From: Dictyophora rubrovolvata
Lineage: Eukaryota; Basidiomycota; Agaricomycetes; Phallales; Phallaceae
Direction: 5' to 3'
Assembly (NCBI GenBank): GCA_029959195.1
Contig: CP114123.1
Span: forward strand, 744,001-808,000
Length of the DNA stretch: 64,000 nucleotides
Numbering within the stretch: the first letter of the stretch is position 1; each line of letters opens with the position of its first letter. The notes beneath the pieces are model-generated. The model was not told where the DNA came from and ran no database searches. It was given only the letters and a program-made list of their open reading frames with translations. Shown here piece by piece: positions 1 to 64,000 of this stretch. A program made the position numbers and the translations under genes.

Positions 1-1
1 T

Positions 2-325
2 GTTAAGCCAAGCGGGTTGCCCATTAACCGCCGGATTGTTTTCAAGGATCATGGGATGGAATCTGCCGTAAAAGAGCACATGCCCAAAGATGATACCAAG
101 TTTCTTACACAGTCTCGTCCTATGCCGGACCCAGAGTTGATTGCGCTTCATCAGGCACTTTGTTGGGTTCTTCACCTGAGTGGGGCGGCGGAAGTCATCG
201 ATTCCATTTTGAGAGATGTAGAAGAGGCAGGTGTGCAAGTGCCGTCTGAGAAGATTCGAACTACAGATGAGTTGGATGTGTTATTATCAAGCTTGAGTTT
301 GTACTCCCTTGAAAGGGTGTTTTAA
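2..325 (+). CDS. HNH-nuclease-type protein, 3' end (partial)
   Basis: The window opens inside this gene. The frame starting at base 2 runs without a stop to TAA at 325 and gives about 107 residues. The C-terminal motif pattern (a P-x-P-x-P-E-L-I-A-L-H stretch, then LSGAAEVIDSILRDVEEAG) resembles the tail of the large family of agaricomycete HNH-endonuclease-domain proteins, where a helix with 'HxSGAxExID' precedes the stop. The HNH motif itself would lie upstream, outside the window, so the function is inferred from the tail only. No intron is visible in this part. The next gene on this strand starts about 1.7 kb downstream. Confidence 0.55.
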   Translation, partial: VKPSGLPINRRIVFKDHGMESAVKEHMPKDDTKFLTQSRPMPDPELIALHQALCWVLHLSGAAEVIDSILRDVEEAGVQVPSEKIRTTDELDVLLSSLSLYSLERVF

Positions 326-370
326 AAGTGCCTTTATTGACGTTATTGCCTTGGAAGTTCACGTCATTCC

Positions 371-454
371 CGTTTGCAAAATAGTTTTCCTCGGCTAGCT
401 TCACTTGCCGTTCAGTAGAGGCCCAAGTAGCCGAGGAAAATTATTTCGCAAACG
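371..454. repeat. Imperfect hairpin (26-base arms)
   Basis: Arms 371-396 and 429-454 are reverse complements with two mismatches and a loop of about 32 bases. The hairpin lies 46 bases after the stop of the HNH-type gene. It could be a miniature foldback element or a structured 3' UTR. No flanking target-site duplication is obvious. Confidence 0.75.
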
Positions 455-1003
455 ACTATAATTATTTGTGTCTTAAAATTCTTACCTTTTTTGCCTTTTT
501 TCTTTTTGGAAATGAAACGGCAAGCATCATTTATGTTTTGTTGTAAGTGAGCTCGATTTTAGCGTGGCTGTTATACATAATATCACGTGGATTGGGGAAG
601 GACACTGTGTAACTTTGAGGATGGCACGATGAAACCTGGTGAACGCGAACTCTTGCGTCAAATGCCAGACCGCAGGTAAAATTCATCGTACGGAGACTCA
701 TATGAGTCGATGTTTCTTTCCGAGAATAACGGTAATACACCGGCATCGGCGGTGCGGTTGGTCTTAAAGCCCCCTCACCGCGGCGTACCACCACCGACGA
801 CGAAGCAACGATTGAGAAACATGTGCCATCATTCCACATTCAATGTCCTCACCCACGTCAAAAACAGATCGTCCCATGCCTACACCTTGTTCTGGTTTCA
901 TCAGTGACTTTCGCGAAGCTCATAATACTTTCTTCCTCTACGAAGTTGCTCATAGCAGTCGTGCGAAGATGAATGAGATTATCGCCGAAGAGGCTGCGAT
1001 GTG
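455..1003. other. Intergenic stretch, no gene recognised
   Basis: Only short overlapping frames on both strands, none with a recognisable product or consistent splice sites. Confidence 0.5.
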
Positions 1004-1682
1004 CACGAGCACGATTATGCTCGCATGCTGCTGTAGTCCTACAGCTTTGATTATTACGATTAGGGAACATGTTGCGGAGAATATAGCTCGTACTTTAGGG
1101 TAGGGCTCCGCCCATTACGCCACGGACGGAGAACATTCTCTCGGTTTTATTGTATAGCTATGTAGACTTAGACCCCCTTTCAGTGGATAGTGATTAGGTT
1201 AACTTCGTAAATTTGATTGTTTATGAAGGAAGAGGTTTATTAAGCATAATGCATAATGATCCAGAGAAATTTAGATTTGACTATACCTGAAGCGAATTGC
1301 GTATTTAAAGTCTTCTGATCTATATTCAATTTATATGATTGTGTTGTACGATAATTACCCCGGCTGCAAACAGCTTTTGTGTGCGGTTGAGCTTGCGCGT
1401 CGGGCGCGAATATGCTCGTGTGCTGCCGTGGTTCTACAGTTTTGATTGCTACGATTAGGATTCAGAGGCATGTTGCAGAGAATGTTGAAGCTAAGCTCGT
1501 GCTCGAGGGCAAGGCTCCGGCCGTTACGCTACGGACGGAGAACTTTATTCACTCAATATAATTATTATATAGCTTTTACAACTGTTCTGGGGTAGCTATA
1601 TAGACTTAGACCCCTTGTTTAGTGGGTTGTTATTAGGTTATTTATCAAGAAGAGGGTTATTAGGCATAATGACTCAGAGATT
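1004..1682 (+). repeat. Pair of diverged direct repeats (about 270 bases each)
   Basis: The segment around 1004-1272 recurs in the same orientation around 1406-1682. Shared blocks in the same order include a 'gctcg-gtgctgc' block, a 'cggacggagaac' block, 'tatagacttagacccc' and a final 'gaagag-ttatta-gcataatg' block. The copies have accumulated substitutions and small indels, so the duplication is not recent. Short frames cross both copies but neither looks coding. Confidence 0.75.
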
Positions 1683-1979
1683 TCAGTAGTACCGTCCTTT
1701 GTTCTTCTTAAGCCTCAAAACCATCGCATCGATTGGAATGAATTAGACACAGAATGTAATAGTTTGAAATAGCATTACTAGTACTGTACCAATTGATGAT
1801 ATCGGACATCATCTGCAGTCTACACTCCACTCGAGTTCTTTGTCCCCAGTATCCACGGGTCCACATAGTTGCGTCCTCGCAGGCGACACAATCTATGTCC
1901 ATCCATCGTCCATCGTCCTTCGCATTTCCCATCCTTGCTCACTGTCCAACATGTCCGACTATCTCCACTTGACATGCAA

Positions 1980-1987
1980 TATAAAAG
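1980..1987 (+). promoter_or_regulatory. TATA-like box of the TFIIF beta gene
   Basis: TATAAAAG lies 82 bases upstream of the ATG at 2069, a plausible distance for a core promoter with a short 5' UTR. Confidence 0.5.
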
Positions 1988-2068
1988 GCCAGCACTGTAG
2001 TCGTATTCTGTAGTCTACCCAACTTCATCCTCCTAAGCAGTGTAAAACTTAAACAACTTAAAAGAATC

Positions 2069-3453
2069 ATGAAATCTATCTTGACCAATGCAAGACGCAA
2101 CGACGACTTGGAATCTCTAATCCGCGGGCCGGCGAAAAAGGCTCGTCGAGGTCAAAACGAAGAGAGCGCTACTGGTTCCGGTTCCGGTTCGTGTTTGTCG
2201 CGTCTTTTATAGCGAAATCCAAGCTGATTACATAAACATGTTTTTCTTGACCTGCAGCGGCCCAAAACGACAACGCACGAGGCCTCGACGACGAACCCAA
2301 CGATGAGGATGAAACCCTCATCATTACCACAGAAGCTCCCGGGTCGGAACCGTGCATGTGGCTGATCAAAGTCAGTTTTACTCTACGCGCAAGAGTGAAG
2401 TCCATCTAATGTCTGTTCATTTCATACTAGCTCCCGGGATATTTGCTAGAACGTTGGTCGGCGGTAGACGAGGACGGTCGTCAACTGGGGACTATGCGAG
2501 TTTGGGATATGAAGAATCCTAAAACTGGTCACCCTTACATGACAATATTAACGCCTTCCGAAGAGGACCCGGAAGTAATGGAGGAGTTTGACATAACTGT
2601 TTATGAGGTTGCAATGAAGAATCAATACGTTTTTGCAACACAAGCAGATAATGACGGCGAGGATGATGAAAAGACAGAGACAAATGGCGATACAGCGCCT
2701 CGGGCAAGTGAGTTCTGGTTTGATTCGTTCTACGGGCGATTCTGAATACCTGATTCCCATCTCTTTCAGAATGCAAGGTTTTGTCGGGAAAAATCGTAAG
2801 CAGGGCCACTGCCCAACCGACATATGATGCTGCCTACAGCAAACGAATGCATGAACGCTATGAAGCGGCTCTGCCACAACGACACGTAGAGGAGATCGAT
2901 TATCGGGAGGGTATCAAACTTATGATACGCGATGTGTCGAAGAGAGATGTGATTAATGCCGCAATCGTCAGTTTTTTTTACTTACTTTTTCTTTTCTTTC
3001 TCCCTCCCTTGACGCTCAATGTATTTGCATTTCAGAAAAAATCCAAGCTTGCGAAAAGGCCAGGGGACCCAAAAGACAGATTCACACGTATGCCGCTGGA
3101 GGCATTGCTGGATGTGTTATTTGTCGTGTTTAAAGAAAAACCCCATTGGGGTATTAAAGACCTGAGACTGCGGACCGAACAACCTGAGGCGTATCTCAGA
3201 GAGGTATTGCCTAAAATTGCTGAAAAAATCGTTAAAGGCTCGGTTCGTATGAATTTTATTATTTCTCAGTTTCATTGCCTCAATTTTGATGCATTCAACT
3301 TATCAGGACAAGGGAAAGTGGAGTTTGATGTCCGGTTACAAGAACGCTTGTGATTCTTTGGTACCTGAACAGGGCGGGAGTCAGAGCAGCAATGCTGCGG
3401 GACGCGGTCTCGATGACGATGAAGATGATGATGATATGGAGGAGATTTGTTAA
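2069..3453 (+). CDS. TFG2: Transcription initiation factor IIF, beta subunit
   Basis: Small subunit of TFIIF, which binds RNA polymerase II in the nucleus and supports initiation. Six exons (2069-2186, 2258-2370, 2431-2707, 2770-2966, 3036-3242, 3307-3453) join in frame into 352 residues. Visible landmarks: the dimerisation-domain start MWLIKLPGYLLERW (residue ~75), KCKVLSGKIVSRAT in the middle, and the C-terminal winged helix with RMPLEALLDVLFVVF and the block LRLRTEQPEAYLREVLPKIA. The protein ends in an acidic Asp-rich tail (DDDEDDDDMEE), as in other fungal orthologues. The exon 1 donor is chosen as GTTCGT at 2187 because only that phase keeps exon 2 open; two GTTCCG alternatives just upstream would remove two or four residues. 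Confidence 0.93.
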
Positions 3454-4247
3454 AAATGGGCTATGGTGAGGAGTCCCACACTCCCTCAAAAAGAGCGGTG
3501 CCTAACAGCATTCTCCCCCAGTGGAAAAACATCAGTCTCGGTCACCTAACCTAAATAATATCGGAAGACACGTGTGATTCACCAACAAGTGATACATCAG
3601 TTGATGGACAAGGTTCAAATACTTCAAAACACCAAAGCCCCACAAACAAAAGAAAATACGTTTTGATAAATACAAACATATAATAATATTAGGGTTTAAT
3701 GCATTCTTGAACTTCAATGGTAAAGATGTTGTGCGATCAATTAGTGAGAGTCGTTGAGAGACAAACCTCAATATGTTTTTTGAATAATGGACATTATCGT
3801 TTGGACATTATCGTTTAAGCATTACCGGATGAAACGCTTGAGCGACGTTAGAACAAACTACGGGCCAACCACAGCGGCGGCATCCCGATGACGCTTCAAA
3901 TCATTGTACCTGATGAAGACCGAAAAGAGCTCCACCCATTATATCACAAGCAGCTGTCAAAAGTAAATGGTGATGAACGTCTTTAAAAGAAAGCCATTGC
4001 ATAATAGACAACGTTAATGAATTCAATACCTATCCAATTTGGTCGAGGACTGTAGATATCGGCACGTCGGTCCAGAAAATTCAATCGGAGTTTTCTGTAA
4101 TACGGTAATGTTGTTTCTTTTTTTTTTGAAAAGTCGTCAGATCGTGTCCCCAACGAAAGCTGCGCCGGGAAAGATCCGGTCCGCGAAGATGGTGCAAGTT
4201 CATAAATTCAAGATTCTTAAACTACCAATACTGCGACTGGAAACACG
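3454..4247. other. Intergenic stretch, no gene recognised
   Basis: No supported reading frame. A 14-base unit (ggacattatcgttt) occurs twice in tandem near 3788-3815. Confidence 0.5.
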
Positions 4248-5104
4248 ATGACCAACACTACTACTGATGTCCAAGTATTCCTTTCGAAGACCTATGACTT
4301 TGTGATTGTAGGCGGTGGGATAGCTGGATTGGCATTGGCTTCCCGGTAGGCTATGTCAGGGCTAACCTGTCTTGCAGACTATCGGAAGTTCCTGGTCTCC
4401 GTATTGGCGTTCTTGAAGCGGGAATAGATAAGATTTCTACCGACCCCACTCTGAACATTGCAGGTGCTTTCAATGAGATCCAAATATGCACCTCGGGTTT
4501 TCATTAACCTAATCCAGGTGGCTGGCCATTGACTGTGACAGGCGACCCGAAGTACCACTGGGGATTTAGTTTTATCGTCCAGAAAAACCTTCTCAATCCA
4601 GAGACTGGCTTGTCCGAAAGAGTGTTAAACATTCCAAGGTGACTCCCGCGCCGCGACATAAAGCACTAACGTTGTAACTGTATATTAGGGGTAAAATGCT
4701 CGCTGGAAGTAGCGGTATCGGCGCTATGATTTGGATGGTAATTCACCTTAAGCTATTCTCCAATAAATCCATTATTAAATTAGCAAATCACAGAGGGCTA
4801 GCAAAGCCGAATATGACGCTTTGGAATCCATCTTTGGTAACAAGGGTTGGAACTTTGATAATATGGCACCCAGAACTTGAGAGTCGGCAAGTCCTTTCCT
4901 TTCAAGATCAATATGGGTTCATGCTTAGGATATCTGACTGTTATCCAGTGGACGCCGGTATTTTCCCAGTCCAGATAAGTGCCATGCCTCAGGCTAGTAT
5001 ATATGCAGTGGCCGAGAAGGTACGGAAAACACCTCTTTCTTAGCTCAAAGTCCTTACGAGTCATCTAGGCAGCTGATATTATAAAGTCACGTTATGTATC
5101 TTGA
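4248..5104 (+). pseudogene. GMC oxidoreductase pseudogene with the centre deleted
   Basis: The N-terminus is an FAD-binding GMC fold: YDFVIVGGGIAGLALASR, then LSEVPGLRIGVLEAG, then the GMC signature region RGKMLAGSSGIGAMIW and RASKAEYDA. Frames join through exons 4248-4345, 4378-4463, about 4519-4639, 4689-4737 and from 4794. The frame hits TGA near 4876, just after WNFDNMAPRT. About 50 bases later the family C-terminus appears (PVDAGIFPVQISAMPQAS, AVAEK) and continues after an intron (5020-5068) as AADIIKS to a stop at 5104. About 400 residues that belong between these parts, including the catalytic His region, are absent. The first intron (4346-4377) is only 32 bases, also suggesting decay. 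Confidence 0.85.
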
Positions 5105-6034
5105 GGAACAAAGAAATCCTTTGTATCATATACATAATTGTTTCAGTTATAGAACAGATGTACCTTGAATCAAAAGAGGAATAATGTTCTTTTAGAAGCT
5201 GTTACAATCGATTGAACATCAATCATATGCTCCTGAATCGTGTTCTATCTCTCCTTGATGTCAAGCAATCCACTAGTCCCTTTCCTTCCCAGCCTTCCAC
5301 TTATTTGCGTTGAAAACTTTTGTCAACCCCCATACATATGTTGAACAAAGGAGGGAAGGAAAGCGGAGGTGCAAGTACATGCGCAGTACTACATTTGACA
5401 CAACACTTAAAGCCAAGACGACCCATCATTTTACAAGCCTGCAAGCTGGCGCAGGTGTTTGTCGACTCATTGTTCACACTCCTTGTATGTCGCCCTTGGA
5501 GTCAATCAGATTGCCTTTTTTGCTTCTTCGTCCTTGTTCTTTTTCTCGGTCTAAATTAGTGAGCTGACGAGGAATAGTCTGGTCGAGATACAACGCAATA
5601 GTACACGGTACATGATAAGTAAAACAAACTACGAGAGAGAGTCCAGAGACAAAGACGGAGTGCAGATGTGTAAAGGAAAACTTGAATGTCATGTTGATAC
5701 AAAAGCATGGCGCGAGAAATGGAAACGTGATGTAAAATGTAAACAGGGACTGTTGGTTCTAATAGGCGTGTGCATAGTCTGTTTGATGACTTTGTAACTC
5801 TTCGAATGTGGTGAATAATTTGCCGCACCCGCAAACCGGAGCTATTTAAACAAACATGTTCACATGTGACGTTTCACCCATTGGATCAAAAGCAAATCAT
5901 AACTTACCATTCGGATGTTTAGATCTTGTATGCTTCTGCGTAATTGAGTTACTAAGTAAATTTATGGATATATAAAATATACTAGTGAGACGTACGACAA
6001 ACTCCTTTTTGTTGTTGATGTTGCATCCACACAA
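5105..6034. other. Intergenic stretch, no gene recognised
   Basis: Only overlapping short frames on both strands; none has a recognisable motif. Confidence 0.5.
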
Positions 6035-6517
6035 TTGACAATTCCACTTAGTGTATGGATCCATATTCAAATGTACAACGCAATCCGGTGGAAGCGGTAC
6101 GTCGACGAGATAAACTTTAGGCGGCTTGCTCCGTCTTGTCGGAGGCTCAAGTATGTGTCAGTTAGAACCTGCTCGATTAGAGATCTGATGATTGAAAGTG
6201 ACATACCACTTTTAGCTGTACTGGGCCCGCTTCATTACCGGAATATTCGGCATCAAATTCTGGGACTGAGAACGAACATCAATATTTCACAAGTACAAAC
6301 AGCAACGAGCTTGCCTGGAGGTCTCCGTCGTAGCTTCTTGACATTTGGCAGTTGGGGGATACTTTCATTACCTTTGATCGTGACGGTGACCAAACGAGGT
6401 CCAGACGATTGTGATGAGCTCGATGGAGAACTATCCTCCGAATTCTATAAGAAGCTCAACGGGAAATCCGACACTAAGAATGACGGACAACTGACGCTAC
6501 CGGACCATGGCTCATGA
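6035..6517 (+). CDS. Unrecognised open frame (hypothetical)
   Basis: A 160-codon frame whose first ATG is a little inside it (MYNAIRWKRYVDEINF). It has no family I recognise. Its 3' end overlaps the last 73 bases of the kinase-fold gene on the other strand. It could be a real convergent gene, a decayed one, or chance. Confidence 0.25.
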   Translation: MTIPLSVWIHIQMYNAIRWKRYVDEINFRRLAPSCRRLKYVSVRTCSIRDLMIESDIPLLAVLGPLHYRNIRHQILGLRTNINISQVQTATSLPGGLRRSFLTFGSWGILSLPLIVTVTKRGPDDCDELDGELSSEFYKKLNGKSDTKNDGQLTLPDHGS

Positions 6518-7844
6518 ATAGAAATCGGTTCTATGATGGATGGCGTGGATGAGTGCCAGCGGTGCGACAAACTCCGGAATAACTTGTAAAAGAACGAGCT
6601 ATTCTTCGGAATAACAGGAGATTGAAGGTCTGCTAAATCAAGAGAGCGATTTCCCGTTTCAAATCGGAACATTACATCCCCTGCTTTTGGTCTTTGTGGT
6701 GGATGCCTTTGAGTCATGTCCGTAATCAAAGGTCGCATGAAGTCGAGTCCCTTCCTGGACTGCACTATCGGTCAGAATCAAGCGTAAGAAGAACGAGCAC
6801 TCCTCGCTACACTTACATCCACTAAATCCCTTATCAGCACACCGAGATCGTATACATCAGCTGAGAAGAGATCCTTCTGTGGCTCAACTGCTTCATCGGG
6901 AAAATCCATATTAGACGCCTGATTCGGCTGATAACCGCGCGACCGCGAAAAATCGATAAAATAGTATCTTTTCAAAACTCGTGTTTGTGAGGACCGTGTT
7001 TTCGAATGTGGAATAGGCGACGGTGTTAGCCGTAGAGCACGTCGAACATGATCGTCGTACGGTTTCGTGGTTTGCACGACGATATTGTCTAGGCGGCAGC
7101 CACTGCAAGGACTCAATCAGAAGTGCTGATTGGACAGTGATCACGATAAAGCTTTTGACAGACCCATATGCGATGTGAAGCTGATGCAAATATACGATAC
7201 CCTTTAAAAAAGGAGGGCAATGATGTCATTGTTATCATAAAGCATATATAAAAAGAATGATTCGCACCTCGATAAGCTGATGGAAAAAGTCAACAATATC
7301 CCCTATCATCCTCAGCTTATTGATATCAAATAGTGGATAAGCCGGTAAAACGAGGATTTTGACTTCCGGAATAGAAGGTAAATCCAATATTTCCAGAGGC
7401 CGAAGGCAATGGTTCAAAGGTTCTGGGGATGCAACAGGCCTAGATAGGTGTTCGTTGATTGCGTACTCCTCAGACCTGTTGTCCGGATAAGTCATTTTCA
7501 AGTATACAAATTCATTGTCGTCAATTCGTATAGCTTCTCTCCATTCCGGACCCTATTCAAACCATCATTGTCAAGAAAATACCAACAAAGTGAAGCAAAT
7601 TTCGTCGCACCCTCGAAGCTAGGAAGTCCTTGGACTTGGTTTTGTCATTTTTGTCATCCCACTGTATCCGTGATTTTTTTGCCCGTCGCTGAATGTTATA
7701 CCCCCGAGAGACAAGCCATTCTTCATGTTCGTCCCACAAAAGTTCGTAATCGTAATCATTGGGTATCGTCTTCGTGTCCAATTCGGCGTCCGTCCATGCT
7801 TGAGCGATCGCTTGTGCTTCAGTCGTGGGTCCCCAGTCCTCCAT
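6445..7844 (-). CDS. Kinase-fold protein lacking the catalytic Asp (probable pseudokinase)
   Basis: Five exons on the minus strand (7611-7844, 7268-7552, 7164-7201, 6817-7102, 6445-6759) join in phase to 385 residues. The order of motifs follows the agaricomycete kinase-like family: LWDEHEEWLVSRGY (residue ~37), a VYLKM segment where the VAIK lysine belongs, a hydrophobic hinge region, YLHQLHIAYGGCRLDNIVV, YYFIDFSRSR, SADVYDLGVLI and DMTQRHPPQRP. In active members the catalytic loop reads HRDCxxxN; here it is YGGCRLDN, so the proton-accepting Asp is Gly, and DFG is DFS. The YGG change lies at an exon junction (7164/7102), and I saw no alternative splice restoring Asp. The last ~50 residues after the fold are Ser-rich. 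A non-catalytic, binding role is inferred. Confidence 0.75.
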
Positions 7845-8346
7845 GATTTTTTAAAAATTCAGAAAGAAAGGCGCATGATATCGCAAAAGCATTCCAAGAG
7901 TTCCAGCTAAAAAAAAAACAAGACCGCCGTTTGATATAGTGGACTCTTGGAAAGAAAACCTTAATTCTGCACTTTATACACGTGGTTAGCGAGCATCTTT
8001 CACATTGTTAATGGCAGGCACCGATTCGAAGGCTCCAATGTGACAGGGTTTGTCACCTCCCCGCCTTCCTTGTGATTTGCGTGCGGAAAATTTATCAGAA
8101 ATAGGAAAAGATATTTTAAGTTCGGGAAAGGGATATACAATGCACATGCGAATGAAGCGAGAATGTCAGATGTAAGTACAATGCGATAGTTTTGGAGTGT
8201 GGAAGGGGAGAGAGGGAAGAGAGAGAAAATATTTTCAAAAAGAACAAAGGGACGGGGAAGAATGATGAACACAAAAAATAATACAAACCAATCTGCAACA
8301 AGGTACAGACAATTATTACACCTTCATATATTCAATACACGGCACT
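7845..8346. other. Intergenic: promoter of the kinase-fold gene and 3' end of the Cep57-like gene
   Basis: AT-rich, with purine-rich runs around 8190-8260. No gene seen. Confidence 0.5.
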
Positions 8347-11300
8347 TTATACAAACGCGGCGTGTCGAGATTTCGACGATCCAAGAGGCTTGTCCTGGAA
8401 GTGGAGAAGTTCATATAGCGATGCGATTTGATCTCCTTTCTGCTCAAGGGAATCTATAACCTCTCGTAAATGATCCGCGAGGACATTACGTTTGGCCACA
8501 TTAGATACGGCGTCTATCACGGCGTATTGTTCTGCTAGTTCTATGTATATGCTACCGGCGAAACATCAGCTTAACTGTCAAAGGGCGGAGAATTAAATGC
8601 CGAAAATTATCACGAACGCTTTATAATGTGCGAAATCATCCTCCAAATCTCTCAGAACGTGTGTAAGAATGGTTTGAGGAAGTCTGGTATCCCCGTTTTC
8701 TGGCATGGTTTTTTTCCTCCTCCCTGCTCCCTCCATTTGGAAGTAGGCCTTCAAAAGTTGTTCATCCTCTTCGGGAGAACATCCTTGATTCAGTTCATAC
8801 CCACGTCGTTTTCTTCTATGGCACACATGGCAAGTCATAGGGTCATGATCTGGTGCGGCAAAAAACAGCCGTTCCATGCGTGAGCCACGAATCTGGGGAA
8901 ACGCCGCCGAAGGTTTTCTTCTAAACGGAAGGGGATTGCTGGTTTGACGGTGGGCCATGTTACGCAGATTATCCCGTTCGGAAGGGCGGTTGTAGGAAGG
9001 GAGAGCTCCAAAACGAGAATTACTTGGCGCAGGAGACGGGGCCCGAACCTTTAGATTCAGAAAGAAATACCGATAACTTAATCTGTTTGTCCCATAACTT
9101 TCTCGAAAATATTACTCACGGGAGAATTACGACCTTCCTCTACAGAATTACCGTTCTCGTTATCGCTGACTCTGCTTCCGTTGAAACTATCTCTCAAGGA
9201 AAAACTTCGCTCAGAACGACGTTCTGATATTTCAGCCTGCACTTTCGCGAGCTCCGAATCCTGTTCTCAAAATAGTGAGTAATTTCGACCAAATATAGAC
9301 TACAGTTCAAAAAGCACACCTCTATGTATCTCTGAGAACGTGACTCTGAATGTTCAGTAGTTTCAACAGGCTGATCATCGGGCGTAGTCGGCTCATCTTC
9401 ATTATAGTTAGGTCGATTTTCTACATCTTCGTCTTCTTCAGGTTCTTGGAAAGGTTCTTCCTCACTTGCTGATTCAGAGTTTTCCCGACTTTCCCCCGGA
9501 AGTTGTGTCAAATCTTGAGTTTGCGAGACAAAATCATCCACGATTGCGTGTCCAGTCCTAGAAGAGGATCTCTCTTCATTTTGAATTAAAGGGTTAGTAA
9601 CATAAGTGATGTCGAATCCAACTTGCGACGGCAAACCAGCGGCAACGCTTTTCTCCTGACGAGGAAACGAAGCAGCACTGATATCCCTGGACCTCTCCCT
9701 TTCCCTTACGCCTTCTTCGACAAAAGTTCTCAAGCGCTCCACTTCCCCACCAAGTCTCTCAACCTTGGCGCTTAATGTCTGAACTTCGACTTGAACCTCT
9801 TCGGAAGCGTCGACATCTCGGCGGAGGCCGTCGATTAGAGAACGATGAAGAGCGACTTCAGATGTGAGACGGGCAACATGCTCACGCATCGTAGCCACAA
9901 GGACCTCGAGAGCTAAGTTTTCATCAGTAAATGACCTAGCGAAGCTTCGAAATAGAGGCGTACTTTTCTTCTCCTCCACCGCGCTACGATATCGCATTCC
10001 CTCCTCCTGAGCGGCACTATCTCTTTCAGCCTCTTTATTCAACTCTCGTGCCTTCATCTTCTTCCTCTCATATGCAACTTCCGCCTTGCACTCCTCCAGC
10101 TCATACTCGAGATCCTTAACACGCCTGCGCGAAATGCCGTTGTCGCGTTCCAGTGCATCCAGCCGCGACTGCAATCCATCCAAGGCAGCAGCAACATCAG
10201 CCGCAAAACGACGGTTCGCGACTAACGATTCAAGATTAGTAATTGACGTGAACTTTATGTCAGAAGGTCCCTCACCTTTGGCGGCAAGATACCCTTCACC
10301 GCCTCTCATAGGGCTCTCAACAGCAGACGTGAGGTTGGTAACATCAGGAAGATGCACTTGTGCTCTAGAATGTTCGTTTTCAACTGGCGTTTCGTTGTGC
10401 TTATTTGACCTGTCTACGAGAATGGGACGCTGCGCACTGGAGACAGCGTCGGGGGCAAAGCCAATCTTACGGGGTTTGGGAGTCTTGTCATTATCAATGG
10501 GTTCTTGGAAATGAATCCTTGACTGTGACTGCCGTCCACGAGTAACAGGGCGATGACCTGGAGCCGATAGCTTGTTCTCATTCTCCTTCGCTTTATCTCC
10601 TTGCTTTGACTGAGGTTCGGGCTCGACCTGTGTAGGACGTGAAGTCTCGGGTTGGCGGCTCAAAGTAGATTTTGCAGTAATGTTGTTAACAGAGGTATCG
10701 CTGCGCTTAGGAAACTGGAATGACTGTGCTGATGCCGGCGTGCTTCGTGGGCGTTTTGGGCTAAACTGGGTGCCGAGGGCTTGGGAGAGGCGGAGAGGTG
10801 ATTTAAGTTGCGCCGATTCGTTTTCTGCTTCCATTCGAGGGTCTGGCTGAGAATGTGAACGATTAATATAGTGATGTGTTGCGCCTGATCGTGATATGTT
10901 AGGTTGGCGGAAGCCTGTTTTGAGGAAGCGATCCAGTTCAGCTGTAGAATCGACAATGATAGGGTCAAAGGTATACTTTAGGCAAAGAAAAGTTAGTTGA
11001 AAAGTTTCACGAATCCAATACTAAAATAATTACCTGGTCAAGCTTGCTGTTCTTATTTGACTTTGTTGTTGTTTTTGAGTGAAAGGTCGAGTTAAACATG
11101 CTCAAACCGTCAGCGGCGCCAAGCATGGGTTGCAAAGGCCTGTGTGGATCAAACTCTTGGTTCGCCTGAAGAGACTTTCCAGGTGTAAAGTCTCTGCCGC
11201 GCAAACCAGCAGTGAGGGTCAACGCGCTTGCATGATGAGCAGCGGTGCTCATAGTATGACCCAGCTCCGGATCAAGCGCGACAGAGTCTTCATCGCCGTG

Positions 11301-11528
11301 TCTTGAGTAAAAGTCTGAATCAAAATGGGAAGGATGTTCGAAAGAATGAAAGGAATGACGAGGATTGGAGTTGTGTCGGGGGAGATCAACGGAAGAAACG
11401 TCGTCCTCGTCGTCCTCGCGCACGCTGCCCGGAGACATTGTCGGAGGCGATGGAATGGTGCTGGCAATATCGCGCTCGAGTCTAATGCGATGTTGTTCGA
11501 GCTGGTCGCCTTCTATTCGCAGGGACAT
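8347..11528 (-). CDS. Cep57/Ppc89-like spindle-pole/centrosome protein
   Basis: Five exons (11034-11528, 9320-10975, 9120-9260, 8618-9048, 8347-8551) join in phase to 975 residues. The N-terminal half is disordered and Ser/Pro-rich. Residues ~415-600 form strong coiled coils (FAADVAAALDGLQSRLDAL; LTSEVALHRSLIDGLRRDV), matching the centrosome-localisation coiled coil of the Cep57/Ppc89 family. A Cys pair occurs in DPMTCHVCHRR (~835). The C-terminus is the Cep57 microtubule-binding domain: LPQTILTHVLRDLEDDFAHY, then IELAEQYAVIDAVSNVAKRN and LREVIDSLEQKGDQIASLYE, ending about 15 residues later. The role inferred from the family is anchoring at spindle pole bodies and binding microtubules. The gene is divergent from ERG24 with only 173 bases between start codons. 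Confidence 0.85.
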
Positions 11529-11701
11529 CTGTCGGGGAGAAAAACCTTGTCAGGTCTCGCGCTTGCGGGCTAAAAAGGACGCGAAACAAGATCTGTGATC
11601 ACGTGAAGGACCGCAACACGGCACGTCACAAGTCCTGTCACGGTCATACGATCTCCAATTTTACACGCGCAACCCTTCCACGTTCCACACGTTCTCTCAA
11701 G
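11529..11701. promoter_or_regulatory. Shared divergent promoter, Cep57-like / ERG24
   Basis: Only 173 bases separate the two ATGs (11528 minus, 11702 plus), so both genes must share promoter DNA. It contains 'gatcacgtga', a CACGTG-like core near 11596-11605. Confidence 0.6.
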
Positions 11702-13339
11702 ATGGCCAGAACAGAAAATGAGCTTAATCCCCGGACAAAACATTATGAATTTGGTGGCCCACTTGGAGCGCTGTTTGTCACTCTTTCCGTTCCAATCACA
11801 ACCTACGCCTTGTTCTTCGTCTGCTCTGAAACTTCAGGCGGTTGTCCGCCCCCTCTCTCGACTCTTCCTCACAAATTCACCAGTGCTGTAACAGATGCAG
11901 ATTGGTGGAAGTCTCTATGGGATACGCAAGCATTTCTTGCCTATCTTGCTTGGTACACGTTCACCGTTGTGGCGTGGTTTGTGCTCCCCGGCGATTGGGT
12001 CGAGGGTGTCACCATGCGCAATGGTCAAAAAAAGAAGTACAAAATCAACGGTATGTTTGTTAGCTGTACTCGCCCCGGAACGCACTATCATATCTCACAT
12101 ACCCATAGCTTTCTCCACTTTCTTGTTAACTCTCGGTTTGGCGGCCGGTGCCATCCTTCGCACTGGTCCAGGAGTCATGACATTCATCTACGACCACTGG
12201 GTCGGACTCGTCACTTCATCCGTCATAATGTCAACTGTACAGGCTATCTACGTATACGTAGCCTCTTTCCAAGGCGATAAACTTCTAGCTCTAGGCGGAA
12301 ACACCGGAAACTTCATTTACGACGTAAGCCCGACACGTTGCCAAAACGTACGATGTTTTTCATACTTACGAAATGCTATGCTCAGTTTTACATCGGCCGT
12401 GAATTGAACCCTTCAATCGGCTCTTTCGATATCAAATCTTTCAATGAGCTCCGTCCCGGTCTCATCCTGTGGGCTCTCATCGACGTCGCCATGGCTTGCG
12501 AACAGGCTATCCGTCGTGGTGGCAAAGTCACGGACTCGATGTTCCTCGTTCTTTTCTTCCATATCTGGTATATCGGTGATGGTCTGTACAACGAGGTACC
12601 TTTGACATTATCCCTCTCTATCTTTGCCCGTCTCTGACATCATTCTCTCAAGCCTGCCATTTTCACAACCATGGATATTACCACAGACGGGTTCGGTTTC
12701 ATGCTTTCAGTTGGTGATCTGGCATGGGTGCCATTTGTATATTCACTTCAAGCTCGCTACCTTGTTTTCAACCAAGTCGAGCTGGGCACGTTACTTACAC
12801 TACTTGTATTCACGCTTCATTCGGTGGGTTATTACATATTCCGTAGCGCCAATGGCGAAAAGAACGATTTCCGCAATGGACGTAACCCCAAAAGTACGTT
12901 TAGCACATGTCCCCGTGTCTGCACTGTACTCATCCTTACTGATCTGTTTAGATCTCCAGTTCTTTGTTACAGAAAGTGGATCTAAACTCCTCACCTCCGG
13001 ATGGTGGGGAACGTCACGTCACCCCAACTACCTGTAAGTAAAGAGCCCTAGCAACACGAAACATTGAACTCACGTAACTCTTTAGCGGCGATATCCTAAT
13101 GGCTACTGCTTATTCAATGGCCACGGGTTTCGGCACGCACATCACGTACTTTTACCCTGCTTATTTCGCCGTTCTTCTCATCCACAGACAAATTCGCGAC
13201 GACGAGAACTGTGCCAAGAAGTAAGTAGTTTGCGGAATGTTGCTTTGAATCAACCTTCTAACTCCTATACAGGTATGGTAAAGATTGGGAAAAATACAAA
13301 CGTCTTGTACCTTACCGAATTGTTCCTTACGTTTACTAA
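11702..13339 (+). CDS. ERG24: Delta(14)-sterol reductase (C-14 sterol reductase)
   Basis: Reduces the C14=C15 double bond left after lanosterol 14-demethylation in ergosterol synthesis; an ER multi-pass membrane enzyme using NADPH. Seven exons (11702-12050, 12109-12323, 12386-12595, 12653-12893, 12952-13033, 13086-13220, 13273-13339) join in phase to 432 residues. Family signatures: NPRTKHYEFGGPLGA at the start; GNTGNFIYD followed by FYIGRELNPSIGSFDIKSF; LRPGLILWALIDVAMA; LLTSGWWGTSRHPNYLGD; and the C-terminal KYGKDWEKYKRLVPYRIVPY. The GRELNP block and the PYVY end favour ERG24 over ERG4. Several hydrophobic helices are evident. No damage is seen. Confidence 0.95.
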
Positions 13340-13443
13340 GCTTCAAGGATTCCCCATCTGATATGCCTTGTTGCATGTCTGTATCGCTACCTATATCTTT
13401 CTCCCTGTTTTGTTCTGTTCCAATAAAAAAAACATTCTATTAA

Positions 13444-15042
13444 TTATTGCTCTGTACTTAACTCTGCAAGTACATTCTTTAATTCAGCAGCCCCGAGGGG
13501 TATCCATAAACATTCACTTCCTCCACTGACCGTCGTCAACACTAAACCATGATCTCGATACTCCGCCAACAGTGCTTTAAACGACGTATCATTAGTGGCA
13601 ATAAAATCGGCTCGAGCAGCGTTGAACAAGGCAGTATAAGAAACGGCATGAGCTTGAAGCTGTTTCTTATCCCTCTTAGACGATGAAGTAGTCCCCTCCT
13701 CAAACGCGGCCAACAATGTCTTCGCCAAAAGAGCGAACAACTTTTTGGCTTTGACATTTACGGATAACAAAATGTGTTTTGCCGCTAATTCAGTCATCTC
13801 TTGATTAGCATCTGCTGCAGCAGCGGTTTTACTCGATTTGCCTCGTATGCTACCCAGATTGAGATGCGCGAGCTCGGCATCGTAATGACGCATCGTGGTC
13901 ATGTCGTGCCAAATCCAGGCGAAACCACGAGTAGACGGTACATCATCCGTAGCTTCGGTATACAAATGTTTCCGCGTACTCGATTCCAATGTGCTCCATA
14001 TGAGTTCCGAGTGGATGTGGTCGATGGAAGCTATAAGATGTATTCGAGGATTAAGAGCCAATAAGGACAGGATGGATTTGGCTTTCGGGGTTCGGAGAGA
14101 GGGCGATTCAATGTTGTGAACGATAAGGAATAAAGGAGCTGATGATGCGACTCGTTGCTTGGGTCGTACGGCTTTGGGTAAGAAAAAGTCGTAAATTCGA
14201 CGAGCTTGTGCTTCCAAACCAACCATACCCGATACTAAAGGTACCTCGGTAACACCACGAATTTCCTCTACTTTCGAGACCAAATCTCTAATCCCAATTC
14301 CAGGCATAAACCCATTGACAACGACAACATGACCCCGTTTCGAACAAACCGTCTTCGCGAACTCATTGAGCAGCGCCCGTTTCGATCCAAACCCGAAGAA
14401 AAGCAGATTAAAACCTTCATCAAGCTCGAGAATATACCGCGGAAAAATGTTTACATGTCCTTTCCAAATTCGTTCCAGTTCTGGTTCATGTACTGCACCA
14501 GCTGCAGATCTCGCAAGAAGGGACGTATACTCTTCGGAAGACAACGGCGGGACCAGCTCTGAGAACACGTTACTCGACGTTTTCGTCAACTTTGAAGCCG
14601 CCAAAAAGTACGCATCGAAAGAATTCCGAAAAATGAGGTTTTTGCCTTTGATATTGCTCGATCGTTCCGTCACGGTAGACAACAACTCGCCGTCCGGTTC
14701 TGACTCTCCTTCATCTTCCGAGCCGCTTGGCCCAGCTTTAATAGGACTCTTATCATCTCCATCATCTCCATATTCCTCTTCATCCGACGATGAAACTTGT
14801 TGTTGAATAACCCTAGCTCGTTTCAAAGGACTTGATCGCGGTGTAGTTGCAGATCCGCCTCTAGCACCACGAGAACCAGAACCTCTACCTCTAGGGGTAG
14901 TCGCAGTCGATCGTGTACGTTTAATTGGCTTTGTCGGTGTATCATTCACATAGAAAATTCTGCTTGTCGAGGGTGTATTGACTGGTAGGTTTTCTGCGGC
15001 TTTGACCGACTGACGCGTGACGCGACCGTGTGGGGAAGACAT
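13444..15042 (-). CDS. ORC2: Origin recognition complex subunit 2
   Basis: A single long frame of 532 residues from MSSPHGRVTRQS at 15042; the frame is open 23 codons further upstream, but that Met is less likely. The first ~150 residues are basic and disordered with TPSTSR and RSTATTPRGRG patches and an acidic SSDEEE region, as in other ORC2 N-termini. The conserved AAA-like core begins at NSFDAYFLAASK and contains LLFFGFGSKRALLNEF, HVVVVNGFMPGIGIRDLV and HLIASIDHIHSELIW; the C-terminal winged-helix part ends near LWIPLGAAELKNVLAEL. It acts in the nucleus in origin binding and pre-replicative complex assembly. Its 5' side abuts the 3' end of FMO copy A at 15137. Confidence 0.92.
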   Translation of the reverse strand: MSSPHGRVTRQSVKAAENLPVNTPSTSRIFYVNDTPTKPIKRTRSTATTPRGRGSGSRGARGGSATTPRSSPLKRARVIQQQVSSSDEEEYGDDGDDKSPIKAGPSGSEDEGESEPDGELLSTVTERSSNIKGKNLIFRNSFDAYFLAASKLTKTSSNVFSELVPPLSSEEYTSLLARSAAGAVHEPELERIWKGHVNIFPRYILELDEGFNLLFFGFGSKRALLNEFAKTVCSKRGHVVVVNGFMPGIGIRDLVSKVEEIRGVTEVPLVSGMVGLEAQARRIYDFFLPKAVRPKQRVASSAPLFLIVHNIESPSLRTPKAKSILSLLALNPRIHLIASIDHIHSELIWSTLESSTRKHLYTEATDDVPSTRGFAWIWHDMTTMRHYDAELAHLNLGSIRGKSSKTAAAADANQEMTELAAKHILLSVNVKAKKLFALLAKTLLAAFEEGTTSSSKRDKKQLQAHAVSYTALFNAARADFIATNDTSFKALLAEYRDHGLVLTTVSGGSECLWIPLGAAELKNVLAELSTEQ

Positions 15043-15062
15043 GTTTTGAACGTCGTAAACAC

Positions 15063-17405
15063 GGCGCGGATGCAAATGGTTATATATACTACTAAAGTTC
15101 TCACTTTGCAATAATATTGTGTTCTATTGATTTACATTACAAAAAACACTTGTTACTTGCTTCATCTTCATCATTAATCATGCCCAACAATCTAGCTTTT
15201 ATTTGAATTCCCTATAAACAAGTACATGTCAATATCTAACTGAATCTATTCTATACACTAAATTAAACTGACCAGTGTCTTCGAATAATACCTCGACGTT
15301 ACGAAATCCCCAATGGCCCACCAAATCTAAAAAATTTTATTGAAACTCAATCACACCGAACTGAGTTATTGAACTCACTCCAGGATGTCCCGAAGGCGTA
15401 TACGCTCTTCTCAGTTCATGAACTTCATTAAATCCCCAAATAGGCGTAATTTTGCTCGTAATATCCTCTCCTAAAATCGGTAAAATAGCATTCTTCACGG
15501 GTTCGTAACCCGTAGCGAAAATAACAGCATCAGCTGGTAAGAATGAGCCGTCTTTGAATACTAGACCATCCGCGGTAAAACATTCTGGTTCTCCACGCTT
15601 GATTTTGATGTTCCCATTGATAATTAGGTCGGCGGCGCCGATATCCAATGCTAATAAAAACGAAAGTCAAGGAGAAAATTTGATTGGGTTTAAAGCGACG
15701 TACAATATCCTGTAAGGCCATCAGAGCCGTTCCGAAGAAAGATTATGGGATGAGTTTACCTCCCAGTCGCTGAAACACTCTGACAAAATGCCCCGCCCCT
15801 TCTTCACCTTCATCCACATTCAACCCAGCATTCAAAAGGCCCTCAATCATATCCTTCTGATCCGCGATCCGTTTTTCTCTTCCCGCAATCCCAAACTCTT
15901 TCAACAAACCGATAGAAATACCAGCACCTCTGAAATCTGCATTTCTCAAATTAGCATCGAGAGGATACGCCACGTCGAACATCGTCTTATGCATATATTT
16001 GGCACAGGTGATGATGAGACTGGATCGTTGAACCATTGTAACTGATTTGGCGTTGTGCAATGCCAGATTTTGACAGATATCTGCGGATGTTTGAGAGGCT
16101 CCTACGACGATCACGTTTTTGTTTGCGTAGGGTTGATATCCTCTGTAATTAGTCGCGTGGATTTTGGGTCCATTGAATAGATCGGCGTCGGGAAGAGGAG
16201 GAACGTATGGTTTGCCGAATGTTCCAATGGCTAATACAATATGGTAGGGTCTAAGTGTGACCTTTTCACCGTCCTTCAGGACTTCGACTGTCCATCGTCT
16301 AGTGGTAGGATTATATGAGGGCGTTGGAAGGATAGTCGAGCGGTTCCAGATCACTAAATCCTGATTTAAGGAATATTGCTCCAACATATTGGCTACTTTG
16401 TCTTTCGGAGTCCACTTTGGCCAGTTTTTCGGAAATTTGGTGTATAAAACTTGACAAAAAGTGTGAGAGAAAGTGGTAGAATTTTGATTGCTGAGAGACA
16501 TACGGGTATGGTGTGATTTGGGAGTATGTAGTGTTAAACTTGGATAACGTTCTCGCCAGTTGTCTCCAACCCTATCCGATTGTTCTAATAACAGAGTAGG
16601 TATATTCATTTGACGGAATCTCGCCCCGACGTGAAGGCCACTTTGAGCGGCACCCACTAAATAGGAATGGTAAGCATGCAAACATATCTTATGATAGTAA
16701 GTACATACAAATGATAACGTGAGGATCTTGTTCAATCTTTTTCTTCTCTTCTTCATAAACATCCAACCAAGTTTTCCGATGTTCATCGTAATATCCACTA
16801 GGTACTTGAGCGTCCTCCTCGTGTCCTTTCAGATCAACAGCACAAAAATAAACAGACAATGCCTTCCATGTCCCCTCTAATTCTTGTAACAAAATATACC
16901 CTCTTCCCCAAACCAGAGGAGTATTAAATGTGAAAGAGGCTTCAACAGCATGTCCACCGAAAGCAAATCCAGGCTGAATCCCATCCGGGCCTTCGAGAAG
17001 TAGATTCGCAATCTGAGCTTTCTCCAAATGTTTAGTTAGATATTCTTCGATATCATCAGGTCCTTTCAGTGAACGACAATTCCATTCGAAAACGAGATTG
17101 TCACGGAGCCAGCCGTTTGGTAAGAACAAGGAGGTTAGACGGCGTGCATCACCAGAACCGATGTATTCAGTGAATTTTTCAAACCAATCAGTGATTATGA
17201 TAGAAGGATTTTGCATGTTGCTTTGAACTGGGGCCGTTATCAGGCTCTGGACTTATATATGTCATGTCTGTCGTGTGAAAGAAGGGTAGTAGTAGTAGTA
17301 TCATGATGGTGTGGGAGGAGTGTACTAGGACTAGTTAGCACATTGCTTCGAATTCTTTGCACATGGATTTACCTGACTAATGATCTGAATCATTTTTAAA
17401 AAGTT
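15063..17405. repeat. Segmental duplication, unit A (FMO plus flanks)
   Basis: Matches 29555-31870 in the same orientation. The match covers the whole FMO gene, the FMO-ORC2 spacer to about 20 bases short of the ORC2 ATG, and about 190 bases upstream of the FMO start. The protein copies differ at roughly 30-35 of 603 residues by eye. Confidence 0.85.
15137..17216 (-). CDS. FAD-dependent monooxygenase with N-terminal NTF2-like domain, copy A
   Basis: Six exons (16709-17216, 15760-16656, 15704-15709, 15379-15650, 15273-15326, 15137-15211) join in phase to 603 residues. Residues 1-165 look like an NTF2/SnoaL-like domain (SIIITDWFEKFTEYIG). Then comes the FAD-binding motif ILGAAQSGLHVG (middle Gly of GxGxxG is Ala), RVGDNWRERYPSLTLHTP, the NADPH-binding motif VGASQTSADI (~355), and FATGY (~515). 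The C-terminus LGIQIKARLLG is recovered only if the last intron 15212-15272 is spliced. Exon 3 is a six-base micro-exon (GATATT) between strong splice sites. The family oxidises small lipophilic substrates; the substrate here is unknown. The gene is nearly identical to copy B at 29.6-31.7 kb. Confidence 0.88.
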
Positions 17406-17572
17406 CATATCATCAGGTATGGGCATTGGGCAGAGATGAACCAAGGACGGCGCCGTTTTCAGTCATTTTCCAGGACCTCATCCCCCTTTTCGAATAGATT
17501 TTTATTATGGTATATTAATTTTGAAAGTTGTAATGGATCCACGTTGCAAACCAGAAGAGATGCCGGACGCGT
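17405..17572 (+). repeat. Dispersed repeat next to FMO copy A
   Basis: About 160 bases that match 31933-32085 in inverted orientation, ending in 'agaagagatgccggacgcgttg'-like sequence in both (the last 22 bases are almost identical). The similarity is diverged but colinear over its length. Confidence 0.7.
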
Positions 17573-17716
17573 TGAAGGGTGGATTTTCACGTCGGGCTAC
17601 GTTCCCTAGCATGCATGCGCAAGCCAAGGGCTCTGCACCACTAGTGGCGTCCAGGGCTGTCAGAGTCCTTGCATGCCTCGGCCTAGCGGAGTTAACATCA
17701 TATGTATATGATGCTT

Positions 17717-17730
17717 TGTCGCAAAAATCG
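17717..17730 (+). repeat. Left terminal inverted repeat of the Plavaka element
   Basis: TGTCGCAAAAATCG; exact reverse complement at 25715-25728. Confidence 0.8.
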
Positions 17731-17734
17731 GGAG

Positions 17735-18080
17735 TGTCTGATCTGGCCTGATCCGGCCTTCAGGCTCCGTCAGGAGGGAGAGACCTGATGGAGCCTTGAA
17801 AACCTGATCGGGTTGAAGACTTACATCTGGGAATGGACAGGACTGATCAGGATTTTAGGTGATGATCAGGAACCCTTGTGGTCGTTCAGGGATATTGGGG
17901 GATGGTCGGGAATTCGAACAGGATCCAGAAACGCCTGTCAGGATCAGGCTAGGGTTTCTAAATCAGGCTGACATTGGGCGGATTGGGATAGGTATACCAG
18001 ATAGGGTTTATCAATTCCAGACTCGCGTTTTATTGAATTAAATGGAACCAATGCATGCAAACAACACAAAATTTTATTAC
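17735..18080. repeat. Left subterminal repeat-word region
   Basis: Many short words of the type CTGATC, GATCAGG and GTCAGGA in both orientations up to about 17960; no coding potential. This is the likely binding region for the element's transposase. Confidence 0.55.
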
Positions 18081-18138
18081 TCATTTGTAACTAAAGTTTC
18101 GACATACACACAGCTATTATTTTAATAGCTAATAATTA

Positions 18139-18598
18139 CTAAATACTACAGGGCTTCTTATGGCCAAGGTCGAAAATACAAACCTAATTTTGGAAAAAAA
18201 TGTTAGACTAAGACAGGAAAAAAAAACGTAAAATACTTACCTTCAGACCCAGGACATTACGATTGTAACATGACTTTGGTAAGGGCTTGTTCTTGCAATA
18301 ATGGTAACAACCAGCAGGACAACTACCCTGGGATAACAAAATACCTGCATTTATCTGCAAATGCACACTCGCACTGTAGCATGTCAATTAAAACACTTAC
18401 TTTCTGTGACACAAATGTGATCCTGCAGTACAGGTTAAAATAGGGTGGCAGTTGCAGATAGACACTTACACAAGGAGCGCTGGACCCAGATGGTGGAAAG
18501 AGAAAAAGAGGTGTCCCGCAGGTGGTGTGTCCCCGGTCGGTCTTATATGTGAGTTTATATGCCTTATGTAATTTCTCGCTACTTAAGCATCCCTGCAT
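18139..18598 (-). CDS. Small Cys-rich protein of the Plavaka element
   Basis: Four exons (18470-18598, 18401-18422, 18241-18344, 18139-18183), the first three ending at GTAAGT donors, join in phase to 99 residues. The four-way phase agreement is the main evidence that this is a gene. It holds ten Cys, most densely in SCPAGCYHYCKNKP and later KSC, KVC and KPC, compatible with a metal cluster or disulfide-rich fold; no signal peptide is evident. I recognise no family. The ATG at 18598 lies only 80 bases from the divergent ATG of the coiled-coil gene. A longer 5' end is possible because an open frame continues upstream to 18631 and beyond. Confidence 0.6.
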
Positions 18599-18678
18599 GC
18601 AATGACACGACAGAAACCAGCAACCGGCCACTCTAGGCCATTCACTAGCATCTTTTTCTTTCTTCCCATCTTTTCACA

Positions 18679-19266
18679 ATGTCGCACAAAGAGAATGCTG
18701 CAATGCTATCTGGCTCAGAAACAGAACCAGACTTCGACTCAGAAACAGGTCTTCCGTTTCCAGACCATACTAGACCCGTAAGTGATAGCATACATGTTTA
18801 TTAATAGCTTGGAGAACTTAGCCGTGATGCTCTTTAGGATCCGATGCAAGCACGCATGCTGACCAGTGCATGTGCTCATGCATTTGAACAAGTTTTAAAT
18901 CGTGTTCGACTCAATGTGGAACTTGATGTTTTAATTGATGAAATCCGCGCTGTCAAGAATGAGGTTAGGGCTGTGAGGACAGAGGTTAAAGGGCTGAGGA
19001 ACGAGTTGCGGGCAGTTAGGGAAGATGTAACGGAAATAAGGACAACACAAAAAGTGATCTTTAGGTTGTCTGAGGTGACAAAGGAAGAAATGAGACAGTT
19101 AAAGGTGTCCCAAAGAGACATGGTTAAAGTGTGTGAGGCAACGAAGGAAGAAGTGGAAGGAGGAAAGAATTACCAAAGGGCTTCAGTGGTGGAGATGCAT
19201 AGTGTTTTTCAAGCTTGTGTTCAAGGGTTTGCAAATATTGCTGATGTATTAGAAAATAAGCCCTAG
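18679..19266 (+). CDS. Coiled-coil protein of the Plavaka element
   Basis: Two exons (18679-18777, 18838-19266) join in phase to 175 residues. The N-terminus is acidic and Ser-rich. From residue ~60 to ~115 there is a long heptad pattern (LIDEIRAVKNEVRAVRTEV, GLRNELRAVREDVTEIRTT). No family is recognised. The gene ends 54 bases from the convergent stop of the 648-residue companion gene. A role as an oligomerising partner of the transposase is only inferred from location. Confidence 0.65.
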
Positions 19267-19320
19267 TTAAAAACAGTTCATTTAACATTTCTATGCTAAA
19301 GGGCCTAAATATAGAAATCT

Positions 19321-21468
19321 TCAATGTTTCCTAACCCGAACACTACGACGAAGTGGTTGGCTAGGTCTTTGAGGTTGGTTTTCATCTGCATCGTTGTTGC
19401 TTTGAGTGGCATGGTGCTTTTGGATGACTGGTGTCCTCTTGCGTTTGGAGATTTTTGGTTGAATGGCCTGTGATTGTAGGTGTTGAGAATACGACATACT
19501 ACTTGTCTCTGACAAAGGCGATGAAGAATCTCTGTGAATATTAGGAGCAGTCGGAGTAGAATACTGTGTCAATCCAGTACCCGTTAGCTTAACAATTTGA
19601 TATGAGTCAATGACAGATACCATTCTTGGTGCAGTAGCTCGAGATTCTGGGTTATAACAGGTAGGAGATACATCCCGGAATACAGTTTGAGCAGATATGT
19701 TGGTTCGAGTTGATGCATTTCGAAATACAGTTTGGGCATTGGTTCTAGTTGGTACGTTCCGAGATACAGTTTGAGCAGGTGTGTGGGTTCGAGTTAATAC
19801 ATCCTGAGATATAGTTTGAGCAGGCATACTGGATCGGGTTGACATGTTCCGAGATATAGTTGGAGCAGGTATGTGGATTTGAGTCGATGTGTTTGGGAAT
19901 ACAGTTGGGGCAGCTATATCTCCATCAGCATCCCGCTCTTCATCACTTCTGGGTTCTTCGGGAAATAGTGCTGAATGTGCCGCAGTAGATTCATGCTCAT
20001 GGTTGGCAGCGTCTGAGTGCCTGGTTTCTCTATCGGTTGGTATATTTTCTGCACATGTTTCAGGCTCTTGAGCTTCGACATCTTCTTCATCAGCATCTTC
20101 TTGGGCACTCAGGTCAGCAAGAAGTGCTTCCAGGTTTTCATCGTCAGGTTTGGTAGGAATAGTGGTACTCGGAGAGGCCGTATCTGTGACACCTGGATAG
20201 AATACCTCATTCCAGACCTTGAAGATATCGAGTACATAAGACTTTTTATTGTACAAGCCTTTGTGAAGGTACTTGAAGTAATACTCGTAATCTTCCTGGT
20301 AGCTAATTCCAGTCTTTGAGCCGTGTGACAGTAAACTCTTGTCAGCAGATGCCATAAAACGCGCCTTGCAAAGATTGAATTCAACACATTATATGACGAG
20401 TTTAAATCATCCAAACATACCAGAATAGCTGCCATAGCTATTGCTCCAGGCGTGATTTGTCGAATAGCCCACTTCGACTCTAGTGTTATATGTGGTTCTT
20501 TCTTCGTCACATGCCCTTCTGGGAGACCTTTGATAGAACCAACACCGCGTACGAGTGCTGAATATGTCTATTTTTAATGTAAATACAGATGTTGAAAAAT
20601 GGCGAAAATTTAGCACTTACTTTCATTAACATGGGATGACGAAACATAGTCCAGTTTCGGTCAGGTTGGTCAGGATCTTCAGCGAATAAGATGGGTGATA
20701 GGGTGTGGTAAACATCTTTGCCGTCTTTTTGCCCAACAAATCCAATGAGATTTTTGAAGGTTTCACTGCGAGAGGGGACGTTGTTGTAAAGTTCATTGGA
20801 GCACTGTAGAATCAAAGGCCCAGCTTCATGAAGTCGGTTGGCAGCATTGGATCTTTGTTGTGCCATCTCATGTGTGAACTAAAAATATATCAGCAATGTC
20901 TAAGTCATAGTAATTAACTCACCTGCTTTGAAAATGCCTCGCTGCCCATGTCACTGTACAATATTCCAGGGGTGCTAGCTAGCAGGTCGGATAGTAATCC
21001 TTGCTGTTGCATGTCTTCAGAACGATAACGGTTCCTCGGTTCATATAATGGGTCACGCTCAAGCTCGAAAAACTGAACATCTGTTGGTCGGACCCAGAAG
21101 GAAGACATATAGGTGAATTTTCTTGCCAGGTGCTTGACTTTGTTACGGGTAACCGTATTACTGATATAGATGTTTTTGGGCTTCTTGGTCTGCCCATTAT
21201 CTTCTGACTCTGCAGTAGGTGGTTGTTGGTTTGGATGGGCCATGAGTTGACAGTTCGCGACAGTGGCAATCTCCTTGTCTTTGTTGGTCAGCTGAACGGT
21301 GAGTTGATTGATTTCAGCTTGTTTTTGCCTGAGAATCTGAAACAGGATATTAATTATATTGTCAAAACGGTAGATCACACCTACCTGTTTGTATGTTTCC
21401 ACAGATATATCTGTAGTACCACCCGTATCATCGGAAGGCCTGTCAGAACCGGCACCGGCCCTAACCAT
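19321..21468 (-). CDS. 648-residue companion protein of the Plavaka element (DUF6698-like)
   Basis: Five exons (21385-21468, 20923-21336, 20621-20878, 20421-20567, 19321-20364) join in phase. Residues 29-60 look like a coiled coil (LRQKQAEINQLTVQLTNKD). The conserved-looking core (~85-385) includes SPILFAEDPDQPDRNW, MFRHPMLMKTYSALVRGVGS, KWAIRQITPGAIAMAAILAR and YQEDYEYYFKYLHKG. From memory this layout resembles DUF6698, a domain common in agaricomycete repetitive genes; I am not certain. The C-terminal half is low-complexity and contains about six imperfect repeats of 13-16 residues (AQTVSRNVPTRTN type, DNA near 19660-19910), and the end is basic. The function is unknown, perhaps accessory to transposition. 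Confidence 0.7.
19660..19910 (-). repeat. In-frame tandem repeat in the companion gene
   Basis: About six copies of a 39-48-base unit encoding variants of [A-(Q/P)-T-(V/I)-x-(R/P)-(N/D)-x-x-T-R-T-x-x-P]. Copies differ in length by whole codons, so the frame is kept. Confidence 0.75.
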
Positions 21469-22057
21469 AGGTACAGTGGTGTGAATGAGGAGAGTAGAAG
21501 ATAGCACAGATATGAAAAGATGAAAGTCAATGGTGAGAATGACTGTCGAAAGATGATAGACCATGAGATAAACGCGAGTATAAGTACTTCGCTTCAGCAT
21601 GACATAAGGCGTCATGACAACAAATTCAAGTGGTTTTTTTTTTCCTCGCGATCGAAAACACAGAGATGGAGCCGGTTGGTATTGAATGGTGACAAGGAAC
21701 AGGTCTCTAATCAAGGGCACGGGTACAGATCTGAGAGGTAAGATGTCGGCCGCTCAGGGCTTAGAGATCAACCAGATCGATACAACAGGACATGACACTT
21801 GGTAGAGAGGTTGATTACCATCAGAGCAAGCTGTGAGACTGATGAGAAGGGAGATGATTCAACGGAACAAACAGATAATTCGTGGATGACCAAGTGTTGG
21901 AGTGACACCAATCTCAGTAGTCTCCGGACACTGGTCACATGTCACAGCTGTGATGAAATCCCTTTCGTTGAGTTCGTTGGCTCAACGTATATAATATAAA
22001 GGTACCTTCCACCGCTCTATAGTATGGCATTTTAATTGACATATTGTTGATAGCCGC
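21469..22057. promoter_or_regulatory. Divergent promoter region inside the Plavaka element
   Basis: 589 bases between the companion gene and the transposase gene, transcribed outward on both sides. A TATA-like tataatata run lies at 21988-21998, about 60 bases before the transposase ATG. Confidence 0.45.
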
Positions 22058-25000
22058 ATGTGGACTGAGAAGCCCCGCCATGTCCGACTTCAAAATGATG
22101 AAGCTTGGTGTGGCTTTTGTGCGCGCGTCAGGAAGAGACGTCGGATGGACAGACACATTGAAAGTTGTCGGTACCAATCCTTAGACCAACCACCCTCACC
22201 ACAGGCAAACCCTCAGGATCTACCAACAGATCCAATTGCCAATTATTTCCAGGCTGCTGGATCAACATTCCCTTCAGGCCCAGATGAAGCGCCAGGTATT
22301 TCCTAGTCAAATGATTACTTTATGCAAAACTGACTATGTTTCTCAGATGAACCTGAGTCGGAAGAAGAACCTGAGTCAGAAGAGGAAGCTTACAATCTAC
22401 ATCAAGATGGCAGGCGAGCTGACAATGGCCCGCAAGAATTCATACGCATCATTCCGCATCCAGACAGTGGATCTCCCCCCACCATAATTGCATTGGATAA
22501 ACCGGATGAACCGGATCAACAACGGCCATTACCTCAACGTCGTCCTGGACCTAGTCCCCATGACAGCCAACCTTGGGCTCCCTTTCGAACACGAGCCGAT
22601 TTCGAATTCTGTCGCATGACGGTCTCAAAAGCACTTGACCGAGAGACCATAGAAGTACTATTAGAAGGATTTAATGGTCGGTGGGCACATGAGACGGATA
22701 TAACTATCAAGAACTACAAAGATTATCAGAAGTCTTTGGCTGCCGCTCGTAAATTCGGCGTTCAAGTAAGTGTGCATCAGTTGCCTCCCTCAAGACATTC
22801 TGACTCTGAAACAAACAACCGGAGTTTGAAGAAGCAAAAGTCACGCATAACTTCAAGGGCAAAGACTATACCTTCACCTTTCAATACCGCGACCCGTGGC
22901 GATGCGTATTAGACATAGTAACCGATCCGACATTAGCAGAATCCATTTCTTGGTATCCTGTTGAGAAGTGGCTATATCATAAGGGACGGATTACTCGGAT
23001 ATATGATGAACTCAATACTGGCCAGCGCTGGTGGGAAATTCAGGTAAATAACCTCTCATTGCGAGTTCTGTCTCATGCAATTCTCTCTGACTTCACCAGA
23101 GCTCTCTGCCTAAAGAGCCCGGGCATCCCCATTGTTTCCTGCCACTACACTTGTGGCTTGATAAAAGCAGTGTAGCGAAGACTGTCACCAAACACCCTAT
23201 AATCCTGCGTGCCGGTTTCCTCCCAAGCGCGATTCGCAACAGCTCTGGCAATGGCGGAGGTGTCCTCATTGGATACATGCCCATAGTATGTGATTATTTA
23301 TTTACTCACCTAATGTGATGTACCTGACATATCCGCAGATTTCAGAAACCCATAGTTCAGTCGAAGAAGAAGATGACTCTATGACCTCTGTAGAGTTCGC
23401 GAGGTTCAAGAGAGAAGTCTACCACAAGATTCACCATGTCATTTTTCGCACAATTCGCCGGCACTCCCACAATGGCGAAGCGGTCATTTGTGGTGATGCA
23501 TTCACTCGGATCTTGCATTTCGGAATCTTCATTCATGCCATTGACAATGAAGAGGCGTGTTGCATATGTGGAACGCGCGGAGCTCAAGCCAATCATCCTT
23601 GCCCACGTTGCCTAGCTCATCGTCTCTCACTCACACAACTAACAATATCACCCACACTTCGAACTCCGGAACACATGAAAGCAGTCTTTGAAGAAGCTTT
23701 AATGTTGCCCACCACTGCGGCTGAAAAGCTCCTCCGGGACTCAGGACTACATTTAGTGAAGGTAAGTACTTGTGCTCCTGAATCAATCTGGGATTAAAGT
23801 GTCTCCAGAATGCATTTTGGAGTATCGCCAACTCCGATCCATACTTCGCATATTCCTACGATATGCTACATGCCATGGACTCTGGCGAATGGGGCAAACA
23901 CCAGTGGGTGTTACTGACAGACAATATACTAAATACGCAGGAGCTGAGGCAACTTTCCCTCAAGTAAGCACCTTTAGCAATGCACAGTCTCCGCTTATTT
24001 TAAATTCTAACCTTTCAAGCATGCGGGATATCCCCCGATGGCGTTCACTCAAGCATTTCAATCATGTCACGGGTGTAGATTTTGCGGATGGCAACAGCTA
24101 TCGTGACATATTGAAGGTATGTATTCCACTACTGTTAACGACTCCTATTTATTAATAATTATCAGGGCATTGTCTTTTGCTTAGCGAGCATCCTCCCCGC
24201 AAATTCGCCAGTCATACATTGCTTCCGTACCTTGGCTGTCATTCGAAGTCTTGCTGTCCTTCGCCCCGTCTCCCAAGAACATATATCGTATCTAATTGAG
24301 TGTCTCCCTACTTATGAAAAGTATTGTGCGGTGAGTGCCCAACCATGTCACTTAAGCCTAACTATGTACTGATGATTCAGGAATTAACACGACTTTATGG
24401 TAAAAATTATGCTTACCCAAAACATCATGCCCTCGTCCATCTGCCCTTTGATTTAAAAATGAAGGGATCTACGGATAACTACACAACGCGGCCCGGAGAA
24501 GGGTTTCAGCAAGAGGTCCAGCAAGCTTATGATCAGACGAATTTTCGGGACACGGAGAAACAGGTACGCAACTACTTTACAGTCTATTTTCCCCAAATGA
24601 ACTTATCAAATATGTTAGATGACCCGGATCGATGAAAACCAAGAGGCAATAGCAAGAATAACCCTTGCTGTCAACGAGTATGACAAGGCTGAACAAATGG
24701 CTACTGAGGAGGAGGCTGATAATGATGGTGACAAACCGCCGCCGCCAGTAATAGAAAGCGGTCATTGGAAATTGGGATCCCCGTTACCCGCAGTTTCTGC
24801 AGAGCAGTGGGAGTTAGATGCGGTTGGGAGACGTCCTTTCAATCAGTTTGAGAGCCGACTGAGGGCATTTTTAACTGAATTTTTACCGGAGAGCGAACAG
24901 CCGTTAAATTCATTCAAGGTGTGTTTTTGGGTGGTCCGATGTCACGTCTTAATGGTTTTTAGGTTGAACCATATCGATGTCTATATCTCAAGTACCGCTC

Positions 25001-25403
25001 TTTAGAAAACTGGCAAGAAAAAGAAGACATCTTGCGATGTAATTCTGAATTCTTTGGTCAACCCCGTTATGACTGTGTTGTGATCAACACCGAACCTATA
25101 TCTTTTGGTCGCATTCACGCGTTATTGACCTTCAAAAGTCGCTCTCGGAACTCCCATAATATCGCATTAATAACATACTTGGAACCCTCGACATGGAAAC
25201 CCAAGACGAAATGGGAGGGTTGCCAGGTCTTCAAAGAGTCCAATAGAGCTGAGTTTGTCTTCGCAAAATATCTCATCCGCGGCTGCCACATGATCCCGGC
25301 CTTCGACAAGTCAGGCAGAATTTTTTATCTCAATGATTTAGTGGACTCGGATGCTTTTCTTCGTTTTTTCTTGCAGACACGGCTCCGCCAAACGGATATA
25401 TGA
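22058..25403 (+). CDS. Plavaka-type transposase
   Basis: Eleven exons (22058-22295, 22347-22765, 22825-23043, 23100-23285, 23339-23761, 23809-23963, 24020-24116, 24166-24330, 24381-24563, 24619-24918, 24963-25403) join in phase to 941 residues without a stop. N-terminus: a C2HC finger (CGFCARVRKRRRMDRHIESC). Core landmarks of the family: WYPVEKWLYHKGRITRIYDE; LHLWLDKSS with a candidate catalytic Asp at ~313; AVICGDAF with a second Asp at ~407; and a Cys cluster CCICGTRG/PCPRC that may bind zinc. Then LPRWRSL-type MRDIPRWRSLKHFNHVTGV, YPKHHALVHLPFDLKMKGS and a C-terminal domain with ILRCNSEFFGQPRYDCVV. It cuts and pastes the element by binding its termini. The exon 3 acceptor (CGGAG) is the weakest site. 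Confidence 0.85.
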
Positions 25404-25728
25404 CACGACACGATTTAATCTTATGTATATATATATAGGAGAAATAAAGTGTTTACAAATTTCTATACAGTTGTTACCAACAACACTCAAAACTTAATTA
25501 GTATTCGTTAGTCGCCAACGGTGGGGCCCTGCCAGCTCGCATCAGGCAGTTAGTAGTAGTCGGTCGCCATCAGGACCTTCGGGCTCGGTCAGGTTGGGGC
25601 TTTGCCGGTCTCCGTCACTCGTGGCCGGTCTCCAACAGTCTCCTTCAGTCGCCGTCAGTCACCGTCAGGACCTTCAGGCTCGGTCAGATTGGGACGTGCC
25701 AGATCAGGCGCGGGCGATTTTTGCGACA
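25404..25728. repeat. Right subterminal region and terminal inverted repeat
   Basis: Non-coding; rich in GTCAG/TCAGGACCTTC words around 25540-25700, closing with the inverted repeat 25715-25728. Confidence 0.6.
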
Positions 25729-26335
25729 TTGGATTCGTCAATCGTTAATATTAATCATCGCGTGGAGAGACAATCTTATCAACGACAAATACACACCGCT
25801 GCCGCACAGCAACTTCCCGGGCCAAAGAATACCATAACCCGTCGGTGTGATGAGTTCAAATCCTGAACATGAACCTTTCGTCCACTTGGTGGCAGCGAAT
25901 GATTGTCCTACATGTTAACATCAAGTTCCCACGCCTAGCAAAATAGCGTGACGTGGTTGTTTTTTTTATCCTATCTAGTGTTCCTCCTTGTTCCTCTGGA
26001 ACGTACCTATGTGATGGGTCCCGAAGACTTCTCCAGGCAGCCGGCTCTCCCTGCATCGACACCCACAACTTCATTAATCATTACCCGCCCCCTCAACTAA
26101 TTTCGCACATGCCTATACCATTGAAAGCCTATCTCTCAGCGACGTGATGAAGAACTGTCGCAACTAGCGGTTATGGTTTAGATAGAACTTGTTATTTAGT
26201 GCTCGAAATATAGAGCTTTATATACAAAATTATAAATATGAAAAAGGTAAAAACTAACTACCGGGATTTATAATATTTTACTAAGACTTAACTAATGCGT
26301 CGTCGGCGACGACGCAATATTAATTTGACTGTTAG
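25729..26335. other. Flank of the Plavaka element, no gene recognised
   Basis: AT-rich. It contains the short palindrome at 26297-26315 (gcgtcgtcg, one base, cgacgacgc). Confidence 0.5.
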
Positions 26336-27333
26336 CCGGCGACTCCGATACCAACAAGAACAAACATGTGACAGAATTATTCGACAGATTCCTTCAAGCC
26401 TCAAGCAGGGTTGCATTACTCGCCGGAGAGCTTGGTACACTACACCAGGATTATCGAGACTTACGCGACGAATATGATCAGATGAAGAGTAGCTACCTTG
26501 AGTTATTACATGATCAAGCAACTCAAACAAAAAAAAGAAATTCGACTCTGTAAGTATTCTTTATGGTTGAATGATCTTGCGGAGACTGATAGAGCGTATA
26601 TTATGCAGCACATTAGATACCATCCGTTCGACCTTTTCTCTCTCCCCAAGCGACTCTGCATCAGTGGCAGAATCTGCGACACCCACACTCATCAATCAAC
26701 CCGTAGTGCGACCAGACGAATATCCCCAGGAAGTACTCTGGAACCTCCAAGACATGCGAAGCTGCCCCCATTTCAAAATAACTTCTCACAACAAGTCACG
26801 TTCACCAGTTCATCGTTGCCTTCGTACACTGACGGGATCAATTATCTCGGAGTCTCAATGGATCGATATCAGACACCATGCCACTGCAATCGTTCGAGAA
26901 ATCCTCCATCCTCTCGCCAAACATTCGTCTGATAACTCCACCTTTCGTAAAAATTACTTCAGGGAAAACTGGCCTAGGAAGTGGGAAGATGCGATAGCCA
27001 AAATCGAAGCTCGACACCCGATTTTGAGGCTCTGCTCTTTTCACTGGAAGGCGGACCTCGTCCTAAAACACATCCTCGTTTCATCCCCGGGCAAGATTAC
27101 AACCACGCCGCCACCGCCACCACTATCATTGCCGCCGCCTGAAACCGCACCAACACCATCATCCTCACTGTCAGAAAATCCATGCGCAGACCCTATCATT
27201 CTGAACATAAAATACAGCTCAGCTTTCAGGAAGCACGTGAGAAGAAAAGAAGGTACACTAGTATGTCGCCTTTTTTTTCAATGTATGTCTTCACCTATCA
27301 ATATCAATAGAACGCAGTACGCCAGATATATAG
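26336..27333 (+). CDS. Unrecognised multi-exon gene, possible mobile-element passenger
   Basis: Coding exons 26336-26549, 26651-27252 and 27311-27333 join in phase; the start is unresolved, as the first visible exon begins after an acceptor (gttag) and has no ATG. About 279 residues are visible. The N-terminal part is a coiled coil (VALLAGELGTLHQDYRDLRD). The centre has LWNLQDMRSCPHFK, SQWIDIRHHATAIVREIL and EDAIAKIEARHPILRLCSFH followed by WKADLVLKHIL. A Pro-rich stretch precedes the end. From memory, similar 'LC..HWKA' proteins recur in agaricomycete genomes, but I know no function. It could belong to another transposon. Confidence 0.5.
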
Positions 27334-27739
27334 GCCATTGCGGTCTCCCCTGTATTAATGGATGCAGATGCGGATTAAATATACTCAAGATTTGTCATAA
27401 TGCACTCTAGTCTTTGGGTCTAATACTAAACCTTCTCTTTACATGGGATTTTATTTCCTTCTTATTCATTCCCGGGATAAGCTAGCATCAGTACGCATCG
27501 CTTTGCCTAGAAAGTATGAGTCTCTCACCCGCTCGGTATTTCCGTATAGACTTTTGGATCTCGTCCAGCGATTCTAATTTCTCATCTTAGACACGTAGTA
27601 AATCGTCGCCCAGTTCTTGCATGAAGAGTTTCCTATCGAAATCCCTCAGAATGCGTGTGAACGATTCAGACGTTTGTGTTAACCGGGTGTTGTCAATGGA
27701 CGCGGTAAATTAAATCTCGTCCCTTCACGGTCGTATGCC
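27334..27739. other. Possible relic of coding sequence (minus strand)
   Basis: Around 27490-27685 the minus strand reads as a plausible protein piece (TSESFTRILRDFDRKLFMQE, LESLDEIQKSIRKYRAGERL) with an internal stop between the two parts. No family recognised. Confidence 0.3.
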
Positions 27740-28058
27740 AGAGATCACCGTCATCGTCAATTTGAACGCCAGCTAAGTTCGCCTCGGACACGGCCAGCTC
27801 ATCACCAATGTTCAATAAGCTCCGTAGGAAAAGAAAATGCTGGCAAGCTTTGACTTGAGAACAAGGTAGCACTACGAGTTACCTACATACATATTATCAC
27901 CTGCAGAATATTTGTTTTGGTGTATCCATACTACTATGGGTTTGTTCGGATTTTCCTAACCTCTTATTTCATTTGGTGGTCGCAGGAATAGAGAAGAGGA
28001 ATACTAATTCTATAATCATAGTTCCGACTAGTATTCCCCCGGATCCGTAGGCGATTCA
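27740..28058 (+). repeat. Dispersed repeat, copy 1
   Basis: Matches 32505-32790 in the same orientation, including 'ggaaaagaaaatgctggcaa' and 'ggtagcactacgagttacct' blocks. In copy 1 the match breaks at about 28059, where the LTR-type element starts, so this repeat was the insertion target. Confidence 0.75.
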
Positions 28059-29330
28059 ACACGTGGCCCTTAGCGCGCAGCGCAGTCTTTTCCCCCTTCC
28101 TTTGTCCGCGTTCCATCTTCGTTTGTCCTCACGAACACTCTTTTTATGACCATATCGTTCGTTTTCCCTTACGGACGCTCCTTTATGTCCAGATTTCTTT
28201 TATCGTTTCTTTCTTTATTTCCTCAGCTTCGTTATTGGTAGTCCTCAAAGTCTATTTGTTTTTAAAAACCCCTATTTTTATCTTATACATCATCGTATTA
28301 TCCCTTGAGTCTTGAGACTTTCGGACATATTTCCCTCACGATATATTCTGTCATCGTCTATCTACGCAGTAGGTAGCCGACTTACATATTGGAGCCCCAC
28401 CCTTCGTCTGACAGTCTAACAGTCTGAATCGACACTCTCCGACGAATTGGCTAACAGCGGGAAACTCCGAGCAACCACCCGGACCGAGTCCGAATCCGAA
28501 CTAGAGAACGTCAGGAGCGGGTCTTTATCTGCTACAACCAGAGTTACTGGGATCGTAACCACCTCCTACGCATTTGAATAGTCCACAACTGTCCTTTCCC
28601 CAAGTCAATCTATCACACAGGACGATCGTTCTGCCAACGGAACTGCACACCCAGGCTCAAGACAGAAAACATGGCTGCGACCACTTCCTCAACGCTTATG
28701 CTATTACCGGGATCAGCGTCTGCTCCCACGACCTTTGACGGCAATGAGGAAGACATATCCGAGTTTCTTGAATACTTTATTTATTGCGCTGACATGGCAC
28801 AGCTTCCCTCCGCCGAGCGAGTGTCGTTTTTCTTCCGGTACCTGTCCAAGGAGCAGAAAGACTTCTTCCGTGTTCTGGACGGCTACACCACGAAAGACTG
28901 GGTAACCTTTGAAAAATCAATCAGAGAGGAGGACAAGAAACAAACTAAGCGTAGGCTATTAACATTGGTGGGAAACACAACACAGACACCGATTAAAACT
29001 GCGCAACAGTTGCGCGAGTCAAAAACCGGACGATGTCCGAGAACGACAGTGCGGCATATTTCTGGTGCGGACTTCACGAGCAAACGAGGAATGAGCTATT
29101 CCCCGAGCTTCGTATACGCTTTCCGGAACACCCACGAGACCAATTTCACTCTATTACCGAAGTAGTCGAAGCGGGATCAGATCTTTTTGTTACTGATGTC
29201 TGGTACAGGAACTTACCAATGGACATCCCCAACCCCAAACGCCCAGCAACAATACACAACCAGTTAATCGAGCGAAACCATCACTGTCCATGTAGTACAC
29301 CCTGTATCGCTTTCAGCGTGATACTATGAA
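28059..29330 (+). mobile_element. Broken Gypsy-like LTR retrotransposon fossil
   Basis: An LTR-like segment (about 28059-28395) is followed by a leader and part of a gag-like reading frame beginning at the ATG 28671 (motifs APTTFDGNEEDISEFLEYF and RYLSKEQKDFF, typical of fungal Ty3/Gypsy gag). No protease, reverse transcriptase, integrase or second LTR is present. The element is broken and only its 5' part survives. It inserted into an older dispersed repeat. Confidence 0.6.
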
Positions 29331-29441
29331 GTCGAGCTGCTGGACGGGGGTGGCATAGCGGTGTTTTCAGGATGTGTGTTCATGTGGTGGTCGGGTCGGA
29401 AAAATGTCAGTCGCGTTTGAATCGTGACGCGGGGTGTATCT
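29326..29441 (-). repeat. Dispersed repeat, inverted relative to 32791-32957
   Basis: The reverse complement shares 'cgattcaaacgcgactgaca', 'ttttccgacc', 'acatgaacacac' and 'ccgtccagcagctc' blocks with 32791-32957, which carries extra insertions. Confidence 0.75.
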
Positions 29442-29454
29442 TTTTATGTAGAAT

Positions 29455-29510
29455 ATTAGTTCACCTCGTAATTGACAACCTTGTATATTGACACAGCTCA
29501 TTATATGATC
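29455..29510 (+). repeat. Short repeat shared with 33168-33235
   Basis: 'tagttcacctcgt-attgacaa' and 'cagctcattata' blocks recur in the same orientation near 33168-33235. Confidence 0.65.
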
Positions 29511-29554
29511 CTCATCTCTCATTCAAAGAGCAATGGAACACGACGCGGATGTCA

Positions 29555-31870
29555 ATGCAAATTTAGATGGTTATACTACTTAAGTTCTCGCTTTGTATTG
29601 ATTTACATCACAAAAAACACTTGTTACTTGCTTCATCTTCATCATTAATTATACCCAACAATCTAGCTTTTATTTGAATTCCCTATAAAAAAGTACATGT
29701 CAATATCTAACTGAATCTGTACACTAAATTAAACTGACCAGTGTCTTCGAATAATACCTCGACGTTACGAAATCCCCAATGGCCCACCAAATCTAAGTAA
29801 ATTTATTGAAACTCTATCAAACCACAACAAAGTTGTTGAACTCACTCCAGGATGTCCCGAAGGCGTATACGCCCTTCTCAGTTCATGAACTTCATTAAAT
29901 CCCCAAATAGGCGTAATCTTGTTCGTAATATCCTCTCCTAAAATCGGTAAAATAGCATTCTTCACGGGTTCGTAGCCCGTAGCGAAAATAACAGCATCAG
30001 CTGGTAAAAACGAGCCGTCTTTAAATACTAAACCATCCGCGGTAAAACGTTCTGGTTCTCCACGCTTGATTTTGATGTCGCCCTTGATAATTAAATCGGC
30101 AGCACCGATATCCATTGCTAATAAAAACGAAAGTCATGGAGAAAGATTTGTTAAGTTTAAAGCGACGTACAATATCCTGTAAGGTCATTCAGGTTAGAGT
30201 CGGTTCAAAGAGATTATGAGGTGAGTTTACCTCCCAGTCGCTGAAACACTCTGACAAACTGCCCCGCCCCTTCTTCACCTTCATTCACATTCAACCCAGC
30301 TTTCAAAAGGCCCTCAATCATATCCTTCTGATCCGCAATCCGTTTTTCCTTTCCCGCAATCCCAAACTCTTTCAACAAACCGATAGAAATACCAGCAGCT
30401 CGGAAATCCGCGTTTCTCAAGTTAGCATCAAGAGGATACGCCACGTCGAACACCGTCTTATGCATATATTCAGCAGAAATAACGATGAGACTGGATCGTT
30501 GAACCATTGTAACTGATTTGGCGTTGTGCAATGCTAGGTTTTGACAGATATCTGCGGATGTTTGACAGGCCCCTACGACGATCACGTTTTTGTCTGCGTA
30601 GGGTTGATATCCTCTGTAATTAGTCGCGTGGATTTTGGGTCCATTGAATAGATCGGCGTCGGGAAGAGGAGGAACGTATGGTTTGCCGAATGTTCCAATG
30701 GCTAATACAATATGGTAGGGTCTAAGTGTGACCCTTTCACCGTCCTTCAGGACTTCGACTGTCCATCGTCTAGTGGCGGGATCATAAGAGGGTGTTGGAA
30801 GGATAGTCGAGCGGTTCCAGATTACCAAATCCTGATTCATGGAATATTGTTCGAGCATACTGGCTACTTTGTCTTTCGGAGTCCACTTCGGCCAGTTGTT
30901 CGGAAATTTGGTGTATAAAACTTGACAAAAAGTGTGAGAGAAAGTGGTAAAATTGGGATTGCTGAGAGACATACGGGTATGGTGTGATTTGGGAGTATGT
31001 AGTGTTAAACTTGGATAACGTTCTCGCCAGTTGTCTCCAACCCTATCCGATTGTTCTAATAATAAAGTAGGTATATTCATTTGACGGAATCTCGCCCCGA
31101 CGTGAAGGCCACTTTGAGCGGCGCCCACTGAATAGGAATGGTAAGCATGCAAACATATCTTATGATAGTAAGTACATACAAATGATAACGTGAGGATCTT
31201 GTTCAATCTTTTTCTTCTCTTCTTCATAAACATCCAGCCAAGTTTTCCGATGTGCATCGTAATATCCACTAGGTACTTGAGCGTCCTCCTCGTGTCCTTT
31301 CAGATCAACAGCACAAAAATAAACAGACAATGCCTTCCATGTCCCCTCTAATTCTTGTAACAAAATATACCCTCTTCCCCAAACCAGAGGAGTATTAAAT
31401 GTGAAAGAGGCTTCAACAGCATGTCCACCGAAAGCAAATCCAGGCTGAATCCCATCCGGGCCTTCGAGAAGTAAATTCGTAATCTGAGCTTTCTCCAAAT
31501 GTTTAGTTAGATATTCTTCGATATCATTATGTCCTCTCAGTGAACGACAATTCCATTCGAAAACGAGATTGTCGCGGAGCCAACCGTTTGGCAAGAACAA
31601 GGGGGTTAGACCGCGAACATCACCAGAACCGATGTATTCAGTGAATTTTTCAAACCAATCAGTGATTATGATAGAAGGATTTTGCATGGCGCTTTGAACT
31701 AGAGCTGTTATCAGACTCTGGACTTATACTTATATATGTCATGTCTATCGTGTGAAAGAAGGGCTATGGTGTGGGAGGTGTACTGGGACTGGTCAGTACA
31801 TTGCTTCGAATTCTTTGCACATGTGTTTACCTGACTAATAAGTGGATATCATTTCTATATCCGAAGTTCA
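29555..31870. repeat. Segmental duplication, unit B (FMO plus flanks)
   Basis: Copy of 15063-17405. Its left end (around 29555-29600) still carries the sequence that in unit A forms the spacer next to the ORC2 start codon, although no ORC2 gene is here. Confidence 0.85.
29608..31687 (-). CDS. FAD-dependent monooxygenase with N-terminal NTF2-like domain, copy B
   Basis: Same six-exon structure as copy A, with the same six-base micro-exon (near 30173-30178), and all junctions intact. About 603 residues. The stop has moved to TGA at 29608 by a substitution, at the same position in the protein. Motifs: GAAQSGLHVG, RVGDNWRERYPSLTLHTP, VGACQTSADI (Ser of copy A's NADPH motif is Cys), FATGY. The cluster of changes ITCAKY to VISAEY lies after the NADPH motif and may alter substrate or cofactor contacts. 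It is likely a functional paralogue and appears to be the derived copy. Confidence 0.85.
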
Positions 31871-31932
31871 TTTGGAAATGAACTAACGGTGGTCCGAGCA
31901 GGCCGATTGTGTACTATTGGCAATTCAACAAC

Positions 31933-32085
31933 CAGCCAACGCGTCCGGCATCTCTTCTGATCTGCAAGTTGAGATCAATTGCAATGATAAGGTGCAAACG
32001 TAGTAGAGGTTTATTCAAAAAGTAGGTGAGGTCCTCGAAAATGATTGGAACGGTGCCGTTCTTGATCTCTGCCTATTATGCATCA
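31933..32085 (-). repeat. Dispersed repeat next to FMO copy B (inverted)
   Basis: Inverted match to 17405-17572, so the same sequence flanks the upstream side of both FMO copies, but in opposite orientation. Confidence 0.7.
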
Positions 32086-32411
32086 TCAAGTCTGATATGA
32101 ATGAGCTCTGTTATGACGTACTAACTTGAGTAGAATACAATTATAGCCTCTAGATTATAGTTAGGTTTATTCAGGCGGGTAATATTGAGAAGCACCTTTC
32201 GTTCCTTCGAAAAGGCATATGCGAAAATAACCGGATCAGAACTAAAATAAAGTTAGAAAAAGACATGCTTATGAGATTGAAAGCTGAGACGAGTTGCCAG
32301 ACTCACTTCCGTTGGATGAACAGACAACTCGAACAGCTGCTGCGCGGTAGGGCCTGTTTATTCCCCTTTTTTTTTTTACTTTATTCAGCGAATGAGAGGG
32401 CGACAATGATC

Positions 32412-32433
32412 ACTTCGACACATGTGTCGAAGT
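32412..32433. repeat. Perfect 22-base palindrome
   Basis: acttcgacaca followed by tgtgtcgaagt, with no spacer. Possibly a binding site for a dimeric protein or a remnant of an element end. Confidence 0.8.
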
Positions 32434-32504
32434 CACAGTCATGATGGACAGACAAGATGGCTCGGCAAACCCCGATAAAACCGCCAGACCCGGGAGTCAC
32501 CACG

Positions 32505-32790
32505 GTCCACCGTCGTCAACTTGAACGCCAGCTTCGCCTCGGACACGGCCAGCTCAACAGTAATGTTCAACAAACTCTACAGGAAAAGAAAATGCTGGCA
32601 AGCTTTGACTTAAAAACAAGGTAGCACTACGAGTTACCTACATATTATCACCTGCATTTGCGTTTTGGTGTATCTATACTACTGTGGTCTGTCCGGATTT
32701 TCTCGTCAATTGCCCTCTTATCTCATGAATACTTATTCTATCATCGTATCGCCGACTAGCATTCCTCCGTAGGCGATTCAAAAGAAAGAA
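32505..32790 (+). repeat. Dispersed repeat, copy 2
   Basis: Uninterrupted counterpart of 27740-28058; it shows the site as it was without the LTR-type insertion. Confidence 0.75.
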
Positions 32791-32957
32791 ACACCCCGCA
32801 TCGCGATTCAAACGCGACTGACATTTTTCCGACCGTCACATGAACACACGTATTGATATACTCACAGTGAGACATGTAAACACCGTGATATCACATTCCC
32901 TCCGTCTACTCAGGTGTGCCACGCGCGACCCCGTCCAGCAGCTCAACCGACTTCATG
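32791..32957 (+). repeat. Dispersed repeat, counterpart of 29326-29441
   Basis: Longer copy with insertions of roughly 40-50 bases relative to the inverted copy. Confidence 0.7.
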
Positions 32958-33439
32958 TTGCGAATTGAGGCCAATTCCCTGGTGGAAACTATAAACCCTG
33001 TACCTTACACGATACAGAGTCAAGGGCATTCAACGAACCGCATGTTACCCTGCTTTAATCCACTGGTAGTTGTCAGCGACCGCGTGTGCTTTCCCAAATT
33101 CTAATCAACATTCTGTCCTACCAGCATCTCGGGATCTTTATTTGCACCTGTACTAGCAGTTGAGTTTAGTTCACCTCGTGATTGACAAACTTTGCATATT
33201 GACGCAGCTCATTATACATACATATGATCCTCATGAAGTTGAGATATGTTGACACCCTCTACTATTCAAAGTGCAAGCATCACGCAATGACTTCGTGTCA
33301 ACGGTCACATTTTAATTTTGTATTGCATCATCCTGTTTCAAAGAAACTCTTTAAAAATGATATCGAGGCTACGATCGCGACCTAGGCTTGAGTCGTATTT
33401 AAGGGCTCGATTTTGGCCTTCATACAGGACATCCGAGTT

Positions 33440-33602
33440 CACAGTCTCAAAACCAAAATTCCAGATCACTATAAAGTGCCCTCAAGTATGAACAGCACGA
33501 ATACTAGACGCCATTACCCAGGAGGCGTATGAGAGGTGCATTCTGTTCACTGTATGCTCAATTTTCTGCTCATCTAACCGTACAACTTGAATATCAGACT
33601 GT
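33440..33602 (+). pseudogene. 5' fragment of a DUF6533-type gene
   Basis: Direct repeat of 36133-36296: upstream sequence, the ATG (33488) and the first ~35 codons of the DUF6533 gene at 36.2 kb, with a shifted frame after 'atgaacagca' and no further exons. A truncated duplicate of a host gene start. Confidence 0.75.
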
Positions 33603-33609
33603 TTGCCAT

Positions 33610-33828
33610 TCACCCGGCAGGTTGCTCGCTTTCCTCGTTCAAGGATGTCGCTGCAGCATTTATGGATGGAGATTGGGAATTCTCAGAAACTGGTATAGTT
33701 CCTTGGGCACTAAAAGAATCGTTATCATCCTCTAAAGGTCCTTCCAAGGCCTCTCTAGAACTTTCGCCACCTTCGTTTGGAGCTTCGAAGTGGGCTTTCC
33801 TTTCATTCAAACTAGCTGTTTCGGACAT
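33610..33828 (-). CDS. Small acidic hypothetical protein
   Basis: 72 residues from ATG at 33828 (MSETASLNERKAHFEAPNEG), Glu/Ser-rich with no hydrophobic segment. Composition looks coding, but there is no family and no splice evidence. Confidence 0.3.
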   Translation of the reverse strand: MSETASLNERKAHFEAPNEGGESSREALEGPLEDDNDSFSAQGTIPVSENSQSPSINAAATSLNEESEQPAG

Positions 33829-36132
33829 GGTAAGTGTCTGAGATACGGTGTTAAGAGGATAAGGTCACATAATGCCACAGAAATAAACCGAGAGGAATGA
33901 CAGCCTGGGGCGTGACGCGTGATGCATGAACGCGCCGGTGTCACCCGGCACGTAATCTGTATGTCAATAATTAGGACTGTGTGAGCATGTACTTCAATCC
34001 ACTGAATAAACAATGCGACCATCAAAGACTAGAGGCCAATGATGTTTTAGTAACTCTATTATTAATAGATCATCATCTTTGCGCTCCTGTGTCAACGTGA
34101 CAGGACCAAATTACTTCAAAATAGAACCATCCACGTACTGGTTCAACGAAGCGTAGCTGAGCGTTGTGGTTTTTCAACAATCTAAGCAACCAGTCAGTCA
34201 GTACCATTACGGAGCGAATCGTTACTCTGACCTCCCAGAATTATGAGTTACCACCAACCTCGACGAATGCTCAGTAAATGATGGGCGCGAATATTTTGGC
34301 ACAAAATGGAAAGCAGATGACATCGCTTTCACATCTTCTAACGAGTTCGTGGGTATTAGCCAACGATGACCACACACGTACATGGGCCGACCTTGAAGCT
34401 TGTTGAAACTTTTCACCAGTCGATTCAAAGAGCATGGCTAACGTTGAACTGAAAATGCAAAGGAGCTTCTGCTTGTATATTTTGTGTATCCGAACTGTTG
34501 ACATTATAGTACACATGGTGTATTGTTCCTACAAACGCAGACGTTCCGCACTAGTCTTTCTAGTCCTGTCATCAATTGAAAGAGGCCTGACGTACCTACT
34601 CGTACTTTTTGTTATCCAGAGGGAAACGAAAAACGGGCACCCTGCATAAACAGTAACAACCTTGACAGGCCGAAACGTTTTCTTAACGGCCCTCGCCTTT
34701 TCACGCACAGCTTAATTTCAACAGCGATGTACTAAAGAAATTTCGTCTTCGCATGCATTGGGTGAGTTCGTGTGAATTATTGATAGCGAGGACGTTACAC
34801 TGAAACGGGATTTGTAACCATGTAGGGACCCAGATGGATAGCAGTAGTGCAGCGTAGTTGAGTGGGATGTCGATGGCTTTTCAAACTCCGCGACACAATT
34901 GTGGCTTGCGCATCGGGTACCAGCACTGGTAATGGCCTAGGCTATACTAATGGAATCATGCAACGTAGTAACCTAAATTCTTTTTGGGCTCTAGATTGCA
35001 ATTAGCCTTGCGCAGAAACCATATATACGGCGACTATTAGGCTTAAAGTGAAAAAAAATGCAAGACTAAAGCTACGTCCAGGATGACGATACGTTCCAAC
35101 ACCTAGTTTCGCGCTTGGATACTACAGTCACCACAACCAGCCATACTCAACAAGCTCAAGAGTAAGGAAAAACTGCTAGCAACTTGATTTTGGCTTGGAA
35201 ACGGTTCAAACCCACGCTTTACCTATCACGCCTACGTTACTGTTACTCTTTCCCGTTCTCCTCGTCGATTTCTGGAAGAAGAGGAATATAACTGATGGTG
35301 ATTAGCATCCTTCTATGGCCAACTCAAACATAGACTAGAAAGGATCTCCCCCTGAGTCATAAGTATTTCGAAGCTCCTCGATGGCACGTCGCGATTCAAA
35401 CGCGACCTAAAAAGACCCAAGTAAACCCACACATGTATTAGTCCATGCCGAGTTACATTTCGAAATCAAAGGTAAAATGAACAGTTTTTACGAGCTGGCC
35501 TCCACAACCTTCCCGAGCATGATTAAACGTTCTGTTGAGAATATGTGATGAAAACTGACGACGAATAGCGGATCTAGACGGGTGCGCGCTATTACTGTCA
35601 ATGCTCCAAGGCTGTTTTTGATTCCCATCAAAAATCTGATTTCAGCTGTGGAAAGACAACCAAACGGAACGTAGAGTTATGCGGCCATTATAAAGTTGAG
35701 CTGGACAAGCATACCGGAGCAGGCGCAGGGGGAATTAAATGTGATGATGGGATGTAAGCATGTTTGATATAGCGGTTATACTGTAATTGAAATTTGCTTC
35801 GAAGTAAATGTAAATACCTGCAAAGGGGACAGTCGGCGTAGGCAACTCCATGTGTGCTCCCTCGAATTTCAAAATCTCATCAACATTTTCTATTACTATC
35901 ACCCTGCGATCTTCGGCAGTTGAGCCTCCGCCTCGAAACCGACCAAGTCTGTACATCAATACAGATATCCTCATGGAGTCAAGATAAGCGGCCGCGGGAA
36001 TGCAGAACCACCGAAAACGCGGGTTATAGCTATTAGTGTAAGAGTCCATAAAATGACCCCAATCTATTCCAATTTAAAGGGTGTCAGAATAATCAATCTC
36101 GAACAGATACCCCACAAAATTTACAACCTCAA
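33829..36132. other. 2.3 kb with no gene recognised
   Basis: Only short frames. A minus-strand frame at 35735-36049 (MDSYTNSYNPRFRWFC) is the longest; it starts about 120 bases from the DUF6533 gene in divergent orientation, but shows no recognisable motif. Confidence 0.45.
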
Positions 36133-36170
36133 AACCCAAAACTCCAGATCGCTATAGAGTGCCCTCAAGT

Positions 36171-37896
36171 ATGAACAGCATGGGTAATAACCTTACCGCT
36201 GCTACCATAGACACCATGACTCAGGAGGCGTATGAAAGGTGCATTCTTTTCACCGTATGCTCAATTTTCCGTGCTCAACTAACCGTACAATATCAGTCAT
36301 ATACAAATTTTGATTGATATCAGTGCCTTAGGTGAGCAGTCCAGATACAAACAGAAAGACCTAACAACAATGAAGAACCCAGGAATTGTTGTCTATGCTA
36401 CTTTGTCCAAACTCCCGCAAGAAATAGAACATATATGGTTAAAGTCATTCAGTCTACCTACATTATTTTACATCTTTGCAAGATACGCGACCTTGTTTCT
36501 GGAAGGGTTCACCGTCTTATTGGACTTTGAATCTGTGAGTTGAGTATATCCGTCCTTGGGATTTGCATGCGCTTATTACCCCACGAAGCTGGGAAGGTAA
36601 GTGATCATGATCCTCAGGATCAGCCAAAATTATAAAATCCAAAGGGCTTGTAATGTGCTTGCCAATGCAATAAACTCCGTGGGGATCTTCTCGTTGATTG
36701 GTGTCCAAGGTTCGTGATCCGTCGATATATTATTCTTACAAGGCATTACAGCTTTCTAAAATACTAGGCTTGTTGATTGCCAGAGCATATTCACTCTGCC
36801 AGGGAAACAAAGTCTTAACCGCTGCTTTAGTTTTTGATTTTCTTTTGGGGTTGATTTTGTATTTGTATGGTGAGAAATTTTTAAGCGTAGCTGCTAATAC
36901 ATTACTGGTCTTTCTATAGACATAATAACATTGCCTGGATGTTTTACAAGATCAGAACCTGTGTAAATCTTGTCCCTTCTGCACTCCACTTACTAACAAA
37001 TAATCCGAACTTTAACTTCAGTATCCCTGGTATGTGAACTTTGCATTTATTTTTAAATATTTAGACTCAACTGAGAATTTATTAGCTAAAGATGCCCTGA
37101 TTTTGTTTGTCACCAACATTGTTGACTTGTTAGGAGATGTTCTTATATTGGGTATTTGCATATGGAAGGTCTGGGGAACATGGAGATTGGGACGCGAAGC
37201 AGGAATTCAAAACAGTCGCAGTATTGTTTCTATAATTCTTACACAGAGTAAGTCACATGATATTAACTTCCAAACGACCTTCAGCTAATTTTGCCATTCA
37301 GGCTTATTAAGATGTTGGTCAGCACTCTATTTCTGTGTGATTCAGACTATCTTACAAATTTGTCTTCTGCAAGTTTTGTCATTGTTGTTAGCATCACACG
37401 TGCAGTTATATTGGCGGTAAGTTTGAATTTGGACTCCAGTGAAGTAATGAAACCACGCTTGATTCTTGCTAGATTTTAGGTGTAAGTGTTTCTCTCTCAC
37501 ATCAAGTTTAGTCGCTCAACTCATTAGTAGTCCTCCGAATCCCTTATAGCGGATAGTTTTACTCGTTTACAAAATGTGTGAGGCTAACCGTACATTTCAA
37601 TTTACATCCGTAACATTCTTGCTGACCTTTTTGAATTTCAAGTCTGTCAAGCGTTCTAGTCGCCGATTTCACGCTCGATCTTCGTCGTTTCAACTCTGCT
37701 AAAATCGAAGCTAGTAATATATCATTACCGACGCTCCGATTTTCGAACGCTCTTCAGTATGCGCACCAGTCGATTCTTGTGGAGATGGCCACTCCTGAAG
37801 AAATAAATGTAGAGGAAGATGGAGATAATAATTGTGATGACATCATTCAAGGATCTACAGATGACATGGAGATCCAATCCGCCAAGACATGATTCA
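36171..37896 (+). CDS. DUF6533-type serpentine membrane protein, gene 1
   Basis: Seven-helix-like protein of the agaricomycete DUF6533 family (function unknown; plasma-membrane receptor-like topology). Exon 1 36171-36270 joins 36383 in phase, giving ERCILFTVCSIFRIVVYATL and then the family signature LPQEIEHIWLKSFSLPTLFY. The next pieces fit if an 8-base micro-exon (CTGGGAAG, just before 36600) is used, then ACNVLANAINSVGIFSLIGV and GLLIARAYSLCQGNK after a 58-base intron. Later helices: DALILFVTNIVDLLGDVLIL, GTWRLGREAGIQNSRSIVSI, SLLRCWSALYFCVIQTILQ. The last exon probably ends MEIQSAKT at 37896. The structure between 37430 and 37650 is unresolved, so the 3' part may be damaged. Confidence 0.6.
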
Positions 37897-38834
37897 GCTA
37901 GCACTGGCAGGATGAATCAAAACTCCATGATAGTGTCTCTGTATTTCTTCCGCAACACGTTAAATCGTTTTTAGTGATTTGCATTTGACTCGGAAAAAAA
38001 TCCATGTATGAAGGCCTCGAGACAATTACAAATTCCATCTCGGCCAATTCAGGAAAAAAAAAAACTATAATGATTTATTTGGATCATATGAAAATTAAGG
38101 AATGGGAAGGTCAATAAAGTGACTTGGTTGTTTGGCTTATTAGCAACTGAGTTGATTCAGGCTAATTGTTAATGATTGTTGCGAAGTCCATTGTATTATC
38201 GAACATTATCTTTATTATTTTTCTTGATTTATTGCCATAGTCTCATCCGAGAGAAGAAATATCGTTCAAATTCTTATGAATATCGAGTATTAGTAGATAT
38301 TCGCTCCCCTTTGATAAAACTTTCGATTCAATTCGATCTGCAAACATATCGTCTCGTCAAAAAAACACAAATGAGTATCAAAATGTGGCGTACATTGCCA
38401 TAGCTTTAGAGCTCAAACGAGCCGCGAGCGCGCCGCCACCATCTATGTCGACTCAATCAATATCACACATCTGACCAATAATCCTCCGCCTAGAAACCTC
38501 TCAAAGACCTAGTTTTTCAAGGCAGTTTGCCCTCTGATATGTCCATAGGACTGGAATCTGGATATCCACAGCAGCGAAAAAGCCAGTGTGCTTTACTACG
38601 GGCGCTCACGGACTTCAAGCTCCGACGTGGTATGGACATGCATGGGTGCTTCCCTTTCACTGTGATCGATAATAAAAAGTCCACATCCACATCGTTATAT
38701 AAACGGACATTTTGTTCAAACGAAATTACAAGCGGTCTCTTTCAAAAGTCCAAGGTATGCCTTTTGTCCCAATAGTTTAACATGATCTCAATAAATAACT
38801 GCTTTTGCTTCTCTAGTTGTTCTTCGCTCGAAGG
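37897..38834. other. Intergenic stretch, no gene recognised
   Basis: AT-rich with short frames only; a CG-rich patch 'gagccgcgagcgcgccgcc' lies at 38417-38435. Confidence 0.45.
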
Positions 38835-39845
38835 CTACGAGTGATACTCTCGGACATGCCTCGCCTTTTGAGCATCCACCTGATAAGCAACATAGCGATA
38901 TGGTTCCCTATTCTCCTTCAAATACCCACAATCAGGTTCCTCGCACTCGTATTCCATGAGGGCCTGCCTCGGAAGAGCCACCACCTCCCCAGGTGATAGA
39001 TCGCCTTCCTCTATCAAACATTGCTCCAGCTTAGCATGAACTCCGATATATGACGCTGGAGGTTGCGCGTTCCGCTGAGGATCGCACCGCAACCGGCAGT
39101 TCGAGTGTCTCGACGACGTGGGTTTCTGAAGAGGCACTCCCAGACGTTTGTAGAGGCCGGCAACATATTTGAAATCTTCCTCGTTGTAGGGCCGTCTCTT
39201 CGAGGGAGTTTCGTTGTCGGCGGAAGCGGCAGATTTCCTTTTTAGAGGGGAGGATGGGGTTATGGTACGCGACGACGTGGTCGCGTTTAGTGTTATATTG
39301 GTTTCTGGTTTGCGGTTGCAAACTGGGGTCGACGTTAACACCCCTGGAATTCGCGGCCCTGGCAGTAGATCCATGATCCAATAGCTGATTCTGGTCATCT
39401 ATAAGTAACATATCAGCGGCTTGCACGAAAGAAGTAAAAGACGTGTCTTACGGAAAATTGGGCCTTGCGGCACATCTTCAAAGGCAATTCCTAGAGGATT
39501 CATATCCTCCTCCACTTTAAATGGTATTCACACGATCCTTGAGACAGGATCATAGATCGGTTGGGCCATTGGATTAGGAGGCCGGGTGGGGTTGGCACCT
39601 GCAGGACGCAAAGCTGGATCAAGGAATGAATAGGTTGTATGTGGTGTGGCGCATGGTGGAAATTGAAACCGGTGTAAGGTAATAGTAACAAGGGTATTAC
39701 GCGACTCGGAGGATGAGAACTCGCAGTAGAACACGGTCCTGACAGGACTATATACAAGAACGAGGCCGAATTGACCTGTTTCGACATTCTGTCCTCTGAC
39801 GGAGATGTGTCCATACGGCCGGGCGGGCACAACAGTGGTGTCCAA
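38835..39845 (-). CDS. Hypothetical protein with atypical C2H2-like C-terminus
   Basis: Two coding blocks, 39528-39845 and 38835-39398, probably belong to one gene; the joint is not resolved. Block 1: LVLVYSPVRTVFYCEFSSSE and SFLDPALRPAGANPTRPPNP. Block 2: a basic region (SSPLKRKSAAS, PSKRR), YNEEDFKYVAGLYKRLGVPL, KLEQCLIEEGDLSPGEVV, and a C-terminal YECEEPDCGY...RHVREYH with C-x4-C and H-x4-H spacing, which could hold zinc. Probably nuclear, from the basic stretch and possible finger. The true start was not found; a short exon near 39453-39480 could precede block 2. Confidence 0.5.
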
Positions 39846-40433
39846 TTATATATATGGGACGAGCCTCACAACTCTGTCTTTCAACTTACTCTCCCAGCGA
39901 AACAGTATTCTATCGCAAGGTGTGCCACTTTCAATTACGCTCCGCAGAACAATAAACCGGTTTATGCAACGTCACATTACGCAGCCTGTTAGTAGATACG
40001 AGTCTAAAGTTTTGCTGTATCTTTACACTGCAGAGCACAGAGCACATTTACCTGTATTGATGCTTTTTAGTTCAGTGTAGGTTTCGATATACTGACCACG
40101 TGTTTCTATCTACCATACGGACCGTACCTGACCTTCCTAACAGTCAGTAAAAAAAGCAATCGAAGCAAACAAGACACTTGAATAATTCTAGAGCATTATG
40201 AAAACAAAAAAAAATCCAGTCTAAATTTAGTAGGACGGCGTGCGACGCACGCATGCAGCTTGGGCTGGTGCCGAATGCCAAATAATTGAATTGGTGCGGA
40301 GGTAAACCCCCGGCTTCAAATCCACCACACAACGGACTTAAATTACAAATTATACATGAAGACAAAAAACGTAGCTTTAGCAAATACATGAGGACAACGC
40401 TAGCTCATTAATCATGATTGACATGACCTTGAG
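39846..40433. other. Intergenic stretch, no gene recognised
   Basis: Short frames only. Confidence 0.45.
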
Positions 40434-40928
40434 CTATACAGGTGGATAGTACTCGGGAGGAGCCTTCCCTGCGCGGTAAGGAGGGGGAGGTGTGGGGTGG
40501 CTGACCGAAAGTTGAGAAGTGGTACATGGAGAGACAGATGATAGCCCGTAACCTGCAAGATTCGTTGAGAGTTAAAATCAATAAATTCAAAAATATTATA
40601 ATAGCGCCGCTTTTTCGACCTGGTTGTGCATCAGAATCCACACACCGAGACGTTTCTCTGCGTCTCTTTCGTATGAAAAAGCATGTGGCAAAAATAATGC
40701 CCAAAACAAGAACTAAGATGGAATGAACGAATGTCCTCTTATTGAGAGGGGCTTTCAGAGCTCACTTCCAATTATAGGGACAACGTAAACCAGGGCGGTT
40801 GCGAGCATAGGATCTACTACTATAGCAGGCATATCAGAATGCGCAGCATCTCGACGAAACAAAGAGATTGAGAAGGTCATCATAGAGAGTGGGTCGGAAG
40901 TCAGATCACCGTCGATGCTATCTGGCAT
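40434..40928 (-). CDS. Small single-pass membrane protein with two PPxY motifs
   Basis: Three exons (40766-40928, 40620-40712, 40434-40552) join in phase to 124 residues. The N-terminal ~38 residues are polar. A hydrophobic helix follows (ALVYVVPIIGILVLGIIFAT), then a basic stop-transfer signal FFIRKRRRET and a cytoplasmic-type tail with PPPPYRAG (PPxY) and APPEYYPPV (second PPxY) at the very end. PPxY motifs bind WW domains of Rsp5/Nedd4 ubiquitin ligases, and small membrane adaptors of this shape recruit the ligase to membranes. The role is inferred from motifs only. The correct 53-base first intron uses the acceptor 'catcttag'; nearer AG sites break the helix. Confidence 0.75.
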
Positions 40929-41275
40929 TTCTTTTCTTTAAAAAAGAAATGGCCTGCGGCGCATTGATGACTGCGCCCTGTTTTCTATTGTTCATGAGAT
41001 TTATTGATCCTTGAGGGAAGAGCGTGTTTGAGTATCGCCTTGATATAGCCTTCTTCAGGTCATGGTGGCGCGCGAGACTATCACGCTTGACGCGACACCA
41101 AAAAAAAATGCTTGTAGGGCACTTGAAAAGTTTAATAAATTTTGTGTTATAATAAATATAAATGTTTAAATCAAAGAGAGCATAATTTGAGAGGTGAGAT
41201 GGATGTGGTCATTGAAAAAGACAAGGTATCTTAAGAGTGTCGCGGTAGCCTGAGACACTATTGCAGCGAGAGCTC
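40929..41275. promoter_or_regulatory. Divergent region between PPxY gene and DCAF4-like gene
   Basis: Carries the upstream sequence of both genes and leads into the tandem repeat at 41276. Confidence 0.4.
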
Positions 41276-41360
41276 GGAGAAATACCGCGTTAGTCCACTG
41301 GACCTTCGGAGAAATACCGCGCTAGTTCACTCAACTTTCGGAGAAATACCGCGTCAGTCT
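41276..41360 (+). repeat. Three-copy tandem repeat, 30-32 base unit
   Basis: Units start at 41276, 41306 and 41338, each opening with TCGGAGAAATACCGCG. The array lies about 120 bases upstream of the DCAF4-like ATG. Confidence 0.8.
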
Positions 41361-41480
41361 TCCCTTCTAGGCTGCGCGTTAAATTCTTGTAGCCGCCTTC
41401 TTCAAGTTGTGTATTGGAGTCGGCGTATGACATGCATGTAACGCGTGACTTCGGTACCTCGGAGGCAATTAGAGTCCACA

Positions 41481-43209
41481 ATGCGAGAATTGCCTGGCTT
41501 TTACTTCGACGAAGAAAGAAAACGCTATTTCCCAGTGTCATCTCGGCCAACATCTTCCAACGCATCAACGTCACATCCCGCAGTGAAAAAGGATGTTGCA
41601 CAACGAGTGCTTTCTCGTTTACGTAAACCTCAGGCTTTGCCAAAACACACGTTTTATGATTCTTTACTGAAGCAAAAGCATTCTGGCAATAGAATATCAA
41701 GATTGGCAACAATGCGGCATGCATCCTTCTCAACTTGATAGGAGCGTCTCTAATTGATCTTTAGCCTCATAACCTCAGAACAGGTCACCCGCAGTCACGT
41801 TAGCGAAATCAAGCAACACCCGGATCCAACCACTCCGTTCACCTCGTTCTGCGTGTGTCTTTCAACTCCTAAACAAAAGTTTCTTACTCAATAAACTTTC
41901 AGGTTTATGAGACAGCAGGCAAAGGGCCGACCTTTGCACTGGGCGATCAACAAGGGTACTGCTTTACCGAGAGGGATGATACGATCCATCATGAATATAT
42001 CATGACATCCCAAGTGCGTAATTAGATTTCTCGTTTGACCCATCACGAATATATGATTAGGTCACCTCTATTTGTTCGGCTGATGGAATTACATTGTATG
42101 TCGTAGTCTTCATCAAATGTGCATGTGCCAGCTAATATAGGTCAAGATTCACCTCCTTCGGTCCCAGGCCAGCCATCTTAATCAAGAATATAAACCAGCC
42201 TGATTCGTAAATTATATAAAAAAAATTTCCTATATCATAGAGGACTTTTAATGACATTTTTTTTTCCAGCTTCCACATTTTGATGCCCGGAAAGGTTAGT
42301 AATACCTCTAGAATTTGACCGGGAGCCGGTACTAGTAATACTTTCCAGCTTCAAGACGTTCGTACTTCCCATCTGAGTGGATCCTCTCTTGTTTTAGGTA
42401 TGCCCTAATCTACTTACTCCAAATCTTCACCAGTGATGAAACGAAACTCCAAGGTATGAAGAAACAGGCACTACACTTTGCCGATATCAATTTTCCTCAA
42501 ATAACGAACAACATGTATGTCGGAAGTGATGTCTTCGCTCTTTGTCGAGAGGACTTCAGCGTATGGACAGGAGCAAGAAATGGATCTGTCCATGTTTTTG
42601 ATACCCGTGTCGATCAAAGGATGGAAATCCTCCAGGACCGATTTTCAGCCAGTAAACAATCTACATCTATTACCCATATACATCGTATACGTGAATTCGA
42701 GTTGTTAATCTCGGCTTTGAATGGTCGCGTCAGTTACATTTTATTCTTTTTCAAAAATTGCAACTAATTTTTTTCTTCCTATAGGCTGAAATACATGATA
42801 CTCGTTTCATCCGACGAGCAAGATGTCCTGAACCCGTTTTAACGATAGATGGGCATCTCGACAACAATCAAGTCATTCATAATCTGGTAATTACGATCAT
42901 TGGCCCGTATTAGTTGCCCGTATTAGTTAGATACTGATTTAGAGTTATTATACTCCACTCTTGTAGGGTATGGCGGTTGATCCTTTTCAAGAGTACGTAT
43001 ATATGGCCGGAAAAGACTGTCGAGTTCGAATTTGGTCGCTCCGCGACGGAAAACAAATCGATTGTCCCCCATCCGACGGTTCTCGCTCTTCGCTCCTCAG
43101 TCATGAATTTCCTTCCCCGGTCCTAGGAATGCAAACAACGCGCTATAACAATCGGAATACTCTCTGGCTCATTTCAAGCAGTCATTTTGAGCAATATGAA
43201 ATTCCCTGA
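41481..43209 (+). CDS. DCAF4-like WD40 protein (possibly degenerate)
   Basis: DCAF4-type proteins are WD40 substrate receptors for CUL4-DDB1 ubiquitin ligases. Start MRELPGFYFDEERKRYFPVS is the family hallmark. Well-supported exons: 41784-41852, 41903-42013, 42061-42095, 42141-42206, 42270-42294, 42349-42397, 42434-42453, 42468-42728, 42785-42886, 42967-43209. Signatures: FTSFGPRPAILIKNI, DVRTSHLSGSSLVL, DVFALCREDFSVWTGARNGS, SALNGR, AVDPFQEYVYMAGKDCRVRI. Two joints are abnormal. After exon 1 (RISRLATMRHASFST) the frame stops with no GT donor before the next exon. Between 42453 and 42468 homology needs removal of only 14 bases (gtatgaagaaacag). Either these are decay events, making this a pseudogene, or I missed the true splicing. 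Confidence 0.65.
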
Positions 43210-43325
43210 TTGATATGATGTGTCATTGCTTGCTTCAATGACCCGAATCCGACTCCGGCAATGAAAAGTTGACGAAAAAAAAAGTACTATATTACATAAA
43301 TTGTTCGCTCCTCATGTATCATGCG

Positions 43326-44972
43326 TCATGTTACACTTTGCGCGCTATGGCTACGGCCTTCACTTGCGATCTCTACCAAGGACGCTGAACCATGGCTGAC
43401 GCTACGGTTATGACTCTGGGTCGATTGGGCTTCAATAATCTCCCACATGTGCAACGGGGTCGAGAGCTCCCTGTGGCTCGCTGATATGTCCAAGACAACA
43501 GACTCTTTGGACTCGGAGATTCCTTCCGCGGGGGCATCATTATTACATACGCTGTTGCTAGGCGTTGTCACCCCCTCGACTTGCTGTAGGTGGAATATCA
43601 AGCGGCTCAACACAATTGCTGATACCGGCCATGATACACTAATCGGCAGGCATTCAACAAATGATCTCCAAAAACAGATTATCAAAAACTTACCAAATTC
43701 CTACCAGGTAAACTCTAGAAAAAATTGTCATAAAAAGGTTTAGGGCTCTGAGGCCTGTTTAAAAATAAGACATCATCATTCAGCTTATGGAGGCATGTAT
43801 TATCAATACGAACCTGCCAGAATCTGATAATGTTATCATCAGAAACAAACAAATTCTTTCATAAATATCTTCGGCTTACCAGAAAGAACGTGATGCCGTC
43901 TCGATAGAGGGCGATGGTCAGCGGGGTGGAAACAGTTCGTGGACGTGAACAAGCATTCAAGCTAGTCATTGAAAGTACAATTACATCGAAAACCATCTAT
44001 AATAATATTATCACAGGGGATTTATTGAATAAACAAGGTACGACCTACACCCGGAATCCAGACTCCAAGGATAGCAGAAGGTTTAATCACAGGGATGCAC
44101 ATTCGGAGCTCAGACACATACGAAGTAAATTCTGTTGAAAAGTAGATATTCAATTCAATTTTCTTTGCTGATTTTCCAGAAAAACCACAACTTACCGACG
44201 AGCTGTGAAGCACCAACAACAGCACACGCAATGGTTGTTAAATAAGTTAGTATAAAAGTAGTTGCGAGTATTGCTAATGCCATCCGTTGACGTCCCCATA
44301 ATACAGAAACACGGAGCACGACGATCATATCTGCTATACCCATGGCAAGGACAGACAGAGCGGTTAGACTGGCTACGACATGTTTACAGCTAAGATAAAC
44401 AGTTGAGTTAATTCAATGCTTAATTTTCTGGAGATGACTCACAACTGTGAGACAAAAAGTAAGTCGGCAGCAAAAAGACGGTCAATAATCAATTACGCTT
44501 TGACTTAGAGGAGCAACAATACCCGCTACGGCTAAATTATTAAACCTCGATTAGCCTCAAAATGAACTTGGCATGAATAAAATTTTTTCTTACTCACCGT
44601 GAATCAAGATGGTGATACCAGCCAAAGTCGAATAACGAAACAACAAAAAGAGGAATCGAACTAAACTCTGAGGAGCCTTCCAAATATACTCAACCTCCTG
44701 GAATCAAAGAAACGTTGAGAAACTCGAGCTTCCCCATTTCACAAACAAAGCTTGAAATCAGACCTTGGGTATTGTTGAAATGTGCTCCAAGATGAGGCAT
44801 ATGTAAATGGAAGCTATTCAGAAAAGAAACGATTAATCCTAAGAGAAATCACCCGGAATCAAAGCGAGAACTCACTAGTGATGAAACGGATGTTCATGAT
44901 CGATTCGACCTCATCCTCAGTCACATTGGTCGAGATAGTTGCCAACGTAATGATTGCAGCACTAGATGACAT
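43326..44972 (-). CDS. DUF6533-type serpentine membrane protein, gene 2
   Basis: Starts MSSSAAIITLATISTNVTED at 44972. About ten exons join in phase. Signature DUF6533 block: TSIYICLILEHISTIPKEVE followed by YIWKAPQSLVRFLFLLFRYS. Further helices: HVVASLTALSVLAMGIADMI, VLWGRQRMALAILATTFILT, then EFTSYVSELRMCIPVIKPSA, MVFDVIVLSMTSLNA, SRPRTVSTPLTIALYRDGIT, GLRALNLFMTIFSRVYLVGI and the last helix SWPVSAIVLSRLIFHLQQVE. Two tiny exons (CCGTAGCGG-type and ATTCTGGCAG) are needed. The cytoplasmic tail is Ser/His-rich and ends at 43326. No damage seen. It is convergent with the DCAF4-like gene. Confidence 0.75.
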
Positions 44973-45816
44973 CTAGGCCCTCCGTACAGAGGGTTCCTAC
45001 TAAGGCTTGAGCAACAGGGTGTTAAAAAGATGACAACGGCCTCCAAACTGTCGGCGAACTGAATGTAAATAACTTAAGAGAGGCAAGAAATCAAATCATT
45101 CTTATTCGCCTGATGAGTGTGGCTAATGAACGTAACTCGCATGATCCCGGCTTTCCTTGACTGGCGCCGAACTGATGGAAGGGGAAAAGGAAACGACGCA
45201 GCGATAAAGAATCCCGAACCGCCTGTATAAATTTTACTCCCCGAATAGGGAAATTTTGGTCATCTGTGGGAGTTCACATAGACTAGAGCCTGTTATAGGA
45301 CTTTTGGCAGGAATTTTTAATGCTGATGAGGAAAGAGCGCATCACGTCGAGAAAAGTGGGTGGATTGGTGTGAATGATGATCTTGTAGTTACTTTTGTCC
45401 GGATGGTTTTTCGCTCTCCTTCGCTTTACAATGAATGGTACACAGATGTGAAAAAAAGTCGTTCGTTGCTTAACGACACAGCGAAACAGCCGAAGCTGTT
45501 TGAAAATCGAAACATTTCTGTCTGTGGCTCAACGATGGGAAACAAAGCTGGCATCATCTATTCGGAAATGACTGCCGATTATTTTTTTTGAAAATACAGT
45601 TAATTGAATAGTACGTGATAATCTACCAAAATGTCAAACTGTCAGCATGGGATGCAGGCTTCTTGGTGTATAGATGCAAATCATTATTGCCACAATAAAG
45701 GGATAGGACAGAAGCCCCGGCGGATCTTGTTACGACAGTTAAACTTGGGAAGGAATACAACAGAGACAAGGAAAAGTCACGTTTTAATAAGAAAGCTGGT
45801 CGACATCCACATCAAT
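44973..45816. other. Spacer with an unrecognised open frame
   Basis: A plus-strand frame at 45256-45591 (PNREILVICGSSHRLEPVIG, SVCGSTMGNKAGIIYSEM) is open for 111 codons; composition is protein-like but I recognise no family and no splice sites connect it. Confidence 0.35.
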
Positions 45817-46170
45817 TTAACCATACGGAAGAAGCTTTTTCAATTTGGCAGTTTGAGAGCCATGAGAGTACGCTGTAAGACCCAGCCGGTTAACCCTGGC
45901 GTTTGATTTAGAGACATTCAGATGTTGATGTCCAGCCTTTCCCTAAAGATGATGTTCAGTATAAATTGCGCGCTGGACAAACAAGAATAACCCAACCCGT
46001 TTGAACAGACCATTCGGAAGCGACCTCCATCTTTTCTTCGTTCCTGAATGAGATTTCAACTTGGGAAATTGATTTATGGAAGAAGTTGAAAATCTGGATA
46101 TTAGGGATGTTGGGCGGTTTGGGATAAACCAAATTACATTAACAGGATTCCACAATGTCCGAAAACTCAT
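45817..46170 (-). CDS. Mitochondrial large-subunit ribosomal protein bL35m
   Basis: Two exons (45997-46170, 45817-45942) join in phase to 99 residues. The first ~33 residues (SFRTLWNPVNVIWFIPNRPT) are basic and aliphatic, as expected for a mitochondrial targeting peptide. The mature part carries the bL35 signature KLKSHSGTKKRWRSLPNGLF, then KRGKAGHQHLNVSKS and QTAKLKKLL. It acts in the mitochondrial ribosome. The gene is complete and sits alone between a DUF6533 gene and the 3' end of UFD2. Confidence 0.9.
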
Positions 46171-46687
46171 TTCAAAGAGCTCCAGTTGCGGAAGAGCAAG
46201 GATATTTTTACTTCCGCGAATTCGGGCGCCAAACCGATAATCTTCTCACGTCCACCATCATGGAAAACTAATTCATGGAGACCAGACTGGTTGAATTACT
46301 TGTGAAGTTGTTTATATTTTTGAAATGCAATGTGAGAGGCCTCTTTGATGTAAACCTCGTGTATCCCCAATTCCAGTAACGTTGTAATGTAATTTTGCTG
46401 AAGTGTTCACATTCCTTGCAAGTCATAGCGGTACTCTGTGAAGCTTAATCCGCAGTCAGGAAGCTTCGATGTTCCGAATAGTGCCTGTAAATCTGTAACA
46501 ACCATAGTTGATATATGAGCAGCTTCTTTTTCAAAGCCCAGTTGTGGCGCGTGGCGGAAAAACGATTATGCTACAAGGCATTCCAATTAGAAGCACATTG
46601 TTCAGAAATATATACTATAGACAAATTGAACAATCGCTTGCAGACTAATATTTACATGGCACCAATGCAAAAGGACAAGAATATGCC
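46171..46687. other. Intergenic: bL35m promoter and UFD2 3' side
   Basis: No gene recognised. Confidence 0.5.
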
Positions 46688-49600
46688 TCAGAGGGTGGGA
46701 TGATCCACCTCCATCGCCTCTTCAGAAGGAACGTTGACTGTGACCTCCGGTACCCTCTTATTCCGCCGGTCCACTAGGAATGCTTCAATCTTCGCCTTCA
46801 TTTCTGAATCTAAATCGAATGATTAGCTAGGATGATGTCACTATAAACGGAGGCAAACGTACTTGTTACAACATCTTCTAACTTGAGTGGCACACGATTA
46901 AAGGGATCGTTTGTGTCGGAAAGAAGATGTGCCTTGATCGTAGAGCGATCAACAACAACATTCGAGGAAGGAAGAGTAACAGGATCTCGCATAATGGTAA
47001 ACATAAGTGGATCTGCAACAATCAGAAAGACATTCCCGGAAAGAAGGATAGGTAGCCTACCAAGGAATTCATCAGGAATATCTTCAACTTCTTCATCCTC
47101 CAGCGTAGCCTTGGCTTCCTCAACTTTCACCACGAACAACCGCAGTTGTTCAATCTCGTCATCATCTTTCAAACCTCGTCGTTTAGCAATACCAGCCGCA
47201 CGCTCAAATAACTCCTTTCTGTAGCTCCGACCTTCACCAGCAACAGCCTTGATAAACGGTTCTTGATCACTGAGATTAAGAAATACTTGAAGAATGTCGC
47301 TCAATAATTGACGTGGATTGAATCGGTATTTCTCCGGGTTCTTCACCTTGAGGTCTTGACACCGAGGTCCAACCAACGCGTCGAGATTGTAAGTTAACAT
47401 GGCCGCTAGTCGATCAACAATTTCCGGAGTCATAAACGGCTGCTTTGTTTCTACAGTGAACTCTTTAAGAAGTGAAACCGTCGATTTGCCTAACGCCGTA
47501 TATGTCGAAGCAGATCCTTCTAACTGATGCAATGTCCGTTCCCGCTCTCGTCTCTGTTCCAATGGTTTAGCGGCCCAAGCCTCAGCATCTTCCATTTCCA
47601 TTTGTATTCCATAGATTTCGGCTAATTTACTCAAAGCCTCGTCCAGGAGGAAAGTGACGTCGTTCATCATAAGGTTGACAAAGCGGACGAATTTGTCTAA
47701 ATCGCTACAATCTCCTTCAGCAAGAGGTCAGCGAAAAAGAGTAGAAACCCACTTGGCTTGATTTCGCAATGCTTCGCGATGGATATGGTTAGTCCAAATA
47801 AGTTTCCAGATATGAGCGATTTGCCGACTTTGCACCCCAGTCAAACAACTTTATATTCACACATAGACAAGACTAACCGTGTTTCTATAGCGAAATGTCA
47901 AATGGCGTATGAAACAATGATAGGCTAGTCGTACCAAACTTGTCATAGAATTGCGTGTGCGTTCCAGTCGATTCCACCTCTAAGCATCGGCCAGACAATC
48001 AGAACCAAATCGAGGACATTAGAAGAGAAATTACCAATATAGAAAGAGACCAAACATGATATGAGATGCTCCATAGCTAATGGATGAGAATTGAGAACGC
48101 CACCCAGCAATCCGAAGGTTTCGTGGCCATAGGGAAGTGTACCATAAAACAGGATCTAAGGTACAACATTTCTATTTAAAATATAATAGAAGTGATAACG
48201 CATCATACCTGGACAAGTTTCGATTTCAGATAAGGATTGGTGATATACCATGTCGATGACAAGAAAGTCAGGGCGAAGTCGACTAGCTCGGTCTTGCCAG
48301 ACAGTTGTAAAGTGTGAGGTTGATGTCTAAAACCATCCACATCACTATAATGTGAAATCAAAAGAGAAGATCTTTGGACATACGTTACGAGATATAGATA
48401 ATAATCCACCACATCCTCCACGAAAAACTCAGGTAACATCTTAAACCCATCGGGTATAGTTTGAGGTAGAGGAAGCCTACAGAAAACCATGAATTAAGCG
48501 ACTTCGTAATAGACACTAAGCGTACTGAATATATGGTATCGGATGTGTTTTACGGGGGTCGACAAACCGAATAAGCCATATAGTAAGGAATGTCGTCAAG
48601 GTGATGTTCCGCTGGGTATAGTCTGGATCTGCTAACTGAACCTGATAGGCAAAAAGAGTTTGATGCAGTTTCGCCATTTCATCCTGTACGAGAATTCAGC
48701 ATGCAAGTTAACCTCATAACAGGAAAAAAGCTGAACCTTGACAGCTGCAATCTGCGACTCTACCCTAGCTTGCAACGGTGTCTATAGAAGGCTTGCATAG
48801 TTGGATGAGAAATTATGACCACCCCAAACTACACATACGTTAGCCCATGTAGTATCTGCATTAATGGTGTCTAAATGCCGCTGCATGTTGTCGAGCTGCT
48901 TCCGGATCTCATCGTATACCTGAATGGTCCTAACAAGACCGTAATGATTAAAAGCCATAGTCAAATAGAAAACCTCCGTGATAAAGTTGGGAGCAGACGT
49001 GGCTAAAACTCAGTGAGAAAGAGCCTGTATTCAAGAAAGTGATATTCACAAGAAGAAGCTCCTTCGGCCCACTTAGCTACTTCCTCGCTAGTAGCTTTCA
49101 GCCGCGTTTCATCTTTGACATTCAGTCTGGAGGAATGGCGATAATATTCCGAGTCTATTCTATCCATCTAAATGAAATGAATGATATGTTTTGGGATAAA
49201 GTATAAAAATAAGGATTACCTTGGAATACGAGGCGTCCATGAATGGTTCCGCAAATCGTAATAGGATGGCGTGGATGTTGATCATAAAAGTATCCGACGC
49301 AACCGTATCAAAGTCTACCTATGTAACGCGATTTAGAACACTACGTCATTCCCTTAATATCTTACGTACCTGCAAACCGCCCCGTTTGACATTGAGATTC
49401 GCTGCGGTCGCAAAGTAGGCTAAAACAGCCTCCCGGGACTCGGGGGACGCACGAACCATGGAGTTGAATATATGAAAAAGAGAGGACTGAAGATTCTGTA
49501 AAGTGCTTCGTAATGTGGCGTTTGACGAATCTACGTCTTGACGTGTGCGTTTAAGAGGATCAGAAAAGTAGGTAGAAGCAATTTGAGGCTGCGTCCCACA

Positions 49601-51087
49601 TAAAATCAATGTTAAGCCGAACAGCAAGAACACCACATACCCATTGACGATTGAAAACACCTAGTCGCAAGAGGGGTCCCATCAAACTTGCATGTTCGAA
49701 CATAGCTCCGGTGACATTGGATGGACACCATGAATCCAGTCGCGTGATCGCCATAGCAATGGGTTTTATGCTAACCAAAAGCTCTAACGAAGTTATGATC
49801 CACCGCCAGATATTCTCACTTCCAGCGAGGCCTTCCGGTCGCTTTAACGAAGGATGGAAACATAAGAGCCGTAACAAAGGAGAAATGATATCTTCTAAGC
49901 TGTCTTCGGCCCAACGGTTGGCTAGATCACTGAAGAAGTCCTGTAGCTCTCCCGGTAAAAGTAGTGATGACGAATAACCGCCGGAAAAAACAGATAAGGA
50001 GGAAAGGTTAAAAAGGGATTCCAATAGCTCTTCCGAACCGCAAGTTTTCCTAAGACAATGCTAAGTCTGAGATTAATATTAACTTAGAAAGGAAAGATAT
50101 ATACCCTCTTGGCTGTGGAAACATCTCAGGATCTTGCATTGTCAAGCCAATATAAGACATGAGTAGCATGCGCAATTCCTCCAGCTTAGGTAGTGCATTG
50201 TTCACATCCTGTTGAGCGTATTTCTGCGATTGCGAATCAAGATCAAAATAAATCGGTACACCACAACCATGACGCACATTTTTCATTGTTAGCTCATTTT
50301 TAACGTTGTTTAAACGTCGCCAACAACCAGTAAGAAACTGTACGACTGTCTGCTGTGGAGGGAGAGAAGCAAGTACAGCCAAATATTCAAGATCCTCGTC
50401 GCTTTATAACAAGGTATCAGGCAGGCAGGTGATGTAACTTGTAAGGGCCGGTTTACCTTCCCGAGGTAGGATCGATGCTTAGACGAGCTATCAGCAATCG
50501 ATCCATTATGTCAAATGTAAGAGAGAAAGGAAGCTTGTGTCCTAGCATGAACAATAAGATATCAAGAAAAACAGATGGCTACACTTGAGCAAAGAACCCA
50601 CCTTCCTCCTGTAACTCGAGCTGCAAGCTCTTTAACCAAATGAGATCATGACCACTCTCCTCAGCATTTTGTTTCTATCCGGGAACATAAGAGCATTGCT
50701 TCAAATGCCTTGTAAAACAAACGCACATCAAGTGTTACTTTCAGAACTTTGGTCAAGACAGTATTCTGCCATTCGTCAAAGCCCAGGCGTTGTGAAGTGC
50801 CGGACGTCGGTATTTTCTTCTTGGGCCTTGCGGGTTCTTGTGCGGGCTGTTCAATAACACGTTTCTCTACCGGTTTAGGAGGAAGCTTTATTTGTGGTGG
50901 CTGTGGAGGTGGAGTAGAGTTCGAGGAGATGGATGACTGCGGCGCTGACGGAGATTGTGATAGCTTCGCTAATCGCTTGAATCGTATCTAAAGAATCAAT
51001 TTCACATATTAAATTAATATCGAACCAAAACAAAATAAACCGCACTCTTTCAGCATCATCTATAGGCTCGCGTGAAGGTTCCGTCAT
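46688..51087 (-). CDS. UFD2: Ubiquitin conjugation factor E4 (U-box), UFD2
   Basis: Extends ubiquitin chains on substrates together with E1/E2/E3 and Cdc48. Multi-exon minus-strand gene from [14 protein letters not shown] at 51087 to the stop at 46688. After the first exon the sequence continues [12 protein letters not shown] and a Pro-rich region, then [20 protein letters not shown], a family N-terminal block. The Ufd2 core follows over many exons (visible pieces: [51 protein letters not shown]). The U-box reads [39 protein letters not shown], matching the canonical U-box. The last exon (46688-46809) adds [15 protein letters not shown] and an acidic tail. The exon count (a dozen or more) was not fully resolved. 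It shares a promoter with POP3. Confidence 0.9.
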
Positions 51088-51186
51088 ATTGTTCCCTTGC
51101 TTGTGAACGACTCACAAGCGCTTGATTGGGTAAGTTGGCGTGACGGGTGACTTGATCTTTCAGGCAACGTCACCGTCCAATCACTA
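51088..51186. promoter_or_regulatory. Shared divergent promoter, UFD2 / POP3
   Basis: Only 99 bases separate the two ATGs, so 5' UTRs and core promoters must overlap or be very short. It contains inverted 'cttgtgaacgactcacaag' (51101-51119), with arms cttgtga and tcacaag. Confidence 0.6.
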
Positions 51187-52367
51187 ATGACCACCAAGAT
51201 CAGCAATGTCAGTCAACGAGCAAATCAAGGAGACCGTAAGGTAGTCTTCAAAAGCGCTCTCGAAAATCCTCATAGAGTGGCATGGTGATTTTGTTTCTCC
51301 AAAAATTGAACTTTTATTGATTTCCATACCTTTAGGCCTGCGGTTCCGCTGAATCTACAGAACATGATACTGGCTTCCTTGTTGAGCCTCCTCGAAGGTG
51401 TCGGAGAGTTTAATTTGCAAAAACAGGCTGTACATCGAAAGATAAAACGCGCCAAACACGATAAAGAACGGAGGGAAAAAGCTCGAACCAAGAAGAGACG
51501 GAGGAAAGAACAAGAACAAGAACAAGAACAAAGTGGTTTAACAGAGCCGACGAGTATCATGAAAGATCCACCAGATGCTTCAATGGCAGGTGACTCAAAC
51601 AATGATGGAACCGAGAATGTTCCTACTACTAATCCCGAAACATCGCTGCCCCCAGAACCTCGAATATTGTCGCATCTCACATATGGCATCAACGAAGTTA
51701 CGAAGCGGCTGGAAAAGCAGGCTGAATCACGCCGATATCAAGAAGTTGTGTCCATCACCGAGTCCTCTGAACGTGCAGAAGTGACCTCCCCTGAACAGAC
51801 CAAAATACACTTATCTCATGTATTTGTCTGCCAGTCGGATATAGACCCTCCCCTCCTCATTGCTCATCTTCCCGAGCTGGTGGCATCCTGCAATGTACCC
51901 ATCCCAACAAACCCTTTAATTCCAGTTTATCTCGTACCTTTACCTAAACGAGCAGAATCTGTTTTAGCGGAAAGCTTGGCTATCAAAAGAGTTTCTATTC
52001 TGGCCTTCGACGTGAGTCCTTGAAAAACTTAAATAGCTTATTCACTCTATTCGTATAGGTGGATACTCCCCGATTAGATACAATCACAAAACTATTGACA
52101 ACAGTTCAACCTCCCAGTGCATCTTGGCTCATACCCCGAACTCTTCATTCCGCAAAGCCTTCCACACAGCATGTACCGACACATATAAAACAACTGCGTA
52201 CTACTGCTCCACGTGACATGCGTAAAGCTAAAGAAGAACGAGCGAAAGGTCGGGAAGCCGCTAAAGAGAAAAGGAAAGAAGAAAATATTAAAACTAAAAT
52301 GAAGAACGTAAAAGTGAAGCGAAAACTAAAGATTGTTTCAGTCTCAAAAGACCTCCTGCCAACATAG
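51187..52367 (+). CDS. POP3: RNase P / RNase MRP subunit POP3
   Basis: Three exons (51187-51284, 51336-52011, 52059-52367) join in phase to 360 residues. N-terminus: DRKVVFKSALENPHRVAWPA and LNLQNMILASLLSLLEGV, the conserved Pop3 start. A very basic stretch (KRAKHDKERREKARTKKRRR) follows. The L7Ae-like core is GINEVTKRLEKQAESRRY, HVFVCQSDIDPPLLIAHLPE, VYLVPLPKRAESVLAESLAI. The end is again Lys-rich (KEKRKEENIKTKMKNVKVKR). It binds the RNA of the tRNA/rRNA-processing RNases P and MRP in the nucleus. No damage seen. Confidence 0.88.
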
Positions 52368-53254
52368 AAGGTTTTTGGTTCCTTCCATAATCTCGGATCT
52401 TAGCCCTATGTTATGAAGATGTTCGTAGCTTATGATTTCTGACTTGTCTTGAATGTATTTACTATGTTCATTATGTAAACTTTGACATACCGAGTTGATA
52501 TCGATTCATTCGTCGATTCCATACTTCAATTTGAAGTGGAGGCAGAAGAAACATTACTCCTATAGTCAGAAGTCATGCGACACGAGTTAGCACTGTACCT
52601 TGATCCGTTTGCCGGACACAGAAGAACTCGAAACTCTCCCCCGCTTCAAGTTTAATTCGTATATGAAATACATTTGCAACATCACAAATTCCAGCTAACT
52701 CCCCTTGCTGCGGGCCGCTCACCACTATTCCCCTACAGTACCTCAGGACATTAGTGGAACAAAGCAATCTCACAACTTTACATATATCGGACACCCCCCG
52801 TTGGTCAGTCGTAGGAAGAATTCACATCCCCTTTGTGTTCCGGTTTCGGCCTCGGGACAACCCATATTGGATTGGACTGGCCGTTAGTGCCATATTGATT
52901 CACGTTCACTACTATGCACAGCCTCAAGTTTTTTTTCGGCTACTAAATCAAGGACCGGCTGGTGAGATTCACAGAAAAGACCGAATCCGTCACAGGAATA
53001 TATAGACTCGTGTCGGTGTTCTCATAAGGTGTTCTGTGAAAAAACTCGCCGCGATCAGAAGAACAATGGGGCTAGCAAAGTAGTCTGTGAAAATGTCAGA
53101 AGGTTCCACCAGAACCGAAGTTCTATGAATTGTCACACTCTTTCCCATATGGTCCTCAGATTCCATTAAAACACCTGTAAAATGTAAAATGATATTATAA
53201 TGATATGCAGTACACTTTAAATACAATTACAAAAGAAAAGCGAAACTTCATTTA
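52368..53254. other. Intergenic stretch, no gene recognised
   Basis: Opposing short frames at 52573-52794 (minus) and 52754-53005 (plus), neither with a recognisable motif. Confidence 0.45.
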
Positions 53255-55033
53255 CTATACATGCTCATTGATATTGCTTCGCGACCGCATCAGAGGGGGT
53301 TTTGGTAGTTGTGTTTGAGTATGCCGAGGTTCCGATCCCACATCCGGTGGGAGTGGGTGTAAATTCGAATTCTGTTGATGTGGCAAACGTGGGACGGTTC
53401 TGAACCCAATTAGATCAAAGGTGATGTTCATATCCGACGGCCGAAAGTCCGAAAATCGATCATCCGGATCCCCTTCCAGGACTTTCCGAATGCTAATCAT
53501 CATTCGCGCACAGACACTGGAAACGAAAGCACTCAGGAACCTGAAAAAAGTTAGAGAAAGGTTGACCCGAACGACAAGACATACTGGGCAGGAAGAACGA
53601 TTTCGTTGAGCTGAATTCACGACGCTGTTAGGAAGCAATCTTCGAAGGCAATGTATCAAATCCTACTGGAGTTAATGCAGTGGCAGACATGAAGGCCATG
53701 ATCGCTCCCATCATCAAAAAATACATAACGCCTGTCCGGTAAAGATATGCAGAAAGCGGGGTATCGCGACGCGCAAATCCTGCTTTGGCATGCATAACAC
53801 TTCTAATGATTGTGAAGGTGACCAGAATGACTTTGTGAAATTATGACTTCAATACTGGATTATTTTTAAGATATTAGTCACCATCCCACCTTCGAACGTT
53901 AATGAAGATACGAAGGTAATCCAAAAATTCGGTTCGGGTCCAAGCACTATGCAGCCGGATCCCCCTGGCAGACGTTCCGCTAAGGAAATTGTTATCAATT
54001 TGCATCCAGTACTACCGGAACTAGCTCACAAGCGGGAGTAAAAACAATGGTGAACCCCTAGATATCAATAAACCCTTCAGAGATGAATCTCAAATAAAGG
54101 AAAATACTTACCTCCATTGTTACACCTAATAGTGTACAACACACAGTAACATTTGCAATAAAGGCAAAAACGAGTAGCCCAAGGACTCTCTTGTCGCTAC
54201 CCCATATCGCGTACACCCGTAATATAAGCCAGACTGAGAAGAAGGGGTAGTGTGTAAGAGAGTCTTGCTCCCCATATCGAAACCATAGTTGAATGCACGA
54301 CTAACCATCGGGAACAAATTTAGCGACTATACCGCCTATTCCACTCCAATGAGTACCAAAACGACAGCTGGACGATGAATGGGTTGCAAGTATCAATATC
54401 CAAGAAACTTACTTACAACTATCCATATAAATCATTTAGTATTTGATGAGAAGGAATAGCGGTGGCTAGGAACCGGTTGACAAAAGGCAACTTACGGAGG
54501 TAGAAGGGGCAGGTAGGAGAATTACTGGAGTTGCCAATTGGTTTTCCATTCGTTTTTTTCAATCAAAATGGAAATTAATACCTAATGTGTTAACGACCAT
54601 GATGGATAAAACGTAGTATCGGTTCTACAAAACATTAGGCGATGGAGAATTTCTTAAATCTGGCTACAATTTACCAGCAGATATAATAACTTGGGAAGAT
54701 TCAATTTTGATCCTTTGTGAATATATTTCACCTGAGTTAAGCATAAATAAGAACATAGTGACTAACAGGTATAACAAACTCACCTCGTCGCCGATGGTCA
54801 ACACTGCAATATTGTCGTTCCAAATCAGCTAATTGGAAACCCCATCGGACAATTTTACTCAACGAATATCATAGACAAAAAATGTAAGTGACGCCGCTGT
54901 GGTCAGCGGAGAAAACGTCAGGCAAACTAGACACTACTAAACCAGCGAATAACGCACCTCCCAGATAATGTGACTTCCGAAGAGCATCAATGTACGCCAC
55001 AACATTTAGGGAAGACTGCTCATAAACTGACAT
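53255..55033 (-). CDS. DUF6533-type serpentine membrane protein, gene 3
   Basis: Starts MSVYEQSSLNVVAYIDALRK at 55033. Phase-consistent exons give SHYLGAASLTFFVYDILLTI then GDEVKYIHKGSKLNLPKLLY and LLNRYYVLSIMVVNTL, the DUF6533 domain at the N-terminus. Later helices include LVTFTIIRSVMHAKAGFARR and YFLMMGAIMAFMSATALTPV, followed by the last helix ending FVSSVCARMMISIRKVLEG. The tail is polar with Pro-rich patches to the stop at 53255. Closely related to gene 4, which lies head-to-tail upstream on the same strand. About ten small exons; not all boundaries were fixed. Confidence 0.72.
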
Positions 55034-56973
55034 TGCGTACAACGCCTCATAGAGCAAGCGGAATGAGATGCTATAAGAAGGGCTACATGGGCCCATCACC
55101 CACCCATTATGTATACGAGCGTTCCTGGGAATTGTAGCAGGGAATTACGTCCACCCCTGCCATTTCTGTCATGCATTTTGATATCAGCAGGTATTGTGTA
55201 TTTTTAAAAAAAACCTTCTCAGTTGCTCCCGTAGAGGCAACAAATGGGACGCTTCGCTCCCGCAAACTTCTCTTTGCAATTTACGTCATCCGGAAAATGG
55301 CGAAACATATTTACTCGCCGGAGCCAGCACCGTAATCCGTTCGGAGTATATTTGTGTCTTGCGTCCCTGCCGCAAAAAGTGTCAGACCTTGTCTTTTAAT
55401 TTACAAACTGACTGAAAATAACAATGTTTGCAGGCACTTTTTTTATTCAAGAGGAAGGAAAAATTGCCTGAGGTTTTACCGAAGTTTTACCATTCTCTCC
55501 CACCTTTGTCCCATCTCAATTGTCAAAGAATTTTTGTGGGAAAATTTCGAAAAAATCTAGTTTTTCTCCCAATTAATCCAGCTATTATCGTCATTGTACT
55601 CATGAGATTTTAAGGGAACATACAAGCTCATATATGTAGGCCTGAGTTTTCCAATCTCAAGATTCAAATTAAGGTGGTTTATTCAAATGACCCTGAGCTC
55701 GTCACTATTGAGGTATGTATTAAGGGGCCTTCTCCTTCATAATCTCAATCAGATCTGGTCTTCTCCGAGTCCCGACAGCCCAACCCATGTCCAGACCACA
55801 AGGAACTAAGTACATACCGAGTGACTTCAGGTGACTTCTCAATCTCGGGTACGCCTGTAATAATAGGCTACGCGCGCATATGAAAAAGCTCATTCAGAAA
55901 GACTTTCAAATATTCTGGACAGAACGAAGCTCTTTCCATTCCAGAGACAGGATTCAGACCCCGGCGACATCGCCGTTTACATTAGATCTAAATTAGGTTT
56001 TGGCAGTAATAACTGGTAGTCAGATATTAGACAGTTCCAGTTAGGCTTCTACTTTGTGTCAGAGGAAAGCTCTCGTTTTGTCTAATAAAAAACTGTTAGA
56101 GTACTCAATGAAGAGTTTAATGTATGACTGTCCCAGTGGAATTCTTAGCGCAAAGTTGGAAAGCCAATAAAACAAACAACTTTCAGAGTTATTACTACCA
56201 GATTTTCAGATAATCGATATTTCTGGATCTCATGCAATCATCCCGAACCACGCATTTACACTGTGCATTGGGTGCGATAAAAACTCGCTGATAAAGAAGT
56301 GCCAATCTCATTTTTATGATGTCCGAGATGCCCACGCTGGCAGACATACTATCCAGATAAATCTGGCTGCAGCTTTCGGAAAGTATATTTATAAACATGA
56401 GGCGACAAATTTATTTTTTGCTACATGCTGCATGTGGTGCAGTTAGCTTTTCAGTAAGTGTATGGTACACTCCGGTCAATTACCAAGGAATACATCCTTA
56501 TATGTACTGGTGACGAGATTCGGCAGCAAAAGAAGATCAATTGGGTTATCCATAGAGAGACACGCTTTGTGTTTATGTGTCCATAAAACCCACGGTCCAA
56601 TTTTACTAAGTAACAGGACGGCCACAACTGGTTTTCTATTTGTAGACGTGAAGGGAAGAGGTGTGATTCAGGTAAGGCCAGCTAATCTGACTGGTAGATC
56701 TCCAGTGAATCTGGATGCTTGAAGGACCCAGAATTTACGATTAGGAGCTGAACAAGATCAATTATGAGAAAGATGACACGAACAATGAGCCAAGTGGATA
56801 CTTCACGTCGAGAACGATCCAATGAAACAAGGCCAACCCTCTTCAATAGTCATGCCGCTCGCACTTGACTCCACCAAATAGTACAACCGACTCTTATGGA
56901 AAGATTTTCGTGTATTCCAGGAATTAAGAATGTAATAATATAAAAACGTTATAAATCGTTGTGATCTTGCCAA
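55034..56973. other. 1.9 kb between DUF6533 genes 3 and 4, no gene recognised
   Basis: Only short frames on both strands. Confidence 0.45.
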
Positions 56974-58670
56974 CTAACACAGAGGACCGACATAGTCAGT
57001 TCGGCTTGGTAAAAATGGGGATTGCAATGTAGGTTCGGGTTTGAGCAGTGAAGAAGGTTGTGGTATAGATGCTGATGTCACTGGCATTTGAGACATTTCA
57101 TATTCTTGAGGACGTTTGGTCGCAGGATGGGAAGCCTCTGTCGATGCGACGTACTCCGAGGTTTGGAAGTGTAGGTACATATCCGATGGTCTCAAGTCAG
57201 ATAGCTGTTCATCTCCTTGAAGGACTTTTCGAATGCTAAGCATCATCCTTGTGCCCACGCTCGAAATTATGGCGCATAAGAATCTATAAATACGTAATGA
57301 GCACGATGTGGATCATTATATAGCGAACAAGCAAGCTAACGGACTGCGCAGGTAAAATGACACCATTGAGCTATTGTTTCTCTTAAGTAGCTTGGAGATT
57401 ATATCGCATGTATAGTACTTACAGGTGTTAATGCCGTAACGGACATGAAGGCCATTACAGTTCCCACAAGCAAAAAGTACAGCATACCCGTCTTGTGCAA
57501 ATGTGTTGCCAATGGCGTGTCCCTCCCCGAGAAACCGGCTCTAGAATGAATAGCAGCTTTCGCGATCGTGAAAGAGACTATGATAACTGTAAAAAGGAAA
57601 AGTTGGAAGATTGAGCACAGAAACAATAGCGCATACCTTCGAAGACAAGCGAAGTAACGAATGTCAACCAAAAGTAACCTTCTGGACCTGAAACAGCGCA
57701 TCCAGTTCCGCCGGGGAGTCGTGAGTGAGGAGGAACGGACGAAATGATGAATCGCTAGTAGTATGCATCAGGATCAGTGCAAACAGCAATAAGGACGCGT
57801 TTTTACGCCAGTCACAATTCCCAACATTGTCGTTGAAAAGGCGACATTTCCGATGAATACTGCGAGCAAAACTGCCAGTACTCTGCTATCTCGATTCCAC
57901 ATGGCGTAAACCCGTAAAACCAACCATACTAGACTCACGTTATTACTTATGTTATGATCGCGTCAAAAGAAAACGAACCGTCAAGGATGAACTTCGTCAA
58001 CATGCCGCCGACACTGCTCCAACGCGTCCCAAACACGCAGCTATGTAGGAGAACAACTAAATCGTACTCTAAAGCAGCTTGAATTGAAGCATTACAACAT
58101 ACAACTAAAAGAGAGATGAAAAACCAAGCAAATCGCAAGTGAAATTTACTTACTGAACGCGAAGGATTTGGTAATAAGAGTACTGAAATTCCCGGGGTTA
58201 AACTTCTTTTTGTAAAAAAGCATGAAAAAACGTGCTTAGAGTATTGATAACGAGAACGGTAAAAGAGTAATAACGATTCTGCATATAAATTAACCTTCAA
58301 GTTTAATCAAAGAAGACTCAATAATCTCTTACGGATAAATAGAGAATTTTTGGCAAGCTAAATAGGGACCCTTGGTATATATATCTCACCTAGAACTATC
58401 GTTAATACACTATGGTCGTCAGGTCTATATGGACGTACTTCATCATCAAACGTTAGGACTACCTCATGAGGTAAGAGTGTGGCTTCTGGTGTATGTAAAA
58501 TGACACTCAACGAATATCGTAACCAAAGAAAGTAAGAGATGCGGCTATAAATAACCCATAAAAATGTATTAGCGAATTTAAGAGGTTCTCTCCTTACCTC
58601 CCAGGTAATGCGAGTGTAGCAACAACGTTAAGAATGAAGCCGCACTGCTGAAGGGAGAGTTGTTGAACAT
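56974..58670 (-). CDS. DUF6533-type serpentine membrane protein, gene 4
   Basis: Starts MFNNSPFSSAASFLTLLLHS at 58670; exons join to give HYLGAASLTFFGYDILLTFD, then DEVRYIYQGSLFSLPKILYL and NRYYSFTVLVINTL, the DUF6533 domain. Later: FTVIIVSFTIAKAAIHSRAG, FSGRDTPLATHLHKTGMLYF, TVMAFMSVTALTP, and the last segment GTRMMLSIRKVLQGDEQLS. The tail to 56974 is polar. Residue-by-residue order matches gene 3 (SHYLGAASLTFF / RDTPL / MAFMS-TALTP / MM-SIRKVL), so the two are tandem paralogues. The intron positions that I could place are also shared. Confidence 0.72.
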
Positions 58671-61417
58671 CCTGCACCTCAGAAGAGCGGAGTGTCGCAG
58701 TACGCATAAGCAACCAGTGTTTCAATGCTCGTTATTAGTGCGTTAAAGCCTGGGAAGATAAGTCGCTCGCTTGGTCAATCGAAATTCGGCTGCATGCCAA
58801 GTTTGGCAGCCTGGCTTCTCAAGATCTCAATACTCGCGTAATTTTATATGCATCTTCCGGGGCGTAATACGTATGTCATAAAAATCACCTTTCCAGAGAA
58901 ACGTCAGCTGTTTAGAGAACACCATGCAAGTTGGCACGTTCACCTTTTGGCACCTTATGAGCATGGTATAAAGACCACATCTCTGTCTTCGCGGTTTAAA
59001 GTTCCAGCCACATCTAGACACGGAGCTTGAAGCAAATGGCTCTCGAGTTCGGAAGATACCGAAACCTCGGCACATGCACATTTTAGTACGTGTACCGCCC
59101 TGCATTGTTTTGAATAAAATGTCGCATGCTCTTCTTGCCTGAGGATCATGTCTTCTAATAATTTTCCGAATTAGCCGTGACAAACGCCGGACAGATCTGG
59201 CGAAAGCAAGGTAACTGCGAGGTTTCAGGGCAACATAAGACGTATGTATATTGCTCAAATCGGAAGAAATTGCGGAAGAAAACTGTTAATTTGCTCTATA
59301 AGCAATTCCCCGAAGTGCTTCGTGTTTACGCTTCTCCCTGTATGGAAATCAACAGTTGACTATTTAAGAATGCATGTACCTCTTTCTAGCCGAAATTGGT
59401 AGCAAGTTCTATAACGGCCGAGAATTATGGTAAGGACGGACAGGGTGGATGATGATATCAAAGCCCTACAGGAATTTCAAATGACCCGCTTGGACTTCCA
59501 ATATTTAGTAATTCGGGGGTAGCTGTGCAATGAATGCAATATACCTTGCGCTGGCCATTTGATTGCCATCTCGAGAAAATTGTCTGAACTTAATTGGTAG
59601 CGCTCGTCCGATAGTCGCCATTCATATAAGAAGCAATTTTTTCTTTCTCCTAAGATCTCGGAATGTTGCTTGTTTAAGGTTTGGTTTCAAAATACTATAT
59701 AATAGGTACATAGTGAATATCGCAAGGGGTAACATTGAAAGAACAAGTACCATGGATAGCCATAAAGGAGTCATGTGCATTTCATTTCACAAAACAAGCA
59801 GTCAATCCCCCTGACCAGTATGCTTGGGTATACAATCGTACTCATCAGCGTTGAATTTTAAACATCAGCCGGACGATCCCAAATGGCGCTGTGTCAGGCC
59901 GACTGAGAATTTGCATTTCGGAAACTGGGAGTCATTTCTTCTCGCGTTCGACGGTGATTAAACCCACAGACAGATCCAGCTGCTAGATGCCGGAGCATTC
60001 CGTAAATGGATGATGGCGCAAGGATACACCAATGACGAGTTCCTAGTTAACTGGTCCGATGCGACGATGAAATCTGAGATTTGATCTCGGCAATTGGAGA
60101 GGACACCGGCCACCATCGCCTAAGAAAATAGTACAAAAATAGTATTAAATAACATCAAATTACAAAGGGCTCTGCCCAATCATAAAGCGTGATGACTGAT
60201 GAAGCCCCATTGAAACTTCGTACTTAGGAATGAGTAATATACTGGGCAATAAAAAAGGCTTCCTGACATGAGGAAACAATTGTGAATATAAGAGTAAAAA
60301 AAGCAGCAAAGGTAAGGATAGACAGAGGAGCATTAGCCGGACAAGGAAGAAAAGATTGAAAAAATGTAAGGCAGAGGGGGAGTTGAACTGATGACACAAT
60401 ATCTCCGTGGGATATGCTGTACTGTTCAGACACAACATACTTTATACACTTATTCCTATCAACTGTATTATAATGCACTCATGCTGTTGGAACATTGAAG
60501 GCCCCATGATATATTCCATTCGTATTTTCCTGTTCTCAACCTCAGAAAACAAATCAATATATTAGTTACTTTTTTCGAAATGATGTCTAGCTAGCGCTTT
60601 CACAATCTGTGGCAGCATGAAATGTTTGCACAGTCTTATGGCTTTCTCGTAGAGCACAGACCTGTTCAGTGGATAATCTTAATCATGACTCATCGACGTC
60701 GTAGGGCTTTGCATCGCGGGTTCGTCTCCCTGTTATGTGACTTTTCTGTGACTTTTCAGTCACATTACTTTTTTTTTCAGCTAAAAAACCATCGTTATCG
60801 AGGGGATCCTATTGGTTTATGATGCTTTAGTTCTCCCACTCAATTATTTGTTACCTTTTCTAAGTTCAGATTTGTATATTTAGAACGTCGCCTATTTACA
60901 ACAATTTTTTAGGTTACTGGGGTCCTCCATCCCAAACAGGCAATCGATCTCATTTCACTAAGCGGGATCGGACCAATCGACTGAACACTGACCAATGACA
61001 GTTTTCATGCTTTGTAAGAAGACCTTCTCACACCGCTTAATTTTAGATGTTCCTAGTATGCTATGGAAAGAGGGGTACAAACTGTGTAAGCGAAATTATA
61101 TTTGGATGTAGGCTAAGTCCAGACTTACTTTAACTTCAGCTCGGGCTATGTATAGTCCTTGGGGCGCGTAATTGATCCAATAGCGGGAGAAGCTTGAATT
61201 TGAAACTCGCGGTGGTCTTAAGTTCGAAGATTCGGCTACCAGAACTGTGTGCTACAGACATCAAACCTTGTGTTCGCTTCGACAAAACTCACGTGAAAAA
61301 AAGGTTTTCAGTCAAATATTGTATATGATTGCTGAAGCACTTAGGGAAGTACAAAAAAAATGGTAGAACATAAGAGGCTCCATCCAGTTTAGTATGTACC
61401 TTGATTATTGCGAATTG
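58671..61417. other. 2.7 kb with no gene recognised
   Basis: Short frames only. Around 59850-60080 the plus strand reads like a fragment of protein (KWRCVRPTENLHFGNWESFL; DAGAFRKWMMAQGYTNDEFL) without a complete frame; possibly a gene relic. Confidence 0.4.
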
Positions 61418-64000
61418 TTATTGTAGTTGTCTCACAACTTCTACGGGAATCAGTTCCGATGGCGTGGATTCCACTACCTAAAAATTGTTTGGACATCAGC
61501 ACTACAAGGTAATAGTCAAACGAATACACTGACTTTTCGGATAAAATCTTCACCCCCTATATCCCAAGCTCTCTCAACAACAGGCAGTACACAACTTCGG
61601 ATCAGCTTTGTCACAAGTTCCCCAATGCCAAACCTTTCCCCACTGTATTTTCTCCATTTAAGCAAGTTAATAAGTAATTTTATCCTGCGTACGAGGAAAC
61701 GACGTCGTGCTGGATCGGCCTGAGGATCAAAAGGTGCTCCCATGCTATTTCTCGGGCTCAAGGATATCGCCAACTGGTTGGCTGTCACAGTTAGGCTGTC
61801 CTGGAAAACCGTACATACGGATTTCAAAAACATCTGACATATTATCAATTATCAATCAGCAAATCACGCTTGAAAAAATTGAAGGACCTTACTTGAAAGC
61901 GCGCTCCATTTTCTTCAACAGAAACTTCAATCTGCTCGGCAATGTCAATTACACGACGGGTATGCAAAGCGGAATAAGGGTCAAAAGCCCCGCCTTGAAT
62001 AATTTTGCACAATCGTGGTATAACTGCTTGCGAAATCATAGATGACACCATATCCCCCCCAGGTCCAATCTCTGGTTCTACATCTCCCTCCTCCATTTGA
62101 GATCCATTTGGAGGTCTAGAATACTGATGCAACGCCAGGGCCCAGTCAAACGACTCTAAAGTCTTTGATGAGTCCTAATAATGAATTAATTATTTGTAGC
62201 AAGATCTGGCGATTTTTTTTGCCGCGCACTCACAGCAATTGGGTCCCAAGCAACCATTTCTAAGCGACTCCAAAACTCCCATGCCGCCACAAGACCAAGT
62301 CCTCCCCAAGCTCCAACATAACTATCTTCATACTCCCGTCTCCATTCCCCAAACCATTTAGCCAATCCAAGTTGAGGATCACGAAATTCCTCCGCCCGAA
62401 CATCTGAAAGCACGCCTTCCCGCCGTTGTTTGAGCTTGTCAATCGCTAATTGGAAATCATTGGCGTCAGAAGGAGACAATGACCCATCGGTCGAATAGCC
62501 GTCATCATCATTTTGAGAATCAGACGACACTGACTGACTGCGATTCTTTCGCAGTAATCTACGGTTCAAGCGACTAGTCCGGCGTGAAACACGAATCGAC
62601 CGATCCGCCGAATTCGAAGATGAAATAACTCGGCCAAATTCATCCATCTTTTCGGGCTGTGGGGATGGCGGCGGAACTCCAAGAAATAACGCGATATCAT
62701 CTTCATCGTCAAGACGTCTCCGTTTGGAAATCATGTCATGCCGTTCGGTTAATAATGATATATGCTCATCTTCCAGCTTCTCGAGCAGGGGATACTGAAG
62801 TAAATTAAGATCTACAGAAATCCACGCCACGGAATAAACTAATACCGCGTACCTTTTCATCCAAGAAGACCGCTATATTCTCAACCCATTCACGGAATGC
62901 AGTAAACCATCCCCTCTTCCGTTCAGCTTTTTCAATTAATTGTCTCATTTGGACCTCCTTTTGTTCTAATGAAGAACGTTCGTCCGCCAGGGACGACAGA
63001 GCAGTGGTATGTAACGAATGAGAGGATGTTAATGCTGTCAGAGATCCTGCGACGCGCCCAAGAGCCTGAGAAAGAGTAGGAATCGGCGTCGCGGCAGGTA
63101 CTGAAACGTTTGATCTGAGTAGGTTCATGCTAATCAAAAAGTAACTATAACTAACTCGGCGCAGGCTTATATGTCAGCTTAGCCTAGTGCGTTTGAAAGT
63201 GAAGGGAATGTTCTGAAACACAAACAACGAACATACAGGTGGTTTTTCCTTTGTATCCTCAATAGGAGCTGCTCTTCGAATCTGAGAGAGTTCCCATTCC
63301 CTCGTTTCTTCATCCTCTTCCTCCTCCCTGGCGGGGCGCCTTCAGAAATAAACCACAAATAAGAAACGTCGACTCACGCGTCTTCAATCATTTCAACCAT
63401 ACCCAATCGTCGCTTGCGTGCTTCTTCCTTTCGGGCCTTCTTTCCTAAGGCTATCCTTTCCTGAGCTTGTGTGTATTCCGCCAATTCTGTCTCTCAAAGT
63501 CAAGACACCATCCTATGGCGCTACAAAAAAAGGTGAAAACTACCTTCCTCGCCTTCGCCTAATTCATCTTCTTCACGGACGAGTCGACTTTCGGGATGTG
63601 GTCCCTGTGCCCAATCATCTGCTTTCGTCACCGATAGAGATATATATTCCGCGCTGGAATCTGTTCCACGAAGTCGGGTACGTTTCTCCTTTGCAGCTGT
63701 TATAGCCGAAGACGATGGAATAAGAGTCCCTGAGATTTAGATTTAGAATAGCAACAGAGGCAATAAAACACAACGCGGTGAGAATGACGCACCGGAGGCA
63801 ACTTCCGACAAATTTTCCACGACGGCACCCTCGACGTCGAAAACTTCAGACACGTCGAGAGAGCTACCAAAGGAAATATCGGCTCCTGCATTGTCCAATG
63901 TGTTCTTGTTCGCTGGTGTAGATGGTGTGCTGGCTTTCAATTCTTCAAGATAAGCTTTGGTATAGCTTGGGCTGTTTGTTTGTGCGGATATTGTTGCTTG
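61418..64000 (-). CDS. GCFC-domain protein (PAXBP1/GC-rich-sequence-factor-like), partial
   Basis: The right window edge cuts the 5' part. The first visible stretch is YTKAYLEELKASTPSTP (the family's conserved YTKEYL-type motif), followed by an acidic region, an EFAEYTQAQERIALGKKARK helix, GMVEMIEDA and EEEEDEETREWELSQIRRA. The central part has a long helix near 62.9-63.1 kb (SLADERSSLEQKEVQMRQL). The GCFC domain is at 61.5-62.4 kb: DPQLGLAKWFGEWRREYEDS, GAWGGLGLVAAWEFWSRLEM, VAWDPIAV, SMISQAVIPRLCKIIQGGAF followed by DPYS, RRFLVRRIKLLINLLKWRKY. The last exon 61418-61477 ends VVRQLQ. In fungi and plants such proteins act in spliceosome disassembly or transcription; which applies here is not known. 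Confidence 0.85.

Follow-up and report, generated by a model that had tools for sequence, protein, structure and literature searches.

A recently moved Plavaka-type transposon of Dictyophora rubrovolvata with recurring DUF6698 and coiled-coil-like accessory genes

Results

The window, by which we mean the whole 64,000-nucleotide stretch of the Dictyophora rubrovolvata genome (28.2 Mb on 11 contigs) that was analysed, contains on contig C7 an element of 8012 bp at positions 17717–25728, referred to here as W. Its terminal inverted repeats have arms of 31 nt, the left one at 17717..17747 (forward strand), which begins with the 14 bases TGTCGCAAAAATCG, and the right one at 25698..25728 (reverse strand); the arms are 84 % complementary and their outermost 14 bases match exactly. 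A TT target-site duplication (TSD) occupies 17715..17716 (flank CTT/TGTCGC) and 25729..25730 (flank GCGACA/TTG). A twin copy, L009, located at C2:626473–634484, starts and stops exactly at the ends of W and is 99.79 % identical over 8012 bp, with 17 substitutions, no indels and AA duplicated at its target site. W and this twin represent two independent insertions and therefore fix the boundaries of the element, so that the precise inverted ends described in an earlier, sequence-only reading of this DNA are borne out. W is a recently moved fungal DNA transposon of the Plavaka type. According to section 18 of Kojima 2025 (PMC12730594), PlavakaA elements are defined by 5′-TGT..ACA-3′ ends and a 2-bp TSD; the ends of W read TGTCGC..GCGACA, and a 2-bp duplication accompanies eight of the nine full-length copies, W included.

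Gene T (22058..25403, forward strand) encodes the transposase. Like those of the two accessory genes A and B, its model is a splicing prediction based on GT..AG introns, which are present throughout; its 11 exons give 941 codons followed by a stop, and the product matches the Pfam Plavaka transposase domain PF18759 with an E-value of 1.4e-43 and 149.8 bits (cut-off 26.3), in agreement with the fully open, eleven-exon transposase of 941 residues claimed earlier. Candidate catalytic residues are D313, D407 and E674, with C442/C445 and H650/H654 placed between the second D and the E; these D/D/E, C(2)C and H(3-4)H columns, which are those expected for PlavakaA, are invariant or nearly so in 32 relatives. 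Fold comparison of the predicted structure of one relative, P0006, revealed a RAG1-like transposase fold, the aligned part of which corresponds to T residues 160–718 (22586..24687, forward strand), and the same comparison, for this relative only, indicated a BAH-like part corresponding to T residues 742–920 (24757..25337, forward strand). Pfam BAH gave no match to T at E-values up to 1, nor did it appear among the listed families of the 32 relatives at E-values of 0.5 or lower, and a solved-structure sequence search with the T and B profiles returned weak, unrelated names only.

Gene B (19321..21468, reverse strand) has five exons in its splice model and encodes a protein of 648 residues with Ser/Thr/Pro-rich repeats and a basic tail. 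It matches the family DUF6698 (PF20414) above the curated threshold (E-value 1.6e-7, 31.7 bits, cut-off 23.7). The predicted structure of a DUF6698 relative reached a pLDDT of 48, and a fold search with this model gave no match at E ≤ 0.001. Gene A (18679..19266, forward strand; exons 18679–18777 and 18838–19266) encodes 175 residues with an acidic SETEPD motif and a coiled-coil-like part; its Pfam matches are weak; most are to coiled-coil families, and none reaches the cut-off of its family. A and B lie on opposite strands with 54 bases between their stop codons. B and T are divergent, and the interval that separates them, at 21469..22057 according to the gene models, has a presumed promoter function.

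Three tightly packed extra genes in alternating orientation had been proposed beside the transposase. This holds for A and B; the third is a decayed fragment of a captured host gene. The stretch to the left of gene A, at about 18150..18350 (reverse strand), aligns to a host gene at C6:1523019–1523406, the product of which is ribosomal protein uL16 (RPL10; PF00252, E-value 6.9e-19), and it has kept the host intron and lost the start codon. The relic is carried by W, its C2 twin, L010, L011 and L024, with no match in L022 or L023, and in L010, L011 and L024 its first exon contains an in-frame stop as well. Between W and L010, 52 of 168 sites of the relic are different (31 %), a value similar to that of the T introns, where 140 of 506 sites (28 %) are. 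A single capture at the DNA level thus took place before W and L010 separated, and the fragment is not a functional gene; it would be a passenger. A small cysteine-rich protein, considered as a reading of 18150–18350, was dropped once the uL16 match appeared. What had been described as an apparently intact four-gene Plavaka element is thus a Plavaka-type element with three open genes, T, B and A.

The subterminal repeat arrays noted earlier were found as an excess of ATC[ACT]GG-type motifs, with 11 in the left subterminal region (17717..18016) and four, together with GTCAG repeats, in the right one (25429..25728), that is 15 in the outer 600 bp vs nine across the internal 7.4 kb (p = 1e-11 in a Fisher test, a post hoc value as the motif was chosen from a k-mer ranking of W itself). 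This enrichment is also seen in L010 and L023 and is absent in L022 and K26, both of which carry B. With at most one mismatch allowed, the genome contains the terminal 14-mer 171 times and a reversed control seven times, and the exact matches listed include at least 18 pairs in inverted arrangement whose members are separated by up to about 730 bp. Three short examples of 150 bp have perfect ends and TSDs of AT, TA and TA, and their inner ends are closer to the K family described below than to W. Among other short copies, L018 has a TA duplication, L013 has none (TG/AC) and L014 has altered end bases. The termini therefore delimit other copies in this genome, short as well as full-length.

Full-length copies are few. 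L010 (C6) and L011 (C11) share 79–80 % identity with W at the aligned positions and 98.6 % with each other, while L022 (C7:365k) and an element at C1:306k are more diverged; the gene order A(+), B(−), T(+) is kept in all four. The K family consists of three copies of 11.6 kb, the T genes of which are 38–53 % identical by exon. In all three, exons of a minus-strand B relative are present (hhalign probability 97.7), with a protein kinase gene, matched by a host locus at 92 %, sitting between B and T. A convincing gene A was not found in the K copies, where only a coiled-coil-like ORF takes its place. The TSDs are TT at W, AA at C2, CA at C11, TA at L022, TG at C1, and CG, AA and AT at the K copies; L010 is the sole full-length copy without one, and L024, whose left end is missing, was excluded from this count.

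Linkage of the genes was assessed at the 11 loci with at least five matching T pieces, a set that omits C11:439–440k (two pieces), C2:2988540 (one piece) and the distant loci C6:896k and C2:133k (one piece each). At 10 of the 11 loci, B is found close to T and oriented in the same way relative to it: W, C2, C6, C11, the three K copies, C7:365k, C1:306k and C4:2669k. At the last of these, 5.4 kb separate T from a B relative upstream, and the left end of the element is untraced. Only at C7:1936k is B missing, its place being taken by other repeats. Gene A is present at 7 of the 11 loci, weakly so at C1 (E-values 0.002 and 0.004). Searches with the W proteins matched six loci for B and six for A, and one K-family B exon matched seven; all of these are transposase loci. 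In this genome A, B and T thus recur together between the same kind of termini, and the extra genes A and B belong to the element, as had been suggested, rather than being absent from its other copies. We also considered that A and B are recent captures of host genes, and rejected this idea because no host copy was found with these same queries, in contrast to the uL16 relic and to the K-family kinase, for both of which there is one. Against an exclusive association of B with Plavaka, a DUF6698 profile marked two loci (C11 and C1) with no nearby Plavaka match, in an exon-by-exon search that was incomplete as it missed gene B of W itself; tblastn at these two loci recovered no B-like gene.

None of L009, L010, L011 and L024, when aligned to W, has all three frames open. 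In the twin L009, codon 516 of the 648 in B has been turned into a stop, L010 has a stop in the repeat-rich tail of B, L011 has stops at codon 379 of T and in the B tail, and L024 has several stops in T. Between W and L010, leaving out codons with gaps or stops, dN/dS is 0.133 (0.106–0.163) for T, with 0.079 in its catalytic part, 0.162 (0.088–0.276) for A, and 0.387 for B, with 0.310 (0.222–0.432) in the core and 0.464 in the tail; the intervals refer to this pair of copies only. Judged by these ratios, A and B are both maintained by purifying selection and the tail of B is the loosest part. CpG transitions make up 9 of the 17 differences between W and its twin (binomial p = 9e-7) and 91 of the 117 differences between L010 and L011 (binomial p = 1e-76), and CpG observed/expected is 0.74 in the element vs 0.96 in the window. 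Decay of this type fits cytosine methylation of the copies.

Relatives of T in other fungi comprise 117 proteins, the best being in Sphaerobolus, followed by Dentipellis, Mycena and others. Relatives of B number nine in Sphaerobolus and one in Flammula, and PF20414 was found in eight of these ten. Three of the nine Sphaerobolus B proteins lie on a contig of the same size as that of a T protein (3052012, 1207015 and 776725), which suggests that T and B may be linked in Sphaerobolus too.

Discussion

In this study, we examined an element which possibly is a young, candidate autonomous member of the PlavakaA lineage, within the CACTA/Transib/RAG1 clade. PlavakaA is a lineage of the CMCT DNA transposons (Kojima 2025, PMC12730594). 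The explanation that we favour, with belief and doubt about evenly balanced, is that W is a young cut-and-paste PlavakaA element with a three-gene kit in which B and A are dedicated partners of T. It is based on the exact ends, the 2-bp duplications, the twin and the three open genes, as well as on two further observations: T and B are linked even in diverged subfamilies, and a comparison of W with L010 shows purifying selection on each of the three genes. According to this model, T would bind the TGTCGCAAAAATCG termini, cut both ends and reinsert the element using its RAG1-like active site. B, with its DUF6698 domain and basic tail, would be a dedicated nuclear partner of T, probably together with the coiled-coil-like A, and both might act on the repeat-rich subterminal DNA as TnpA of maize Spm does, helping to assemble the ends or to keep the element from being silenced, while the BAH-like end of T may tether the complex to chromatin. 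The assignment of B and A as partners is drawn by analogy with TNPA and TNPD of Spm. Several of our findings count against it, namely that L022 and K26 show no enrichment of the W motif despite their B genes, that DUF6698 was marked at two loci away from Plavaka, that the DUF6698 model is poor and without a fold match, and that the K copies have no convincing A. The truncated B of the twin, which spread or survived in this state, is a further argument against the partner model, although the stop may postdate the insertion.

Of the three roles that had been proposed for the accessory genes, silencing escape, chromatin binding and transposition control, the first two are reasonable candidates in view of the CpG-type decay and the BAH-like end of the transposase relative. 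B and A might even be anti-silencing factors first, which counter host DNA methylation like VANC and have no direct role in cutting or joining. The CpG-type differences between L010 and L011 and the low CpG ratio of the element are in agreement with this idea, as is the variation of the subterminal motif between subfamilies, since VANC targets also diverge fast according to the part of PMC10398659 used here. However, B and A resemble no known DNA-modifying or chromatin protein in the Pfam searches made with both or in the solved-structure and fold searches made for B, and we regard such a primary function as rather unlikely. That B and A are instead self-limiting regulators, which repress either the transposase or the promoters of the element and so restrain copy number, seems decidedly unlikely to us: the low number of full-length elements speaks for it, and the intergenic stretch which B and T presumably share for transcription would suit feedback, but nothing specific favours repression over help, and one would expect a repressor to disappear more readily than B, which is found near T at 10 of the 11 loci.

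It is also conceivable that the element is already immobile and that its gene set is intact by chance, the accessory genes now being irrelevant. The imperfect complementarity of the arms and the broken B gene of the twin speak for this, whereas the open frames and splice sites of all three genes of W, the exact outer 14 bases, two near-identical copies each with a clean TSD, and dN/dS values well below 1 speak against it, and we consider it unlikely. The partner model can be extended to a broader idea, somewhat doubtful at present, in which PlavakaA elements of fungi would have acquired, by independent evolution, a counterpart of RAG1–RAG2: a RAG1-like transposase with a C-terminal BAH-like chromatin reader and two partners, one with DUF6698 and one an acidic coiled-coil protein, which would govern both the assembly of the ends and access to chromatin and be co-inherited across diverged subfamilies.

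RAG-like elements have a 5-bp TSD and VANDALs belong to another superfamily. W resembles RAG1/Transib and RAG1L/RAG2L in having a predicted RAG1-like transposase fold and a putative dedicated partner gene, as far as these are described in the part of PMC7204232 used; in contrast, B has no detected relation to RAG2, the TSD of W is 2 bp and the C-terminal part of T is predicted to be BAH-like. The likeness to En/Spm, with its TnpD and TnpA, lies in a transposase accompanied by a second element protein and in subterminal repeats inside short terminal inverted repeats; in the sections of PMC2613891 considered, TNPA binds the subterminal repeats and is required, as is TNPD, and PMC10398659, again in part, reports that TnpA activation is accompanied by demethylation. 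The putative partners in W are separate genes, with B divergent from T, whereas those of Spm are splice products of one gene, and the likeness of B and A to TnpA is one of role, based on presumed DNA binding, rather than one of sequence comparison. VANDAL elements likewise have additional genes, presumed to target noncoding repeats that change rapidly, but anti-silencing has been demonstrated for VANC and is a guess for B and A (PMC10398659, in the part used).

Plavaka elements make up a notable share of some mushroom genomes and, in the texts at hand, are described by their transposase and sometimes a TET gene; the original description is said to be that of Iyer et al. in 2014. In the part of Kojima 2025 that we drew on (PMC12730594), Plavaka families appear with or without a TET/JBP gene, with no mention of a DUF6698 or coiled-coil partner, of BAH or of other accessory genes. 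DUF6698 was named nowhere in the literature searched, although an earlier mention elsewhere is possible, and a search combining BAH with transposase terms gave no title on a BAH-ended transposase among the matches listed. Relative to these sources, in which the combination of a Plavaka transposase with TET is already known, what is new here is a Plavaka element with recurring DUF6698 and coiled-coil-like accessory genes. The recurring multi-gene kit together with a candidate intact copy makes the Plavaka mechanism testable, and it provides an initial biological context for DUF6698. In addition, a RAG1-type transposase whose end is predicted to be BAH-like may bear on how relatives of RAG and CACTA meet chromatin.

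Within the host genome, a diverged Plavaka family of 11.6 kb is represented by three copies of about 99.3% identity, which lie at C7:704052-715674 (reaching from L035:4553 through L026:6675), from C6:811080 onwards and at C7:393358-404944. In this family a protein kinase gene is situated between the DUF6698 gene (gene B) and the transposase gene, and this kinase gene shows a 92% match to a host locus at C11:378970. The closest relatives of the transposase and gene B products of the window element come from Sphaerobolus; a Phallus genome with 11 pseudochromosomes has been described in a published report (PMC11766896).

Short elements sharing the 14-base terminus of the window element were found at L040, L041 and L042 and among paired genomic termini. 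Several of them are 150 bp long with perfect inverted ends, and their agreement with the end of the 11.6-kb family continues beyond the 14 bases. Other copies, of 1.7-2.3 kb, retain only ends like those of the window element around an unrelated interior (L013:6134-7843, L014:3142-4861 and L018:4539-6820).

In the damaged copy L024, gene B is replaced at L024:1573-5187 by repeats, which are also present near other elements (L018, L020, L022 and L028). DUF6698 profile matches at L038:2044-2178 and L039:1416-1755 have no Plavaka match nearby, and these are possibly host genes or remnants of other elements. The acidic S[EA]TEPD motif of the coiled-coil-like gene A product is present once in the window element, and twice and three times in the more diverged relatives from L022:7306-7983 and the C1 element (L023, L015). 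In the window itself, a minus-strand open frame of 187 aa (16689-17252) ends 465 bp from the left end of the element.

The host uL16 (RPL10) locus, of which the window element carries a decayed captured piece, comprises two head-to-head copies of the gene at L016:4020-5246 (C6:1523019-1524245). As aligned, the second copy is missing part of its second coding exon, and it looks broken.
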